DNA from: Leptolyngbya sp. 'hensonii'
Lineage (GTDB): Bacteria > Cyanobacteriota > Cyanobacteriia > GCF-001939115
DNA: 64,000 bases
Assembly (NCBI RefSeq): GCF_001939115.1
Contig: NZ_MQTZ01000012.1
Location: forward strand, 38,684-102,683
Direction of reading: 5' to 3'
How positions within the stretch are numbered: the stretch's first letter is position 1; every line of letters begins with the position of its first letter. Position numbers and translations under genes: made by a program. Below the pieces are notes generated by a model. It was not told the DNA's origin and searched no databases. It saw nothing but the letters and a program-made list of their open reading frames with translations. This document shows positions 1 through 64,000 of this stretch, piece after piece.

Positions 1-408
1 GAGACGACCGAGATTGAATCTCAGAACTATGGTTACAAGTTTGGGCAAGAAGAAGAGACCTACAACATTGTGGCGGCTCACGGTTACTTCGGTCGGCTGA
101 TTTTCCAATATGCCTCCTTCAACAACAGTCGTTCACTGCACTTCTTCCTGGGTGCATGGCCTGTGATTGGGATTTGGTGTACGGCGATGGGGATTAGCAC
201 GATGGCGTTCAACCTGAACGGGTTCAACTTCAACCAGTCGTTGATTGATTCTCAAGGTCGTGTGATCGGGACTTGGGCGGATGTGCTGAACCGGGCTAAC
301 CTGGGGATGGAAGTGATGCACGAGCGCAATGCTCACAACTTCCCTCTGGACTTGGCTGCGGGTGAGTCTGCTCCGGTTGCGGTTGCTGCTCCTGCCATCC
401 ATGGCTAA
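1..408 (+). CDS. psbA: Photosystem II D1 protein, C-terminal part (5' end outside window)
   Basis: This is the last 136 residues of the D1 reaction-centre protein of photosystem II, in frame from base 1; by standard D1 numbering it starts at Glu226. It carries the QB-site Ser264 and Phe255, the non-haem iron ligand His272, and the Mn-cluster ligands His332, Glu333, His337, Asp342 and Ala344 in the segment [14 protein letters not shown]. The C-terminal extension after Ala344, removed by the CtpA protease, ends in APAIHG. Because all Mn ligands are present, this is an oxygen-evolving D1 and not a rogue or ChlF-type copy. Residue 285 is Cys where Phe is usual. Thr286 is retained. A hairpin terminator follows at 441. 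Cyanobacteria usually carry several psbA copies; which one this is cannot be told from the fragment. Confidence 0.97.
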
Positions 409-440
409 GGAATAAATCCAGTCTCTTCTAGAGTCTGTCA

Positions 441-474
441 GTAAGGCCGCGAGTCATCGCGGCTTTACTATCTT
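441..474 (+). terminator. Rho-independent-type terminator of psbA
   Basis: An 11-bp stem (GTAAGGCCGCG paired with CGCGGCTTTAC, one G-U pair) with a 6-base loop is followed by TATCTTTT, 32 bases after the psbA stop codon. The U tract is short, so termination may be partial. Confidence 0.75.
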
Positions 475-604
475 TTGGAGCTGCAATGACTTGCAGCTCT
501 ATTCTTGTTGGTATGGCCTCTCGTCCTGAGAGAGAGGAGAAATGGGTGTTTAGGGGAATAGGCGCTTCTACGAGAGGCAACTCGATCGCCCATAGAATAA
601 ACTG

Positions 605-2494
605 ATGACAGAACTCCCTCCGACTGCTGCTTTTGCGATGCTGATGAATGAATCCTCCCATCTAGCTGGAATGGCTGAGCAGGAGTTACCCGCTCTATTG
701 GAGCCTTCTGCGATCGCGACGATTAACCGAACGATTCTGAAATTAGCGGATCAGCCAGGGCTGCATTCCTTCGAGGCAATACCCCAGATTGCAGAACCAG
801 TGGTAGAGGCCATGCAGGGATTGGTCAGGATTGTGGAGCGGTTGCGATCGCCTGCCGGAGGCTGGCCCAGTCATCTGGAACTGACTCCGGAAAATCTGGC
901 TCCCTATGTAACTGAGGAGCTGTATGAGCTGCTCCACTGTCTGGAGTCGGGCCTATTTTCGGAAACTCTCCCGGAGCAGATAACGGTGGCGCGATCGGTG
1001 GTAGGGCGTTACTGGTCGATGGAACAGATGATTCCCCGATTGCTCTGGTTGGTGGCTCGGAGCTCGTATAGCACCATGCTCTTGATGGGGGGCGTCAGGG
1101 CCAGATGCTACAGACCTGATGGGGAGTGGCAACCGGGAATGCTTCGACTGGCCAGCATTCTGGAAGTAGAGGCTCCGCGAATTCGCTGGCACCTTGACCT
1201 GGCTACAAATCAAGCTCCTCTGGTTGGATTACCAGCAGATACTTTGCTCCAGGCTGATGATGGGAATTTCTGTAAACAACCGACTCAGGCTGGTGTTTTA
1301 CTGCAGCAGTTGACAGAGCAAATTCAATCGGCCACACCAGAAGCAAACATGTTTACAGACGGGGCAACTGCCGATTTACTGGAACCCGGAAAAACCTGGC
1401 AATCCGCTTGGGTCCGGCTGAGGGTGGCCCTGATTTTTATGGCTGATGTTGCAGTGTCGTCGATCGAAGCGGATGCGGATCAGGATCCAACGAACCAAAC
1501 CCTATTTTTAGAGAGTGCCTTTGGTTTAGGAGCCTCAGTAGAGAACCTGGACACTCTTCCTGAGACGATCGGGGATCTGTTTGCCGATCAACCCTCGCCT
1601 TCCGCTCCTTCTGGCTCGGATGCCTGGCAGGAAACAACACCATCCCCTGATTCGCTCCCTGACACCATTACAGATTTGTTTCCCCAGGCAGACACTCTCC
1701 CTGAGGAGTTCAGCCCTGCCGGTCCTGCACCGTTAGATCCGGTGGCAAGGGTGGCCCCTCTGGAGGATGCCACTCCACAGGCAGCGATCGGAGCGGCGAT
1801 CGTCCGTCTTGCCGATGGGACGATCGGGGAGCACACGCTCAAAACCGTGATCAGGCAAAAGCTGAAGGCTCTGGCTCCCCAACTGGCTGCCTTGCCGCCT
1901 GCTTCAGAGGTAGAGGACCTTCCCGATGGCGTCCAAAAGCTGACTCTACCCCTGGTCCAGGCAGCTTTTGAGGTGGCTTCAGCGTTACAGGATCCTGCAG
2001 ACAGCTTGGAGCCCGATCTCTTACAGCCAGAAATTCTCATGGATGAATGGGTTCCTAAACTCCTCTGGTACCTGACAGGCAGTTCCTATGAAGTGATGCA
2101 GTTGATTGGGGGGGTTCGAGCCAGGGTGCTCCAGCCCGAGCAGGGTTGGGAAGCCGGGATTTTAAGATTGCTTGTCGTCCTTAAAATAGCAACGGCAGGC
2201 CAAGAGTGGAATCTAGACCTGGGGGCAGGATACTGGCTGACTGGGCAGACTGCCATCCTGGAGGCTGATGTTGTTGTCCAGTCCAATGAAAGTGACCTGT
2301 GTCAAGTACCCGAGCAGCTTGGGACGTTGCTGACTCAACTGACCCAGCAGATCCAGATGATAGCCCCTGTGATTAGAATTTTGATGGGGGGCGTTGCAGC
2401 GGATTTCCTGGAAGCTGGAGATTGGCAATCGGGGTCGATGCAACTGAGTCTCCAATTTTCCCTGTTGCCAAATGTGGGCTTTACCGGACAATGA
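605..2494 (+). CDS. Uncharacterised protein with internal duplication, coupled to GvpL/F
   Basis: I do not recognise a named family for this 629-residue protein. It is built from two related halves joined by an acidic, Pro/Ser-rich linker (about residues 310-385). Each half has a helical segment with PRLLW or PKLLW, then a [RG]SSY segment followed by GGVRAR and a W-x-[PA]-G-[MI]-LRL stretch, and then a stretch rich in Gln and Leu (LLQQLTEQIQS against LLTQLTQQIQM). No signal peptide or convincing membrane segment is visible, so it is probably cytoplasmic. Its stop codon overlaps the start of the gas-vesicle GvpL/F-like gene (ATGA), which implies translational coupling and a shared task. No gas-vesicle shell gene (gvpA) is in the window. 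The start chosen is the ATG at 605; the Shine-Dalgarno signal is weak. Confidence 0.8.
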   Translation: MTELPPTAAFAMLMNESSHLAGMAEQELPALLEPSAIATINRTILKLADQPGLHSFEAIPQIAEPVVEAMQGLVRIVERLRSPAGGWPSHLELTPENLAPYVTEELYELLHCLESGLFSETLPEQITVARSVVGRYWSMEQMIPRLLWLVARSSYSTMLLMGGVRARCYRPDGEWQPGMLRLASILEVEAPRIRWHLDLATNQAPLVGLPADTLLQADDGNFCKQPTQAGVLLQQLTEQIQSATPEANMFTDGATADLLEPGKTWQSAWVRLRVALIFMADVAVSSIEADADQDPTNQTLFLESAFGLGASVENLDTLPETIGDLFADQPSPSAPSGSDAWQETTPSPDSLPDTITDLFPQADTLPEEFSPAGPAPLDPVARVAPLEDATPQAAIGAAIVRLADGTIGEHTLKTVIRQKLKALAPQLAALPPASEVEDLPDGVQKLTLPLVQAAFEVASALQDPADSLEPDLLQPEILMDEWVPKLLWYLTGSSYEVMQLIGGVRARVLQPEQGWEAGILRLLVVLKIATAGQEWNLDLGAGYWLTGQTAILEADVVVQSNESDLCQVPEQLGTLLTQLTQQIQMIAPVIRILMGGVAADFLEAGDWQSGSMQLSLQFSLLPNVGFTGQ

Positions 2495-3171
2495 TTTACA
2501 CCTATGCGTTCTTGAAGACGCCGGAACAGCCTCTGGAACTTCCAGAGGGCATCTCTGGGCCTGTTGCTCTGGTTTGTGCGGGGTTACTGTCCGCCTTAGT
2601 TGAGCCTAACCTTGTCTGGGATGCTTTACAAGAAACGGACGATCGTTTGCTGCAGGCTGTTCTGGCCCACGATCGAGTGCTCTGTGTCTTATTTCAACAA
2701 ATGCCACTCCTGCCGCTGCGGTTTGGCACCCGATTTACTTCCCTGGAAGATCTGAAAAGCCATCTGGAAAGCTATCTGGATCTCTATCTGAAAAAACTCA
2801 TGGAGGTGGCGAATAGGGCTGAATACACCTTGAAGCTGATTCCACCGCAACCCGTAGAAGAGCCGACGATCTCAGCAGCGGCCCAGGGAAGGGCCTACTT
2901 TCTGGCTAAGAAGCAGCGCATCCAATCTCAGGCAGAACGGCAACAACGGCAGATGGTGGAGTTGGAAGAAGTTCTGGAGGCGATCGTGGCTGCTTTTCCC
3001 AAGAGTAAGATTTCTGAGGTTCAGTCTGAACAGAAGACTCAGCAGGTTTATCTCCTCCTGACCCAGGAAGAATATGCTCAGATCGAGGCCTTTCTGCAAA
3101 CCTGGCAGGAATTGGCCTCCCAATGGCAACTAGTTTTGGGAGAGCCATTGCCACCCTACCATTTTGTTTAA
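2491..3171 (+). CDS. GvpL/GvpF-family gas vesicle protein
   Basis: This 226-residue protein matches the GvpL/GvpF family: it begins MIYTYAFLKTP, has the LPLRFGTRF block near residue 80, and has a long charged helical C-terminal half (residues 85-190). GvpF and GvpL are accessory proteins that help nucleate or assemble gas vesicles by contacting GvpA; that role is family knowledge. The start at 2491 is set by the ATGA overlap with the upstream gene; an ATG 69 bases further upstream lies inside that gene and is less likely. No gvpA, gvpC, gvpN or gvpJ is seen here, so the gene is either separated from the main cluster or used for something else. A palindrome lies 5 bases after the stop, between it and the converging DUF4436 gene. 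Confidence 0.88.
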   Translation: MIYTYAFLKTPEQPLELPEGISGPVALVCAGLLSALVEPNLVWDALQETDDRLLQAVLAHDRVLCVLFQQMPLLPLRFGTRFTSLEDLKSHLESYLDLYLKKLMEVANRAEYTLKLIPPQPVEEPTISAAAQGRAYFLAKKQRIQSQAERQQRQMVELEEVLEAIVAAFPKSKISEVQSEQKTQQVYLLLTQEEYAQIEAFLQTWQELASQWQLVLGEPLPPYHFV

Positions 3172-3176
3172 ACCCC

Positions 3177-3204
3177 GTGGAGACGCTGCAGGCAACGTCT
3201 CCAC
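3177..3204. repeat. Dispersed palindrome, copy 1 (GTGGAGACG...CGTCTCCAC)
   Basis: A perfect 9-bp inverted repeat flanks a TGCAGGCA core. The same core palindrome (G-[GA]-CG-[TC]-TGCAGGCAACG-[CT]-C) recurs at 37181 and, imperfectly, at 54467. All three copies sit between converging genes, so each could end transcription in both directions. Confidence 0.8.
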
Positions 3205-3241
3205 AAGAATCTCCATAAGAAATGGAATGGGTTTTCCCCTA

Positions 3242-4192
3242 CTATTTTGCTGGCGGATTATATCGTCTGAGCCAGCATGCGCCTGTGATAACCAGGGCAA
3301 TCACCACGATCGCTTCAGTCCAGAAGAAAGAGAGGAAATCGCTCAGGGTCCCAACAGGGGGAACATTGGGCTGGGCATTCCGAATCGCGGGGAAGGCAAA
3401 CAGGAGGGCTCCCATGAAACCAAGGGCTCCTGTTTCCGGCATTCTTCCCGATCTCAGAATGGTGATGGAAATCAACAGAATAATCAGGGAGAGCGCCCAC
3501 ATGATCACCATGACCACACTGGAGAAGAAGATCACGGGTAGCGATCGGGTAATTGTTACATCCAGTTCCAAATAGTCATCGGATTCCTTAGATTCTTTGG
3601 TTTCATTGAACGTGACGTTAAAACCGGCCAGATTTGGAGAAAACTCGTATTCCAGAGGAACAGCCTCCACGTCAGCCTCGTTGACAGCCGGAGGGGCAGC
3701 AGGTTTATCGGTAGCTCCACCCTTAGGGGCTTCGGGTTGAGGAGGCAGTTTATCGACATACAGCCCGATCGTGGTCTTGTACTCATCCAGGGGATAGGAG
3801 AAGGCATCTCCTTCGATCGTGATGTATTTGGTGACAGGAGACTCCGGGGGTTTCCCTTTTTTAATGTCAAACTGTTGCTTGGCAATACTCTCAATGTCTG
3901 TCAGTTGCAGATCTGCGGATGGAAAACCATTTTTCTGATCAATCAGGTCGCCCATTGGGAACAGGACCATCCGGGCATCAAGTTCGCCTTTAATGGGATC
4001 AAAGCCTAGCAGGGAAATTTCGATTTTGACATGATTAGGATCAACATCAGCAGCCTGCTCTGGGGCGGGAGACTGGGCCACAACAATGGGCATCTGACCA
4101 TAGTGAAGACCGATTGTCAAGGCCCAGGTCAATAGGGTCACAAGTCCAAAGGCAGAAATTAACTTCTTAAATCGGATCAATCTGAGTCGCAT
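3242..4192 (-). CDS. DUF4436-like membrane protein
   Basis: This 316-residue protein has an N-terminal hydrophobic segment (residues 13-32) that is either a signal peptide or an anchor. A soluble domain of about 180 residues follows, rich in beta-type sequence with a Pro/Ala linker near residue 155. Three hydrophobic stretches occur in the C-terminal third: LPVIFFSSVVMVIMWALSLI (about 217), a second near 250-270, and a last one near 290-310. The arrangement resembles DUF4436 membrane proteins, whose function is not known; this family call is mine from pattern and is moderate. The soluble part is likely outside the cytoplasmic membrane. The gene stands alone and converges on the GvpL/F gene. 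Confidence 0.65.
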   Translation of the reverse strand: MRLRLIRFKKLISAFGLVTLLTWALTIGLHYGQMPIVVAQSPAPEQAADVDPNHVKIEISLLGFDPIKGELDARMVLFPMGDLIDQKNGFPSADLQLTDIESIAKQQFDIKKGKPPESPVTKYITIEGDAFSYPLDEYKTTIGLYVDKLPPQPEAPKGGATDKPAAPPAVNEADVEAVPLEYEFSPNLAGFNVTFNETKESKESDDYLELDVTITRSLPVIFFSSVVMVIMWALSLIILLISITILRSGRMPETGALGFMGALLFAFPAIRNAQPNVPPVGTLSDFLSFFWTEAIVVIALVITGACWLRRYNPPAK

Positions 4193-4292
4193 GGATCTCT
4201 AAGGGGTAGGGCTTTCTACTACAAAATCTTGCCGTAGAGCCTACCATCAGGACTATTTCATTGGGAGTTAAGCTCAACAGAACTTATAGCCC

Positions 4293-4898
4293 TTAAAAAG
4301 ATGAGCCGGGTTGGTTGAGAAACTCCAACTCCTCGGCGGTGCTGGTCCGGCCCAGAATGGCGTTACGGTGGGGAAAGCGCCCAAACCGTTCGATGATTTC
4401 CCGGTGCTTCAGGGTAGAACTCAAGGATGCTGCTGTTTCGGTATGTTCTTCCGCTAGCCGTTGGAAGTAGACAACGGCCAGATGCTGATACTCCAGATTT
4501 TCACTGTGTTCGAAGGGCAGGTAGACAAACCAGCGCTGAATCGGGAGTAGTTGCCGATCGTACCTCCGTTCGATCGCAGTCTGAGCCAAAGCCAGGGCTT
4601 TGGCATCCGTTGCGAAAGCCTGGGGAGTGCCTCGAAACATATTGCGGGGAAACTGATCCAGAAGAATCAACAGAGCCAGACAACTACGAGGTTCTGCCAC
4701 CCAGTTGTCCAGATCCCCGGCAGCGGCCTGTTCGTAGAGGACCTGGAACTGGTCGCGAATCAGGCGATCGAACACTGGGTCTTTCCTGAACCAGACTTTT
4801 CGACCTTTGCCATAGTCTGCCTCTTGCGGATCGCCCAGCCAGAAGTTCAGGATTTCCTCTACAGCAGATATTGAAAATTCCTGAGATGAGCACATCAT
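4293..4898 (-). CDS. DUF924 family protein
   Basis: A 201-residue soluble protein with the family hallmarks: EEILNFWLGDP at the start, a W-[FY]-x-[KR]-x-x-x-[FV]-D block (VWFRKDPVFD, about 34-43), ALLILLDQFPRNMFRGT near residue 75, AFATD, and FVYLPFEHSE near 120. DUF924 folds as an all-helical, TPR-like domain; no reaction is established for the family. Two Met codons begin the reading frame; either start is possible. It is transcribed away from the ABC gene at 5111. Confidence 0.9.
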   Translation of the reverse strand: MMCSSQEFSISAVEEILNFWLGDPQEADYGKGRKVWFRKDPVFDRLIRDQFQVLYEQAAAGDLDNWVAEPRSCLALLILLDQFPRNMFRGTPQAFATDAKALALAQTAIERRYDRQLLPIQRWFVYLPFEHSENLEYQHLAVVYFQRLAEEHTETAASLSSTLKHREIIERFGRFPHRNAILGRTSTAEELEFLNQPGSSF

Positions 4899-5110
4899 AA
4901 GTGTTGGGACAGTAGACAGCAGTTGGGATTCAAGAGATTTCTATGATTCTGCCGCTGAATTCTGGCTACCATGGCCCCCATTCCTGTAGAACGACTCTCC
5001 CCTATGCCATTCAAAGTTCTGCTTGAGCTACTGGCGAGAGTGGGAATTGCTTGATATGGGACAATTCTGAATTTGCGTCTAAAATTCATATAACTCACAT
5101 TCCTGGAACT

Positions 5111-7006
5111 ATGACTGATACGGTTCTGAGCGTTCGTAACCTGCAAGTCCAATTTCGATCGGACTCCAATCTTGTCCAGGCAATTGATGATATTTCCTTT
5201 CAGGTCGAACGGGGTCAAACCCTCGGAATTGTCGGTGAGTCTGGGTCTGGAAAATCAGTTACTGCCCTCTCCATTATGGGATTGCTCCCACCCACGGGTC
5301 GAGTCATGGGCGGGGAGATCTGGTTTCACAGTTCTGCAGCAGCGGAAACTGAGGCGATCAACTTACTGGCCCTGCCACCCCATCGCCGTCGGGAATACCG
5401 GGGTGGAGAGATTTCCATGATATTTCAGGAGCCGATGAGTTCTTTAAACCCGGTGTATACGATCGGATTTCAGCTCACGGAAGCAATCTGCCTGCATCAA
5501 CAAATTTCCGAAGCAGAGGCCAGACGCCGGGCCATTGCCCTGCTCCAGGAGGTGAAGCTTTTGCCCAGTGATGAGATCCTGGAGCAGCGCTATTTGAAGG
5601 AGTTTACAGCTCAGAATCCGGGACAGGAGCCACCCACGGGGGGCGCACTGCAGCGCCAGATCAATGCCCAGAAACTGGCCGTGCTGGACCGCTATCCCCA
5701 TCAGCTTTCCGGGGGCCAGATCCAGCGGGTGATGATTGCCATGGCCATTAGTTGTAACCCCACGCTGCTGATTGCGGATGAGCCAACCACTGCCCTGGAT
5801 GTGACTGTGCAGGCCACCATTTTGGATCTACTGCGGGAACTGCGCGATCGTCGCCAGATGTCCATCCTGTTTATTACCCATGATCTGGGCATCATTGCGG
5901 AGATTGCCGATACGGTGGCTGTGATGTACCAGGGCAAGGTGGTGGAGTACGGTTCTACGGAAGCAATCTTCACCCGTCCCCAGCATCCTTACACGAAGGG
6001 GTTGCTGACCTGTCGGCCTTCTCCCGATCGGCAGTTAAAATATCTGCCCACCGTTGCGGACTTTATGGAGGTTGTTTTGTCCCCAACCGGAGAACAGGCC
6101 CTGGTAGAGGTGGTGCGGGAACAGCTACCGGAGGAAGACAGGCTGGAGATTGAAATCACACCAGCCGAGCTGGCGCAACGGCTGCAGGCACTCCAGCAGC
6201 AAGCTCCCCTCCTCTCAGTCCGCAATCTCCATGTTGCTTTTCCAGTCAAGGGCCTGTTCGGCCAGGTAAAACGGCATGTGATGGCAGTCGATGATGTCTC
6301 CTTTGAGGTCTATCCGGGGGAGACCCTGGGACTGGTGGGAGAGTCGGGTTGCGGTAAGACAACCCTGGCCAGAGCCCTGTTGCGGCTGGTACCTGTGACT
6401 GCCGGACAGATCCTGTTTGAGGAAAGGGCCGTTCTCCATCTATCAGCTCCCCTGTTGCGACAACTGCGGCGGGAAATGCAGATTATCTTCCAGAATCCTT
6501 TTGGCTCTCTGGACCCTCGCATGACCGTGGGCAATGCTGTTATGGAGCCCCTACAAATTCATCTGCGCCAGAGCCGGAAGCAACAACGCGATCGGGCCGT
6601 TTATCTGCTGGAACGGGTGGGGCTATCGGCGGATGCCCTGCCGCGCTACCCCCATGAGTTTTCTGGGGGGCAACGTCAACGCATCTGCATTGCCCGTGCC
6701 CTGGCTCTGAATCCAAAATTCATCATCTGCGATGAATCGGTGTCCGCTCTAGATGTATCGGTTCAGGCTCAGGTTCTGAACCTGCTGAAGGAACTGCAGG
6801 AGGAATTTGGCCTGACCTATATCTTCATTTCCCATGATTTGAGTGTTGTGAAATTCATGAGCGATCGGATCATGGTGATGAACCAGGGCCGGATTGAGGA
6901 ATTGGGACCTGCAGAACAGATTTATCGCCAGCCAGCCCAGGCTTATACCCGTGAGCTGATTGCTGCCATTCCTACGGGTAAGTTCACCCAGCGCCAGCCG
7001 AAATAA
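5111..7006 (+). CDS. Fused double-ATPase ABC protein (oligopeptide/dipeptide type)
   Basis: This 631-residue protein contains two complete ATPase domains in tandem, like E. coli GsiA or a DppD-DppF fusion. It would power an importer for peptides or a similar small substrate at the cytoplasmic membrane. Domain 1 has Walker A GESGSGKS (about 41), signature LSGGQ (about 198) and Walker B LLIADEP. Domain 2 has GESGCGKT (about 410), FSGGQRQR (about 516) and FIICDES. An oligopeptide-type C-terminal extension (HPYTKGLL) follows domain 1. Between Walker A and the signature of domain 1 there is an insertion (about residues 155-190) rich in Gln and Pro. No permease or binding protein is adjacent. I chose the ATG at 5111 over one at 5051 because MTDTVLSVRNLQV begins at the usual domain edge. 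Confidence 0.92.
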   Translation: MTDTVLSVRNLQVQFRSDSNLVQAIDDISFQVERGQTLGIVGESGSGKSVTALSIMGLLPPTGRVMGGEIWFHSSAAAETEAINLLALPPHRRREYRGGEISMIFQEPMSSLNPVYTIGFQLTEAICLHQQISEAEARRRAIALLQEVKLLPSDEILEQRYLKEFTAQNPGQEPPTGGALQRQINAQKLAVLDRYPHQLSGGQIQRVMIAMAISCNPTLLIADEPTTALDVTVQATILDLLRELRDRRQMSILFITHDLGIIAEIADTVAVMYQGKVVEYGSTEAIFTRPQHPYTKGLLTCRPSPDRQLKYLPTVADFMEVVLSPTGEQALVEVVREQLPEEDRLEIEITPAELAQRLQALQQQAPLLSVRNLHVAFPVKGLFGQVKRHVMAVDDVSFEVYPGETLGLVGESGCGKTTLARALLRLVPVTAGQILFEERAVLHLSAPLLRQLRREMQIIFQNPFGSLDPRMTVGNAVMEPLQIHLRQSRKQQRDRAVYLLERVGLSADALPRYPHEFSGGQRQRICIARALALNPKFIICDESVSALDVSVQAQVLNLLKELQEEFGLTYIFISHDLSVVKFMSDRIMVMNQGRIEELGPAEQIYRQPAQAYTRELIAAIPTGKFTQRQPK

Positions 7007-7019
7007 TCCTCCAGCCGCC

Positions 7020-9053
7020 TTAAAGGTGTGGGAAATGGACCATGACCAGCCCCAGATTGGGATGGTGGCGGACAATATTTTCGGCCAGATAGGCCATGGA
7101 GGATCGAGCAATTCTGGCTTCCTCACCTGCCACCAGAATAATCAGATCATGTTGTTTAAGCTCCGCTGAGACCCTTGTCCTGAAAGGTTCTCCAATCTGT
7201 TTCACCGCCAGATCGGGAGGCAGGACATTGGGTTGACTCCCAGGCTCGGCCTGCAGGATTTGTAGGGATGCCTTCAGTTCAGCCGCGATCGTTTTTGCTA
7301 GGTTCAAGCTCTGATCCAGCGATCCTCCAGACAATTGATGACTGGTAATCAGCAGAACGATTCTGCCTGTATTCTTAATTGGCTCTGGAATACGGCTGAT
7401 CAAAACAGGTATGGTGGCACGGCGAATGATGCCATCCAGAATGCTGCCAAAGAAATTCTCTTGATAGGTGGAAAAGCCCTTCCAACCACAGATAATTGCA
7501 CTGGCCTGTTTCTCCTGCGCGGCTCTGGTAATGCCCTTATCCAGGCTGTCATCAATGCGCCCGATCGACTCGACAGGGGTGACTGCAGCATGGGCCATGG
7601 TTTCAGCCGCAGCTAAGAGCTGATCCTGCCTGACTCTGGCCTCCATGGACAGGGCATTGCCCCGCTCTACCAGAATATGGAGGGGTAACAGGGTACCAGA
7701 TGCAGATTTGGCCAGAATGATGGCCAAGTGCAGCAGATTGGCCTCCGTGTCGGGATTGGATACCGGGACCAAAACCCGATCGCCCAGTTGGCTGATAACT
7801 TGGGCAGGCGCACGGGCTGTTGTAGATTTCAGGTTATGGCCCCACCGATCGGTGACCCAGGGAGAAATCATGCACGTCACCAGAATCATGGCTATCGTGC
7901 CGTTGACCGTCACCTGATCCACCAGCTTAATTTGGTAGGCCACAGTAATCGCAGCCAGGGTAGACGCAGCCTGAGCCACAGACAGCCCAAACATAACCAT
8001 AATCCCGGCCCGATCCAGACCAAACAGTTTGCCACTCCCCCAGGCTGGCAGGTACTTGGCGACAATAGCCACCCCAATCATGACCCCCGACACTAGCAGC
8101 GATTGGGAATCCTGAACCAGGATCAGAGGATTGACCAGCATGCCCACAGAAATCAAGAAAAAAGGTACAAAGAGGGTATTGCCAATAAACTGAATCCGAT
8201 TCATCAACGGACTGAGTTGGGGAATCAACTGGGTGATGGCAATGCCTGCCAGAAAAGCACCGATGATGGGTTCAATGGCAATCAACTCAGCCATGTAGGA
8301 CACAACAAACAGGGTAGCCAGGACAAAGGTGAACTCAGCACCTTCATCATGGCCAAACTTCTGAAAAAACCAGCGGCCCACCCTGGGCACCCCCCACAGG
8401 GTAATAAACGTGTAGGCAGCCAGGGAGGGGAAGAGGAACAACCAGAACCCCAAAGTCAGGCTGCCCTGGTGAGCTTTAACCAGCACAGCCAGGACCAGCA
8501 GAGCCAGGATGTTGGTGATCAGGGTACCGCCCAGGGTTGCGGTCACGACCTGCGATCGCATAATCCCCAGGCGCAGGGCAATGGGCAGGGCCAGCAGGGT
8601 GTGGGAAGCAAAACAGGACGCCACTAGGAGCGCAGCAGACAGGTTGTATCCCAGCAGGGACATGGCCGCTGTACCGAGAATCATGGGCACCGCAAAAGTG
8701 GCCAGACCAAACACAACCGATTTGTCGGCATTGTATTTCAAATCATCCAGACTGGTTTCCAGACCAGCCATGAACATGAGAAAGAGCAGACCCACTGTGC
8801 CCAGGAGCACGATCGTATTGTCCCTGGCTAGCAATCCCAAGCCATGGGGACCAACAATGACGCCAGCCAGAATTAACCCCACCACACCAGGCAGTCGCAT
8901 CCGCTCGAATAGGAGGGGTGCGATCAACATAATTCCCATAATCATGAGGAAGACGGGGACGGGGTCAGTAATGGGACCCGTCAGCACTGAGGGAGCTCGC
9001 AGCTCTTTTAATCGGTAGCCGAGATCAATCAACCAGCCGCCAAAATCGTTCAC
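7020..9053 (-). CDS. CPA2-type cation:proton antiporter with UspA-like C-terminus
   Basis: The first 400 residues of this 677-residue protein form a Na+/H+ exchanger-type membrane domain with about a dozen hydrophobic helices. LLFERMRLPGVVGLILAGV and GPHGLGLL near residues 45-75 are typical of the KefB/CPA2 branch. The remaining part (about 430-677) resembles two universal-stress-protein domains, with LLPLHILVERG and an ATP-loop-like stretch near residue 520; it may bind a nucleotide that gates transport. The ion (K+ or Na+) cannot be read from sequence. The start is a GTG at 9053, supported by AGGAG seven bases upstream. The gene converges on the ABC gene with only 13 bases between. Confidence 0.9.
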   Translation of the reverse strand: MNDFGGWLIDLGYRLKELRAPSVLTGPITDPVPVFLMIMGIMLIAPLLFERMRLPGVVGLILAGVIVGPHGLGLLARDNTIVLLGTVGLLFLMFMAGLETSLDDLKYNADKSVVFGLATFAVPMILGTAAMSLLGYNLSAALLVASCFASHTLLALPIALRLGIMRSQVVTATLGGTLITNILALLVLAVLVKAHQGSLTLGFWLFLFPSLAAYTFITLWGVPRVGRWFFQKFGHDEGAEFTFVLATLFVVSYMAELIAIEPIIGAFLAGIAITQLIPQLSPLMNRIQFIGNTLFVPFFLISVGMLVNPLILVQDSQSLLVSGVMIGVAIVAKYLPAWGSGKLFGLDRAGIMVMFGLSVAQAASTLAAITVAYQIKLVDQVTVNGTIAMILVTCMISPWVTDRWGHNLKSTTARAPAQVISQLGDRVLVPVSNPDTEANLLHLAIILAKSASGTLLPLHILVERGNALSMEARVRQDQLLAAAETMAHAAVTPVESIGRIDDSLDKGITRAAQEKQASAIICGWKGFSTYQENFFGSILDGIIRRATIPVLISRIPEPIKNTGRIVLLITSHQLSGGSLDQSLNLAKTIAAELKASLQILQAEPGSQPNVLPPDLAVKQIGEPFRTRVSAELKQHDLIILVAGEEARIARSSMAYLAENIVRHHPNLGLVMVHFPHL

Positions 9054-9271
9054 AAAAAGCTCCTGCTAATGTTGCTGTGATTAGAATAACCACAAGTCAG
9101 CCCATTAACCTGTATCTGGCAGATGATATTGGTTTGAAGTCCCCCCGATTTCCATTAAGAAGAAAAGTGATCTAATTGTGAAAAATAAATGAACAAAAAA
9201 TGAAAGAAATTTGAAATCAAATGCAGTCTAAATTTGAATTTTTAGTCAGACTAATACGGCTTTATCTGTGC

Positions 9272-9379
9272 AAAATCTTGTATGATGATTCTGGTTGAAG
9301 GGGAGTAGCTGCTGGCACAGAAGCCAGTCCACTTGAGTCAACATACTGGTAAATTACCTGGTTCAAGTGACAAGTTTTT
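9272..9379 (+). promoter_or_regulatory. yybP-ykoY manganese riboswitch
   Basis: The signature GGGGAGTAGC at 9300-9309 is followed by a small hairpin (CTGGC/GCCAG) and then TCAACATAC at 9338-9346 with a second hairpin (GGTAAATTACC). These are the two conserved Mn2+-binding loop strands of the yybP-ykoY aptamer. A closing stem can form between AAAATCTTGT (9272-9281) and ACAAGTTTTT (9370-9379), nine of ten pairs. It lies 160 bases upstream of a UPF0016 manganese exporter, the best known partner of this riboswitch class. The rest of the 486-base gap (9054-9271) is A/T-rich with no gene that I can see and should hold the promoters of both divergent genes. Confidence 0.9.
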
Positions 9380-9539
9380 GAAATCAGCATCTTTAACTTG
9401 TTGATTTCTAATCATAGAAATTTGGAAGCGAGACCTTCACTGAGTTCACACGCCAATTACCCATTGGGTGTGAGCTTGGTGAGGTTTTGTGTAACTCATC
9501 AAGCTCCATCCATCGAGAGGATCAGCAAGGAGTTTGAGG

Positions 9540-10163
9540 GTGTTCACAGCTTTTACAGCCGGATTACTGCTAATCACGATTTCGGAATTAGGGGACAAGA
9601 CCTTTTTTATTGCCGTCATTCTGGCCATGCGCCATCCACGCCACCTGGTCTTAATGGGTGTGATTGTGGCCCTGGCTGCCATGACGATTTTGTCCGTCAC
9701 GATCGGCCAGATCTTCGTATTTCTGCCCAAACTTTATACCCATTATGCTGCCATTGGCCTGTTTCTTCTGTTTGGCTTCAAGCTCCTCTATGAAGCCAGT
9801 CGAATGACAGCCCAAACGAATTGCGCAGTTGTCGGAGAAGCCAAAGAGGCTGTTGCAATCAGTGAGAAGAATTTACAGGGGCGTCAGAATCCTCTCGCCA
9901 TTTTGATCGAAAGTTTTATGCTGACCTTTCTGGCCGAATGGGGCGATCGGACCCAGATAGCCACCATCACCCTGGCTACTGCCCATAATGCGATCGGCGT
10001 TACCCTGGGAGCTATTTTGGGCCATGCCATCTGCACCATAATTGCTGTGATGTGTGGTTGTCTGATTGCGGGAAAAGTATCAGAGCGGTGGATTACTGCG
10101 ATCGGGGGCTTCCTGTTTCTGGTGTTTGCTGGAGTAGCGATGGTGGAAGGAGCTGGGGGATGA
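9540..10163 (+). CDS. mnx: UPF0016/TMEM165-GDT1 family Mn2+ exporter
   Basis: A 207-residue integral membrane protein with the two family signatures: E-L-G-D-K-T at residues 16-21 and E-W-G-D-R-T at 133-138, in two repeated three-helix units separated by a short hydrophilic loop (about 85-115). Relatives in Synechocystis (Mnx) and plants (PAM71) move manganese (and Ca2+ in some members) across the thylakoid or plasma membrane to protect against Mn overload. The start is a GTG at 9540, seven bases after AAGGAG; a TTG at 9534 would leave no spacing. The manganese riboswitch upstream implies that expression rises when cytosolic Mn2+ is high. Confidence 0.92.
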   Translation: MFTAFTAGLLLITISELGDKTFFIAVILAMRHPRHLVLMGVIVALAAMTILSVTIGQIFVFLPKLYTHYAAIGLFLLFGFKLLYEASRMTAQTNCAVVGEAKEAVAISEKNLQGRQNPLAILIESFMLTFLAEWGDRTQIATITLATAHNAIGVTLGAILGHAICTIIAVMCGCLIAGKVSERWITAIGGFLFLVFAGVAMVEGAGG

Positions 10164-10248
10164 GGGCAAATTTACATCAGAGAAGAGTTGTCTGATAATC
10201 GCAGGAGTAATGATGTTCACCCATCAGCAAGGGATTGGATAACTCAAC

Positions 10249-11328
10249 ATGACAGGTCCAATAGCGTCTCCCCACTCTGATCATTCCGTTCCTGCAGAAA
10301 AGGCCGACGATCGGCCCATTTCCCCTGACCACTGGACCCATTCCCTCTGGAATCTGTTGGCGATCGGCTATACGCTCATTGGCTACGGAACTGGAATTGG
10401 ACTGCTCCTGCATCCGAATGGTTGGCTCAATGGTCTGGGTGTCCTGCTGCTCACCCATGCCCTGGTGTATTCAGCCTATCTCTCCCACGAGTTCATGCAC
10501 GGCACCATTTTCACCCGGCGTGGACTGTTGGGGGTGCGCCAACTCAATGCTCTGGGGGGCACCCTGATGCTGTGGCTGAACGGCGGATGCTATGCCCGGT
10601 TTGATGACTTGGCTCGGCTGCACATGGGGCACCATGTCGATCGGGTGGATTACGCGATTGATTTTCCCCAGTGGCTACAACATCTGCCCCCGTCCCTGTA
10701 TGGGCTGGTGCTGGCCCTGGAGTGGCTGCACATCCCGGTGATTGATTTTCTGCTGCGCTGGCGATCGATCACAGCCCCATTCTGGTTGGCCTCACGTCGA
10801 GAGGAACGGCTTCGCACCACAATACTGCTGCTAGTGCGGGGTGGCCTATTCCTGGGCCTGGGCTTGCTTTCCTGGAAAGCGCTGCTGTTGTATGGGATAG
10901 CCTATACTGGCATGGTGCAGGTTCTACGGTTGATGGATGCCTTCCAGCACACCTACAAGGTGTTTCCACTGGGAGTCTCCACTCCAGATCATAGCTATGC
11001 CTATGAACAGGCCAACACCTTTTCCAACCTTCTCTCCCAGCGCTATCCCTGGCTCAACTTACTGGTGCTCAACTTCAGCTATCACAACGCCCATCACCAT
11101 GCCATGAAATCTCCCTGGCATCGCTTACCGGCCCTCGATCGGCAGCTTTTCCAGGTCAGTGAGGTCCACAACAGGATTTCCCTGGCTCGTCAGCTCTGGA
11201 ATTACCATCGGTTTCGCCTTAGCCGCATCTTTGCCAAACTGGAACCGGCAGTGGATGAGTCGGGCCGATTACCGGTAGAGGGCTTTCAGGGTGCGATCGG
11301 GGTTTCTTTCCTGGTGCTCCCCTGCTGA
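10249..11328 (+). CDS. Membrane fatty acid desaturase family protein
   Basis: This 359-residue protein has the three histidine boxes of membrane di-iron desaturases/hydroxylases: HEFMH (80-84), HMGHH (125-129) and HNAHHH (279-284). Hydrophobic helices lie before box 1 and between boxes 2 and 3. These boxes bind the two irons that activate O2. The substrate could be an acyl lipid or a carotenoid; the sequence between boxes does not clearly match DesA, DesB, DesC or CrtR/CrtW, so I leave it open. The first ATG of the frame is used. It converges on the epimerase gene with a single base between the two stop codons. Confidence 0.88.
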   Translation: MTGPIASPHSDHSVPAEKADDRPISPDHWTHSLWNLLAIGYTLIGYGTGIGLLLHPNGWLNGLGVLLLTHALVYSAYLSHEFMHGTIFTRRGLLGVRQLNALGGTLMLWLNGGCYARFDDLARLHMGHHVDRVDYAIDFPQWLQHLPPSLYGLVLALEWLHIPVIDFLLRWRSITAPFWLASRREERLRTTILLLVRGGLFLGLGLLSWKALLLYGIAYTGMVQVLRLMDAFQHTYKVFPLGVSTPDHSYAYEQANTFSNLLSQRYPWLNLLVLNFSYHNAHHHAMKSPWHRLPALDRQLFQVSEVHNRISLARQLWNYHRFRLSRIFAKLEPAVDESGRLPVEGFQGAIGVSFLVLPC

Positions 11329-11329
11329 A

Positions 11330-12496
11330 TTAAAGCGCAGCAAACTGTTTCCAGCAAAGATATAAGGCCCGTGGCACATGGAAGCAGCCCTTCCACTTGC
11401 CACCTTTGAGGTGCAGCAGCACTTCTCCCCGCCGATTCAGGTAGCCAAACCATTCCCCGTATTCCGGATCGGCAAAGCGGGACCAGGCATAGTCGTGCAA
11501 CTTCTGGTACCAATCCCAGCAGTCTTCCCGACCTGTGAGACGATACCCCATGGCCAGAGCCACCAGGGATTCCAGATGCACCCACCAGAGCTTCTGATCC
11601 CACTCCAGTTGCTGGGGTGGCTGACCCTCGGCGTCCATGAAGTAGTACAACCCTCCATACTCGCTATCCCAGGCAAAGTTGAGAATATTCAACACCACAT
11701 CTACAGCTCGCTGTATGGTCTGGGTATCCTGACGCCGATCGGCAATCTCCATGATGAACCACATCGCCTCAATGCCATGGCCAGGATTGATCAGCCGTCC
11801 GTCAAAGCAATTCAGGTGAGAGCCATCCGGGGCCACATTCTCGAACATCAGCCCCCGTTCTGGGTCGAGGAAATCCGTCATCACTTCCTGCACCGTTGCA
11901 TCCAGAATCGCGTCCAGGCGATCGCTAGCCAGCAGCCAATCCATTTCCAGGGACAGATTTGCCAGAATCATTGGCACCGCCAAGGACTTCATCGAGCGCG
12001 TCCCCGGATAGGCCTTACTGTACTGGCCTTTGGGGTTGTCCTTCCGTCGCAATACATTGTTGTACGCCTGCAGAGCCACCTCCCTGGCCCACTCTTCCCC
12101 AGAGATGAGGGCGTACTTACTGAAAGCCATGGCTGCGAAGCAATCGGAGAAAATATTGTAGGGCTGCACCAGGGGATTGCCCGCCCGATCGAGGGCAAAG
12201 TACCAGTTTCCCTCCGCATCCCGACCATGCTGGGCCAGAAAGTTAGCCCCATGGGCCGCGATCTTGAGCCAGTTGTCCCGCTGTTCCAGTTGGTGATACA
12301 ACATGGAGAAGACCCAGACCTGGCGGTTCTGTAACCAGATAAACTTATCGGTGTCGAAGACCTGGCCCGCCCGATCGAGACAGGTAAAATAGCCCCCCTG
12401 CTCCCAGTCGATCGAGTATTTTTCCCAGAAGGGAATGACATCCTGGAGCAATGCAGTCTTGTATTGATTGGCTAGTGATTTAAAGTCTTGCACCAC
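11330..12496 (-). CDS. N-acylglucosamine 2-epimerase (AGE)
   Basis: The enzyme interconverts N-acetylglucosamine and N-acetylmannosamine, or a related sugar, in an (alpha/alpha)6 barrel. It matches cyanobacterial AGE (such as Synechocystis Slr1975) along its whole length: [17 protein letters not shown] at the N-terminus, [13 protein letters not shown] holding one catalytic His, and GCFHVPRAL near the C-terminus holding the second. The open frame begins at a TTG (12520), but AAGGAAG is placed correctly for the GTG at 12496 and relatives begin near [12 protein letters not shown], so I use the GTG; 12493 is also possible. The long A/T-rich region upstream is shared with the divergent DUF928 gene. 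Confidence 0.9.
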
Positions 12497-13309
12497 AATT
12501 TCTTCCTTTCCCGCTGCCAAAAAGCAATATAGCAGCCCACCAGTTGATTGACAGCCCGATATCGGCGGACTTTGCTCCCGTAGTCGCGGTTTTAACCCCC
12601 AGACCCATCCTCTAAGTGGCTAGCCGATGAATATTTGGTAAGTATTCCATAAATACTTGATAAAGAGCGTTTAAAAGTTTTGCCTCCTATCCTAAGCTTC
12701 GATTCAAAAGCCTTTTTCAATTGCATCTATATTCTGGCTCAATTGCCTTTATACTGAGGTTATAAAAATTCGATCTGCTGATTCAGAGTCAATTTCACTC
12801 TCCTTTGAAGTAGCTATAAGTATAGAAAATCAAGCATCCAAAGAAAGTGGAAAAATAGTGGAGAAATAACTGAAAAATAGCTGAGGAATAGATAAAGAAC
12901 AGAACAAGAAATCCAACAAGAAACATCCGTAATTCGACGGTTTCCCTGGCTATCGGGAAGTAGGAGATTATAAGTCAGTAGTAATTGATACCAGGTTTTG
13001 AGAAGTTCGAAACCTGGGAATAGTCTTTCTAGACCGTGAAGGGTAACTCTTGATGTTGCCGAATCACCTGTAAGAGCCTTTTTCAGACTCGACTGCCTTT
13101 TTCAAAGACCTTGCTGTCTATTTTCTTTGAGTGTTGAGCCCACGGGTTAATGCACCGGGCCAATGCACCGGATACGGAATATTCGATACAGAATCCCTAG
13201 TCATTGAGGTTCTGTATGGGAGTCGCGGATCTACCGTTTCTGTAAAGGTCATCTGTAAAGGTCAGTTGTTGAAGTCTACATAAATGATTCATTCGGGAGA
13301 TTCTCAGCT
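12497..13309. other. Long non-coding region with short repeats between AGE and DUF928 genes
   Basis: This stretch of about 810 bases has no credible reading frame. It holds an 8-bp perfect inverted repeat (CCAGGTTT/AAACCTGG, 12991-13017), two copies of AATGCACCGG (13149-13158 and 13162-13171), and a 13-base tandem duplication TCTGTAAAGGTCA (13239-13264) 46 bases before the DUF928 start. The first half is A/T-rich. It presumably holds both divergent promoters and a long leader for the DUF928-CHASE2-CHAT unit. No known riboswitch was recognised. Confidence 0.6.
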
Positions 13310-14008
13310 ATGTCTATAGCTACTCTGCGCCGACTTGTGTTGCTTTGGGGCATCACGATCAGTCTGGTTTCAACCTCGATAACAATGCCTGCTCTGGCTG
13401 GACAGAAGAATTCTGATCGGGCCTCCTTTCCGGGACGACGAATTGGGGGAGGAACCCGAGGAGAATGTTTGATGAGTAGCCAGCCTCTGGTTGCCCTGAA
13501 TCCAGTCAATAACTTAGGGATAACGGCCAGCGATCGTCCTACTGTTTATTTTGCAGTTCCCAAACTGGGTGGATCCTATCCGGTTGAATTTGTTCTGCAG
13601 GATACGGATGGCAATGTGGTCTATGAAACAGCTTTAGCAGCAGGCAAAACCAAGGAAATCGTTGGCATTCGCCTGCCTCAAAATAGCCTGAAAGTTGGTC
13701 AAGACTATCACTGGTCTTTTGCGGTTGTCTGTGAACCTGAAGATCGCTCACAAAATCTGGTGCTATCCGGGTGGCTGCGACGGGTATCTTCCCAGATGGC
13801 CTCAAGCAATGAATCCAGTTTACAGGCCAGACTGGAGCAAGTGCAGTCTGCTCAAAAGGCTGGGGTCTGGAGCGACGCGATCGCGACACTGGTGGAGTTA
13901 CGTCAGGCCTATCCAGATAACGACAAGGTTCTGCGCCAGTGGGCCCAACTGCTTCAAGAATTGGAGTTGAATGCTGTTTTTGAGCCATCGATGATTGGTC
14001 AGCTCTAA
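13310..14008 (+). CDS. DUF928 family secreted protein
   Basis: A 232-residue protein with an N-terminal signal peptide (hydrophobic 10-28, cleavage likely after ALA at about residue 30), so it acts outside the cytoplasmic membrane. The DUF928 pattern follows: RRIGGGTRG, a CL near residue 49, LVALNPVNNLGITASDRPTVYF, and YHWSFAVVC near residue 142. The C-terminal part is helical (LEQVQSAQKAGVWSDAIATL). The function of the family is unknown. It is the first gene of a unit with the CHASE2-GGDEF-EAL protein (15 bases downstream) and the CHAT protease. In my knowledge of cyanobacterial genomes, DUF928, CHASE2 and CHAT genes often occur together, so this may be the ligand-binding or accessory part. 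Confidence 0.88.
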   Translation: MSIATLRRLVLLWGITISLVSTSITMPALAGQKNSDRASFPGRRIGGGTRGECLMSSQPLVALNPVNNLGITASDRPTVYFAVPKLGGSYPVEFVLQDTDGNVVYETALAAGKTKEIVGIRLPQNSLKVGQDYHWSFAVVCEPEDRSQNLVLSGWLRRVSSQMASSNESSLQARLEQVQSAQKAGVWSDAIATLVELRQAYPDNDKVLRQWAQLLQELELNAVFEPSMIGQL

Positions 14009-14023
14009 GAGGAAGTCGTCCAG

Positions 14024-16576
14024 GTGACGCGGTTCTTATTATGGACTACTGCTTTCAGTAAGCTGTTGCGATCGGGCCTTGGCCAGATTCGGCAATTCCG
14101 TGATCATCCGCTGTTAGCCCCCCATATTGTGCGGGTGGCAGTTTGTTCCGTCTTGATGTCCGGTACAGTTGTGGCCGGCTGCTGCGTTGGCATCCAGACA
14201 TTAGGCGGGCTGGAGACGCTGGAATTATTCGTTCTCGATCGGTTCGTGCGATTACATCCGGACGCACCTCCTGATCCACGCCTGCTGGTGGTCACCCTTA
14301 CAGAAGAAGATCTGCACCGCTACCGGTGGCCCCTATCGGATCAGATTCTGGCTCAGGCTCTGGAACAGCTTCAGTCCTATCGTCCCAGAGTCATTGGTCT
14401 AGATCTTTACCGTGATCTCGCAAATCCGCCCGGAGAATCTGCGCTGGCTACCCAACTGCAGGCTAAAAACCTGATTGCCATCACTGAAATTATTGGGGAC
14501 ATCCCCCCTCCACCCGGCGTTGCTGAGGAGCGAGTTGGCTTCAACGACTTTACCCTGGACCCGGATGGTGTGCTCCGCCGCAACCTACTCTTTGTAGCCT
14601 CCCCCGATCGGGACTACTCCTCCTTTGCGTTACGGGTCAGTTTGGCTTATCTCCAGCCTGAAGGAGTGCATTTCCGATATACTCCTCAGGCCCTATTTTT
14701 GGGAGCGCAGCCGATCGTACCCCTGGAGCCAACCTCTGGAGGCTATCAAATTGCCGATACGCGCGGCTATCAAACGCTCCTGAAGTATCGTACAGGCAGC
14801 GCCATTGCCCAAACAGTCACCCTTACTGATGTCCTGGAGGGTCGCGTCAATGCAGCCTGGGTGCGGGACAAGATCGTTCTACTGGGCACAGTGGCCCCCA
14901 GTCTTAAGGATCAGGTTTATACCCCCTATAGTGCCAGCCTGAAGGATACTTTCCAGATGCCAGGGGTGATTATCCATGCTCAAATGGTCAGTCAATTACT
15001 GGATATTGCCTCTGGACAGCAGCGAGAATTCCAGTTTTGGCCCCGATGGGGTGAGCTCCTCTGGGTCTGGAGTTTGACGATCGTCGGTGGATTGTTGGTC
15101 TGGAAATTAAGACATCCCCTCACTTTTGGATCTGCTGGCGTTGCTTGTCTGCTTGTGATTGGGGGCCTGGGCTGGGGATTATTTGGGCATCAGATTTGGA
15201 TTCCAGTGGCAGAACCTATGCTGGGGTTTGTTGTGGCTGTTGGTCTGGCGATGGCCCATCGGTTGTTCTACACAACAACCCGTGATCCGCTGACTGGGTT
15301 GCTCAATGGGGGAGCATGGGTGCGCCATTTAAGTCGATCACTGGCTCGCAGTTCTCGCCACAAAACCCCATTGACCTTGGGGGTGCTGTTTCTGCATCTC
15401 GATCGCTTCCAGTTAATCAGCAAGAGCCTGGGAGAGCCGAGCAGCGATATCCTGCTGTTGCAAGTCGTAACCCGTTGGCGGGCCAAACTCCCTCGTTCGG
15501 CCCGACTTGCCAGGGTCAGTCGGGATGAGTTCGTCATTTCTCTACCCCATCGGCAGCAGGAAACCTTGACTGCCCTGGCCGAACGGTTGCAGGAAGCCCT
15601 GGCAGACCCCTTTCTAATCAATCAACAACCCCTGGTGCTGACGAGCAGTATTGGGATTGCCGTCACCCAAGCCCATCATCTGCATACCCCTGAAAACTTG
15701 CTGCGTGATGCCCATACGGCAATGTACCGGGCCAAGGGAATAGGAAGTGCCCACTATGAAGTCTTCGCAGCGGGAATGTTAGCTGAGGCAGTCGATCGCT
15801 TCACCCTGGAAAATGATCTGCGACAGGGAATTGCGGCGCAGCAATTTGTCCTGTACTATCAGCCGATCATTTCCCTCAGCAGTGGAAAAATTGCGGGCTT
15901 CGAAGCGCTGGTGCGCTGGCAGCATCCTGGTCGAGGATTTATCCCCCCCCTAAAATTTATTCCCCTGGCAGAAGAGACCGGCCTCATTATTCCCTTGGGG
16001 AAATGGATCTGTCAGACAGCCTGTAGTCAGGTTTACCGATGGCAGCAACAGTTTCCCGATCATCATCTGGCCATCAGCGTTAACTTTTCGGGTCGCCAGT
16101 TCGAACAACCCGACCTGATTGAGCAATTGGCTCAAACCATTCGAGACGCAGAGATTGAAGCCTTTACCCTCAAACTCGAAATTACCGAAAGCATGGTGAT
16201 GGGAGATGTGGAAGCAGCGATTGATCTGATGTTGCGGCTCAAATCCTGCGGCTGCAAGCTCAGTATGGATGATTTTGGCACAGGCTATTCCTCTCTCAGT
16301 CAGCTTCGGCGCTTTCCCATCGACACCCTCAAAGTGGATAAGTCTTTTGTTCAGAAGATGGGGCAAAGCCCTGAAGATTATGAGATTGTCCGCATGATTA
16401 TTAATCTCGGTCACACCCTGGGAATGGATTTGATTGCTGAAGGGGTGGAAACGCAGGCAGATGTCGATGCGTTGCGATCGATGAATTGTGAATTTGGCCA
16501 GGGATATTTCTGGGCAAAACCGTTGCCTGCTGCTGAAGCAACCGCACTTCTCCGACAGCAAAGTTTACTTGCTTGA
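14024..16576 (+). CDS. CHASE2 sensor protein with degenerate GGDEF and intact EAL domain
   Basis: A membrane-bound signalling protein of 850 residues. An N-terminal membrane helix (about 40-65) is followed by an extracytoplasmic CHASE2 sensor domain (about 70-330) and three closely spaced helices (about 345-415). The cytoplasmic part has a GGDEF domain (about 425-560) whose active site reads SRDEF (499-503), so cyclase activity is doubtful, then an EAL domain (about 590-845). The EAL domain keeps EAL (627-629), the Asn of SVNFSGRQF, EITES, DDFGTGYSS, LKVDKSF and AEGVET, so c-di-GMP phosphodiesterase activity is expected. The start is a GTG after GAGGAAG. The gene lies 15 bases after DUF928 and 43 bases before the CHAT gene. 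Confidence 0.93.
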   Translation: MTRFLLWTTAFSKLLRSGLGQIRQFRDHPLLAPHIVRVAVCSVLMSGTVVAGCCVGIQTLGGLETLELFVLDRFVRLHPDAPPDPRLLVVTLTEEDLHRYRWPLSDQILAQALEQLQSYRPRVIGLDLYRDLANPPGESALATQLQAKNLIAITEIIGDIPPPPGVAEERVGFNDFTLDPDGVLRRNLLFVASPDRDYSSFALRVSLAYLQPEGVHFRYTPQALFLGAQPIVPLEPTSGGYQIADTRGYQTLLKYRTGSAIAQTVTLTDVLEGRVNAAWVRDKIVLLGTVAPSLKDQVYTPYSASLKDTFQMPGVIIHAQMVSQLLDIASGQQREFQFWPRWGELLWVWSLTIVGGLLVWKLRHPLTFGSAGVACLLVIGGLGWGLFGHQIWIPVAEPMLGFVVAVGLAMAHRLFYTTTRDPLTGLLNGGAWVRHLSRSLARSSRHKTPLTLGVLFLHLDRFQLISKSLGEPSSDILLLQVVTRWRAKLPRSARLARVSRDEFVISLPHRQQETLTALAERLQEALADPFLINQQPLVLTSSIGIAVTQAHHLHTPENLLRDAHTAMYRAKGIGSAHYEVFAAGMLAEAVDRFTLENDLRQGIAAQQFVLYYQPIISLSSGKIAGFEALVRWQHPGRGFIPPLKFIPLAEETGLIIPLGKWICQTACSQVYRWQQQFPDHHLAISVNFSGRQFEQPDLIEQLAQTIRDAEIEAFTLKLEITESMVMGDVEAAIDLMLRLKSCGCKLSMDDFGTGYSSLSQLRRFPIDTLKVDKSFVQKMGQSPEDYEIVRMIINLGHTLGMDLIAEGVETQADVDALRSMNCEFGQGYFWAKPLPAAEATALLRQQSLLA

Positions 16577-16619
16577 TCCGTCTCAATTTCACTGTCATTC
16601 ATCCTTAAGGATTAAAACC

Positions 16620-17972
16620 ATGGTATTGACTCCGCAAAAACCACAGACGAGACTCATGCAACGCTGGCGTGTCAGACTGAGCTGCTTAGGGGCGGCCCTG
16701 GCCTTTGTCGGATGCAGCGCTCTTCCAGTCTGGTCCCAAACCCTGTCTGAAAAAGTTTTGGCGATGGAAGGGGGTTTGGAGAAAGAATTTGAGACTTATT
16801 TTGGAGAGAACCTGGCCGATGTGACGCAACCGCCTGAGGAGATTGCCAAAACCCTGCAACGCATTGGCCAAAAAACCGGGACTAAACCTGCCGTTCTCTG
16901 GGCCATTCCCCGTGAAGATCACCTGCATCTGGTCTTGATTACACCAGGGGGAAAACCGATCGTGCGGGATCTCTACGATGTACCAAAGGCTAAACTGCGT
17001 CGGGCTGTGGATGCGTTTCATCTGGAGATGTACAACTCCCCTAAGCGCGTCAAGATGACTGCGGCTCTACAACTCCATGATTGGATGATCAAACCCTTTG
17101 AAGCCGAATATCTCCAGGCTGAAGGGATTGACACGATTCTGTTTTGCCTGGGCAATGGCCTGCGGAGTCTGCCTTTGGCAGCCCTTTATGATGGCAAACA
17201 ATTCCTGCTGGAAAAGTATAGTGTGACGCGCATTCCCGCTTTCAATTTGATTCAGACGGACTATGTGAATCTTCAGCAAGGTCAGATTCTGGCCATGGGA
17301 GCATCCAAATTTCAAGATCAAAGTCCCTTGCCTGCGGTTCCCCTGGAGCTTTCCAACATCTTGCGGGAGTTGCAGACAGCAAGACCGAATGAGTATCGCT
17401 GGAAAGGTCGATCGTTCCTGAATCAGAGTTTCACCCTGGCCAATCTGCAGCGGTTAGTTAAAGCCCAGCGCCCAAACATTGTCCATCTGGCAACCCATGC
17501 GATGTTTAAGCCTGGCAAACCGGATAACTCGTATATCCAGCTCTGGGACTCTAAGCTGGGTTTAGACAAGATCCGCCAGGTGAACTGGGGATCTCCATCT
17601 CTGGAATTGCTGGTGCTCAGTGCCTGCCGAACCGCCATTGGCGACGATGAAGCGGAACTGGGCTTTGCTGGGATAGCCCTGAAATCCAAAGTCAAAACAG
17701 TTCTGGCTAGTCTCTGGAACGTCAGCGATGAAGGCACGCTGGCTCTGATGAGCGAATTCTATCGCCAACTGGGGACCACCTCCACCAAAGCGGAAGCCCT
17801 CAGACAGGCTCAATTACGGATGCTGCGGGGAGAAATTCGGATTGAGGGCAAGCAACTGGTACTTTCACGGGGACCGATCCAATTACCCCCAGAGTTGGGC
17901 AACAAATCCGCTGATGATTTGTCTGCTCCTTTCTACTGGGCTGGATTTACCCTCATCAGTAGCCCCTGGTAA
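16620..17972 (+). CDS. Secreted CHAT-domain (caspase-like) protein
   Basis: This 450-residue protein carries a CHAT domain (caspase HetF associated with TPRs) over about residues 150-450. The catalytic pair is visible: His293 in HLATHAMF and Cys336 in LSACRTA. The first 45 residues form a signal peptide (RVRLSCLGAALAFVGCSALPVWSQ region) with a possible lipobox around FVGC, so the protease is probably exported or lipid-anchored. No TPR repeats are seen, unlike many CHAT proteins. I use the ATG at 16620, preceded by TAAGGA; an upstream ATG lies inside the EAL gene. The pairing with a CHASE2 sensor and DUF928 suggests proteolysis in the periplasm under the same signal; this is inference. Confidence 0.9.
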   Translation: MVLTPQKPQTRLMQRWRVRLSCLGAALAFVGCSALPVWSQTLSEKVLAMEGGLEKEFETYFGENLADVTQPPEEIAKTLQRIGQKTGTKPAVLWAIPREDHLHLVLITPGGKPIVRDLYDVPKAKLRRAVDAFHLEMYNSPKRVKMTAALQLHDWMIKPFEAEYLQAEGIDTILFCLGNGLRSLPLAALYDGKQFLLEKYSVTRIPAFNLIQTDYVNLQQGQILAMGASKFQDQSPLPAVPLELSNILRELQTARPNEYRWKGRSFLNQSFTLANLQRLVKAQRPNIVHLATHAMFKPGKPDNSYIQLWDSKLGLDKIRQVNWGSPSLELLVLSACRTAIGDDEAELGFAGIALKSKVKTVLASLWNVSDEGTLALMSEFYRQLGTTSTKAEALRQAQLRMLRGEIRIEGKQLVLSRGPIQLPPELGNKSADDLSAPFYWAGFTLISSPW

Positions 17973-18084
17973 GGGAATCTCCTGAAAATCCTTGGTCGGG
18001 TATATTCCCATGACAGTTGATCAAACGGGAGAACCACGGTGGTTCCAGAGACCTGCACTCAGGTATTAAGTTGTTTTAAGAACA

Positions 18085-18129
18085 TCCCCGATGTTGCAGC
18101 GGAATTCCTGCTGATGTTTACATCGGGGA
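18085..18129. terminator. Strong hairpin downstream of the CHAT gene
   Basis: A perfect 10-bp stem (TCCCCGATGT/ACATCGGGGA) encloses a second, inner inverted repeat (AGCGGAATTCCTGCT). There is no clear T tract. It sits between the CHAT gene and the remnant of a hydrolase gene on the other strand, so it may end transcription from either side. A smaller hairpin GAACCAC/GTGGTTC lies just before it at 18032-18046. The rest of the gap from 17973 to 18167 shows nothing else. Confidence 0.5.
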
Positions 18130-18167
18130 ATAAACTCTGATGTGCTGTCTTACATTTGCGCCTCGTC

Positions 18168-18365
18168 TCAGCCCTTGAGGAATAATAACAGGTCGGTGCT
18201 GAGTTGCTCTTTGTGGGTGTTGGTCAGTCCGATCGATGCGCCGGGATAGATTTTGAGGGTGGGATTTTTCACGAAGAATAGCTCAGCAGTATCGGGTCAT
18301 GTGGAGCGCACCCTGTTGTCGGGGGCCATGACCAACGGCATCGATCGGCTGGAACAAGAGGGTAT
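18168..18365 (-). pseudogene. Remnant of an alpha/beta hydrolase (non-haem chloroperoxidase type)
   Basis: Read on the minus strand, the last 35-40 codons before the TGA at 18168-18170 give [17 protein letters not shown] and then [18 protein letters not shown]. This closely resembles the C-terminus of cofactor-free chloroperoxidase-like alpha/beta hydrolases, where the usual sequence is YPGAPHG with the catalytic His; here that His is lost (ASIG). Just upstream, in another frame, QPIDAVGH resembles the preceding family motif VPIDAVGH, so at least one frameshift separates the pieces. Nothing recognisable lies further upstream. It is a decayed gene fragment; the amine oxidase gene now follows on the other strand. 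Confidence 0.6.
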
Positions 18366-18517
18366 TGTCGTTCACTTACGCGATCCGGGCGATCGCCCCA
18401 GTGTCATTGTGCATAGCGCATACCATTGTGGAGAATTGCCGGACGCTCAAGTTCAATACCCAATCATTTCACATGGCAAAATCAATGGAATACGACCGAA
18501 AGTGCTCAAGATAGACT

Positions 18518-19881
18518 ATGAATCGTCGTAATTTCCTCAGAATAACTGGAGCTACTCTAGTAGCTCAGATCATCCAGGATTGCACCCAATCTGATCAAAA
18601 TCCTCACGAACAACGAGTTTTGGTGGTTGGTGCGGGTGTGGCTGGTTTGGCAGCTGCAAAGACCCTGGTTCAAAACGGCTATGATGTTTCGGTGATTGAG
18701 GCAAGAGATCGAATTGGGGGGCGCGTTTGGACCCATTCTAAATGGGGAGATGCTCCGATGGATTTAGGCGCTTCCTGGATTCATGGCATCCAGGGCAATC
18801 CATTGGCAGACATCGCAAGCACCCTCAAAGCTCGCACAGTCATGACCCGTTATGACAGGGATATCACCTATAAGACGACGGGTGAAGTACTCAACGATGA
18901 GGAGGAACTCCGGATAGAAAAGCTACAAAAGAAGATCCTGCGAGTTCTCCGTAAGGCGCAGAATTATGATCCAGATCAATCTGTGCAGAAGGCCGTTGAA
19001 ACTGGTTTACGATGGGCAAATCTCTCCTCTGAGGAAAGGAAACTGGTTGGGTTCATCTTAAACAATCTCCTGGAGCAGGAATATGGCGGGAGCACGGCAG
19101 AGTTATCCGCCCAATGGTTTGATGCAGCTGACGAGTTTGGAGGAGGGGATGTCCTTTTTGTGGATGGCTATGGCGCGATCGCTGAATATCTGGCCAGAGA
19201 TCTTCCGATTACCCTAGGGCAGCAGGTGCGCAGCGTTCAGATCAATTCAGGGAAAGTCACAGTCAGCACCGATAAAGCCACCTATTCGGGAGACCGGGTG
19301 ATCATCACCTTGCCCCTGGGAGTGCTCAAAACAGGCCAGATTACGTTTTCGCCTGCTTTGCCCGAGAACATGCGTCAGGCCATTTCAGCCTTGGGCATGG
19401 GCGTGCTGAACAAATGTTATCTTCGCTTTCCCAGAGTGTTTTGGCCGTCAGAGTTCGACTGGCTGGAGTACATCCCTGTCCAACATGGGCAATGGGTCGA
19501 GTGGGTCAGTTTTGCCCGTCCAACCAAACTGCCGATCTTGCTGGGGTTTAATGCGGCTGATTTTGGGCGTGAAGTTGAATCCTGGACCAATGAAGATATT
19601 GTGGCAGGTGCCATGGAAACTCTACGAACCATCTTCGGCGATCGCATCCCCAGCCCAGTCGATTATCAGATCACCCGTTGGGCCTCAGACCCGTTTGCTT
19701 TGGGTTCCTATTCGTTCAATCAACTGGGGTCAACACCCATGATGCGCGATTACCTGGCACAGAACATAGAAAGCAGGATTTTTTTGCTGGCGAGGCCACC
19801 CATCGCCAGCACTTCGGTACAGTTCACGGTGCCTATCTATCCGGGTTACGAGCGGCTCAGGAAATCATCCACCTGGCATGA
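18518..19881 (+). pseudogene. FAD-dependent amine oxidase, frameshifted near the 3' end
   Basis: A flavin monoamine oxidase with a twin-arginine-type signal (NRRNFLRI) at its N-terminus, the dinucleotide-binding motif VVGAGVAGLAAA (about 36-47), RDRIGGRVWTH and DLGASWIHG. The protein follows the family until a run of seven T at 19779-19785. In the frame before the run the C-terminus becomes unrelated and stops at 20011. In the next frame the expected ending FFAGEATHRQHFGTVHGAYL appears, finishing HLA at 19881. One T appears to be missing (seven instead of eight). FAGEAT is the conserved FAD-contact motif, so the shift as read would disable the enzyme. It may be a real mutation, a phase-variable tract or a sequencing error. 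The substrate (amine or amino acid) is unknown. Confidence 0.8.
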
Positions 19882-19895
19882 TCGAGATCGTCCGA

Positions 19896-20558
19896 CTAGG
19901 AACTGCCCCTACCCATCTCTGGCCCAGACTCGCCCCGATCGGAGGCCCTGGAGGGTTTGCAAATGTCTGATTTCAGGGATGCCAGATCAATGTAGCGATC
20001 GGCAATGTTAATCAGGTGTTCACTGGTGAGCGATCGGAGGCACACCAGCTCGGTACGAATTCCCCGGTAAGCCACCGCATCCAATGCATAGGCCAGTTCT
20101 CCGTCCCCACTAACTAGAACCACAGTATTGCAACATTCGGCCAATCTCATCATGTCGATCGCCATTTCGACATTCAGGTTGACTTTGATGGAGCCGTCTG
20201 GAAAGTGAATCAGATCCTTCGCAATCACCCGATATCCGTTGCGTTGCATCCAGTACAGAAACTGCTTCTGTTTCTCATTGGCAGGATCAAGGCCCGTATA
20301 AAAGAAAGCATGAACAAGCCAGCTATCTCGTACCAGATAGGAGAGTAAGCGGGCATAATCAATCTCAATTTCCAGATGCATAGCCGCATAGAACAGGCTG
20401 GAGGCATCTATGAGAAGCAACACCTGACCTCGATCGGCCAGATCCAGGCCAATTCTTTCCCGACCCAAATTTGATCCCTTGGGAGCTGGTGAGCGTCTCG
20501 CATTTCTTGCTTCAGAATCATCCGAATGGGGGGGTTTGGGGGGGACAAGTTGAACCAT
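19896..20558 (-). CDS. NYN-domain protein (LabA/DUF88 family)
   Basis: A 220-residue protein with a PIN-like NYN domain (about residues 42-195). The acidic catalytic positions are visible in LLLIDASSLFYA (Asp near 50), VNLNVEMAIDMM (Asp near 134) and LVSGDGELAYAL (Asp near 152). Such domains bind Mg2+ and in several relatives cleave RNA. The first 40 residues are charged and probably disordered. The family includes LabA, which tunes circadian output in Synechococcus elongatus, but assignment of that role here is not justified. It lies 21 bases downstream of a small conserved protein on the same strand, so the two are probably co-expressed. Confidence 0.88.
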   Translation of the reverse strand: MVQLVPPKPPHSDDSEARNARRSPAPKGSNLGRERIGLDLADRGQVLLLIDASSLFYAAMHLEIEIDYARLLSYLVRDSWLVHAFFYTGLDPANEKQKQFLYWMQRNGYRVIAKDLIHFPDGSIKVNLNVEMAIDMMRLAECCNTVVLVSGDGELAYALDAVAYRGIRTELVCLRSLTSEHLINIADRYIDLASLKSDICKPSRASDRGESGPEMGRGSS

Positions 20559-20579
20559 AAGGGTTGTTTCTCAAGGGTT

Positions 20580-20801
20580 TTAGTTCAGGCTGCTCTCTGC
20601 CAGGTCACGGATGAGGGCTGTTTTAGAGCTGATGTATTGGTACAGATTACCTTCCTCCTCGCCGCTCAATAAAACCCTCCGGGAAATCTGTCGTAACAGC
20701 TCCTTCACCAACCCTGCGTCGTTAAGCATCAATAATTCTCTGCTTCTACTTTCTTCAATCACTGACCAGGCTAGCCGTAAGATTGAGGCATTGGTGACCA
20801 T
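20580..20801 (-). CDS. Small conserved cyanobacterial protein upstream of NYN gene
   Basis: This 73-residue acidic, helical protein starts MVTNASILRLAWSVIEE and ends ISSKTALIRDLAESSLN. Small proteins of this appearance are found in other cyanobacteria as far as I recall; no function is known to me. It is probably translated from the same message as the NYN-domain gene that follows after 21 bases. It has no membrane segment and no cysteine. It could be a partner or regulator of the NYN protein. Confidence 0.7.
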   Translation of the reverse strand: MVTNASILRLAWSVIEESRSRELLMLNDAGLVKELLRQISRRVLLSGEEEGNLYQYISSKTALIRDLAESSLN

Positions 20802-21068
20802 GGTTTAATCCTGGCTGCAGACTATTAATTTAATAATTTCTTTATATTCTAAAAGCGACTTTGAATAAATCCGTGAGAGTTCATCAAGTGAGATATTTAT
20901 TAATAAAACTTAGCAAACACTTGACCTGATGTGTAGGAGGGATTTGATTTAGAGGCGGAGCATCAATCATATCCTGGAAATTGGTATCAGCCTTCTAAGT
21001 GACTGACATTAAAACCCCAGATTCTTTTGGACGCTGCTGTCCTAGACAACAAACAGCAAAAGAGAATC

Positions 21069-21225
21069 GGCGTTGCTGAATAGAAGTATGATTTTCGTGC
21101 TTGAGCCTTATGCAGCCCTCACCCTAGCCCTCTCCCGCAGGAGAGGGAACAAGAGTTTTAGCTCCCTTCTCCTGGGGGAGAAGGGTTGGGGATGAGGGTA
21201 ATTCATATTTGCATTCAGCAAAGCC
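21069..21225. mobile_element. 157-bp MITE, copy 1, with 8-bp target site duplication AGAGAATC
   Basis: The element begins GGCGTTGCTGAATAGAAGTA and ends with the inverted match ATTCAGCAAAGCC; the terminal inverted repeats are about 24 bp with a few mismatches. It is flanked directly by AGAGAATC on both sides (21061-21068 and 21226-21233). The inside holds G/C-rich hairpins (CCCTCTCCCGCAGGAGAGGG and CCCTTCTCCTGGGGGAGAAGG) and no gene. A second copy in opposite orientation, at 60508-60664, has the same length and differs at only four positions. The remainder of this gap (20802-21060 and 21234-21312) shows nothing further. Confidence 0.92.
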
Positions 21226-21312
21226 AGAGAATCCAGGGTTTTGTAACATTTACCCCCCAAGGCGTGACCTTATCCCTGTATCCTGGCTGGGTTTCTTAAG
21301 ATTGTTGTTACA

Positions 21313-22287
<975 letters not shown>

Positions 22288-22430
22288 TCATGAATCTCCG
22301 TTGACAGTCTCCATGATCTCATACCCCTGAACCCTTCGCACAGATCGCAAGAAGCGGGTGGTTTTCAGGCTGGGACCCAGATAGAGTAGGTCTGATGGAA
22401 ACCATTGTGAACTTCTAGGATTGACGAACG

Positions 22431-23330
22431 ATGAACGCCTCGATCGACCCTAACCCAATCCGTCATGAAGACTATCAGCGCATTGCTCGAGCGATCTCCT
22501 TTATGCGACAACATCACCTGCAACAGCCCGATCTAGCGACTGTAGCCCAGCAGGTCCATTTGAGCGCATCCCACTTTCAGCGGTTGTTCACCCAGTGGGC
22601 TGGCATCAGTCCCAAACGGTTTTTGCAATACCTGACCGTAGAATATGCCAAGCAAAGAATAGCCCAGAGCAAGAACCTGCTTGATCTCAGTCTGGAGGCA
22701 GGGCTGTCCAGTCCTGGTCGGCTGCATGACCTGTTCATCACCCTAGAAGCCATGTCACCCGGAGAGGTCAAGGCCAGAGGGGCTGGATTATCGATCCATT
22801 ACGGCATCCATCCCACGCCGTTTGGTCAGGCCCTCCTAGCCCTTACACCCCGTGGCCTCTGTAGTCTGCAATTTGTCGATGCCGGGAACGGTCAACAGGG
22901 TGAACAGATGCTGCGATCGGAGTGGCCCCAGGCTGAGATTAGCCCTAACCCAGAGGCGACCCAAACCCTTTGTGACCAGATCTTCCAGCCACGGACGATC
23001 TCACCAGCCCGTTCCCTAACGCTTTTGGTTCGGGGTACAAACTTTCAGATCCAGGTCTGGCGAGCACTCCTACAGTTACCATTAGGCAGCCTCACCACCT
23101 ATCAGGGGTTAGCGACCCTGATTGATCGACCCACAGCCGCCAGAGCCGTAGGGAATGCAGTTGGCCAGAACCCGATCGCTTACCTGATTCCCTGCCATCG
23201 GGTTCTGCGTCAATCGGCTGAGCTAGGGGGCTATCGCTGGGGTCTGGAACGCAAAACAGCGATGTTGGGCTGGGAAGCCAGTCACCTGGCCCAGCATCTC
23301 AAGGACACCCCAGAAGAAACCAGGATTTAA
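22431..23330 (+). CDS. AraC-type HTH fused to methylated-DNA-protein cysteine methyltransferase
   Basis: A 299-residue Ada-like protein. Residues 15-115 form an AraC-type helix-turn-helix domain (DLATVAQQVHLSASHFQRLF). Residues 125-285 form an O6-alkylguanine-DNA alkyltransferase domain with the methyl-acceptor Cys255 in PCHRV and the arginine-finger helix region ARAVGNAVGQNP. It lacks the N-terminal zinc domain of E. coli Ada that senses methylphosphotriesters, so it repairs alkylated bases and may regulate genes through a simpler route. It overlaps the stop of the converging gene at 23327 by four bases. Confidence 0.92.
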   Translation: MNASIDPNPIRHEDYQRIARAISFMRQHHLQQPDLATVAQQVHLSASHFQRLFTQWAGISPKRFLQYLTVEYAKQRIAQSKNLLDLSLEAGLSSPGRLHDLFITLEAMSPGEVKARGAGLSIHYGIHPTPFGQALLALTPRGLCSLQFVDAGNGQQGEQMLRSEWPQAEISPNPEATQTLCDQIFQPRTISPARSLTLLVRGTNFQIQVWRALLQLPLGSLTTYQGLATLIDRPTAARAVGNAVGQNPIAYLIPCHRVLRQSAELGGYRWGLERKTAMLGWEASHLAQHLKDTPEETRI

Positions 23331-23794
23331 CTGGCTTGAGAATGATCGGACTTGGGTTCAGTTTCTGGATGGATGTGGGTAGTGATCTTACGTAAGCGAT
23401 CGCGAATCTCAACCAGTTTAGCCTGGGTACTGATCGGAGATCGGGGCAGAGGCGCATCCAGATTAGGCCAGGTCGGGATATCGATACAGGGACATTCCAG
23501 GGAGGCCACCGCCGCATTTACCATGGGCACAGGCATGGAGCAGCGGGCACAGGAACTAATATCCCAGGCGGGTGTCAGCAACTCTGAGATTGTGTAAGTT
23601 GTTCCCTCCAAGTAGCAATCACCCGCATCTACAGCCTTGACCTGTTGCCAACAGTCTTCAAACTGACGGCTGTAGCGATCGCCCTCAATTACTGGCTGAG
23701 GCAACACAACAGTCCGGCCATTGTGAATCAGCAGTTTCTTGCCCAGTTGAAACCAGTAAGCCAGATACTGCCGGACTTGATGTTCAGATGCCAT
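23327..23794 (-). CDS. Conserved cyanobacterial hypothetical protein with Cys pairs
   Basis: A 155-residue protein beginning MASEHQVRQYLAYWFQLGKK. The N-terminal part (residues 1-60) resembles conserved cyanobacterial proteins of unknown function. Near residues 80-105 a CARCSMPVP stretch and then CPC look like a small metal-binding knuckle. The C-terminal 40 residues are charged. No signal peptide or membrane segment is present. I do not know its role. Its 3' end overlaps the AraC-MGMT gene tail to tail by four bases. Confidence 0.75.
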   Translation of the reverse strand: MASEHQVRQYLAYWFQLGKKLLIHNGRTVVLPQPVIEGDRYSRQFEDCWQQVKAVDAGDCYLEGTTYTISELLTPAWDISSCARCSMPVPMVNAAVASLECPCIDIPTWPNLDAPLPRSPISTQAKLVEIRDRLRKITTHIHPETEPKSDHSQAS

Positions 23795-23930
23795 AGTTGC
23801 TAACCGATTCTTGCGCCATACCTGGGGAACTTGGAGTTAAGTCCATGCTATCCCGGAGCAACAGCTTCCAGACGACTCAAATCTGTATTGAATCTTAAGC
23901 CCACCCGATCTTCTCCGTGCCCTTCGTGCC

Positions 23931-24515
23931 TCAGCAGCCCATCCCCCCATTACCCTCCATCCCCAGCGGCATCCCCAACCGCGACAAATTCAGTACATGA
24001 CCTGCCGTAACCAGATAGACCGGATCTGCGATCGTCCCAATCTGGCGCACCAGTAGACCCAGGCGATCGCGAAACAACCGCCCCACAGGATAGGCTGGCA
24101 CCAGTCCCCAGCCTGCTTCCTCCGCTACCAGAATCACTTCACAGGTCCGTTGCCGCAAACCAGTCAGCAGAGTTGCCTGGGTTTGCCACCAAGTGGCCTC
24201 ATCCTGCTCCAGGAGATTCGCCAACCAGGTGCCTAGAGAATCCACCAACAGGCAGTGGTCAGCAGAGAAGGTCCGAATGGTGGCAGCCAGATCGATCGGA
24301 CCCTCCAGGGTAGCCCAGTGGGAAGGACGACGCAGGCGATGCTGCTCAATCCGGGCCTGCCATTCCTGATCATCCAGATTGGTTTGAGCCGTAGCCACGT
24401 AGACCACTTTTTTAGCAGAGCGATCGGCCAGAAACTCTGCCCATTCACTTTTTCCAGAACGGGAAGGGCCAGTGACTAAAGTTAGTTGACTTGACGGGTG
24501 CAATATGTCATGCAT
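23931..24515 (-). CDS. cobU: Adenosylcobinamide kinase/guanylyltransferase
   Basis: This bifunctional enzyme phosphorylates adenosylcobinamide and then adds GMP, activating it for attachment of the lower ligand of cobalamin. Its 194 residues match CobU/CobP: P-loop GPSRSGKS (16-23), the guanylylated-His region QHRLRRP (His59), LLVDSLGTWLANLL, and EEAGWGLVPAYPVGRLFRD with the terminal IADPVYLVTAG. It overlaps the beginning of the divergent reading frame at 24505, so that gene is placed further downstream at 24580. A cobW gene is found 12 kb away. No cobalamin riboswitch was recognised. Confidence 0.95.
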   Translation of the reverse strand: MHDILHPSSQLTLVTGPSRSGKSEWAEFLADRSAKKVVYVATAQTNLDDQEWQARIEQHRLRRPSHWATLEGPIDLAATIRTFSADHCLLVDSLGTWLANLLEQDEATWWQTQATLLTGLRQRTCEVILVAEEAGWGLVPAYPVGRLFRDRLGLLVRQIGTIADPVYLVTAGHVLNLSRLGMPLGMEGNGGMGC

Positions 24516-24579
24516 AGAAAAGATATTTCCACATCCTCATGTTAAGACCCTAGGGCTGGTGTCTCACCAGAGGGCCAGA

Positions 24580-25422
24580 ATGATGAAACCAGAGTTGAAC
24601 CGCATTCATACTGCACTGAACCAGGCCGAGGGTACCCGTTCTCCTGCTCCGGAGTCGATCGGTCGTCCCTCATTGCAGCCCAGCTATTCCTTTAAATTGT
24701 CGCCCCGCTCGCCCCAAGCAACCTCTGGACCGAAACTGCCCCAACCCTTTCCTATCAGCTCCTCCCAAGCATCGTCTGGATCTGCCCTGTTGTCCCCAGA
24801 ACCTCCTGTTCCCCTGAATCCCGTCCAGGACTCTAACTCCACTGCTGATCTCAAACTACAACCCTCTACGCAACAGGGTTTGGTGTCTCTGCCCCCCACC
24901 ATTCCAACGGTGGTGGAGCCGGTGCTCCCAGATCCGTCCAGACTCTCTTCTGCCGTCTCTCCGTTGCAGGTTTTGCGAGAACTCGAAGCTCTGGTTTTGT
25001 CCTGGCAGGAGGAGTTGAATCGGGTGTTACAGCAAATTCAACGTCTGTATGACGAAGGCCCGATCGTGGATGGTTGGCTGGAAACCCATCCCCGGGAACA
25101 CCGGGGGCAGGGAACGAAGCTCCATCATCTGGATCTCTCCCACTTGAAAGATTATGTGGAAGACCTCTGTAACCGGACTTTAAATCGGCCCACCCGACCT
25201 CTATCCCCCAGGGAAGAGGGCTACAGCCTCTGTGGGCTGGACGAAGACGGCAATCTCTGGTGTCATCCCTGTCCGCCAGAGCAATTGCCCAGTGTCAGTG
25301 CGGCGATCTCCCGATTTCATCGCCTGCGCCAGCTCCGCCAGCGACAACAGCATCTGGAATCCCAGCTCAATCATCTAACCGGAGCCATGGTGGCCCTGTA
25401 CACAAAGTTTCAAGCTATATGA
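24580..25422 (+). CDS. Hypothetical protein, Pro/Ser-rich N-terminus and coiled coil
   Basis: I do not recognise a named domain. The first 115 residues are rich in Pro, Ser and Gln and probably unstructured. The remaining part begins with a helix (VLRELEALVLSWQEELNRVL, about 137-156), has a conserved-looking core with GPIVDGWLE and YSLCGLDEDGNLWCHPCPPEQ (three Cys), and ends in a charged helix rich in Arg and Gln (about 255-278). Similar C-terminal cores occur, as I recall, in other cyanobacteria. The ATG at 24580 is chosen because the earlier ATG at 24505 overlaps the start of divergent cobU. Its stop lies two bases before that of murJ. Confidence 0.7.
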   Translation: MMKPELNRIHTALNQAEGTRSPAPESIGRPSLQPSYSFKLSPRSPQATSGPKLPQPFPISSSQASSGSALLSPEPPVPLNPVQDSNSTADLKLQPSTQQGLVSLPPTIPTVVEPVLPDPSRLSSAVSPLQVLRELEALVLSWQEELNRVLQQIQRLYDEGPIVDGWLETHPREHRGQGTKLHHLDLSHLKDYVEDLCNRTLNRPTRPLSPREEGYSLCGLDEDGNLWCHPCPPEQLPSVSAAISRFHRLRQLRQRQQHLESQLNHLTGAMVALYTKFQAI

Positions 25423-25424
25423 CT

Positions 25425-27116
25425 TTAATCGTCTTCGCGACGACCTCCCAACTGGCGAGGCAGTTTGCGCCGTAACAGGTCCATCAGGGGAGTTGTTCCT
25501 GGCAGTTGGCAGGCGGTAGCAATCCCTCCGAAAACAACCAATCCGGCAGTTCCAGCGACACAAAGTTGCACCAATTGAATCAGGAAATTGGTTTGATTCA
25601 GACTTTGCTGGCAGACCCAGAAAGTACCGGCAGATACGCAGCCAGCCACAACACTGACCAGGGTCATCTGGAAGACAATCAGGCCCCATTCCCGCCAGGG
25701 AAGGCCATGAATTTTACGATCCAGATACCACATGAGGGCAAGCATGGAGGTGATATTGACAATGACGGTAGCTAGTACCAGGCCAGGAGTTCCCAGGGGG
25801 AAAATCAGGATGGCATCCAGCACTGCATTCAAGAAAATATTGACCACACTGATCCGGAAAGGAGTTTCCCCATCTCCCAGTGCATAGAAAACTCGCACCA
25901 GGACATCCCGGCCCAGATAGGCGAACATTCCGATCGCGTAGGCCACCATCACCTGAGCCACAAAGATGACATCCCGATCCCCAAAGGCCCCCCGTTTGTA
26001 GACCAGTTCCACGATCGGCAGGGCCAGGGCACTAAAAATTGCACTCAGGGGCAGCATGGTGACTGCCGTCATCACCAGCCCCTGGCGGATGCGCTGTTTT
26101 AATTCTGGCCAATCCTCTGGATTAGCGAGCCGGGAGAAGACGGGTAATAGGGGCACCAGAATTACATTGGAGACAATGCCAAGGGGCGTCTGAATCAGCA
26201 ATGTGGCATAGCCCATCGCTGAGGCAGCCTGAGGAATAAACGAGGCGAAAAAGAGGGCCGTCTGGACATTGATGTACATCATTCCAGAGGACAGGGTGGC
26301 GGGGCCCATAATTTTGATCACATCCTGAACCCCTGGATCGCGGAAGTTAAACCGTAATCGCAGGGTTCCTAAGCCAGCTTTCCACTGGGCAGGCACCTGG
26401 ATCAGCCACTGTAAAACAGCCCCTCCCAGGGTGCCGTAAGCCAGCACCAACCCTCCCAAAAATACATGCTGGGGGTCCGTCACCTGCCCCCCAACCACGA
26501 CGAAGAAGCCAGCCAGACCAACCAGCAGGGCCACACTGGAGAACAGGGGGCTAATGGAAGGTAACCAGTACATATCAGCGGCGTTCAGGGTACCAAACCC
26601 AATCCCAATTAATCCGGCCAGCAAAGCCATGGGTGCCATAATCCGAGACTGCTCGATCGCAATCTTCTGAATCACCAGGCCCTCCGGGGTTCGCCCCAGC
26701 CCCGGGGCAACGAGATTGAGCAGAGGTTCGGCAAAAATGATCAGGGCGATCGTCGCCAGCAGTAAAATTCCCCCAACGGCTGTGGTGATGGTCTCCACCA
26801 GAGGGGCTGCCTCTTCTTTCTTGCGTTTGGCCAGCACACTGACGATCGCGCTGTGGAAAGGACCGTTGATGCCGCCCAGAAGAATCAGCAGGAAGCCAGG
26901 GATCACATAGGCGTAATTGTAGGCATCATAGGCAGGACCGACGCCGAAAAAGGCCGCGATCGCCACCTGCCGGACCAATCCCGCGACCTTGCTGAGCATG
27001 GTTGCGATCGCCACAATACCAGCAATTCCAACCAGAGACCGTTTCTTCGTTTCAGACACAGGCAATTTCAGAAGATAATCTGCAATGATAGACAGTGGTT
27101 TAAAACCACGTCCCAT
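25425..27116 (-). CDS. murJ: Lipid II flippase MurJ (MviN)
   Basis: A multi-spanning membrane protein with about 14 helices that moves lipid II across the cytoplasmic membrane for peptidoglycan synthesis. It shows the MurJ hallmarks: SLVGIAGIVAIATMLSKVAG and LVRQVAIAAFFG near the N-terminus, AYDAYNYAYVIPG, and an ALPIVELVYKRGAF loop in the middle. I place the start at the ATG at 27116 (MGRGFKPL), giving 563 residues. The open frame can extend to 27188, but that would overlap the divergent sfsA start. Confidence 0.94.
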   Translation of the reverse strand: MGRGFKPLSIIADYLLKLPVSETKKRSLVGIAGIVAIATMLSKVAGLVRQVAIAAFFGVGPAYDAYNYAYVIPGFLLILLGGINGPFHSAIVSVLAKRKKEEAAPLVETITTAVGGILLLATIALIIFAEPLLNLVAPGLGRTPEGLVIQKIAIEQSRIMAPMALLAGLIGIGFGTLNAADMYWLPSISPLFSSVALLVGLAGFFVVVGGQVTDPQHVFLGGLVLAYGTLGGAVLQWLIQVPAQWKAGLGTLRLRFNFRDPGVQDVIKIMGPATLSSGMMYINVQTALFFASFIPQAASAMGYATLLIQTPLGIVSNVILVPLLPVFSRLANPEDWPELKQRIRQGLVMTAVTMLPLSAIFSALALPIVELVYKRGAFGDRDVIFVAQVMVAYAIGMFAYLGRDVLVRVFYALGDGETPFRISVVNIFLNAVLDAILIFPLGTPGLVLATVIVNITSMLALMWYLDRKIHGLPWREWGLIVFQMTLVSVVAGCVSAGTFWVCQQSLNQTNFLIQLVQLCVAGTAGLVVFGGIATACQLPGTTPLMDLLRRKLPRQLGGRREDD

Positions 27117-27187
27117 TGTAGGGGGGAACGGTCCTTGCTCCCTATCTCCCTCAGAAGATGGCTCCAGCCCCAAATTGCCCAGATCCA

Positions 27188-27931
27188 ATGCCCCAACTGG
27201 TTTACGAATACCCCCCCTTACTTCCTGGCATTCTGATCAAACGCTATAAGCGATTTCTGGCTGATGTGGAACTGGCATCTGGAGAGATTGTGACGGCCCA
27301 TTGTCCCAATACTGGCCCCATGACAGGGGTTTGTCTTCCTGGTAATCCAGTCCAGATTTCTGTCAGTGACAATCCCAACCGGAAACTCCCCTACACCTGG
27401 GAAATGATCCAGGTGACGACGGCTAATCCACCGATCTGGGTGGGGGTCAACACCGCTCTGCCCAATCGCATTGTCAAACGCATGTTGGATCAGCATTTGC
27501 TGCCTGGATTGGAACCCTACAGTCAGGTCCGGATGGAAGTTCCCTACGGCCAAGACAAAGCCAGTCGAATCGATTTTCTGCTCACTGGGGAGGAGGCAGA
27601 TCGTCCCCTTTACGTGGAAGTTAAGAACACCACTTGGCCCCAGGGAGATCTGGCCCTGTTTCCCGACACCGTCACGACACGGGGCCAGAAGCATTTACAG
27701 GAGTTGACTGCCCTGGTTCCGACCACACGGGCGGTGATGCTTTACTTCATCAACCGCAGCGATTGTCCCCGGTTTGCTCCAGGAGATGCCGCCGATCGTC
27801 GTTACGGGGAATTGTTTCGGGCCGCAATCAAGGCCGGGGTCGAAGTTCTGCCCTGTCGCTTTGATGTAACTCCGATCGGGGTGTTCTACCTGGGATTAGC
27901 GGATTTGTTGCTAACCATGCCGATTCAATAG
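27188..27931 (+). CDS. sfsA: Sugar fermentation stimulation protein homolog SfsA
   Basis: A 247-residue SfsA-family protein. Family motifs are LIKRYKRFLADVEL, HCPNTGPMTG, NTALPNRIV, SRIDFLL, VEVKNTTWP and FPDTVTTRGQKHL. The E-V-K core resembles the PD-(D/E)xK nuclease fold, and SfsA is now described as a DNA/RNA nuclease-like protein; its physiological role is unclear. Starts at 27158 or 27188 are both possible; the later ATG gives MPQLVYEYPPLLPG, the normal family beginning, and less overlap with murJ. Confidence 0.93.
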   Translation: MPQLVYEYPPLLPGILIKRYKRFLADVELASGEIVTAHCPNTGPMTGVCLPGNPVQISVSDNPNRKLPYTWEMIQVTTANPPIWVGVNTALPNRIVKRMLDQHLLPGLEPYSQVRMEVPYGQDKASRIDFLLTGEEADRPLYVEVKNTTWPQGDLALFPDTVTTRGQKHLQELTALVPTTRAVMLYFINRSDCPRFAPGDAADRRYGELFRAAIKAGVEVLPCRFDVTPIGVFYLGLADLLLTMPIQ

Positions 27932-27943
27932 ATCCTAGATTTC

Positions 27944-28055
27944 GTAGTGCCAGCAGGGCAAGATGCTCATACTACGAGAGTTGTGCATTGATAGGGAGTG
28001 GGAGCGTCTCGCTCACGTTCAGATCGAGCAAATCATACCGTGATTCAGCAACGCC
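27944..28055. repeat. Nest of three different short repeat fragments
   Basis: Three repeat-like pieces lie side by side: an imperfect palindrome GTAGT...ACTAC (27944-27975), a palindrome GTGGGAGCGTCTCGCTCAC (27998-28016), and a 25-base piece at 28031-28055 matching 21 of 25 bases of one end of the 157-bp MITE (compare 60640-60664). The opposite MITE end is missing. The arrangement indicates repeated insertion and decay upstream of the broken gene that follows. Confidence 0.6.
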
Positions 28056-28061
28056 AATCTT

Positions 28062-28384
28062 TCATGGGCTATTATTGCTGACCCTTACCTCCTTGAAGCC
28101 AAAATCAGCTCCTGCGACAGAACAAAAGCAAAGGACAGTCAAGATTACTCCGGAAAGTTTACCAGGTCGCCAAAAATGGCTGAAGCAGTATTTGAGTCTG
28201 ATGGTAACTCCCGACAAGGCAAGGGTTTATGTGATTTCGGAAGGTTTCCCAGCTAACTCAGCGGTATGGAGAGGGACCCCTTTACGAGGCCCGCAAAGGA
28301 CAACTGGTTCTTTACATTAACCTGATTCCCAATCGCGATCGCACCGGCACGATCGCGATCGTCTGGAGTGCCCTGCCCCAATAG
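28062..28384 (+). pseudogene. Truncated, frameshifted gene fragment of unknown function
   Basis: Without an acceptable start, a coding-like stretch reads LLLTLTSLKPKSAPATEQK, then RTVKITPESLPGRQKWLKQYL and RVYVISEGFPANSAVW. Near 28265-28275 the frame must shift to continue as PLYEARKGQLVLYINLIPNR and TIAIVWSALPQ, ending at a TAG (28382-28384) directly beside the converging guaB3 stop. The two pieces read as one continuous protein tail, so I treat this as the 3' end of a gene that lost its 5' part, perhaps through the repeat insertions just upstream. I do not recognise the family. Confidence 0.5.
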
Positions 28385-29557
28385 TTACTTGCCCATGCCC
28401 AACTGTTGAGCTTTCTGGTAAACCTTGCCCTCTGTGAGCAGGGAAGGCGCAATCACCACTTCTACGGCCTGCATTTCCTTGATATCCTTCGCCCCCAGAG
28501 TGCCCATACTGGTCTGAAGTGCGCCTAAAAGGTTGTGGGTGCCGTCATCCAGTTGAGCAGGCCCGCGCAGGATCTGCTCCAGGGTGCCCGTGGACCCAAC
28601 CCGGATGCGTGTACCACGGGGCAGCACCGGACTGGGGGTGGCCATGCCCCAGTGAAACCCCCGACCAGGGGCTTCCTTAGCCCGGGCGAAAGGAGATCCA
28701 ATCATCACCCCATCTGCGCCACAGGCAATGCACTTACAGATGTCGCCGCCCGTAATCAGCCCCCCATCAGCAATGATAGGGACATACCGGCCTGTTTCCT
28801 GGAAGTAGTCTTCACGGGCAGCGGCGCAGTCTGCGATCGCAGTGGCCTGGGGCACTCCCACGCCCAGCACTCCCCTGGAGGTGCAGGCGGCTCCGGGGCC
28901 AATCCCCACCAGAATAGCAGCCGCCCCTGCTTTCATCAGATCCAGGGTGACCTCATAGGTGACACAATTCCCCAGGATCACTGGAATGGGCATATCCTGG
29001 CAGAACTGGGCCAGATCCAGCGGCGTGACCGTCTCTGGAGACAGATGGGCCGTCGAGACTACTGTTGCCTGAATAAAAAACAGATCAGCTCCCGCCTTGG
29101 CAGCAACCTGGCCAAATTGGGCGGCCCCGGCTGGGGTGGCACTGACTGCCGCAATACCCCCCTGACTCTTAATTTCTTGAATTCGGCGTTCAATGAGTGC
29201 TGGTTTGATCGGTTCTGCGTAGAGCTTTTGCATCAACCCGACAAATTCAGTCGTTCCAACCCCAGCAATTTCATCCAACACTGGATTCGGATCGTCGTAG
29301 CGAGTCTGAATTCCTTCCAGATTCAAAACCCCTAACGCGCCAAGCTGAGACAGTAGCACAGCCATTTTCACATCGACTACGCCATCCATCGCACTGGCAA
29401 TGATGGGAATTTCTCGTTCAATACCGCCAATTTGCCAGCGCGTGTCGGCCAATTTCGGATCAAGTGTTCGCCGTCCGGGAACTAGCGCAATCTCATCAAT
29501 TCCGTATGCCCTGCGGGCTGTTTTACCCCGACCAATTTGAATATCCACGCTGCACAT
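28385..29557 (-). CDS. guaB3: GuaB3 family IMP dehydrogenase-related protein
   Basis: A 390-residue TIM-barrel protein of the IMPDH/GMP reductase superfamily. It lacks the CBS domain pair of GuaB and has the GuaB3 length. The catalytic loop is [15 protein letters not shown] with the nucleophilic Cys, and the phosphate-binding segment is [25 protein letters not shown]. The N-terminus has [20 protein letters not shown]. GuaB3 of Synechocystis has been described as having IMP dehydrogenase activity, so a role in guanine nucleotide synthesis is likely. It is divergent from ndhO. Confidence 0.92.
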
Positions 29558-29831
29558 TCCAAAGCTATTTACGCTAGGGTATCAAATTCAGAGGAAAGTT
29601 TGATGGTGGGCATGAGTCATGGGGGATGTGTCGGTTTAAATCGGTTATGACCCATTCAAAATGAGTTTCCATTTTGTGCCTGCTTGGGTAGGGCGGGTCG
29701 GAATCAAAACTTATGTTGAATTTGCTGATGCATGGTTGACTTAAAACCAATGACAAAGGATTGATGTTGGATGGCCGATCGGCTCTAAAATTTCTGGTGT
29801 AACAGATTGTTGTCAATGCAGCAGGTTAACT

Positions 29832-30047
29832 ATGGCGGTTAAAAAAGGTGACATGGTCCGAGTGGTACGCGAGAAACTGGAGAACAGCCTGGAAGCTCAG
29901 GCTAGTGATACCCGCTTTTCGGCTTATATTTTTGAAACCAAGGGGGAAGTAATCGACCTACGGGGAGACTATGCCCTGATCCTATTTGGGGCTGTTCCCA
30001 CCCCAAATATCTGGTTAAGGGTTGACCAGCTCGAAAGTTTTGAGTAG
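29832..30047 (+). CDS. ndhO: NAD(P)H-quinone oxidoreductase subunit O
   Basis: This 71-residue protein is NdhO of the photosynthetic complex I (NDH-1), which drives cyclic electron flow and respiration at the thylakoid membrane. It matches the family from end to end: [30 protein letters not shown] and [14 protein letters not shown]. NdhO is a small peripheral subunit specific to cyanobacteria and plastids; in Synechocystis it has been linked to tuning NDH-1 activity. It lies 47 bases upstream of mdh on the same strand, with hairpins in between. Confidence 0.95.
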
Positions 30048-30052
30048 CTTAG

Positions 30053-30099
30053 CTCATAGCCTTACTATGAGATGGGCGAAACCGCCCACGGCCTATGAG
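30053..30099 (+). promoter_or_regulatory. Alternative hairpins covering the mdh start codon
   Basis: CTCATAG (30053-30059) can pair with CTATGAG at 30065-30071 or with an identical CTATGAG at 30093-30099, which contains the mdh ATG. A second stable hairpin, GGGCG-AAAC-CGCCC (30074-30087), lies just before the start, where a Shine-Dalgarno sequence would be expected but is not seen. The layout could end the ndhO message or control mdh translation; this is inference. Confidence 0.4.
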
Positions 30100-31090
30100 T
30101 TCTGCTAGCCTTGCAAATCCTAATCTTTTGCCCCATTCTGCCCGCGTTTCGATCGTGGGAGCAGGAAATGTGGGTAGTACACTCGCCCAGCGCATTGTTG
30201 AGAAGAATCTGGCGGATGTGGTGCTGCTGGATGTGATTGCAGGCCGTCCTCAGGGAATTGCCCTCGATTTACAGGAAGCCCAGGCGATCGAACGGCACGA
30301 TCGGCATGTGCTGGGGACCAACGATTATGCCGATACCGCCGGTTCGGATGTGGTGGTGATCACGGCTGGGATTCCCCGGAAACCGGGGATGAGTCGGGAT
30401 GACTTGATGAAAACGAATGCCCGCATCGTCATTGAGGCGGCTGGACAGTCAATTGCCTATTCTCCCGATGCCATTCTGATCATCGTCACCAATCCCCTGG
30501 ATGTGATGACCTATCTGGCCTGGCAGGCCACCCAGCTTCCTCCCCAGCGCATGATGGGGATGGCGGGGATTCTTGACTCTGCCCGCTTTCAGGCGTTTAT
30601 CGCCATGGAATTGGGGGTGTCCATTATGGAAGTAACCGCTCTAGTTCTGGGGGGCCATGGGGATTTGATGGTTCCTCTGCCTCGCTACTCCACGGTGAAT
30701 GGGGTCCCTGTGACGGAACTCTTGAGTGCTGAGACGATCGATCGCCTGGTCGATCGAACTCGTAATGGCGGTGCTGAAGTCGTTGAGCTGATTAAAACTG
30801 GAGGAGCCTACTTTGCTCCAGCTTCAGCAGCCTGCCTCATGGTCGAGGCTATTTTGTTCGATCAGTCGCGATTGTTACCCATTGCCACTTACCTCCAGGG
30901 TGAATATGGCCTGAATGATATTTTCATTGGTGTCCCGGCTCGCCTTGGCTGTAGAGGCATTGAGAGCATTCTGGAACTGAGCTTGACCGAAACTGAGCAA
31001 GCTGCTCTCAGGGTGTCTGCGGATTCTGTCCGTAAAAATATTGACTCGATTACAACAATGTTAGGAGATACTCCGGGTTCGCCTACCTGA
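30095..31090 (+). CDS. mdh: Malate dehydrogenase (LDH-like type)
   Basis: A 331-residue NAD-dependent malate dehydrogenase, converting malate and oxaloacetate. It has the nucleotide motif VSIVGAGNVGSTLAQ, the substrate loop GIPRKPGMSRDDL with the Arg pair typical of MDH and not LDH, the VTNPLDVMTYLAWQ segment, the catalytic His in LGGHGDLMVPL, and GGAEVVELIKTGGAYFAPA. It belongs to the LDH-like MDH group common in cyanobacteria, where it works in the open TCA cycle and redox balance. It follows ndhO closely, but the small intergenic hairpins may separate or regulate it. Confidence 0.95.
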   Translation: MSSASLANPNLLPHSARVSIVGAGNVGSTLAQRIVEKNLADVVLLDVIAGRPQGIALDLQEAQAIERHDRHVLGTNDYADTAGSDVVVITAGIPRKPGMSRDDLMKTNARIVIEAAGQSIAYSPDAILIIVTNPLDVMTYLAWQATQLPPQRMMGMAGILDSARFQAFIAMELGVSIMEVTALVLGGHGDLMVPLPRYSTVNGVPVTELLSAETIDRLVDRTRNGGAEVVELIKTGGAYFAPASAACLMVEAILFDQSRLLPIATYLQGEYGLNDIFIGVPARLGCRGIESILELSLTETEQAALRVSADSVRKNIDSITTMLGDTPGSPT

Positions 31091-31131
31091 TCGAATGCGC
31101 TAATCTATAGCTATATTCTTCCTGTTTTGCC

Positions 31132-31368
31132 ATGGTTGAATCCAACCCGGTTGAAATTTATTGTTCTATCCCCATTTACTACAGGCGGATCGACAAGCGA
31201 ACCCTATGGCTCCAGTGGCAGAGGGAAGAGGTTCGCTATGGTGTTCCTGTGACTACCCTGGAAGAAGCTCTGGACAAGGCTAGGGTGATCATTGATGCGA
31301 CCCTGGAGTTGGAGCGAGTTAAGTCTGCTCCTTTTCTCAGTCAACCCGGAATGGCTCGCATTTTTTAA
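31132..31368 (+). CDS. Small hypothetical protein
   Basis: A 78-residue protein starting MVESNPVEIYCSIPIYYRRI, without a recognised domain. It has mixed charge, aromatic residues in its first half, and a helix (TTLEEALDKARVIIDATLELERV) in its second half. It lies 41 bases after mdh on the same strand and overlaps the stop of the converging MOSC gene by four bases. Coding-like base use and its position in an otherwise filled gap support it as real; the function is unknown. Confidence 0.6.
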   Translation: MVESNPVEIYCSIPIYYRRIDKRTLWLQWQREEVRYGVPVTTLEEALDKARVIIDATLELERVKSAPFLSQPGMARIF

Positions 31369-32222
31369 ACATTTTGTTGGGTTTGGAGCTCCAACACTTC
31401 TATTCGATCTCCGAGAACCAACTGGCCACTTTTTGAATAGACCAGCTTCTGACCAAAGAGAATGCGGCCTCCAACCTGTCGATAGGCAGCCAGAGTTTCC
31501 AGGGGGTCTTGGCCCTGACGCTCCCCCCGCTCCTGATCTGTTGTGGTAATGACACAGCGTCCGCACAGTTTCACCCCCAGAAATTCTATTGCCCCAATCC
31601 GAACCCGTCGCCAGGTATCTTCAGCGTAAGGCTCACAGCCGGTGACGACCAGATTGGGGCGAAAGCGGTTCATGGGTAGAGGAACTGTTAAGCGGCCATT
31701 CAAATCAGCCAGAGAGGCTTCTGAAATCATCAGCACCGGATAGCCATCGGCAAAATTAACCTGATAACCAGGAGGGGCATAGCGGGGGTCTACTTCCCGA
31801 TCGAAGTCCTCTGTCATCCGAACCAATCGGCAAGGGAGCCCCAGCACCTGCTGAAACCATTGGGCCGCCACATCTCCCTGGTCGAGAGCCCGACAGCGAT
31901 CGCGCCAGACCACAACCTCCACCTTTAGTCCAGACCGATCGTTGAGGGACAGGCGCAATTCGGGCTGTCCAGGTGCATTCAGGCGCAGGCAATCTTCCTC
32001 CAGGGCAGTTTCCACCAGGGCGAGACGCGGATGCTGACGTTGGCTGATGAATTGTCCACTGGCATCAACGAGCATCCAGTGGCGATCGTAGGCCAACCCC
32101 CAACGATTCAGGGTGACCTGGGATAGGGCAATGCCCCGGCAGGATTTAATTGGGTAGATATATAGCCCGGTTACGGATAGAGGCATTGCATGCAATACCT
32201 TTACGGGGATAGAGTCCGTCAT
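31365..32222 (-). CDS. MOSC domain protein (mARC-like)
   Basis: A 285-residue protein with an N-terminal MOSC beta-barrel domain (LYIYPIKSCRGI, about 21-32; YDRHWMLVD near 45) and a C-terminal MOSC domain (about 140-275). The conserved Cys that would bind molybdenum cofactor appears in GVKLCGRCVITTTDQ; MNRFRPNLVVTG is also typical. Proteins of this type bind or use molybdenum cofactor, as in mARC-type N-oxide reductases; the substrate is unknown. It is the last gene of a probable unit: tyrosine recombinase, penicillin acylase, MOSC (25 bases downstream of the acylase). Confidence 0.9.
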   Translation of the reverse strand: MTDSIPVKVLHAMPLSVTGLYIYPIKSCRGIALSQVTLNRWGLAYDRHWMLVDASGQFISQRQHPRLALVETALEEDCLRLNAPGQPELRLSLNDRSGLKVEVVVWRDRCRALDQGDVAAQWFQQVLGLPCRLVRMTEDFDREVDPRYAPPGYQVNFADGYPVLMISEASLADLNGRLTVPLPMNRFRPNLVVTGCEPYAEDTWRRVRIGAIEFLGVKLCGRCVITTTDQERGERQGQDPLETLAAYRQVGGRILFGQKLVYSKSGQLVLGDRIEVLELQTQQNV

Positions 32223-32247
32223 GGGATTACGTGATGGAGGCGTTGGA

Positions 32248-34764
32248 TTATGGGGGGGTTAGGGTCAATCGATCACCGGTTTCGATCGCCGTCCGTTCCC
32301 ACAACATTGGATGATACTCGATGGTGCGCCAGGGTTCTACCAGATCCGCATAGTGGGGATGGAAGGCATGGCCCGATTGACCGGGGGCATGCATGGCCAG
32401 GGAGTTGCCCAGGTTCGCTAGGTCTATGATCATGCGCATGGAAGGCAGGGCCGTCACCTCATAGGATTCGACTGCGTTCCAGTGGGTGGCATTAACCGCG
32501 TCACTATCGCCGCCGACTGGATAGGGACCCCGATTCAGCAGAGCCTCGATCGGGGCCACCCCCGATTTCCCCAGGGACTGATTTCGAAAGGTGACTTTGT
32601 GCAGTTGCCCCCAGCGCCAGCGGTCTGAATCGGGACCCAAGGTTTGTTTCAGTTCGGCAATCGCATCGGTCAATGCCTGCCGAAGGATCTGGTCTCGATC
32701 TTCGATCGCAGGGGTGGCTTTGTCATCCCACCAGGGGCTTTGGGGCTGCTGGATCAGGTTGTGGACAACTTCGAGCCAGCGATCGCTCCCTTCCGGCCAG
32801 TATGCCTCCGGTAACTCGTCGTGAAAGGTGGCTGCCAGCAAGTGCTTCCAGAACACGTTGAACAGCGTCGCAGGGGCATTATTCAGGTCAACCTGGTTGT
32901 TCCAGCCTTGCAGGAGGGAGCGGATTTCTGCCCATTCCTGACCCTGGGGCATGACCTGGAGCAACACGGGCACCAGGGTTTTAGCATTGGCATTAAAGTT
33001 ATCTCCCTGCATGCGGCGGATGTCATCGAGGGTAATGGGCGATGACAGGGATTCCAGGATTTGGTTAATCCGCTCAGCCCGGTAGCCAAAGTCCCAATCA
33101 TGGGTAATCAGGTAGGGATAGTCAGGGCCTGTGGCCGGATTATTCGCTGTGGCAATGTAGCCCCGATCGGGATTGAGGCTGAAGGGCAATTTCTCAAAGG
33201 GAATTGTACCCTTCCACTCATAGGCATCGGTCCATCCTGGTACGGGATAGCGGCCATCTCCCTGCGCCCGTATCGGCATCCGTCCCGGCATCTGATAACC
33301 GATGTTACCTTCGACATCGGCATAGATAAAGTTCTGGGCCGGGACATCGAAATCCCGCAATGCCAGCCGAAACTCTTCCCAGTTCCGCGCCCGATCAAGT
33401 TTGGCAATGGCCTGGATCAGGTGAGCGGGCTCCAGCGCAGTCCAGTGCAGGGCGATCGCATAGGGTTGGGGTAGCGATCGAGGATCAACCTCCTGGAGAG
33501 GTTTGTATGTGTCGGAAACGATGGGGCCATGGCGAGTATAGCGGACCATCTGGGTGACAGGAGCAGCCCCAGCCACCTGAATCGTCTCCGACACCAGGTC
33601 CATGTTGACCCATTGGCCATTGACCTCGTACTGGTTGGGATCTTGCGGATTCAGTTTCTCAATGTACAGATCCTGCACATCTGGCCCCACATTAGTGACA
33701 CCCCAGGCAATGCGATCGTTGTGACCGATAATCACTCCAAACATGCCAGGAAAGGAGAAGCCCGTTACGTTATAGGGACAGTCAGGACCCTGCGGGGTGC
33801 AATGTAGACCAATTTCATGCCAAATCGAGGGAAGCTGGCTGTCCAGGTGGGGGTCGTTGGCCAGCAAGGGTTTTCCCGTGGCCGTCCGTTTTCCGGAAAT
33901 CACCCAGTTGTTCGATCCCAGACCAGGGGTAATTGTCCCCAGGTGGACTTGCAGAGCCTGGAGTTGGGAACCGAGGAAGTCCAGGGTTGGGGCGATCGTA
34001 GCCAGCACCTGAGAAGACTCACCTTCTGACCTTTCTGGCGATCGTCTGAGGTGATCAGAGACTCCAGGGAGGATGACGGGTTGGGTGGCCGGATAGGGTG
34101 GGAAAAGTTCCTCGACCTGAGCCAGAGTCAGAGTTTTTAGCAGAGTCAGGCGCTCGATTTCTTCGGCGGCATTGTCCCCCAGGTCCCAGGCCATCACCTT
34201 GCCCCAAGTCAGGGTATGGACGGGTTGCCAGGGCTCCGGCTGGTACCCCGGATTCAGCAGCTTCAGGAAGGCATATTCCAGGCTGAGGGCAATGCCTTGA
34301 TGATCAGCCAGATAGGCATTGACACCCGCTGCATAGGCTTGCAGATTGGTGATGGTGTCCGGTTCCAGTTGTTGCAACTCCTGCGCTGCTACCCTGGCCC
34401 AGCCCAGGGTGCGGAGAAACTGGTCCGTCGCCAGTTGGGATTGACCAAACAGCTCAGACAACCGTCCGGCACCGGCATGCCGCCAAAAATCCATTTGCCA
34501 GAACCGATCCTGAGCCTGGACATAGCCCTGGGCCAGAAACAGATCATGGGTGTTCCGGGCATAAAGGTGGGGGACACCCCAGCGATCGCGCAGCACCGTG
34601 ACCGGTTGCAGCAGACCCGGAATGGGGATGGTCCCTGTGGTCTGGGGCCACGATCGCCCCACTATATAGGTGGCCCCGGTCGTTGCCATCAGAGCCAACA
34701 GCATCAGGATCAGGGCGATCGTCTGGAGAAGTTTGGCCCATTTTTTTCGGGATTTGCTATTCAC
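32248..34764 (-). CDS. Penicillin acylase family amidase
   Basis: An 838-residue N-terminal-nucleophile hydrolase precursor. A membrane anchor or signal helix spans residues 13-34, so the enzyme faces the periplasm. The alpha-subunit region contains DRWGVPHLYARNTHDLFLAQGYVQAQDR. Autocleavage should occur before Ser284 in LGSNNWVISG, which becomes the nucleophile of the beta subunit; NDPHL and the beta-subunit Asn in WHEIGLH/NVTG areas are also present. Relatives hydrolyse amides such as beta-lactam side chains or acyl-homoserine lactones, so quorum quenching is possible but unproven. The start is a GTG that overlaps the recombinase stop by eight bases. Confidence 0.93.
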   Translation of the reverse strand: MNSKSRKKWAKLLQTIALILMLLALMATTGATYIVGRSWPQTTGTIPIPGLLQPVTVLRDRWGVPHLYARNTHDLFLAQGYVQAQDRFWQMDFWRHAGAGRLSELFGQSQLATDQFLRTLGWARVAAQELQQLEPDTITNLQAYAAGVNAYLADHQGIALSLEYAFLKLLNPGYQPEPWQPVHTLTWGKVMAWDLGDNAAEEIERLTLLKTLTLAQVEELFPPYPATQPVILPGVSDHLRRSPERSEGESSQVLATIAPTLDFLGSQLQALQVHLGTITPGLGSNNWVISGKRTATGKPLLANDPHLDSQLPSIWHEIGLHCTPQGPDCPYNVTGFSFPGMFGVIIGHNDRIAWGVTNVGPDVQDLYIEKLNPQDPNQYEVNGQWVNMDLVSETIQVAGAAPVTQMVRYTRHGPIVSDTYKPLQEVDPRSLPQPYAIALHWTALEPAHLIQAIAKLDRARNWEEFRLALRDFDVPAQNFIYADVEGNIGYQMPGRMPIRAQGDGRYPVPGWTDAYEWKGTIPFEKLPFSLNPDRGYIATANNPATGPDYPYLITHDWDFGYRAERINQILESLSSPITLDDIRRMQGDNFNANAKTLVPVLLQVMPQGQEWAEIRSLLQGWNNQVDLNNAPATLFNVFWKHLLAATFHDELPEAYWPEGSDRWLEVVHNLIQQPQSPWWDDKATPAIEDRDQILRQALTDAIAELKQTLGPDSDRWRWGQLHKVTFRNQSLGKSGVAPIEALLNRGPYPVGGDSDAVNATHWNAVESYEVTALPSMRMIIDLANLGNSLAMHAPGQSGHAFHPHYADLVEPWRTIEYHPMLWERTAIETGDRLTLTPP

Positions 34765-35986
34765 CCTTACTGTCTCCCTCTCCCTCGATCAATGCCGGTT
34801 CGATCATCGGTGACTCAGGGGACTTCAATCGCGATCGTTGCAGGGCTGCCTCCACAGCCATCTGCTGATCGCGATGGGTCATCCACTGGTGATAGGTGCG
34901 GGTGTGAACCGCAACGGAATGGCCCATCATTCGGGCTGCCACCGTATCTGGCAAACCGAAATGAATGGTACGCACGGCCCAGGCGTGGCGCAGGCTATAG
35001 GGATTAAAGGGGATGTTATAGCGACGAAACTGAACGGTGACATGCTGTCCGACCCGCTGCAGGGTGGTTCGTTTTAGATCGGTTTCTACATCAGGTAGTT
35101 GGATATCCCGCAGGTTGAAGCGATCGACCCATTCTGGATAAAACGGCCAGACTTCATGACTTCCAGTTTTAGTCATTGGCAACACCCGAATACTGGCATT
35201 GGGATTGCCCTGTTGCAGCGCGGAATAGTCACAGAAAAAGACCTCATGATTTCTCAGCCCGTAAGTGGCCATCATGCCATAGACAAAACGCCACTCTGGA
35301 TGGGGAATCTGTTCAAAGGTGGCCACAATCACATCATCGGACGGTAAGTCGCGATGTTCCACTGCATTAGGGCCATAGCTGCCCCAGAAAGTCTTCAGAT
35401 CAAAGGGCAGGTCCAGATCGAGAAATCGGGCCAGGGCTGCCAGGGCTGTACAACAGATCTGGCGACTGCGGGAGTCCTCAGCCGTTGTATGGATGGTTTT
35501 ATGCATGGCTTCTGCCATTGTCATCTGGGGATTTGCGGCAACCACCGTGCGCAATTTGCGCAGGTAAGGAGCATAGGCGGTATTCCAGGTAGAGGTAGTG
35601 GCTGCCGATCGTGACCGTCGATCCCGCTGGGTAAAGAAATCTTGTTCAAAAGCCCGCAACTGCTGTTCCAGTTCAAGCTGATTGAGCCGCAAGCCCCCCG
35701 TGCCACAGTGGTAGTTTCGCCAGTCAAAGGATTTTTGCAGGAGCTGGGCGGCCACGATCTTGGCTTCCTGCTCGGCTTGCTTCAATCCTGCAGAGGTTGC
35801 AGGTAAGCCGAGGGGGACTCGCTGTTGATAGGGACGCAGGCGATCGCTGCCCGGACGGGGGGGAAAAGTTCCCCGCAGGCTTAGCTTCTGGCTCCGACGC
35901 TCAATTTGCACCCCCAGGCGGGCCAGTTTGAGTCGTTGGTTCAGTTGTTGAATGCGGCTGTCGATCGCGCGCTGATCATCGGTCAT
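34757..35986 (-). CDS. Tyrosine recombinase-like integrase
   Basis: A 409-residue protein whose C-terminal 200 residues form a tyrosine recombinase catalytic domain: Arg245 in TYGLRNHEV, Y-x-L-R-H (Arg333, with Tyr330 in the usual His place), GHS at 355-357, and the nucleophile Tyr365 in RTYHQW. The N-terminal half is charged and helical, with a probable core-binding domain before residue 230. There is no prophage, att repeat or cargo around it, and it shares an operon with an acylase. It may be a domesticated cyanobacterial recombinase, related in style to the Xis proteins that excise elements in heterocyst formers. I use the ATG at 35986; an ATG at 36043 is possible. Confidence 0.88.
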   Translation of the reverse strand: MTDDQRAIDSRIQQLNQRLKLARLGVQIERRSQKLSLRGTFPPRPGSDRLRPYQQRVPLGLPATSAGLKQAEQEAKIVAAQLLQKSFDWRNYHCGTGGLRLNQLELEQQLRAFEQDFFTQRDRRSRSAATTSTWNTAYAPYLRKLRTVVAANPQMTMAEAMHKTIHTTAEDSRSRQICCTALAALARFLDLDLPFDLKTFWGSYGPNAVEHRDLPSDDVIVATFEQIPHPEWRFVYGMMATYGLRNHEVFFCDYSALQQGNPNASIRVLPMTKTGSHEVWPFYPEWVDRFNLRDIQLPDVETDLKRTTLQRVGQHVTVQFRRYNIPFNPYSLRHAWAVRTIHFGLPDTVAARMMGHSVAVHTRTYHQWMTHRDQQMAVEAALQRSRLKSPESPMIEPALIEGEGDSKGE

Positions 35987-36115
35987 TTCAAGGGCAATTG
36001 GAGGACAAATCCTGTGGTAGAACCTGGGAATAGGCACATACAACGGACAGTAGACAAGAGTACTATACTTAAATCCAGTCTAAAACGCTCAACCTCACGA
36101 TCGATACTACTGTCT

Positions 36116-37171
36116 ATGCACAAAATTCCTGTCACGGTCATTACAGGCTTTCTGGGGGCTGGAAAAACAACCCTGGTCCGCCATCTCCTGCAAAATAACG
36201 AAGGGCGTCGGATTGCGGTTCTGGTGAATGAATTCGGTGAGATTGGCATTGACGGCGATCTGCTACGGGCCTGCCAGGTCTGTGATCAAGAGGGGGATCA
36301 TGGAGTGGTCTCAGTAGGCCCAGACATTATTGAACTAACTAATGGATGCCTCTGTTGCACGGTTCAGGAAGAATTTTATCCCGCCATGCAGGAATTACTG
36401 AAACGGCGAGATCAGCTCGACTGTATTCTGATCGAAACCTCTGGACTGGCCTTACCCAAACCGTTGGTTCAGGCATTTCGCTGGCCGGAGATCCGCACGG
36501 CAGCCACCGTGGATGGGGTCGTTACCGTCGTTGACTGTGAGGCTCTGGCTGCTGGTCAGTTCGTCGGCAATCTGGAGGCTCTGGAAGCCCAGCGGCAGGC
36601 GGATGATAGCCTGGAGCATGAAACTCCGATCGAGGAACTCTTTGAGGACCAACTGGCCTGTGCCGATCTGGTGTTGCTGACGAAGGTGGATCAGGTAGAT
36701 TCTCAGACTCGGCTCAAAGTGGAGCAATGGCTTCAGCAAGAATTACCTGCAGGAGTCAAAATCGTTCCCTGCCAGCAAGGAGCCATTGCTCCCGACATTC
36801 TGCTGGGCTTCAATGCTGCCGTGGAAGACAACCTGGAGCATCGTCCCAGCCACCATGACCAGGAAGAAGAGCACGATCATGATGACGATATCAATGCTGT
36901 CCAACTGTTCCTGGAGCACAAGTTTGACCCTGCTGCCCTGGTCGAGCGGTTGAAGATGTTGGTGCAGCAGCAAGAGATCTATCGGATCAAAGGCTTTGTG
37001 GCCGTGCCCCAGAAACCCATGCGACTGGTCTTACAGGGGGTGGGGCAGCGATTTGAGACCTTTTACGATCGCCCCTGGCAACCCCAAGAAACCCCCCAAA
37101 CCAAACTGGTCCTGATTGGCCGCGACCTAGACCAGGCCACGATCGAACATCACATCTTGGCCTCATCCTAG
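36116..37171 (+). CDS. cobW: CobW-type GTP-binding metallochaperone
   Basis: A 351-residue G3E GTPase. It has Walker A GFLGAGKTT (11-19), the metal-binding motif CLCC (78-81), the ETSGLALPKPL switch region, the TKVD guanine motif, a His/Asp/Glu-rich loop (about 240-256) and a C-terminal CobW domain with RIKGFVAV. Such proteins carry a metal (cobalt for cobalamin, or zinc in relatives) to a target enzyme. The CobW C-terminus and the cobU gene elsewhere in the window favour cobalamin synthesis. The ATG at 36116 gives the standard MHKIPVTVITGFLG beginning. A dispersed palindrome follows its stop codon. Confidence 0.92.
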   Translation: MHKIPVTVITGFLGAGKTTLVRHLLQNNEGRRIAVLVNEFGEIGIDGDLLRACQVCDQEGDHGVVSVGPDIIELTNGCLCCTVQEEFYPAMQELLKRRDQLDCILIETSGLALPKPLVQAFRWPEIRTAATVDGVVTVVDCEALAAGQFVGNLEALEAQRQADDSLEHETPIEELFEDQLACADLVLLTKVDQVDSQTRLKVEQWLQQELPAGVKIVPCQQGAIAPDILLGFNAAVEDNLEHRPSHHDQEEEHDHDDDINAVQLFLEHKFDPAALVERLKMLVQQQEIYRIKGFVAVPQKPMRLVLQGVGQRFETFYDRPWQPQETPQTKLVLIGRDLDQATIEHHILASS

Positions 37172-37180
37172 CAAGCTGTA

Positions 37181-37202
37181 CAGGCGTTGCAGGCAACGCC
37201 TG
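37181..37202. repeat. Dispersed palindrome, copy 2
   Basis: CAGGCGTTGC-AG-GCAACGCCTG is a perfect 10-bp inverted repeat with a two-base centre. It lies between cobW and the converging MBL gene. It shares the TTGCAGGCAA core with the copies at 3177 and 54467. Confidence 0.82.
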
Positions 37203-37227
37203 CCCCACAACCAACCCTGCAGAGCAA

Positions 37228-38037
37228 TCAAAACCGATAACTCATGACCATGGTTTGCGGCCCCTGCTCTGGCAAATCAGAAGCTTTCAGGGTGACCGTA
37301 TCGCTTTGCACCCGGCGCACAGATGTCCCTTCCATGAGGGAGAGGAATTCATCCAGAGGGGCAATCTCACAGGCAGCCGGATCAGCGGCCTGGGTCCGAT
37401 AGTGGGTCGGAATAACCAATCGAGGATTCAAAGCCTGAATTGTCTGCTTCGCTTCCTGGGCATTGTAAGCCTTGGGGCCTCCGCCTACCGGAATGAGTAA
37501 CACATCCGGGCGTCCCATCAGGATTTTCTGCTCCAGGACGATCGGCCCCGCTGCCCCACCCAAGTGAACTATCCTGATCCCCGACTGGGTCCAGCGCCAG
37601 GCCACATTATTCCCAAACCGACGGCCATTGTTGCGATCGTGGTCAATCCCAATGCCCTGAATCGGCATCCCTTTGAACTGATACAGACCAGCTTCGTAAA
37701 GCAGGCGGGGATTCCCCGGCACCGCTTCAATAAATCCTTCATCTAGAAGTTGGCTGCTGATCATGACCAGATCACTGGCAACCTTGGGCAGACGATACCG
37801 GGCAGTACAACCCACTGTCCGAAATGGATTGACCAGAATCCGTTTACCCTCTCCAGTGAATAGAAAACAGGTATGGCCCAGCCACTGGATGGACAGGGAC
37901 CCGCCTGAAGCGGCTTTTTGAGATTGTTTGGGGGAGGAGGTTTGAGCCCGGTAGACCTGTAACCCAGAAGCTACTCCCATTCCCAAACTTGCCAGCAGGC
38001 TCGCCTGAGCATAACGTATCAAGTGTCGTCGTTTCAT
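37228..38037 (-). CDS. MBL-fold protein with altered metal site, exported
   Basis: A 269-residue protein of the UPF0173/COG2220-like metallo-beta-lactamase fold. The N-terminus (MKRRHLIRYAQASLLASLGM) looks like a twin-arginine or general signal, so it probably acts outside the cytoplasm. Family landmarks are IQWLGHTCFLF, ILVNPF, GIGIDHDRNNGRR, VHLGGAAG, DVLLIPVGGG and LVIPTHY. The usual H-x-H-x-D-H block after the second strand is replaced by SSQLLDEG, and HLGD is HLGG, so several metal ligands are missing. It may be a non-catalytic binder or a degenerate hydrolase. It stands alone on its strand. Confidence 0.82.
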   Translation of the reverse strand: MKRRHLIRYAQASLLASLGMGVASGLQVYRAQTSSPKQSQKAASGGSLSIQWLGHTCFLFTGEGKRILVNPFRTVGCTARYRLPKVASDLVMISSQLLDEGFIEAVPGNPRLLYEAGLYQFKGMPIQGIGIDHDRNNGRRFGNNVAWRWTQSGIRIVHLGGAAGPIVLEQKILMGRPDVLLIPVGGGPKAYNAQEAKQTIQALNPRLVIPTHYRTQAADPAACEIAPLDEFLSLMEGTSVRRVQSDTVTLKASDLPEQGPQTMVMSYRF

Positions 38038-38099
38038 CGTCTCCTCACGCTTGCGCTGTTAGCCATCAACCTTCAGCAGCTCTATCCAATCCGTTACTA

Positions 38100-38714
38100 T
38101 TATGGGGCTCTTTGGACGCCAATCAAGCTAACCCCAGCCAGAAAATTCCGCAGGAGCTGTTTTCCAGCCACCGTGAGCACGCTTTCTGGATGAAATTGTA
38201 CCCCTTCAATTTGAGGGTAATCTCGATGGCGTACCCCCATAATGGTTCCATCTTCAACCCAGGCCGTAATCTCCAGCTCTTCCGGACAGGTATCTCGCTG
38301 GATCGCCAGACTATGGTAGCGGGTAGCTGTTAAGGGGCTGTCCAACCCCTGAAAAACGCCAACGCCTTTGTGGAAAACCTGGGAGGTCTTGCCATGCATC
38401 AGTTCGGGAGCCCGAACGACCTGCCCACCGAAGACCTGGCCAATCCCCTGATGCCCCAGACAAACCCCCAACACAGGCACCGTAGGCCCCAAATCCGCGA
38501 TCACCTCCAGGGAAATCCCCGCATCTTCCGGGCGTCCTGGACCAGGAGAGATGACGATCGCAGCCGGGTTCAGATCCCGAATTTGCGCCACTGTAATTTG
38601 ATCGTTCCGGTAAACCTGAATTTCGGCAGCAATGGGAAAATCGGCACTCAGTTCCCCCAGGTACTGTACCAAGTTGTAGGTAAAGCTATCGTAGTTGTCA
38701 ATTACAAGAATCAT
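38100..38714 (-). CDS. trpG: Anthranilate/aminodeoxychorismate synthase component II
   Basis: A glutamine amidotransferase that supplies ammonia to anthranilate synthase (tryptophan) and probably to aminodeoxychorismate synthase (folate). The class I triad is Cys85 in GVCLGHQG, His175 and Glu177 in FHPES. It also has [18 protein letters not shown] and [12 protein letters not shown]. At 204 residues it is the usual length for a free-standing TrpG/PabA. Its ATG overlaps the stop of dgkA (ATGA), so it is the last gene of the ybeY-dgkA-trpG run and likely translationally coupled. Confidence 0.95.
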
Positions 38715-39187
38715 TGCAGCGACCCGGCTTGAGAAATAAAGGTCTGGGTAACCGTCATCAGACGGGGTAAAAGCAGGGAACCTGCCACCAGCACTGCTGC
38801 CAGAGCCGAGATCAGCACGGCTCCAGCAGAGCAGTCTTTGGCAATTTTGGCGAGTTCATGGTAAGTCTGTTTTACCGTCAGGTCTACCACCGACTCCAGG
38901 GCCGTATTCAACAATTCCATCGCCAGCACGGCTCCGATCGTCAGTCCAATGACAGCCATCTCCACAGAATTGAGCTGCAACAGTTCCCCTAACCCAATGA
39001 CCAGAATTCCCAACACCACATGAATTCGAAAGTTTCGCTGGGTTTGAAACGCATAGGTCAATCCGGCCCAGGCATATTTGAAACTGATGAATAGATTTGC
39101 AGCCACCTGCCAGGAAAGCTCCCGGTTTGGTTTGCCTACCTTTGCGACAGAGCCATTTGAGGTCGATGTAGACAGGTCGTCAGGCAT
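38711..39187 (-). CDS. dgkA: Diacylglycerol/undecaprenol kinase family protein
   Basis: A small membrane kinase of 158 residues. After a polar N-terminus of about 30 residues it has the family sequence [22 protein letters not shown], then three membrane helices, the catalytic region [14 protein letters not shown] and [13 protein letters not shown]. Gram-positive and cyanobacterial relatives phosphorylate undecaprenol or diacylglycerol at the cytoplasmic membrane. The open frame extends up to a TTG at 39256, two bases after ybeY; I prefer the ATG at 39187, but the longer form is possible. Confidence 0.92.
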
Positions 39188-39258
39188 AGTTGGAAAGGGT
39201 GAGATGGTCTCTGTAAAGGATGAGTGGGCAGAGGGGATAGCAAATAGAAACTTCAAAC

Positions 39259-39780
39259 TCAGGCTGTGGTTCCGGCAAAACCAACTGCGGCCAGTAAAGC
39301 TTCCTGTTGATCAAGCATGGACAACAGGCTGGCTTCGTCAGGATGGTCCCACCCCAGTAGGTGGAGGAGACCATGGGCTGCTAACCAGGTAACCTCCTGG
39401 CTCAAAGAATGTCCTTTGGATGCAGCCTGATGAGACGCCGTTTCAATTGAAATGACAATATCACCAAGATATACAGGAAGGGAGTCTATCTGACTCAAAA
39501 TTTGAGCTGTTTCGCCTTCTAATACCGCAAAGGCCAGCACATCGGTGGGGCGATCGACCTGCCGATATTGGGCATTCAGGGCCTGAATTTCAGTATCATC
39601 TGTCAGGCGGAGGGTTAACTCATAGTCTTGCTCCCAATCCAGGTAAACCTGATTGGGGGCTTCTGTTGGAAGCAACAATTCTAACCATTGCTGGAAGTAC
39701 GCTTGCCAGGCACCTGACTCAGGGCAGCCATCAGCCCCGGAACCTGCAACACAGATCTGTACATCAACCTCTACATCCAA
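39259..39780 (-). CDS. ybeY: rRNA maturation endonuclease YbeY
   Basis: A single-strand-specific zinc endoribonuclease that processes the 16S rRNA 3' end and takes part in ribosome quality control. The zinc site H-x-x-x-H-x-x-x-x-x-H is clear: His136, His140 and His146 in [11 protein letters not shown]. Upstream are [10 protein letters not shown] and LGDIVIS. The 173-residue length is normal for cyanobacteria. It is the first gene of a run with dgkA and trpG. Confidence 0.95.
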
Positions 39781-39809
39781 GCTCCTACTCTCCCAGCCCG
39801 TATGGCTGA

Positions 39810-40043
39810 TTAGCGTGTCAAATAGGCAAGACTGACCAGTATCGTCAGTAGGGTCAAACTAGTCAATGTGAAATGAAACAGAGATTTCCCCCGTTTCCGC
39901 ACCATATTTCGCATGGCTAATTTGACATAACTGGGCCGCAGGGGTTCCAGAGGAAGAGCAGATTCAGGGGAGAGGACAGATTCAGAAGTTGCATCTGGAT
40001 CTGGCGGAGAAATTGATTCAGAGGGTGAATTCACTGAACTCAT
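39810..40043 (-). CDS. DUF3285 family small membrane protein
   Basis: A 77-residue cyanobacterial protein. The first 34 residues are acidic and Pro/Ser-rich; then comes the family core [22 protein letters not shown] and a single membrane helix ending LAYLTR. DUF3285 proteins are found beside ybeY or in similar places in cyanobacteria and have no known function. It is 29 bases upstream of ybeY on the same strand, so it probably shares its message. Confidence 0.88.
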
Positions 40044-40116
40044 AGTGAAGGTCTCATTGGGAACATGACTCAGTTAAGCAGATTCTACCGTGAAGAATTG
40101 TTTCTATGTTGTTCTA

Positions 40117-41242
40117 TCAGCTGGCCGCCGCATCAACCAGTTGATTTTCCTGACGCAGATAAGCCTCAATAAAGGGATCCAGTTGCCCGTTCATGACATC
40201 TGACACCGCAGTCGTTTCTACCCCTGTGCGCAGATCCTTGACCATCTGGTAAGGATGGAACACATAGTTACGAATCTGATTTCCCCAGGCAGCTTCCACC
40301 ATATCGCCTCGAATATCGGCAATTTCCTTAGCCCGTTGTTCCTGAGCCACAATCAAAAGCTTGGCCTTGAGAATCGCCAGCGCTTTCTCTTTATTTTGGA
40401 GTTGCGATCGCTCCTGGGTACAACGTACGGCCAGCCCTGTGGGAATATGGAGAATCCGCACAGCAGTCTCAACCTTGTTGACGTTCTGTCCGCCCTTGCC
40501 TCCGGCCCGCGAAGTGGTAATCTCCAGATCCTTGTCCGGAATATCCAGGTGGACCGATCGATCCAGGACGGGCATCACCTCCACACCAGCAAAACTGGTC
40601 TGCCGCTTATCATTGGCATTAAAGGGGGAAATACGAACCAGGCGGTGAGTACCCTTTTCAGCCTTGAGATAACCATAGGCATAGCGCCCGTCAATCTCTA
40701 ATGTGGCAGACTTAATCCCGGCCTCATCTCCCTCTGAAATCTCAGCCAGGTGAACTTGATAGCCATGGCTTTCTCCCCAACGGGTATACATGCGAAGGAG
40801 CATTTCAGCCCAATCCTGGGCATCCGTGCCCCCCGCCCCAGCATTAATCGTCAGAACAGCTCCCGATTGGTCATAGAGACCCGACAACATTTGTTGCAAT
40901 TCCCACTGATCGAGAGCATGGGTCAAGTGGGTAAGGTTAGTTTGGGCCTCCTGGAGTAATGCCTCGTCCATTTCTAACTCCACCAACTCCAGGACGGCCC
41001 TCGCATCCTCCAGATGTCCCTGCCATTGTTCAAATTGCTGGAGATGAGACTTCAGGTCGTTCAACTCCTGCAAGGTACGCTGAGCCGTAGCCTGACTATC
41101 CCAAAACTCCGGTTGAGCTGCAACCTGCTCCAGATCTTGAATCTTTGCTTTCAGTGCCGGAATGTCAAAGATAGTCCTGGGTTTTACCCAGGCGGTCAGA
41201 TAACACTTCAACGTCCCGTTTGACTTCGGTTACATCCAACAT
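40117..41242 (-). CDS. prfB: Peptide chain release factor 2, with programmed +1 frameshift
   Basis: RF2 recognises UAA and UGA stop codons and releases the peptide from the ribosome. Translation starts at the ATG at 41242 ([20 protein letters not shown]), meets an in-frame TGA after 25 codons, and continues after a +1 shift as [13 protein letters not shown]. The downstream part has the peptidyl-hydrolysis motif [19 protein letters not shown] and the domain [18 protein letters not shown]-like stretch. The full product is about 374 residues. A plain reading frame would give only 364 residues from a false start. It lies alone between DUF3285 and the Bax-inhibitor-like gene. Confidence 0.96.
41164..41173 (-). 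promoter_or_regulatory. prfB programmed frameshift site TATCTTTGAC
   Basis: On the minus strand the sequence reads TAT CTT TGA C, the same slippery CTT-TGA-C context as in E. coli prfB. CCCAGGAC just upstream is a weak internal Shine-Dalgarno-like element. When RF2 is scarce, ribosomes pause at TGA and shift +1 to read GAC, which gives autoregulation. Confidence 0.93.
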
Positions 41243-41314
41243 GGCTCAGCCATCCTCATGCAAATTCTTCAGTCTTCCACTATACCAACCTTTATCAAGA
41301 CCTTGCACAGGTCA

Positions 41315-42043
41315 CTAATCCCGACCGTTGAGGGCAATCAAAAGTCGCAGGATAAAGATAAACAGGTTGATATAGGTCAGGTACATGGACAGAGCCGCTG
41401 GCAGATACTGATCATCTCGATAGGATCGGGGCAGAATAAAAAAGTCCACCACAGCAGCCCCGGCAAACAGAAACACCCCAATCCCCGAAATCGCAATTTC
41501 CAGGAAAGTGGGTGTCTGCCCCCCAAACAGATGGAAAACGAACTGGCAGAGAATCACCACCAGGAAGGCAATTAGCCCCAATTGCACTGTCTTAGCCAGG
41601 GCCAGACCATCCTGCTCAGATAGATTAGAGCCAATCTGACGGGCAGCAATGAAGGTAATCCCGCAACCCAGGGCGGCAAAGGCGATTCCGTTAATTCCAA
41701 CCCCCTGGGTTTTCAGGGCCACAAAAATCAGGCCACTCAGGGTATAGCCGGAAAGAAGACTGTAGGTTGCCAGCAGTGGCAAAGCTAGAGCTTTATTCCC
41801 CTTCTCAGCCACATTCTGAGCGACAAAGAAGAGAACGAGCTCAAGAACGATCGCGGCAATAAAGGTAGGCATAAACAGGCTTGGATTGGTCCGGATGACC
41901 CCTAATCCGCCATAGCTGCCAACAGCAGTCAAAATCAAGCCTCCCCCGACATAGGGCAGGGCATTCGCAATTACGTTAGGACCCGTCAGAGCCTGGGTTT
42001 TAGCCTGACGAATCGCATCACGGAAGTTACTGGTGTTACTCAT
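41315..42043 (-). CDS. Bax inhibitor-1/YccA family membrane protein
   Basis: This 242-residue protein has seven hydrophobic helices: about 27-45, 58-78, 86-104, 112-132, 146-168, 176-196 and 213-236. It fits the Bax inhibitor-1-like family: GYTLSGLIF, the ISGIGVFLFAGAAVVDFF block and a SMYLTYINLFIFILRLL ending. Bacterial relatives (YccA, YetJ/BsYetJ) are pH-dependent Ca2+ leak channels or protease modulators. The conserved Asp residues of the family lie in the VDFF and C-terminal areas. It is monocistronic, upstream of prfB on the same strand. Confidence 0.9.
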   Translation of the reverse strand: MSNTSNFRDAIRQAKTQALTGPNVIANALPYVGGGLILTAVGSYGGLGVIRTNPSLFMPTFIAAIVLELVLFFVAQNVAEKGNKALALPLLATYSLLSGYTLSGLIFVALKTQGVGINGIAFAALGCGITFIAARQIGSNLSEQDGLALAKTVQLGLIAFLVVILCQFVFHLFGGQTPTFLEIAISGIGVFLFAGAAVVDFFILPRSYRDDQYLPAALSMYLTYINLFIFILRLLIALNGRD

Positions 42044-42192
42044 AGGGACTCCCTTACAACAACCTGTAAGAACTCGGGATGTCTAAGATTAGACTCAATT
42101 CCCCAGTATAGGTCAGGGATCTGGTTACGGGCAGAACGCCTCAGCGAACCTCTCCAGCACAACTCCAACAGGATGCTCAGAAATACTGAAGA

Positions 42193-45009
42193 TCAATCGG
42201 GATCGCTGTACCCCGCAGCGACGGCCTGTTCCGCCTGCAGGTGGTTTTGCTGAATTGGGATTTCAATCTGGAACTCCGCACCATGCTCCGGTTCTGATAC
42301 ACACCGGAGAGCACCCTTGTGCTTTTCGGTTACGATCTGGTAGCTAATCGATAGCCCTAACCCAGTTCCCTTGCCCACAGGTTTGGTGGTGAAGAAGGGG
42401 TCAAAGAGCCGTTTTCGGGTTTCCTCATTCATGCCAGGCCCATTGTCTGCGATCCGAATCAGGACCCGATCGGGGCTGAGAAATTCCGTGCGAATGGTAA
42501 TCGTTGGAGACGGGTGAGCTGCAGACCAGGAAATTTGGCCATGCTCATCTGGCTCACTGGTTCCTTCCAGGGCATCGATCGCATTCGCCAGGATGTTCAT
42601 AAAAACCTGGTTGAGCTGACCGGGGTAACATTCGACCCGGGGCAAGTTGGCATATCCCTTCAGAATGGTAATCGGGGGGCGTCCAGGCTGATCCTTCAGC
42701 CGATTTTGCAGAATCAACAGGGTGCTGTCGATGCCCTCATGGATGTCTACAGGTTTCATGTCCGCCTGATCCAGACGGGAGAAGTTTCGCAGAGAGAGCA
42801 CAATCTGTCGAATCCGATCGGCCCCTACCTTCATCGAGGACAGCAACTTGGACAGATCGTCCGCCAAGAAATTCAGATCAATATCATCCATCCGCTGCTG
42901 AATCTCTGGATCGGGGTGAGGATAATGTTCCTGATAAAGACTGACCAGATCCATCAGCATCTGAATGTAATCATCGGCATACTTCAGGTTGCCATAGATG
43001 AAGTTGACTGGATTGTTGATTTCATGGGCCACCCCGGCGACCAATTGGCCCAGACTGGACATTTTCTCGCTTTGAATCAACTGGGCCTGGGTTTGTTGCA
43101 ATTGCCGCAGGGTTTGTTCCAGCTCATCGGCTTTCAATTGGGCTCTGGCGGCAGCGATCTGCACCTGTTCGTACAATTCGGCCTGGTGAATGGCAATGGC
43201 CATCCGGGCTGCCAGTTGCTGGAGCAGATAAACATCCGAAGTTTTCCAGGTCCGTGGGGCTTCGGACTCCTGCACAATCAGCAGACCCCAGAGGCGAGGA
43301 CCGATCGTAATCGGTACGGTTACACTGGCCTGCACCTCCAGCCATTCCAGGAAGGTCAGGTAACTTTCAGACAGATCTGCTTCAGCAACATCATCGATGC
43401 GGTAGGTTTGCTCGCAGCCATGGAGTTCGCCATAGCACCGCAGGAAAGAATCATCCCGCTGGAGTCGATCCATGATGGAACTACACTTGCCCAATAATTC
43501 CTCTATCAGCACCTCACCGCGACCGTTTTCCGTGAACTTATAGACCAGCACCCGATCGGAATTAATCAATTGTCGAACTTTCTGAACCACCACCTGCAAA
43601 ATTTCATCCAGGTTCAGGGTACTGTGGATGTTGTCGCTGATCAGACGCATCAGGGCTTCCCGCTCCATCTGGCGACGGGTCTGTACGTAAAGCCGGGACT
43701 GCTGGATGGCAATCGCCAGGTGATCGGCTACCGCCTTAGCCAGATCCTGATCCGCTTTGGACCAATGGCGGGTGTGTGAGCACTGGCTCAGATAAAGAAT
43801 CGCCTGGAGCTTATCATCTGCCTGGACCGGCACAGCCAGAACCGACTTGACCTGGGCTGCCTGATACTCCTGATCCTGCATATCGATCCGGCTGTCCTGG
43901 GTCACATCTGCAATAGCCAGGGTCTGACGATGCTGGGTGATCCAACGAGTCAGGGGGCCATTTTTGTTGAAGGTTTCCAGGCAGGATGGGCAGGCTTCTC
44001 GGCGGGCCTCGAACAGGTGCTGGTAGCGTCTGAAGGTGGCTGATTTTTTTGAGCGAGATTGACCAGACTCCTCTTCCCAGAAGAAATCTGAAGCTTTCCC
44101 CCGGGATCCATGATCATCCGCAGCGAGATAAACCACACACCGTTCCGCATCCAGGGTTTCCATCAACTGAGTCATGGCCTGGGTGAAAACCTTTTCCAGA
44201 TCGAAGCTCTGGCGGGTTTGATGGGTGATCTGGTTAATCAGACGTTCCCGCTGGGCCAGCTTCTGAGATTGCTCATAAAGCTTAGTTTGCCGAATGGCGA
44301 TCTCCAGTTGCTGAGCGACCAGTTGCACCATAGCCACATCATTGGGAGACCAGGCCCTGGGCTGGTTTGATAAGCAGGCCAATAAACCGGTCCATCCACT
44401 CTGTCCTTTTACTGGGACCAATAAATTGGCGATCGACCCCAAAATAGGTGAGGTCGCCTGGGGGTTGGTTCGTTGCAGGCGGGAAAGCAGACGTGTGATC
44501 GTTCCCAGGGCCGCTTTATTGGGCAGGGGGCCGCAATTAATGATGATTTCACCCTGGGCGATCGCAGTTGCTACGGAGCCCAGATGCTCTATTTTGTAAG
44601 ATTTTGATGAAGCGGATTCCGAAGGCTCAGCAATTTTTGTATGATAATCACCGGAACGGAATAAAGGGTCTTCTAAAGCTACCGCTTCTCCCGATAATTC
44701 ACTGCCAGAGGATTCACTAATACTCAGGCTATGGCTGGCGCTCTGCGGTTTACGAACCCGTTCGTATACGACATGCACCCGTTGGGCATCGGGCAAACAC
44801 CACATAAAGGAGCATCGATCCAGATCAAGCAGCTCCGCCAACTCGTCAACGGCTGTCTGCAAGATCGTTTTCAACTCCATCGAACTCCAGATGCGATCGA
44901 TGAGTTTTCGCAGCAGCTTGTTCTGACTGGGACAGGTTTGGCTTTCAGATAGGGAGCCAGGGCTGTCTGCAACTTTTCCTTGATTGAATTTAAATATTGT
45001 TTTAAACAC
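42193..45009 (-). CDS. Multi-GAF sensor histidine kinase
   Basis: A soluble hybrid-free histidine kinase of 938 residues. It has three GAF-type domains (about 45-250, 270-440, 455-620), a short coiled coil (about 620-650) and a kinase core. The phosphorylated His is 662 in VAGVAHEINNPVNF; the N box is FMNILANAIDAL, and the G boxes are IRIADNGPGM and GKGTGLGLSIS. The third GAF resembles phytochrome GAF domains (YRIDDV, LEVQASVTVPI, LWGLLIVQ) but the chromophore Cys is absent (ESYLTFLEW). The second has a C-P-S-C pair that could bind metal or sense redox. No response regulator is adjacent. The start is a GTG. Confidence 0.92.
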   Translation of the reverse strand: MFKTIFKFNQGKVADSPGSLSESQTCPSQNKLLRKLIDRIWSSMELKTILQTAVDELAELLDLDRCSFMWCLPDAQRVHVVYERVRKPQSASHSLSISESSGSELSGEAVALEDPLFRSGDYHTKIAEPSESASSKSYKIEHLGSVATAIAQGEIIINCGPLPNKAALGTITRLLSRLQRTNPQATSPILGSIANLLVPVKGQSGWTGLLACLSNQPRAWSPNDVAMVQLVAQQLEIAIRQTKLYEQSQKLAQRERLINQITHQTRQSFDLEKVFTQAMTQLMETLDAERCVVYLAADDHGSRGKASDFFWEEESGQSRSKKSATFRRYQHLFEARREACPSCLETFNKNGPLTRWITQHRQTLAIADVTQDSRIDMQDQEYQAAQVKSVLAVPVQADDKLQAILYLSQCSHTRHWSKADQDLAKAVADHLAIAIQQSRLYVQTRRQMEREALMRLISDNIHSTLNLDEILQVVVQKVRQLINSDRVLVYKFTENGRGEVLIEELLGKCSSIMDRLQRDDSFLRCYGELHGCEQTYRIDDVAEADLSESYLTFLEWLEVQASVTVPITIGPRLWGLLIVQESEAPRTWKTSDVYLLQQLAARMAIAIHQAELYEQVQIAAARAQLKADELEQTLRQLQQTQAQLIQSEKMSSLGQLVAGVAHEINNPVNFIYGNLKYADDYIQMLMDLVSLYQEHYPHPDPEIQQRMDDIDLNFLADDLSKLLSSMKVGADRIRQIVLSLRNFSRLDQADMKPVDIHEGIDSTLLILQNRLKDQPGRPPITILKGYANLPRVECYPGQLNQVFMNILANAIDALEGTSEPDEHGQISWSAAHPSPTITIRTEFLSPDRVLIRIADNGPGMNEETRKRLFDPFFTTKPVGKGTGLGLSISYQIVTEKHKGALRCVSEPEHGAEFQIEIPIQQNHLQAEQAVAAGYSDPD

Positions 45010-45602
45010 GTTAGGGAACCTGGGGACTATGTCGGGTTACTACAGAGCTACGCACCCCCATACCAGAAACCTTGGATCTATGAGACCAGGGATTTCACGG
45101 ATTATGGATAGATGCAGTTTTCGTGATTATGTGCGTTCAGTGTATGTAGCGTGTCCAGTGTCTAGCGTGTGTGATTAACCTGCGAAGAATTCCACGATTC
45201 GTTCCAGCCGCATGCAGGAAAATATAAACTGAACCTCTGGATTGCACTGCCTGAAATCTAGCCCAGGATCTGAACCTGATTCAGAAGAAGGCAATCTGAG
45301 GGCAAGTTTAACGTTCCTTGAAAAATCGATGGGTAAAGATCATCGAAACTTCATCAATTGGCTTTATTCAGTCTTTTCAGATAAAAATCTCAGTATCCGG
45401 ATCAGGGAGACAAGATTGAGTGACGAATTTAATGGTGACGCACGCCCGAATTCTAAAACCTAGGATAGGGCTAGTTTCAGGGCTAGACCTATCTATCCGT
45501 ATGTTAGACCCTATCTCAAGCTTGGTAGGGATACTACGTAAAAGTTAATTCAGAACCGTATATTCGTCTACTCAAATCTAAGACATATTTTTAGCTTTGG
45601 GT
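45010..45602. other. Gene-free stretch upstream of the histidine kinase
   Basis: No convincing gene is seen. Short related segments TAGACCTATCT (45484-45494) and TAGACCCTATCT (45505-45516) follow each other, and GGATAGG upstream can pair with part of them. It should hold the kinase promoter (transcribed leftward) but I cannot name one. Confidence 0.4.
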
Positions 45603-45830
45603 TTAGATCGGTCTGCGGCAAAACCAACCTAAAAGATTGATATCAGAACGCATTTTCTCCAGTTCCTGCTGATTTCGCTGGGCCATCGCCTTATACCACT
45701 CACAGTACTCCCGATGGGCCTGCCGATACTTAAGCTCACGATAGAAAGCATGCGTTATTCGGTAAGTCCTGATCAATTCAGGTTCCGAACCAGGCAGGGA
45801 TATAAACCACTGATACTGTCCTGGTGACAT
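45603..45830 (-). CDS. Small hypothetical protein
   Basis: A 75-residue protein with no recognised domain. It starts MSPGQYQWFISLPGSEPE and continues with an aromatic, charged helical part (AFYRELKYRQAHREYCEWYK) and two Cys. The amino-acid pattern looks coding, and no other gene fills a gap of 1.2 kb. A TTG start 15 bases upstream is possible. It could equally be a chance frame; neighbours do not help. Confidence 0.5.
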   Translation of the reverse strand: MSPGQYQWFISLPGSEPELIRTYRITHAFYRELKYRQAHREYCEWYKAMAQRNQQELEKMRSDINLLGWFCRRPI

Positions 45831-46226
45831 TTGAGACGCCTGCAACGATGGGTTTCTGAGGGATGATGCGGTCGAAAAGATGATTTAACTTATATAAGAG
45901 TACTGTGATTTCCCAGAACTTTTGGGCTCTCCCAAGGCATCTTTTCTCCAAATTGCCTGACTTCTCCCAGAACCCAGATAAGTTTTGGGTGCAGACCCAA
46001 CCTGCTTTTCCAGGCATCAGCGGCCTATAAGTTGGGTCACACCATCCGGCCCTTGACCCGAGGATAAACCTCGGATGAAATTGTCAGAGGAACCTAACAC
46101 CCCCTAATTTCAGGCATTTAGTTACAGCAAATCTGGTAGAACTCTTGTAGAGTTTACAGCTCAATCGATCGTTGGTTCACCCTTATTCGCGCATTTCCTA
46201 CCTGTATTTTCAGAGATCTGAATCGT
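45831..46226. other. Gene-free stretch upstream of argZ
   Basis: The only structure I see is a small hairpin CCGAGG-ATAAA-CCTCGG (46058-46074). It should contain the argZ promoter. I looked for an NtcA site (GTA-N8-TAC), which would fit nitrogen control, and did not find a clear one. Confidence 0.4.
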
Positions 46227-48341
46227 ATGACTTCCTCCATTCGCTTCCTCATGTGTGCACCCGACCACTACGATGTGGATTATGTGATTAACCCCTGGAT
46301 GGAGGGTAATATCCATAAATCCTCCCGTGACCAGGCTGTAGAACAGTGGAATCAACTGTTCCGCATTATGAAAGAGCGGGCGATCGTAGATCTGGTGCAA
46401 CCCCAACCCGGCTGGCCAGATATGGTGTTTACCGCCAATGCCGGGTTGGTACTGGGGAATACGGTTGTGCTCAGTCGCTTCTACCATAAGGAGCGCCAGG
46501 GCGAGGAACCCTTTTTCAACGCCTGGTTTGCCCAACAGGGCTATAGGGTGCATGAACTGCCCAAGGATTTGCCGTTTGAGGGTGCCGGAGACGCACTTCT
46601 GGATCGGGAGGGACGCTGGCTCTGGGCCGGATATGGCTTTCGCTCCGAGCTAGACTCTCACATGTACCTGGCCGAGTGGCTAGATATTGAAGTGTTGTCC
46701 CTACGCTTGATGGACGATCGCTTCTACCATCTGGATACCTGCTTCTGCCCTCTGACTGGCGGCTATCTCCTCTATTATCCTCCAGCCTTTGATGCTTATT
46801 CCAATCATCTAATTGAGATGCGGGTGCCGGAATCTAGGCGCATTGCCATTGATGAAGCTGATGCCGTTAACTTTGCCTGTAATGCCGTCAATATTGAGCG
46901 CACGGTGATTCTGAACAAAGTTGGGGCACCCCTTCGACAGCGCCTGGAAACTGTGGGCTTTGAAGTGGTTGAAACGCCCCTAACTGAATTTCTGAAAGCT
47001 GGCGGCGCAGCCAAATGTCTCACCCTGCGGACCACAGAACCCATTCGGGACGATCATCACGCTGAAGCCACGATCGAAAGTCGCACGATTCGGTTGGAAG
47101 GACATCTACTGGACAGTGGCCTGATCAATCGGGCTCTGGATGTGATTATCGAAGGCAGTGGCAGTTTCCAGGTCTTAAACTTCAACCTGGGAGAACAGCG
47201 TCAGAGTACGTCTTCAGCGGAAGTCAAGGTTTCGGCCCCTTCCCATAGTGTCATGGAAAAAATCATGGCCCAGCTCATTGATCTGGGGGCATTACCGCCT
47301 ACTCAGGACGTGTGCGATGCCCATCTGGAGCCGGTAATTCAAAATGGAGTGGCCCCAGATGACTTCTATGTGACCACCATTTATCCCACCGAAGTTCGGG
47401 TGGGCTGCCAGTGGGTTCAGGTTCAAAATCAGCGCATGGATGGGGCGATCGCGATTACCCAGGGTTCCACAGGCCCGGTGGCCCGGTGCAAACTGCTGCG
47501 AGACCTGGAGATTGGGGAACAGGTGGTAGTGGATGTGGAAGGCATCCGCACCATTCGCAAACCAGAATCGCGAGAACAGCGGAATATCCAGGAATTCAGT
47601 TTTATGGCTTCCGGTGTTTCCAGTGAGCGACGAGTGGAACTGGTCGTCGAACAGATTGCCTGGGAATTGCGCCAGATCCGCGATCGAGGCGGTAAAGTAG
47701 TGGTCACCGCTGGTCCCGTTGTGATTCATACCGGAGGTGGAGAACACCTGGCCCACCTGATCCGCAATGGATATGTGCAGGCCCTGTTAGGAGGAAATGC
47801 GATCGCCGTTCATGACATTGAACAATCCATGATGGGCACCTCTCTGGGGGTGGACATGAAGCGGGGAGTTTCAGTCCGGGGTGGGCATCGGCACCATCTC
47901 AAGGTGATCAATGCTGTGCGTCGTTGTGGCAGCATCAAAAATGCAGTGCGGGAAGGCATCATCACCAGTGGTGTCCTCTACCAGTGCATCCAGAATGACG
48001 TGCCCTTTGCCCTGGCTGGGTCGATTCGAGATGATGGTCCTCTACCGGATACGGAGATGGATCTGGTGAAGGCTCAGGCTGACTACGCTCGTCTGATTCA
48101 AGGGGCAGACCTGATCCTGATGTTGTCCTCCATGCTGCACTCGATCGGCGTTGGCAATATGACTCCAGCCGGGGTGAAGATGGTCTGTGTGGACATCAAC
48201 CCGGCGGTGGTGACGAAGTTGAGCGATCGGGGGTCCGTTGAGTCTGTTGGTGTAGTCACAGACGTGGGCCTGTTCCTCAGCCTGCTGGTGCAACAACTCG
48301 ATCGATTGACCAGTCCCTATCGGGTGATGCAGCGAGCTTGA
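46227..48341 (+). CDS. argZ: Arginine dihydrolase with C-terminal ornithine cyclodeaminase-type domain (ArgZ/AgrE)
   Basis: The N-terminal domain (1-280) converts arginine to ornithine, CO2 and two ammonia molecules. Its catalytic residues match the published ones of cyanobacterial enzymes: Asn71 in TANAG, His168 in FYHLDTCF and Cys264 in AAKCLTL. The middle (about 285-400) is a LOR/SDH-type linker domain, and the C-terminal domain (about 400-704) binds NAD and resembles ornithine cyclodeaminase, forming proline from ornithine in Anabaena AgrE. The 704-residue length agrees with Anabaena AgrE. It feeds the ornithine-ammonia cycle and mobilises nitrogen from arginine or cyanophycin. It is a single gene followed by a strong hairpin. 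Confidence 0.95.
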   Translation: MTSSIRFLMCAPDHYDVDYVINPWMEGNIHKSSRDQAVEQWNQLFRIMKERAIVDLVQPQPGWPDMVFTANAGLVLGNTVVLSRFYHKERQGEEPFFNAWFAQQGYRVHELPKDLPFEGAGDALLDREGRWLWAGYGFRSELDSHMYLAEWLDIEVLSLRLMDDRFYHLDTCFCPLTGGYLLYYPPAFDAYSNHLIEMRVPESRRIAIDEADAVNFACNAVNIERTVILNKVGAPLRQRLETVGFEVVETPLTEFLKAGGAAKCLTLRTTEPIRDDHHAEATIESRTIRLEGHLLDSGLINRALDVIIEGSGSFQVLNFNLGEQRQSTSSAEVKVSAPSHSVMEKIMAQLIDLGALPPTQDVCDAHLEPVIQNGVAPDDFYVTTIYPTEVRVGCQWVQVQNQRMDGAIAITQGSTGPVARCKLLRDLEIGEQVVVDVEGIRTIRKPESREQRNIQEFSFMASGVSSERRVELVVEQIAWELRQIRDRGGKVVVTAGPVVIHTGGGEHLAHLIRNGYVQALLGGNAIAVHDIEQSMMGTSLGVDMKRGVSVRGGHRHHLKVINAVRRCGSIKNAVREGIITSGVLYQCIQNDVPFALAGSIRDDGPLPDTEMDLVKAQADYARLIQGADLILMLSSMLHSIGVGNMTPAGVKMVCVDINPAVVTKLSDRGSVESVGVVTDVGLFLSLLVQQLDRLTSPYRVMQRA

Positions 48342-48354
48342 GGGGGCACCGCAA

Positions 48355-48389
48355 AGGCACAGAGTTCGTGGAGAAATACCTCTGTGCCT
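48355..48389. terminator. Palindrome between argZ and the converging phosphorylase gene
   Basis: A perfect 10-bp inverted repeat (AGGCACAGAG/CTCTGTGCCT) with a 15-base loop fills most of the 54-base gap between two converging genes. It lacks a T tract. It probably ends transcription on both strands. Confidence 0.6.
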
Positions 48390-48395
48390 CTGGGG

Positions 48396-49088
48396 TTAAT
48401 TCTGGGTGAAAAGTAGGGTTGTGATGGCTTGCAGTGCCCTTAGCCCCTGCAGAGAGCCCTGAATCAGGTTCGCGGCTCTGGCTGGTTGGCGGATCATGCC
48501 GAGGGCTAACGGGAGGGGGCGCAGGGAACCGTCTGGACCGATCGCCCCATTCAAATCAGGGATATCTCGATGGCAGTCATCGCTGACGACTCGCATCATG
48601 GCAACGTCAATACCAGTAGATTTGAGGGCTTGGAGAATACCAAAGCCTTCCATATCCACAACCCCAGTGTCATACTCTTTGCCCAGTTCTCGCTTTTCAT
48701 AGGCAGACCAGATGATCCGATCGCTGGTTAACCCTTTGATCAGGGGTACTGGTTTGCCAAGCCGCTTGGCGACATCAATATTTAACTGAGCTGCACAGGA
48801 TAGGAAGCGCACAGAGGAAGGTTCTACCCGGTAGGTACAGCCCTCATAAAAAACAGGGTCACCAAGGCCATGATCCGGTTTGAGGCTGCCACACAAGCCC
48901 ATAACCAGCACCGCAGGATACTTCTCCCGCGTCAGGTTTAGGGATTCCAGATGGGGATAGACTGCCCGGGAGCCGATCGGCAGGGGCAGCACCTCAACCG
49001 TTGATTCATTGGCCCGTCGCAAGCCCCGACCAACTGCATTGTATTCGGCTCCACGGGTTACCAGAATTGCGCGAATGCGTTGTTCCAA
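48396..49088 (-). CDS. Nucleoside phosphorylase-superfamily protein
   Basis: A 230-residue protein related to MTA/SAH nucleosidases and to purine nucleoside phosphorylases. It has VLVMGLCGSLKP near residues 60-71 and the substrate-binding segment GVVDMEGFGILQAL near 143-156; MRVVSDD near 166 contains the catalytic-type Asp. Similar proteins include HpnG of hopanoid synthesis, but no hopanoid genes are in the window, so the substrate remains open. Its start is a TTG at 49088, supported by AGGAG eight bases upstream; this Shine-Dalgarno abuts the lpxD stop codon, so the two are likely coupled. Confidence 0.82.
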   Translation of the reverse strand: MEQRIRAILVTRGAEYNAVGRGLRRANESTVEVLPLPIGSRAVYPHLESLNLTREKYPAVLVMGLCGSLKPDHGLGDPVFYEGCTYRVEPSSVRFLSCAAQLNIDVAKRLGKPVPLIKGLTSDRIIWSAYEKRELGKEYDTGVVDMEGFGILQALKSTGIDVAMMRVVSDDCHRDIPDLNGAIGPDGSLRPLPLALGMIRQPARAANLIQGSLQGLRALQAITTLLFTQN

Positions 49089-49093
49089 GGGTC

Positions 49094-50143
49094 TTACTCC
49101 TGTTCTGGAAACTGTTGGCGCAGTCGCCGGACAAGCTGGTATAGCTCCGGCAACCGACCGTATAATACTGACGCTTTTAGAAATACTTTGTGGGGCATGG
49201 CTGGGAATCCGGAGACCACTTCACCAGGAGCTACATCTCCAACAATGCCAGCTTTAGCAGATGCGATCGCCCCGTCACCAACCGTCACCTGGTTATTCAC
49301 GCCCACCTGTCCAGCCAGAATGACGCGATTGCCAATTTTGGCGGCACCCGCTAACCCGGCCTGACCCGCAATGGCACAACCCCGACCAATACGGCAACCG
49401 TGGGCAATTTGAACCAGATTATCAACCTTGGTATCTTGCCCGATCAGGGTTGTCCCTGTGGAGGGGCGATCGACCGTCGAGTTGCATCCAATTTCAACCC
49501 GATCTTCCAGAATGACAGAGCCAGACTGTTCAATCTTAAACCACCCCTCCCGGGTTGGCGCGAATCCAAAGCCCTCAGCACCAATCACAACGCCACTATG
49601 GATGACGCAATCTGCCCCGATTTGGGTTCGTTCATGAATAGTGCAGTTGGCATGTAAAACAGTGCGATCGCCAATCTGGACCCCGGGATAGATCACAACA
49701 TTGGGAAAGAGACAGGCCCCAGCCCCAATTTTGACCCCGGCATGAATCGTTACGTAAGGACCAATATAAACCTCAGGGCCAATCTGGGCGGAGGGATCGA
49801 TGATGGCTGTTGGATGAATTTCTGGAGCGGGTTGAAACGGCTTATAAAATAGCTTAATCACCTGAGCAAAAGTCAGTCTGGGATCAGGGACAGCGACCCA
49901 GGCCAGTCCCCGTGCTGTGACTTTAGCCTGAAGCGCTTCCTGCATCGGCACGATTAAGGCACTGGCCTTTGTCTTTTCGATAAACGCGGCAAATTTAGCC
50001 CCTTCAATGTAACTCAAATGCTGAGGTTGGGCTTCATCGACTGCGGCCAGACCGGTAATCTCTGGGTCATTGTCTGGTGTCAATTTCAGACTACCAGGTG
50101 CTTCAGTCAGGCTTAAGGTTTGAACCAGTTCACTAAATTTCAT
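49094..50143 (-). CDS. lpxD: UDP-3-O-acylglucosamine N-acyltransferase
   Basis: LpxD adds the N-linked acyl chain in the third step of lipid A synthesis in the cytoplasm. The 349-residue protein has an N-terminal uridine-binding domain (about 1-100) and a left-handed beta helix of hexapeptide repeats (about 105-320), with [20 protein letters not shown] and the catalytic-His region [12 protein letters not shown]. The C-terminal helix is [18 protein letters not shown]. Other lpx genes are not in this window. A nucleoside phosphorylase gene follows six bases after its stop. Confidence 0.95.
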
Positions 50144-50261
50144 GATTTATTTCATGATTTTGGGTATGTCGAAACCCGGAGGTTGATTTCAGCAGGTGCA
50201 TGCCTATAACGCTACCCATTATCGCGCTAGAATGCGTCACATAAAACATTGGGAAAAACCA

Positions 50262-50708
50262 ATGAACGATAAGATTACTGCTTCGGCCTGCAGTTGGGCG
50301 ATGTGGTGTCATCTCTCCTCCCTGGCCTGGATACCTGCGATGTTCCTGGGCATTCCCATTCCCATGGGTGGGTTTGTGGTCCCCCTCTTGATCTGGTTGG
50401 CGAAACGAGAGGCTCACCCTTTCATCGATGATCAGGGCAAAGAGTCTGTCAACTTTCAACTCTCCATGCTCCTTTATTCCCTGGCTGCATTCATTCTTCT
50501 GCTCCTGTTGGTCCCTGTGGTTCTTCTGTTCGGGGGAGCTAGGGGCGATGCTTTAATTGGTCTGTCCATTGCGTTATTGATTGGACTGATCCTGGGATTG
50601 GCTGGTTTGATTGGATTGTTCGAACTCGTAGTGGTGATCTTTGCGGCGGCTAAAGCTGGTAATGGTGAATTTTATCGCTATCCTCTAACCATAAGATTTT
50701 TAACGTAA
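50262..50708 (+). CDS. DUF4870 (Tic20-like) membrane protein
   Basis: A 148-residue protein with three to four membrane helices. The family pattern is visible: a WAMWCHLSSLAW first helix, GGFVVPLLIWLAKREAHPFIDDQGKE in the loop, SVNFQLSMLLYS, and a final ELVVVIFAAAKAGNGEFYRYPLTIRF. DUF4870 proteins are related to the Tic20/HOTT family; their function in bacteria is unknown. The ATG at 50262 begins MNDKITASACSW; an earlier ATG at 50196 would add an unlikely charged extension. Confidence 0.9.
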   Translation: MNDKITASACSWAMWCHLSSLAWIPAMFLGIPIPMGGFVVPLLIWLAKREAHPFIDDQGKESVNFQLSMLLYSLAAFILLLLLVPVVLLFGGARGDALIGLSIALLIGLILGLAGLIGLFELVVVIFAAAKAGNGEFYRYPLTIRFLT

Positions 50709-50796
50709 TGGATCCTGAGAAGCTTGCCACTGGCAGGAGAACGGGGTTGAATAGGAGACGACAGATCAGCCCTCGACTACCTAGTGGGTGTATCCC

Positions 50797-51852
50797 ATGC
50801 TTCAACTGAAGATTTTAGCGAATACATTGTTGAAACTGCGTCCAGTGCAATCAACGCAACTGGCGGACGCAGAAAAGCAGCCGATCGCAGCCAATGCTAT
50901 TTTGAATGTGCAGTCTTACAAAGTGGAGGGGGACCATCTGAAGGTTGCCTTCGCTGGGCAATCTTTTAAGGGGCGCAATACCTGGTACGTCTATGGCCAG
51001 CATGCCCAGCTCTTAAAAAGTGGCGTGGTCGTTCCTACGATCGGAAACTATCTGAAAATTCTAGTTAATACCTTCTTAAAGCTGAAGCCAGTGCAGTCTT
51101 TCCAGTTAAAGGATGAAGAAAAGCAACTGGTTCCAGCAGGGAGCATCTACACCGTGCAATCCTATGCTGTCCAACAGGACCATATCCAGGTCGCTTTGCT
51201 GGGTCAGTTTTTTAAGGGGCGCAACACCTGGTACGTTTACAAGGGCCATGCCGAAATCTTCAATCCCGATCAACCTAGGGGCAGCAAAACGCTGACCGAA
51301 GAGGACTATCGGCTGGCGGCAACCATGATCAATGTTTCTGTTGCCACTATCAAAGCAGTTGTTGAGGTTGAGACCTCTGGTGGGGGGTTTCTTCCAGATG
51401 GACGTCCTAAGATCCTGTTTGAAGCCCACTATTTCAGCTATTACACGAATCATGTCTACGATGATTCTCACCCTAATATTAGTTCCTATAGCTGGAACCG
51501 CAGTCTGTATATTGGTGGTGCAGCGGAATACAATCGGCTGAATCAGGCGATCGCCCTCAATCGCACCGCTGCCCTGATGTCCGCCAGTTGGGGGCTGGGT
51601 CAGATCATGGGGGATAATTTCCGGGCTGCGGGCTATGCCAACGTGGAAGCCTTTGTCAAAGATATGTACGAATCAGCCGGGAAGCAACTCCAGGCGATGG
51701 TCAACTTTATTAGGGCGAATAGCCTGGATGATGAATTGAGACGCCAGGATTGGGCTGGGTTTGCCAATGGATACAATGGCCCTGCGTATCGGCAGAATCA
51801 GTACGATCTGAAATTGAAAGCAGCCTACGAGCGGTTTATTTCCAGAGGTTAA
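50797..51852 (+). CDS. N-acetylmuramidase with two N-terminal repeat domains
   Basis: A 351-residue lysozyme-like protein. The N-terminus has two copies of a unit of about 70 residues (about 2-72 and 88-158) with the shared lines KILxNTxLKLxPVQS, VQSYxVxxDH and FKGRNTWYVY; they look like SH3-like wall-binding modules. The catalytic domain (about 170-350) fits the DUF3380 muramidase family of phage endolysins: VVEVETSGGGFLPDGRPKIL with the catalytic Glu, FEAHYFSYYT, SASWGLGQIMG and FANGYNGP. No signal peptide and no holin gene are seen. It may be a wall-remodelling enzyme or a phage relic. The ATG at 50797 is used over a GTG at 50788. Confidence 0.88.
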   Translation: MLQLKILANTLLKLRPVQSTQLADAEKQPIAANAILNVQSYKVEGDHLKVAFAGQSFKGRNTWYVYGQHAQLLKSGVVVPTIGNYLKILVNTFLKLKPVQSFQLKDEEKQLVPAGSIYTVQSYAVQQDHIQVALLGQFFKGRNTWYVYKGHAEIFNPDQPRGSKTLTEEDYRLAATMINVSVATIKAVVEVETSGGGFLPDGRPKILFEAHYFSYYTNHVYDDSHPNISSYSWNRSLYIGGAAEYNRLNQAIALNRTAALMSASWGLGQIMGDNFRAAGYANVEAFVKDMYESAGKQLQAMVNFIRANSLDDELRRQDWAGFANGYNGPAYRQNQYDLKLKAAYERFISRG

Positions 51853-53057
51853 ACCTCAGGGAGTTTGTACTGGCTGACGATTCGCTTGGCGAATTCGGGT
51901 ACATGGGCCTCCAGTTTCTCCGGATGGTTGCGCCGGGTGTACAGGTAATTACGGGTGAAGTGGGAATCGATCGAAAAGCGGGCGTACTCCAGGCCCTTGG
52001 GACCGATACGCTCGATCACAACCCCCATAAGTTTGGCTGCCCACATGGGTAAAGTCACCCCCTGATCGTAGGCCGGAATGCTTTGCTGCACGGCCTGTCG
52101 CCGATCGCCCTCGGACATCACAGGCTGGGTTTCAATTTGATCCAGCACCAGGTCCAGCATCTTCCGTCCCTGGGGATTCCGCACCACAATCCACTGCCAA
52201 CCAAAGGGAGCCCCCATATAGCCCACCACCAGGTCTGCCAGGGAATTCACATAGTCAAAGCAACTCATACAGGACGGGGCGAAGACATCCTTAAGCTGGT
52301 TCGTCTTCAGACCAAAGAAAGGGACCAGTTCTGTAGAGCCGTCTGAATGTTTGAAGTGAACCCGAAAATCCTGCATGAACTCGTAATGCACCACCGTGTC
52401 AGGGGAACGACTGGTGGTTTCCAGGAATTTCTGGAGACCGGCACGGGTGACATTATCCACGCAAGGAGTGCCTAGCACATACAGCTTTTCCAGGCCGAGG
52501 TCTTTCTCCACCGATCGCAGAGCCTGGATCTGGCATCCCACCCCAATCACCAGCAGACGCTTCAGACCAGACTGTTCGATCTGTTCCAGCACCGATAGAT
52601 TCGGGGAGAGGGTCGGCTTATTCACCCGTGCTGCCAGGATATCTTCGGGGGTGCGGGCAATGACTGGCTTGGGCTGAAATCGATCCGCCTCCGTGTTCTG
52701 GACACAGACCACCCCTTCCACCAGACCCCGATTCAGCATCTCGATCGCGATTGCGCTGACAATGCCCGTCCATTGGGCTCCCGGAATCGGGTCCTGTTTG
52801 CGGGCCGCCATCATCTCCTGATGCACCCCAAAATACCAATCGTCCGGACTGTCCAGATCCCGGCTACGCCCATGGGTCTGGGCTTCCAGCTCAGGAATTT
52901 GCTGATTCAGGAACGCACAGGCTTCTTTTACATAATGAACGTAGTAGGTATCGCAAAGGCCACATTCGCTGCATAATTCTTTTGCTGGACGGCGGCTGGA
53001 CGGCTTCAGCGCTCGGGCTTTTTTATGCTTGGGAAAATCGGGGGCTGCAGGTGTCAT
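51849..53057 (-). CDS. bciB: Ferredoxin-dependent divinyl chlorophyllide 8-vinyl reductase (BciB type)
   Basis: A 402-residue Fe-S flavoprotein of the coenzyme F420 hydrogenase beta-subunit family. In Synechocystis the homologue (Slr1923) reduces the 8-vinyl group of divinyl chlorophyll precursors, using ferredoxin. Cysteines for iron-sulphur clusters lie in ELCSECGLCDTYY (about 24-36), in GVGCQIQAL, in GTPCVDNV, and in CMSCFDYVN. The ATG at 53057 (MTPAAPDFPKHKKAR) gives the usual length; the open frame extends to 53195 across the rsmB start. It overlaps the muramidase gene tail to tail by four bases and is divergent from rsmB. Confidence 0.88.
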   Translation of the reverse strand: MTPAAPDFPKHKKARALKPSSRRPAKELCSECGLCDTYYVHYVKEACAFLNQQIPELEAQTHGRSRDLDSPDDWYFGVHQEMMAARKQDPIPGAQWTGIVSAIAIEMLNRGLVEGVVCVQNTEADRFQPKPVIARTPEDILAARVNKPTLSPNLSVLEQIEQSGLKRLLVIGVGCQIQALRSVEKDLGLEKLYVLGTPCVDNVTRAGLQKFLETTSRSPDTVVHYEFMQDFRVHFKHSDGSTELVPFFGLKTNQLKDVFAPSCMSCFDYVNSLADLVVGYMGAPFGWQWIVVRNPQGRKMLDLVLDQIETQPVMSEGDRRQAVQQSIPAYDQGVTLPMWAAKLMGVVIERIGPKGLEYARFSIDSHFTRNYLYTRRNHPEKLEAHVPEFAKRIVSQYKLPEV

Positions 53058-53111
53058 CAAATGGTTTCTTGAAGTGGTAATCGCATCTCCCCATATTTTG
53101 AGGCAAATTGT

Positions 53112-54464
53112 GTGATTTTGAATCCCCGACAACTGGCTTTTATGACGCTTCGGGCCATCTATCGGGGCGGCTACGCCGATGTGGAACTGCATCAAACCTT
53201 GCAGCAGGCCACTCTATCTGAGGTCGATCGGCGGTTCCTGACCGAACTGGTCTATGGTACAGTGCGGCGGCAGCGGACTCTGGATGCCTGGATTGATTAC
53301 CTCGGCAAAAAACCGGCTGCCCAACAACCCCCAGATTTGCGGATGATTCTGCATCTGGGTCTCTATCAATTGCTCTATCTCAACCATATTCCGGCGGCGG
53401 CAGCGGTAGATACGACTGTAGATCTGGCCAGACAGAATAAATTGGCCGGATTAACTGGAGTCGTGAATGGGCTGCTGAGACAATCTATTCGCCAGATGGA
53501 GCGCTCAAAGGGCAACGTCGATCCACCGATCGCTGAAACAGCAGACCCCATTACCCGTCTGGGCCTTCGGCATAGCTATCCCGACTGGATTGTGCATGTC
53601 TGGCAGGAGCAATTGGGGTTGGACGAGGCCGAACAGCTCTGTGTCAGGCTGAATCAGTCCCCTGCGATCGATCTGCGGATTAATCCCCTGCGAGCATCCC
53701 TGGCTGAGGTGGAGGCGGCTCTGCAGGCTTTTGGAGTGGCCGTTGCAGCCATTCCGGGATTGCCCCAGGCTCTACGCCTGACCGGTCCCGTCGGTGCAAT
53801 TCAGCACCTGCCCGGTTTTGACCTGGGTGGGTGGATGGTGCAGGATGCCAGCGCCCAACTGGTGGGGCATCTCGTCGATCCCCAACCAGGGGAGACGGTC
53901 ATTGATGCCTGTGCTGCTCCAGGGGGAAAAACGACCCATCTGGCGGAGTTGATGCAGGATCAGGGGACAATCTGGGCCTGCGATCGCAGTGCGGGGCGGC
54001 TACGCAAGGTACAGCAGAATGCCGATCGTCTGCACTTACAGAGCATCCAGATCTGTGCCGGGGATAGCCGAACCCTGAGCCAGTTTGAGGGGCAGGCCGA
54101 TCGGGTCTTGCTGGATGCTCCCTGCTCCGGTCTGGGTACCCTGCACCGTCATGCCGATGCCCGCTGGCGACAGACCCCAGCTTCGGTGGCGGAGCTGGGC
54201 GTTTTGCAGGAGGAATTGCTCCACCAGGCTATCCATTGGGTCAAACCGGGAGGCATTCTGGTGTACGCCACTTGCACTCTCCACCCCCTGGAAAACGAAC
54301 GGCTAATTCAGACCTTTCTCGATCAGCATCCAGATTGGGGCATCCAGCCTCCTGGCCCTGATTCGCCAGTCGCTGCCTTTGCCACCCCGGAAGGGTGGGT
54401 CAAGGTCTGGCCCCATCGCCATCAGATGGATGGATTTTTTATGGCGCGCCTGAAAAAGCAGTAA
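53112..54464 (+). CDS. rsmB: 16S rRNA (cytosine-967-C5)-methyltransferase RsmB
   Basis: A 450-residue RNA methyltransferase. Residues 5-140 form a NusB-like RNA-binding domain (NPRQLAFMTLRAIYRGGYADV). The catalytic domain has the SAM site DACAAPGGKTTHLAELM, DAPCSGLG with Cys338, and ATCTLHPLENE with Cys388, the two cysteines of m5C enzymes. The start is a GTG at 53112 with GAGG upstream. It converges on a pentapeptide-repeat gene across a copy of the dispersed palindrome. Confidence 0.95.
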   Translation: MILNPRQLAFMTLRAIYRGGYADVELHQTLQQATLSEVDRRFLTELVYGTVRRQRTLDAWIDYLGKKPAAQQPPDLRMILHLGLYQLLYLNHIPAAAAVDTTVDLARQNKLAGLTGVVNGLLRQSIRQMERSKGNVDPPIAETADPITRLGLRHSYPDWIVHVWQEQLGLDEAEQLCVRLNQSPAIDLRINPLRASLAEVEAALQAFGVAVAAIPGLPQALRLTGPVGAIQHLPGFDLGGWMVQDASAQLVGHLVDPQPGETVIDACAAPGGKTTHLAELMQDQGTIWACDRSAGRLRKVQQNADRLHLQSIQICAGDSRTLSQFEGQADRVLLDAPCSGLGTLHRHADARWRQTPASVAELGVLQEELLHQAIHWVKPGGILVYATCTLHPLENERLIQTFLDQHPDWGIQPPGPDSPVAAFATPEGWVKVWPHRHQMDGFFMARLKKQ

Positions 54465-54466
54465 CT

Positions 54467-54487
54467 AGAGGCGTTGCAGGCAACCTC
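54467..54487. repeat. Dispersed palindrome, copy 3 (imperfect)
   Basis: AGAGGCGTTGCAGGCAACCTCT keeps the GTTGCAGGCAAC core of the copies at 3177 and 37181, with one base missing on the right arm. It lies three bases after the rsmB stop, between converging genes. A run of GGGG/CCCC hairpins follows. Confidence 0.7.
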
Positions 54488-54537
54488 TGTACGGGGGTGT
54501 CCCCTCTTGGGAGGGTGGGGCCAGCTTCTAATGGGTG

Positions 54538-56706
54538 TTATCTGAAGTAAATTAACAGGTTCAGACCAGGAATGGTGCGGGAGAGGGTCCAGAGAAGTAG
54601 GGAGATGTAGAGAATCCCCAGACTCCACTGATACCAGACCAAGGTGGCGATCAGTCCTGGGAGATGTTCATCCCGCACCCGCAGATCGTTAAAGCCCAAC
54701 TTCAGCAGGTTGTTCAAACTAAAGTCAAAGTAATTGAGCCAGTTCCAGCGCCGATCCCAGAGGATAGGGAGATAGCGCTCCCGAAACAGGGGAAATCGAG
54801 GAATCACAGGCAACCGACCAATCAGTAGGCGCAACTGGCGCAGACTCCCCTCTTCCACAAAGTAACTGACCGTCATCAAGTCGTGGTAACGTCCCCGCTG
54901 GTAAATCAACCCGATCAGGAGCAGGGGAATGGGGATGGCCACCACACTGAGACAGCCCACTGTCCACCAGGGACGATCGGCCGTGCGAAAGATCGCAGTC
55001 ATGCCCAGTAGGGTGAGCAGGGCAAAACTGCTCAGCACCCAGAGGGTTTCATCCAACCGTGGGACGATCGGCTGGGGACGCAGCCGCCGGAATCGGTCCA
55101 CTAACCAAAGCATGACGCCAAAAAAGGCGATCGTGACGATCCCCACCCCCAGTACCAGCCAGGAGCTGGTGCCATAGAGGCTAAGCAGCAGTAGTAAATT
55201 CAGGCCAATCCATTGCAGGCCGCTCAGAAGCTGTCCCGTCGGGGAGAGGGGTTCTCCTGGGACAACCCGATCACGGACCCGCACGTAGGTGGAGAGGTCA
55301 ATCCCGTCCATAGCCAGTAAATCAGTCAGGGACCGGAAAGGCCGATCGATCCGGCGCTGGACGATCCCCTCTGCCTGGAGTGGCGTGAAGCCAGCCTGAA
55401 GTAACTGCCGGATGGAAGCCGCATTGATATTGGTTCCCACAATTTTTTGCCCCAGTTCCCGCAGCAGAATCCGCTCGGTGGTGTATTCCACCTGATTGGC
55501 ATCCGTGATCTGCTCCAACTCCCGAAAGTTACGCACCAATTCCCGCAACAACGTTTCATTGCCCTGCAGGGTGGGCACTGAGATCAGCCGCCCGATTTGC
55601 CCTGGGGTTCCCAACAGGCGGGATTGGTTGGAGTCAAACTTGAGTCCCGGCACATTTAGGTAAGCCGATCGGGCAAAACCTGTATCACTGAAATCAGCCT
55701 GGCCCAGCAGGGCCGCTCCCCTTAAGTTGATCGGAGCATTGAACTGGGTTTCGCGAAACGTCATCGATCGGCCGATCGTGGCTTCCGTCAAGAACAGTGC
55801 CTGCTCAAATTTGCTCTTAGTGAATTGAACTTCCTCCTGCCAGTGGACCTGGGCAAAGTCCGCGTTGCCCTGCCAGCGGGTGCGGCTAAAATTCGCCACT
55901 TGCTGAAACAGGGCCTGGTTAAATCCAGCGGTAGCCTGAAATTCGCTGCCGTAGAAACTGGCTCCCGCTTGAAATTGGGTCTGGTTAAAACGAGCTTTAG
56001 CGAAAAAAATGCTGTTGCGGAAGCGGACCTCCCGGCCAAAGGTGGCCCCAGCAAAACTGACCAACTGGCTGAAGCGAGTTTGAGACCAATCAGCCTCCTG
56101 GGTAAAGGTGGCTCCCTGAGCTTCGACCCGGTTCAAGAAAAAGGTATTGGCGAAGTTGACCGGACCACTCAATCGGGTCTGCAACAGCTTCAGTGGTCCC
56201 CGAAAAACACTCATCTGCAGAGAAGCAGGGGCAGGGGCACCCAGGTTAGGGGCAGTCAGGAGGGAGCGGGAGAGCTGGCTGAGCTGAGACAGGCGGCGGC
56301 GATCGCGCTGCAGTTGGGCCTGCTCTGTTGGAGTCAGCACCGGCAACTGGGCAGGCCCATAGAGGGGGGTGCGTAAGCCCAACTGGCTGCCGGTAAACTC
56401 CCCTAGAATCTGGGAGTAGCTCAGATCCAGGCCGATCGGGGGATTAGACCGCTGGAGCTGGTTCTGCAACAACCGATAAAACTCATCCCGAAAAGTACCG
56501 TTTTCCGGACGTAGGTCGATCGTGAACCGTTGCAGGTCAATCGTGCGAATGCCGTCACTCTGAACCGGCGATTTGATGCGGGTCTGCAATATTTCCAGGG
56601 TCAGGGGACTGAGGGCAGGTTGAGCGATCGTGGCCCAGGCCGGTTGGATGGGCAAACACAGCAGGATGATGGCGAGACAGAAACACAGAAATCGCAGGAT
56701 GAGCAT
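54538..56706 (-). CDS. Membrane protein with signal peptide, pentapeptide repeats and HhH motif
   Basis: A 722-residue protein. After a signal peptide (to about residue 25) it has a domain of about 130 residues, then pentapeptide repeats of the A-x-F-x-x type (about 165-345, for example FAGATFGREVRFRNSIFF). A segment near 425-465 (LLQAGFTPLQAEGIVQRR and FRSLTDLLAMDGI) looks like a helix-hairpin-helix of ComEA type. Four hydrophobic helices follow (about 490-620), and the tail is basic and aromatic. I know of no function for this layout. The ATG at 56706 is preferred to a TTG at 56721. Confidence 0.8.
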   Translation of the reverse strand: MLILRFLCFCLAIILLCLPIQPAWATIAQPALSPLTLEILQTRIKSPVQSDGIRTIDLQRFTIDLRPENGTFRDEFYRLLQNQLQRSNPPIGLDLSYSQILGEFTGSQLGLRTPLYGPAQLPVLTPTEQAQLQRDRRRLSQLSQLSRSLLTAPNLGAPAPASLQMSVFRGPLKLLQTRLSGPVNFANTFFLNRVEAQGATFTQEADWSQTRFSQLVSFAGATFGREVRFRNSIFFAKARFNQTQFQAGASFYGSEFQATAGFNQALFQQVANFSRTRWQGNADFAQVHWQEEVQFTKSKFEQALFLTEATIGRSMTFRETQFNAPINLRGAALLGQADFSDTGFARSAYLNVPGLKFDSNQSRLLGTPGQIGRLISVPTLQGNETLLRELVRNFRELEQITDANQVEYTTERILLRELGQKIVGTNINAASIRQLLQAGFTPLQAEGIVQRRIDRPFRSLTDLLAMDGIDLSTYVRVRDRVVPGEPLSPTGQLLSGLQWIGLNLLLLLSLYGTSSWLVLGVGIVTIAFFGVMLWLVDRFRRLRPQPIVPRLDETLWVLSSFALLTLLGMTAIFRTADRPWWTVGCLSVVAIPIPLLLIGLIYQRGRYHDLMTVSYFVEEGSLRQLRLLIGRLPVIPRFPLFRERYLPILWDRRWNWLNYFDFSLNNLLKLGFNDLRVRDEHLPGLIATLVWYQWSLGILYISLLLWTLSRTIPGLNLLIYFR

Positions 56707-56850
56707 AGTTCCAGCGATCAAGGTGTGCGAGGGATGATCAAGTCTTGCAGGGCCAGGAAGATAATCATGCCGCTATCTTACAGCCGATTTTAGGGGCAGG
56801 GAAGTTGAAGACAAGGGGTTATCCAGCCGCGATCCCCAGAATTGTTTCCA

Positions 56851-57855
56851 TCAGGAACGATCGATCACCAGCACCAGTTTGCCGGTCATTGATCCAGCCT
56901 CTAAGGTCCGGTGGGCTGTGGCTGCTTCCTCCAGGGGAAAACGCTGGTGCACCTGAATTTTGAGCTGTCCCCGATCGATCAGTTGAGCGCACTGCTCCAA
57001 AATATGGGCCTGGTGCTGCTGGGCCACCGTTAATCCCTTCAACATGGGTGTTAACATCAGCTCAAAGCTGGTCCTCAAATTTCGCTGTCGGGCTGTTTTC
57101 CAGTCTGTCGCTGGATCTGCATCCAGGATCGTCACGACATCACCATAGATGCGGGTTGCCGGAAAACTTTGGGAGAGCGTGGCTCCTCCCACCGAATCAA
57201 AGACGAGATCAACCCCTTCCCCATTTGTCCAGTTCAGAACCGCCTGGGCAAAGTCTGTCTGCCTATACAGAATCACCTTATCCACACCAAACTGTTGCAC
57301 GAAATTGGCCTTTTCCTGGGAACCCACGGTGGTGCAGACCTGCGCCCCCTGTAACCGGGCCAACTGCAAGGCCACATGCCCTACCCCACCCGCTCCAGCG
57401 TGAATCAGAACCTTCTGTCCTGCCTGCAGGCGACCCCGATCGTGCAGGGCCTCCCAGGCCGTGATTAGCACCAGGGGAGCCGCTGCAGCCTCAGCAAAAC
57501 TGATCGATCGGGGCTTGGCCGCAGCAAAGTGCTCATCCACAGTTGTAAAGTCTGCATAATTTCCGGGATGATCCCCCAGGCCACCATTGCAAAAGTAGAC
57601 TTCATCGCCCACCTTAAACCGCTGTACCGCCGCACCTACAGCTTCTACCACCCCAGCTCCGTCACAACCCAGAATGGTGGGCAGACGCTCCGGATAAAAG
57701 GTGCCTCGGCGGCGGAGTTTGGTGTCGATCGGATTAATGCCAGCCGCTTTCAAGCGGATGAGTAGTTCGGTTGGACGTTGAATTGTGGGGTGTAAAATTT
57801 CCTGAGGCTGCAAGACATCGGGTTCACCGGCAGCCGTCATCAGTACTGCTCTCAT
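56851..57855 (-). CDS. Zinc-type alcohol dehydrogenase-like quinone oxidoreductase
   Basis: A 334-residue medium-chain reductase of the quinone oxidoreductase (zeta-crystallin) type. It has ILGCDGAGVVEAVG, FKVGDEVYF, the NADPH motif HAGAGGVGHVALQLA and a normal C-terminal HRTLEAGSMTGKLVL. Zinc-binding Cys residues of true alcohol dehydrogenases are missing. Substrates in this family are quinones or alpha,beta-unsaturated carbonyls. The ATG at 57855 has GAGGGAG upstream. It is the second gene on the strand after HU, but a terminator separates them. Confidence 0.9.
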   Translation of the reverse strand: MRAVLMTAAGEPDVLQPQEILHPTIQRPTELLIRLKAAGINPIDTKLRRRGTFYPERLPTILGCDGAGVVEAVGAAVQRFKVGDEVYFCNGGLGDHPGNYADFTTVDEHFAAAKPRSISFAEAAAAPLVLITAWEALHDRGRLQAGQKVLIHAGAGGVGHVALQLARLQGAQVCTTVGSQEKANFVQQFGVDKVILYRQTDFAQAVLNWTNGEGVDLVFDSVGGATLSQSFPATRIYGDVVTILDADPATDWKTARQRNLRTSFELMLTPMLKGLTVAQQHQAHILEQCAQLIDRGQLKIQVHQRFPLEEAATAHRTLEAGSMTGKLVLVIDRS

Positions 57856-57886
57856 CGCTCCCTCTGGTTTCCTAAAGCCAAGATAC

Positions 57887-57915
57887 AAACAAAAAGACCC
57901 TGACAAGCAGGGACT
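57887..57915 (-). terminator. Rho-independent terminator after the HU gene
   Basis: On the minus strand CCCTG-CTTGT-CAGGG is followed by TCTTTTTGTTTG, a stem-loop with a U tract, 34 bases past the HU stop and ahead of the oxidoreductase start. Confidence 0.75.
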
Positions 57916-57948
57916 GAAGGTGTGAGATAAGTCAATCACTGTCCTGGG

Positions 57949-58224
57949 TCAGGTCGTGACTTTATCCTTAAATGCTTTACCCGCAGAGAAAGCAGGAACT
58001 TTGGTTGCCGGAATATGCAGAGCCTTACCCGTTCTGGGGTTACGACCTTCGCGGGCCTGACGCTCACGCACCTCAAACGTGCCAAAACCAACCAGAGTCA
58101 CCTTGTCACCTGAGGAAACAGTATCAACGATGACCTCCAGCATGGCAGTCAGGATGGCATCTGCTTCCTTCTTGGTCACACTGGCCTTAGCCGCGATCGC
58201 ATCAACCAACTCACCTTTATTCAT
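57949..58224 (-). CDS. hup: HU family DNA-binding protein
   Basis: A 91-residue histone-like protein that bends and compacts DNA. It shows the full HU pattern: MNKGELVDAIA, KKEADAILTAMLEVI, VTLVGFGTFEVRERQAREGRNPRTG and a C-terminal PAFSAGKAFKD. The family arm sequence R-x-x-R-x-G-R-N-P-x-T-G is intact. The ATG at 58224 is preferred over one 12 bases upstream, which would add MRLL. It is monocistronic, with a terminator at 57887. Confidence 0.96.
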   Translation of the reverse strand: MNKGELVDAIAAKASVTKKEADAILTAMLEVIVDTVSSGDKVTLVGFGTFEVRERQAREGRNPRTGKALHIPATKVPAFSAGKAFKDKVTT

Positions 58225-58321
58225 CAGTAACCTCAAAAATGCTACAAGCCAGATTCTACAAGTATTTTCGGAATTTGGCCTAGTTTTAGCAGATTTTAAG
58301 GATATTTAGAGCAAGTTTTGA

Positions 58322-58555
58322 TCAAATGTAGATGACGACCTTGCTATCAATGCGACCAATATGGAGATTGCGACCATCCACATTGACGATTCCTTCGCAG
58401 GGTTCCATATCAAACTGAGTCTCGCCACGCTCATTGGTCCAGTTAACCTTACTTCCCCGCAAACCCAAAGTTTGCGGTCCGCTCCGGGCAATAAAGACCT
58501 TATGGTTCTTTTCCGGGAGACCCGTCTCCTTCCGAATTACCTTTACAGTGATCAT
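58322..58555 (-). CDS. Small conserved hypothetical protein (beta-rich)
   Basis: A 77-residue protein starting MITVKVIRKETGLPEKNHKVFI and ending KVVIYI. The pattern of short hydrophobic strands with GETQFDMEPCEGIVNVDGR resembles a small beta-sandwich like the carboxypeptidase regulatory-type domain. No catalytic residues are visible. The first Met of the frame is a TTG at 58561; the ATG at 58555 is more likely. It stands alone upstream of HU. Confidence 0.7.
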   Translation of the reverse strand: MITVKVIRKETGLPEKNHKVFIARSGPQTLGLRGSKVNWTNERGETQFDMEPCEGIVNVDGRNLHIGRIDSKVVIYI

Positions 58556-58732
58556 GGTCAATGATTGCTGCGTAAGATATGAGGCAACGATAATTTTACC
58601 TCAAACCTTCCAAATTGAGAGTGTTAAAAACACCCAAACCTATGGGATCGATTTCACAAATTTGTAGCCTAGTTAAGCTCTCAGCGTAGACTAGTTTGGG
58701 ATAATGCAAGACGAGATGTTCTGAGAACAAAG

Positions 58733-59299
58733 ATGAGAGCCTTCCCATTAACCATGGTTTCTTTATTGCTGCTTCTGCCCTCTGGGTCCACCTTGGCGGC
58801 AAATCCTGAAGATGTCCAGAAATTGCTGACGATCGGTGAGTGTAATGGCTGCGATCTGTCGGAAGCCAATCTATACAACTTCATTCTGGAAGGGGCCAGA
58901 CTCAGTGGAGCCAATCTGGCTGCTGCCGCCCTGCAAGGCTCTAATCTAAACCTGGCTCGACTGGACAAAGCTAATCTGCAAAAGGCAAACCTGGCTATGG
59001 TGAAGCTCCAGGGGGCCAATCTGCGCGAAGCGGATCTATCAGGGGCCAATTTATTTACGACCGATCTGACTAATGCCGATCTGACAGGCGCTAACTTGAA
59101 AGAGGCTGACTTAGAGCGGGCTAATCTGGAAGGTGCTAACCTCACTAATGCAGATTTGCGGGGCGCTAATCTTTCTAAGGTAAAGTTAACAGGGGCTAGG
59201 CTGACTGGGGCCAAGCTAACGGGTACGATCATGCCAGATGGAAAGGGATACCAGCCTGGACCTTCGAACCCTATTGGCAATCCATCCCTATCGCGATGA
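58733..59299 (+). CDS. Secreted pentapeptide repeat protein
   Basis: A 188-residue protein with a signal peptide (residues 1-22, cleavage after LAA) followed by C-N-G-C and about 22 pentapeptide repeats of the A-[DN]-L-x-x type, from ADLSGANLF to ADLRGANLS. These stack as a right-handed beta helix with a square cross-section. Such periplasmic or lumenal proteins are common in cyanobacteria; the function is unknown. The C-terminal 30 residues (MPDGKGYQPGPSNP) are outside the repeat. A short hypothetical gene follows 39 bases later. Confidence 0.88.
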   Translation: MRAFPLTMVSLLLLLPSGSTLAANPEDVQKLLTIGECNGCDLSEANLYNFILEGARLSGANLAAAALQGSNLNLARLDKANLQKANLAMVKLQGANLREADLSGANLFTTDLTNADLTGANLKEADLERANLEGANLTNADLRGANLSKVKLTGARLTGAKLTGTIMPDGKGYQPGPSNPIGNPSLSR

Positions 59300-59338
59300 C
59301 ATCTGCTGCCCCATATCCAATCAAGGCAAGCCACTAAC

Positions 59339-59689
59339 GTGAATCAGGACTCTTACAATCAACCTGTCATGACGCCCCCTGGGGGAGCGATCGATCTATT
59401 GGTGGAGCAGTTCAGGACAGAAGCCTATCAACATCAGGGAGACTGTTTGGCTCTACTGGCCCTGCTTCGTGCTCTGGAGAATTTGCATCGAGAAATCCGT
59501 GACACGCTATTTCAGGAATCTTTGCCGAGCGATCGCCAGTCTCTTTATACCCTACTGAGAAATATTGAAGCTGAGGGGGGATGGCCCTATGTTTATCGCC
59601 CGAAATTGCAGGTTTTTCTGGCTAATTTGCCAGTAGAAGAGGCGGGTCATCCAAGTGAAACTCCCGTTCCTGATACCCATTCACCATGA
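59339..59689 (+). CDS. Conserved cyanobacterial hypothetical protein
   Basis: A 116-residue helical protein. Its core (about 18-98) reads AIDLLVEQFRTEAYQHQGDC, then LALLALLRALENLHREIRD and YTLLRNIEAEGGWPYVYRP. It has no signal peptide or membrane segment. The ends are Pro-rich. I do not know a function. It starts with a GTG 39 bases after the pentapeptide gene on the same strand, so the two may be co-transcribed. Confidence 0.7.
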   Translation: MNQDSYNQPVMTPPGGAIDLLVEQFRTEAYQHQGDCLALLALLRALENLHREIRDTLFQESLPSDRQSLYTLLRNIEAEGGWPYVYRPKLQVFLANLPVEEAGHPSETPVPDTHSP

Positions 59690-59751
59690 GGCTATCTCGG
59701 ATGAGGCGTTACTTGCAGCGCCTCATCCTTTCCGGGCTGGCAACCTTGGGC

Positions 59752-60420
59752 TTAAACCTTTAAGACCCAGGCTGTCCGACTATTTGCACTGACCAGTGCT
59801 GCTGGAACGATCTCGATCCCCACCCCTAGAGCTTTGAAGGTTGCTCGAATGGCTGCAGCATGGGCAGATTCTGTACTGCCGATGCTAGCCCCTGCCGTGA
59901 TCAGGGCTGGGGTTTTGAGTTTGGCCACCTCCTGGGTATAGGCGATCGCAGCATCTACCTCCAGGGCTAAGGCCAGCTTGGCAATATTAACATCATTATC
60001 CAGGTTGCCCTCCTGGTTCTTGATGTAGGATGAAACGTCGTAGCTGGCCTCTGCCATCACAGGTTTACCCCCCAGGCTACGCACGGCGGCAGCCAGAGCA
60101 TCCCGATGCTGTTTGTGGTCTGCCTGATTGCGTAGGGCCAGCGCGAGCACGGCTTTACCCACATCACTGCTACTCAGCTTACCAGCAGCAAACCCATAGG
60201 CCCAAATCGCCTGATGCTCATAGTACAGGGCATTATTCAAAATCTTGATGTCGTTCTTTTTGTCTGCTGGGGCTGCATGAGCAACTTGAGCCACCAAAGT
60301 TGGAAGGGTCAATCCTCCCAGGACCCCCGTGATCGTTCCAGCCATCAGAAGGTCTCGCCGCGAGAACTGAGTCCGACGACGAGAGAGATTTCCGGACAGC
60401 ATAAACCTTTCATTCTCCAT
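59752..60420 (-). CDS. Tat-exported ferritin-like domain protein
   Basis: A 222-residue protein with a twin-arginine signal (SRRDLLMAG near residue 20, hydrophobic stretch to VAHAAPAD), so it is exported folded. The mature part is a ferritin-like four-helix bundle: ALYYEHQAIWAYGF carries Glu and His, NQADHKQHRDALA carries two His, and AIAYTQEVAKL and STESAHAAAIRA complete the set of metal-type residues. DUF4439-type ferritin-like proteins may bind iron or another metal; the role is unproven. The ATG at 60420 has GAGGAG nearby. The MITE at 60508 lies upstream, between this gene and the next. Confidence 0.85.
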   Translation of the reverse strand: MENERFMLSGNLSRRRTQFSRRDLLMAGTITGVLGGLTLPTLVAQVAHAAPADKKNDIKILNNALYYEHQAIWAYGFAAGKLSSSDVGKAVLALALRNQADHKQHRDALAAAVRSLGGKPVMAEASYDVSSYIKNQEGNLDNDVNIAKLALALEVDAAIAYTQEVAKLKTPALITAGASIGSTESAHAAAIRATFKALGVGIEIVPAALVSANSRTAWVLKV

Positions 60421-60507
60421 GAGTGTCTCCTCAAAATGCAGAATCATTGATGCATTACGAAGAGGTATACGGAGAGCTGCTGAGATTGGATCTGCTGAAA
60501 ATTAGTC

Positions 60508-60664
60508 GGCTTTGCTGAATGCAAATATGAATTACCCTCATCCCCAACCCTTCTCCCGCAGGAGAAGGGAGCTAAAACTCTTGTTCCCTCTCCTTTGGGA
60601 GAGGGCTAGGGTGAGGGCTGCATAAGGCTCAAACACGAAAATCATACTTCTATTCAGCAACGCC
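60508..60664. mobile_element. 157-bp MITE, copy 2, with 8-bp target site duplication AATTAGTC
   Basis: This copy is in the opposite orientation to the one at 21069. It begins GGCTTTGCTGAATGCAAATA and ends ATTCAGCAACGCC. The direct repeats AATTAGTC are at 60500-60507 and 60665-60672. By direct comparison, the copies are both 157 bases and differ at four positions. The insertion is three bases after the stop codon of the minus-strand gene at 60675. Confidence 0.92.
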
Positions 60665-60674
60665 AATTAGTCCA

Positions 60675-61040
60675 TTACTGTTGAAACTGCAACTGCAACT
60701 GTACCGTTCCAGATTCATCGGGGACACTAGCCACACGATTAATGCCGAATGGGCTGTTCACAACCGTTTGGGGTCTTCCAATCAGCTCAATCCGTTCATC
60801 TACCTTCAGAACAAGCTGGTTCTGCTCATAAATGTTAATCGGCAGATTACTGGAATTAGTCACGGGTTGGACTGGCGTTGTGGCCGCAGTTTGCGGTTTG
60901 ATATCGATTAAGGAATTAGCTGACTGATCTGTTTTGGGAATGGAATCCAGGGTGGGCAGAGCAGGTTCTGCCTGAACGATCGCGGTCAGACTGAATGTGA
61001 CCACGGTTGCAGTCAGGATAGTAGTAATGACGCTTAACAT
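60675..61040 (-). CDS. Small secreted hypothetical protein
   Basis: A 121-residue protein with a signal peptide (residues 1-24, ending VQAEPA). The mature part is Thr/Pro/Asn-rich in its first half and ends with beta-type sequence (LVLKVDERIELIGRPQTVVN and TVQLQLQFQQ). No domain is recognised. A strong Shine-Dalgarno AGGAGG precedes the ATG, and an ACTGCC-GCTGTT-GGCAGT hairpin lies in the leader at 61062-61079. Its stop codon is three bases from a MITE target duplication. Confidence 0.72.
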   Translation of the reverse strand: MLSVITTILTATVVTFSLTAIVQAEPALPTLDSIPKTDQSANSLIDIKPQTAATTPVQPVTNSSNLPINIYEQNQLVLKVDERIELIGRPQTVVNSPFGINRVASVPDESGTVQLQLQFQQ

Positions 61041-61349
61041 TTCTGAAATCCTCCTGAAGGAACTGCCGCTGTTGGCAGTCTGTGAAATGAAATTAGAGCT
61101 TTCCCTTCACACCACAAGAGCAGAGAACAAAAATTGATGGGCGAATTCGGATAATGGACTGAGCCAGTAAACTTCGACCGCAAGCCATAGCAAGAATTTG
61201 AAGCCAGGCAAGAAGCTTGAAACTGAGCGTCTGCACCCTGAACCTAAGGAGGAGTGCAACCTTCATCCAGCAAAACTCAGGCGAAATTTTTGCCCCTACT
61301 ATCTTTCTAACAAAGAAACTTAGATTATTCAAATGACCTGCAGAATTGC
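61041..61349. other. Gene-free stretch between two minus-strand hypotheticals
   Basis: Apart from the leader hairpin at 61062-61079, I see nothing that I can support. A minus-strand frame at 61093-61332 lacks coding character. Confidence 0.4.
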
Positions 61350-61913
61350 TTAAGGTCTATTTTTCTCAGGTTTGGGTGCTATTTCCGAAATGGGGATAAC
61401 TTTGCGAGCCTGATTGCCCCCGATGGGAGGGTTGGAAATAGGCCGGAGATCCTTTAGGCTTTGCCATTGTGGAGATTTCCAGGCAGTATCCTGATACTTG
61501 TCAGCAACAGAGCTTTCTGCTTCAGCAAGTTCTGAGTCAGCTACAATTCGCTTCATCCGCTGCCCACGGTAAATCAGAACCTCTTCTCGGGTGGTACGGC
61601 CTTCTGTTCCATTCCCATCATTGATGGAGTTCCCGATCGGCGGCAGGCGCTTCAATCGCACTCCCCGATAGATTAAGATCTCATCCTGGGTTGGCCGACT
61701 TGCCAGATCAGGCTTGTTTGAACTGGGGGTTCCGATCAAGGAGGAGAGGGGGTCTTCCTGGGTTGTCTGCAGCAGTCGCTGGCTGCTGACTAGGACTAGC
61801 ACCAGCAAGAGCAGAAGAATGGGCCAGGGGGCGGAAAATAGTCCCACTACCAGAAGCGTAAGACCAAGCAGAATTGAGGAGACAAATGCCAGCGGAATCA
61901 GGAAATCAGCCAT
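61350..61913 (-). CDS. Membrane protein with two DUF4278-like YRG motifs
   Basis: A 187-residue protein with two N-terminal membrane helices (about 5-25 and 28-45). The hydrophilic rest contains two copies of a short motif, EILIYRGVRLKRL (about 78) and EVLIYRGQRMKRI (about 112), which recall the L-x-YRG-x-x-[YF] motif of DUF4278, a cyanobacterial family of unknown function. The ATG at 61913 begins MADFLIPLAFVSS. It stands between a methyltransferase gene and a secreted hypothetical on the same strand. Confidence 0.7.
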   Translation of the reverse strand: MADFLIPLAFVSSILLGLTLLVVGLFSAPWPILLLLLVLVLVSSQRLLQTTQEDPLSSLIGTPSSNKPDLASRPTQDEILIYRGVRLKRLPPIGNSINDGNGTEGRTTREEVLIYRGQRMKRIVADSELAEAESSVADKYQDTAWKSPQWQSLKDLRPISNPPIGGNQARKVIPISEIAPKPEKNRP

Positions 61914-62003
61914 GGGATGAAAAGACCTCAATCAGCCAGTAAAAATGTTGTTTCGATCTTGTACAAAGCTTAATTGGGAGTAGCTGATTATATCACCACC
62001 CTT

Positions 62004-62840
62004 TCAGGTAAAAATCCGTACCTCCTTTGGGGCCCAAACCTGGGTCATTCGAGCCATACCAAACAGGGTCAACGGGTCCTGCGCCAGTTGGGCCATAGCC
62101 TGAGTTAGGGCATCTATTTCAGCCGCAGTCGTCAGGTTTGCAGCCAGCAGTGCAGGGGCGATTTCTGCCAGAGTCCACTCTGGCAGACGTTTTGCGTCTC
62201 CTCGTACCAGAGCCGGTTGGGCCAAGCTCACCTCTGGTGCGGTCAATCCAATCTCCACGAACAGGCGATAGAGGGTTGAACCAATCCGGAAGTGGTGTCC
62301 CCGGAGATCCCCGAGGGCTAGATAGAGTTCAAAGCAGCGTTCGAAAGCAGCAGAGGCAGGCACACAGAAGGGGCTAGTAAAATCAGACTCTTCGCAAACC
62401 AGAATTCCCCCCGGTTTGACCAAACGCTGCATTTCCCGCAAGGCATCCAGGGGACGCTGTAGGTGCATCAGTAGAAACCGGCAGTACACCAGATCAAAAG
62501 ACTCTGACGGGAGCTCGGTTTCATAGGCACTGGCTTCCACAAATCTGACGTGGGGTAAGCGAGCCTGCTGAGCCTTCAGGCGGGCCTGTTCCAGTTGCTC
62601 TGGGCTGGCATCAATGCCCAGAACTGCCCCACTACTTCCCACCTGTTGGCCCATCCAGCAGGAGACCGTACCGATCCCACAGCCAATGTCAGCAACTGCC
62701 ATACCTGGCTGCAACCCTACCTTGAGCAGCAGGTTGGCCGTATCTAACCCATGAACATCATTCACCAATTGGAGCCGGTCAGCACCGGCTGACCCCTTGG
62801 CCAGAATATAGCGATCGTCTTTAACCATTGTCCTCATCAT
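62004..62840 (-). CDS. Class I SAM-dependent methyltransferase
   Basis: A 278-residue methyltransferase with the SAM-binding motif VADIGCGIGTVSCW (motif I), GIDASPEQLEQAR (motif II), and FDLVYCRFLLMHLQRPLDALREM, VKPGGILVCEE (motif post-III). The C-terminal third has no assigned substrate domain. Resembles UbiE/ArsM-like methyltransferases acting on small molecules. The substrate cannot be told from the sequence. It is separate from its neighbours. Confidence 0.88.
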   Translation of the reverse strand: MMRTMVKDDRYILAKGSAGADRLQLVNDVHGLDTANLLLKVGLQPGMAVADIGCGIGTVSCWMGQQVGSSGAVLGIDASPEQLEQARLKAQQARLPHVRFVEASAYETELPSESFDLVYCRFLLMHLQRPLDALREMQRLVKPGGILVCEESDFTSPFCVPASAAFERCFELYLALGDLRGHHFRIGSTLYRLFVEIGLTAPEVSLAQPALVRGDAKRLPEWTLAEIAPALLAANLTTAAEIDALTQAMAQLAQDPLTLFGMARMTQVWAPKEVRIFT

Positions 62841-62943
62841 TATTGATTTTTATTCTCAATAAGAGTTAGAATCCTCTCATGCTTTTTGCAAGTAATTCCA
62901 TACCTCATGCAAGAGCTTTCTATTTTATTCATAGGGCATTGTA

Positions 62944-63705
62944 ATGGCTTCAACTGGAAAAGACAGGCCGGGGCGGGTCTATCAATTCCCAAGACATCCT
63001 GAAAGTAACAAGCGTTTAACAAGAGCGCTGAATCGCCGGGAAGCACCAGACGAAAACGGAGCAGCTCAAGACCGGGGCTCGGAGGTGATTATGCTATCCA
63101 AAGTCAGGGGGGAAATTGGTTATCTGGGTTTGGCTGACTGGTGGTTATCTGAATTTACAGAAACTGAGCAAGCTTATATTGAGTCCATCTATCAACCACT
63201 AGGGACTACACCCGGAAACCCCCATCCCCTGACACAGGGCAACGTTTCCTACATTGGGCTGACGCCCACTCAACTGCTCTGGTGCCTGGCCAGTTGGTTT
63301 AAGAAAGCCCAGGATCGTCACTTGGCACGGCGTATTCTAGCCAAAGCAGAACAGGAGTCTGGCCAGGAAAAGGATGTGGTGACCCTGCATTTTTTTTGGG
63401 AACTGAAGCGAGAGGTTTATTATGCCGATCGAGACAGTTTTCCAGACGCTCTAGAAACCGCCATTCAGGCTTGTACACAACAAATTGCGATCGCGCCGCA
63501 GGTTGCAGAAGCAATGCATCATAATTATTCTCATAGCGCTTTTCCCAAACACGGGGGTTACCAGTTACTGACCAAAATCTATCAAGATAGGGGCCAGTAT
63601 GACGAAGCGATCAATCTGGCCAAGGAAGCAAAGGAACAAGGATGGGCTGGAGATTGGGATCAACTGATTTCACAATGCCGCAAAGCCATGGGCCGGACAA
63701 AATAG
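62944..63705 (+). CDS. Hypothetical protein with helical repeats, upstream of cpcT/cpeT
   Basis: A 253-residue protein with no named domain that I recognise. The first 48 residues are basic (PGRVYQFPRHP, LTRALNRREAP). A central part has WWLSEFTETEQAYIESIYQPL, and the C-terminal half is helical and TPR-like (LLTKIYQDRGQYDEAINLAKEAKEQGW). An ATG at 63091 (MLSKVRGEIGYL) could also start the folded part. Its 3' end overlaps the next gene by 31 bases in another frame, which suggests coupling to the bilin lyase gene. Confidence 0.68.
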   Translation: MASTGKDRPGRVYQFPRHPESNKRLTRALNRREAPDENGAAQDRGSEVIMLSKVRGEIGYLGLADWWLSEFTETEQAYIESIYQPLGTTPGNPHPLTQGNVSYIGLTPTQLLWCLASWFKKAQDRHLARRILAKAEQESGQEKDVVTLHFFWELKREVYYADRDSFPDALETAIQACTQQIAIAPQVAEAMHHNYSHSAFPKHGGYQLLTKIYQDRGQYDEAINLAKEAKEQGWAGDWDQLISQCRKAMGRTK

Positions 63706-64000
63706 GATACTCTCCTGAACTACTCGCCCTAGCTCGGTATCTCGCTGGGGAGTTTGAAAACCGGGAGCAAGCGATCTCAGAACCCGTCTGGTACGTGCAT
63801 CTCCGGCTATGGCATCGGCCTGTTCCCCTCTTTCTGGACGATAGTCTTCTCCTCTTTGCAGAACAGGCCAGCCTGGTGAACCTGGATCAGCCCTACCGCC
63901 AGAGAATTATAGGGCTGCGGCAGAGTGAGTCGCTTCAGATCCAGTACTACAGACTGAAGGAGCCTGCTGCTTTCCAGGGTGCGGGGACCGCGCCAGAGTG
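63675..64000 (+). CDS. cpcT: CpcT/CpeT-type phycobilin lyase, N-terminal part (3' end outside window)
   Basis: The open frame begins at ATG 63675 (MPQSHGPDKIGYSPELLALA) and runs off the window end without a stop. It matches CpcT/CpeT chromophore lyases: LARYLAGEFENREQA, VWYVHLRLWHRPVP, FAEQASLVNLDQPYRQR and YYRLKEPAAF. These proteins attach phycocyanobilin (CpcT, Cys153 of the beta subunit) or phycoerythrobilin (CpeT) to phycobiliproteins. The fragment cannot tell the two apart; cpcT is used as a working symbol. It overlaps the preceding gene by 31 bases. Confidence 0.88.
   Translation, partial: MPQSHGPDKIGYSPELLALARYLAGEFENREQAISEPVWYVHLRLWHRPVPLFLDDSLLLFAEQASLVNLDQPYRQRIIGLRQSESLQIQYYRLKEPAAFQGAGTAPE

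Follow-up and report, generated by a model that had tools for sequence, protein, structure and literature searches.

A conserved DUF928, CHASE2-GGDEF-EAL and CHAT locus as a candidate surface-signalling module in cyanobacteria

Three adjoining genes of Leptolyngbya sp. 'hensonii' raise the question of whether a DUF928 protein, a membrane sensor that probably breaks down c-di-GMP and an exported CHAT protein act as one system at the cell surface, and in which direction the signal would run. The genes lie at positions 13310-17972 of a stretch of 64,000 nucleotides, which was analysed as a whole and is called the window here, and all three are on the + strand. Pfam identifies them as DUF928, CHASE2-GGDEF-EAL and CHAT genes, the same three-gene unit that was named in the original prediction. 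The features are listed below.

13310..14008, + strand: DUF928 protein, 232 aa, predicted to be secreted (Pfam PF06051 8e-50; alignment; AF2 model)
14024..16576, + strand: CHASE2-GGDEF(degenerate)-EAL membrane protein, 850 aa, GTG start (Pfam; topology)
14177..15094, + strand: CHASE2 domain, predicted extracytoplasmic sensor, residues 52-357 (PF05226 4e-66; AF2 model)
15278..15745, + strand: degenerate GGDEF domain (Pfam 2e-28; SRDEF at 15518-15532, residues 499-503)
15812..16522, + strand: EAL phosphodiesterase domain (PF00563 8e-81; residue table)
16620..17972, + strand: compact CHAT protein, 450 aa, predicted to be exported (PF12770 6e-60; orthologues)
16620..16736, + strand: CHAT signal peptide, cleavage at about ALPVWS before QT (conserved position; A-x-A before Q in orthologues)
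17496..17498, + strand: His293 of the CHAT dyad (His in 41/41 compact CHATs)
17625..17627, + strand: Cys336 of the CHAT dyad (Cys in 41/41 compact CHATs)

The EAL gene starts at GTG 14024, 15 bp past the DUF928 stop, with AGAGGAAG just before it. The CHAT gene begins with ATG 16620, 43 bp past the EAL stop and preceded by AAGGA, and a purine-rich ribosome-binding stretch is thus present before the second and third genes. The mechanical open reading frame of CHAT begins at 16488, within the EAL gene; ATG 16620, not 16488, is plausibly the true start. The nearest gene upstream of the trio is on the opposite strand about 790 bp away, and about 545 bp downstream of CHAT are free of genes until the next one. 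Judged by gene spacing only (gaps of 15 and 43 bp), the three genes are likely to be co-transcribed as one operon. Promoter and terminator scans of the locus performed no better than shuffled sequences. A GC-rich stem-loop without a T-run lies 3' of the CHAT gene (18083-18130 of the window). The window also holds a flavin amine oxidase gene (18518-20011, + strand), the C-terminal end of which shifts frame near 19770. The typical family end, FFAGEATHRQHFGTVHGAYLSGLRAA, sits in another frame, and this is therefore a frameshifted gene or a sequencing error.

The DUF928 match covers domain positions 2-180 of 184. A signal peptide is predicted at about residues 1-30, with cleavage between MPALA and GQ. 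A signal-peptide-like hydrophobic segment at the N-terminus was found by a crude scan in 20/20 linked DUF928 relatives, which bears out the earlier description of this protein as secreted. Two Cys residues are invariant among 22 aligned DUF928 proteins, and such a pair would be in keeping with an oxidising compartment. The AF2 model (pLDDT 78.7, pTM 0.77) predicts a beta-sandwich with a three-helix TPR-like end. A fold search with this model returned only weak beta-sandwich matches (query TM about 0.3-0.4), including carbohydrate-binding modules and pilus chaperones, which were used as an indication of fold type only. Comparison of the DUF928, CHAT and CHASE2 sequences with solved structures gave nothing useful. 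A LysM-DUF928 fusion, found at another locus (L119, 8992-10251), adjoins a CHASE2 gene and the gene of a 3211-aa TPS protein.

The second gene encodes a sensor with its N-terminus inside, a transmembrane segment at about residues 39-57 and at least two more at 370-411. This topology supports the predicted extracytoplasmic position of CHASE2, and the AF2 model of this part consists of a transmembrane helix, an alpha/beta domain and transmembrane helices; a fold search with it gave no match with E < 0.001. The GGDEF domain carries SRDEF in its A-site instead of GG[D/E]EF, and its first metal-site Asp is replaced (LHLDRF). The EAL domain aligns to solved GGDEF-EAL proteins and retains 9/9 catalytic or associated residues (E, R, N, E, D, D, K, E and Q) as well as an intact DDFGTGYSS loop. 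The combination of an SRDEF motif and an intact EAL domain had been predicted correctly.

The same condition extends to the relatives of this sensor. In a tree of 43 CHASE2-GGDEF-EAL proteins, the window protein belongs to a clade of 13 members with support of 100/100, and DUF928 is directly upstream of the sensor in 13/13 (-4 to 62 bp). The GGDEF motif is degraded in all 13, in ten spellings (SRDEF, SQDEF, NCEDF, NGDDF, SGDDF, SSDDL, GEGEF, GQEEF, GRDEF and DEDDC). The 37 other aligned proteins have GGDEF in 35 cases, GGDDF in one and GNDEF in one. In contrast to this decay, E627, R631, N687, E719, D749, D750, K770, E806 and Q826 are kept in 13/13 EAL domains of the clade. Identity of GGDEF versus EAL is 0.49 versus 0.74 within the clade and 0.47 versus 0.60 outside it, so GGDEF trails EAL more within the clade. 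These data suggest that cyclase activity has been lost in the clade, while phosphodiesterase activity appears to be still under selection. Because GGDEF is degraded and all nine EAL residues are intact in 13/13, a phosphodiesterase-only output of the sensor is very likely. An intact GGDEF persists in five proteins that are linked to DUF928 but fall outside the clade (L062, L111, L121, L190 and L229); therefore, DUF928 linkage alone is not tied to degeneration.

With the CHAT protein of the third gene as query, 340 genomes of the class yielded compact CHATs of about 440-495 aa with 45-80% identity, together with longer CHATs. A crude scan found an N-terminal hydrophobic segment in 37/40 compact CHATs, and the window protein is among the three misses solely because its over-extended reading frame was scanned. 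In close relatives, the cleavage site has the same position and reads ASA, AFA or AHA before Q. This comparison lends support to the signal peptide of the original prediction, and its His293/Cys336 pair is numbered exactly when counted from ATG 16620. Export signals and topology together support the extracytoplasmic placement of DUF928, CHASE2 and CHAT, which had been predicted to face the periplasm. The exported CHAT is a putative caspase-like protease; proteolysis is not established for this compact subfamily, and the word protease is used here in a predicted sense. A lipoprotein signal (FVGC) was considered and rejected, as its Cys is not kept in orthologues. Pfam finds CHAT alone in the window protein, without the TPS domain PF05860. 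Two residues past the dyad His (17502-17504), the CHATs of the trios and of L153 have Val or Met, whereas an acidic residue prevails at this position in the other compact CHATs, and this difference may mark a change in specificity.

The co-occurrence of the three genes was followed through the neighbourhoods of 40 compact CHATs. The full trio was found in six other genomes, in two taxonomic families and in two gene orders, so the absence elsewhere that had been named as a ground for refutation was not encountered. With the window, the trio genomes number seven from only two lineages, and five of them are of one genus. One locus (L154) has the order DUF928-CHASE2EAL-CHAT of the window, and five (L155-L159) have CHAT-DUF928-CHASE2EAL. 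The sequences show the gene order, the domains, the export signals, the intact EAL and CHAT residues, the degraded GGDEF and the conservation of the cluster. CHAT is linked to 7/13 clade sensors and unlinked in six, two of these on short contigs. In one genome (G189), the closest CHAT stands alone (L153) and a DUF928-CHASE2-EAL pair lies elsewhere (L223); the other five sensors are in genomes without a CHAT orthologue of this type, where the best match is 46-51% identical. These results indicate that DUF928-CHASE2 is the core, to which CHAT is repeatedly but not obligatorily added. Since CHAT is facultative (7/13) and stands mostly alone, its control by an outside signal through CHASE2, as in the original prediction, is a hypothetical step.

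The DUF928-CHASE2 core recurs far beyond the trio. Forty DUF928 loci from other genomes were chosen by DUF928 score alone, as the best-scoring loci and not as a random draw; neighbourhood profiles were built from few seeds, and selected proteins were checked against Pfam. CHASE2 is within 6 kb in 24/40 of these loci and within 1 kb in 20, 19 of which have both genes on the same strand. A separate CHAT is present in 11, a CHAT-CHASE2 fusion in five, a TPS-CHAT domain pair in seven and ShlB in eight, and one or more of CHASE2, CHAT and ShlB occur in 30/40. The outputs of the DUF928-linked CHASE2 proteins are EAL (17), cyclase (15), N-terminal CHAT (9), kinase (1) and unrecognised (3). Thus, DUF928 repeatedly accompanies CHASE2, regardless of whether the output is adenylate cyclase, EAL, histidine kinase (all cytoplasmic) or fused CHAT. 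Distances between paired DUF928 and CHASE2 proteins correlate (r 0.75, reached in 0/2000 permutations), also within each output type (r 0.92 within EAL), which fits a stable pair, although co-inheritance of linked genes alone could yield the correlation. Long CHATs near DUF928 begin with a TPS secretion domain (PF05860; L086, L088 and L121) and are therefore exported too. The window trio is a single member of a family of CHASE2/DUF928/CHAT loci that extends much further in cyanobacteria.

Several arrangements within this family may be recorded. The genome of the window has four DUF928-CHASE2 places, and the other three are each near a TPS or ShlB gene. An array in this genome (L072, contig C20, 8349-16958) holds a CHAT-CHASE2 fusion, DUF928, a TPS protein and a separate CHAT on one strand, as a larger version of the window theme. 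A tight same-strand run of DUF928, TPS-CHAT and CHASE2-GGDEF-EAL with intact GGDEF (L121, 9508-15375) resembles a surface-secreted version of the trio. A DUF1822 gene is directly beside a CHAT-CHASE2 fusion and DUF928 in three loci (L087, 12910-13875; L102; L110).

The reading favoured for the trio is an outside-in envelope-signalling operon with a DUF928 partner, an EAL phosphodiesterase output and a CHAT protease, and as a whole it is given about an even chance. The exported DUF928 would be an extracytoplasmic co-receptor or signal carrier for CHASE2. The CHASE2 protein would relay the signal inward to the EAL phosphodiesterase, by which c-di-GMP would be lowered, while the GGDEF domain is predicted to be catalytically dead and regulatory at most. 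The exported CHAT would be active as a caspase-like protease in the same extracytoplasmic layer and would most likely process a surface ligand, DUF928 or CHASE2, so that the signal is made or ended. Contact between DUF928 and CHASE2, the direction of signalling and both enzymatic activities are inferred. The target of CHAT is the least certain step, as CHAT may serve the maturation of a ligand or partner or may be an independent neighbour.

According to the latter explanation, DUF928 and CHASE2-EAL signal alone, and CHAT is beside them by chance or for shared expression. CHAT is missing beside 6/13 related sensors, compact CHATs are unlinked in about 30 loci and stand alone in most genomes that have one, and G189 keeps CHAT and DUF928-CHASE2-EAL far apart. 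However, linkage exists in two gene orders, which fall in separate subclades of both the CHAT and the sensor trees. Furthermore, CHAT (separate or fused) is within 5 kb of 13/40 DUF928 loci versus 0/31 stand-alone CHASE2-GGDEF-EAL loci. No DUF928, CHAT, TPS or ShlB was found in up to 20 kb of these 31 loci, a set partly picked for absence of DUF928 and hence a fair control for CHAT, TPS and ShlB. An independent CHAT is regarded as doubtful.

An inside-out switch of the LapD/LapG type, in which GGDEF-EAL reads c-di-GMP and CHASE2 holds or frees an extracytoplasmic CHAT protease, is improbable. Both share the plan of a GGDEF-EAL protein that is set in the membrane, has a domain outside the cytoplasm and a dead GGDEF, and is encoded next to an exported cysteine protease. 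However, the EAL of LapD from Pseudomonas fluorescens is degenerate, with KVL in place of EAL and loop 6 lost (PMC3032553), whereas EAL is intact here in 13/13. Exported CHATs also adjoin CHASE2-adenylate cyclases; these serve as outputs rather than as receptors of c-di-GMP. No LapG family member (PF06035) was found in the genome of the window or in 140 genomes searched. The extracytoplasmic part of these loci is constant and the cytoplasmic output variable, which therefore supports outside-in sensing and disfavours the inside-out switch. A cell-death or kin/predator-recognition system, with exported CHAT as effector and the other genes sensing the trigger, is highly improbable: CHAT is caspase-like, CHAT-CHASE2 fusions and TPS-CHATs exist and TPS proteins are often contact-dependent effectors, but the operon was found to contain neither an immunity-like gene nor a polymorphic toxin tail nor a NACHT/STAND partner, and a phosphodiesterase output suggests control of lifestyle over death.

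Returning to outside-in sensing, the trio is a real, conserved module, apparently undescribed in the literature searched, with a partly inferred mechanism. CHAT proteins are usually discussed in cytoplasmic immunity. If an exported caspase-like CHAT is tied to second-messenger sensors, CHAT shifts from there to the cell surface, and the trio offers a new module of surface signalling that can be put to the test. Two papers report that the ligands of CHASE2 are unknown (PMC10581220, PMC5192318), and the recurring DUF928-CHASE2 pairing provides a testable partner for both families. By tentative extension, a widespread cyanobacterial class can be imagined in which CHASE2 receptors with interchangeable outputs are gated by exported CHAT together with DUF928 as adaptor. 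It is possible, and no firmer, that CHAT is secreted in this class directly or by TPS, and that the receptors, with cAMP, c-di-GMP or phosphorelay outputs, are in effect protease-activated.

The earlier statement that no such system has been described holds for the literature searched, which included few subscription papers, but the unit belongs to the far wider family described above. In that literature, nothing joins CHASE2, CHAT and DUF928, CHASE2 was not found with 'CHAT domain' in cyanobacteria, and DUF928 appears in one paper, with no function beyond one acid-stress note. That paper, which cites the acid-stress report on sll1891, describes NOSP7 as the sole genome, out of seven in its survey, with a CHASE2-DUF928-WD40 cluster (PMC5587647). 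It is the only printed record found of CHASE2 beside DUF928, and it differs in its single genome, its WD40 proteins and its lack of CHAT and EAL. A metacaspase-CHASE2 fusion is known from Trichodesmium (PMC3501461). The CHASE2-GGDEF proteins Dgc2 of Leptolyngbya (PMC10581220) and Alr1219 of Anabaena (PMC13075795) also tie CHASE2 to c-di-GMP turnover; in contrast, they make c-di-GMP, and the accessible parts of these papers report no DUF928 or CHAT partner. Beyond the plan shared with LapD and LapG, the window sensor has an intact EAL and CHASE2 in place of the LapD periplasmic domain and HAMP, and its partner is CHAT (PF12770) and not PF06035. LapD membership was rejected (Pfam finds CHASE2, GGDEF and EAL only; the LapD model scores 110 bits versus a cut-off of 1020), as was LapG membership on the absence of PF06035. 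The CHASE2 adenylate cyclases CyaD1, CyaD2 and CyaK of Sinorhizobium meliloti act with NsrA (PMC13001267), so that an outside signal likewise reaches a second messenger via CHASE2 with the aid of another envelope protein; they differ in cAMP synthesis and in an outer-membrane barrel partner, and CHAT and DUF928 are not mentioned there. The BiofilmReg operon of Burkholderia pairs a LysM-FecR protein with a CHASE2 histidine kinase (PMC5192318). The window trio falls outside this LysM/FecR-CHASE2 kinase type by Pfam, with DUF928 for FecR, EAL for the kinase and response regulator, and CHAT added. Both, however, place an exported partner gene beside a CHASE2 sensor, and the cyanobacterial DUF928 of L119 has LysM as well.
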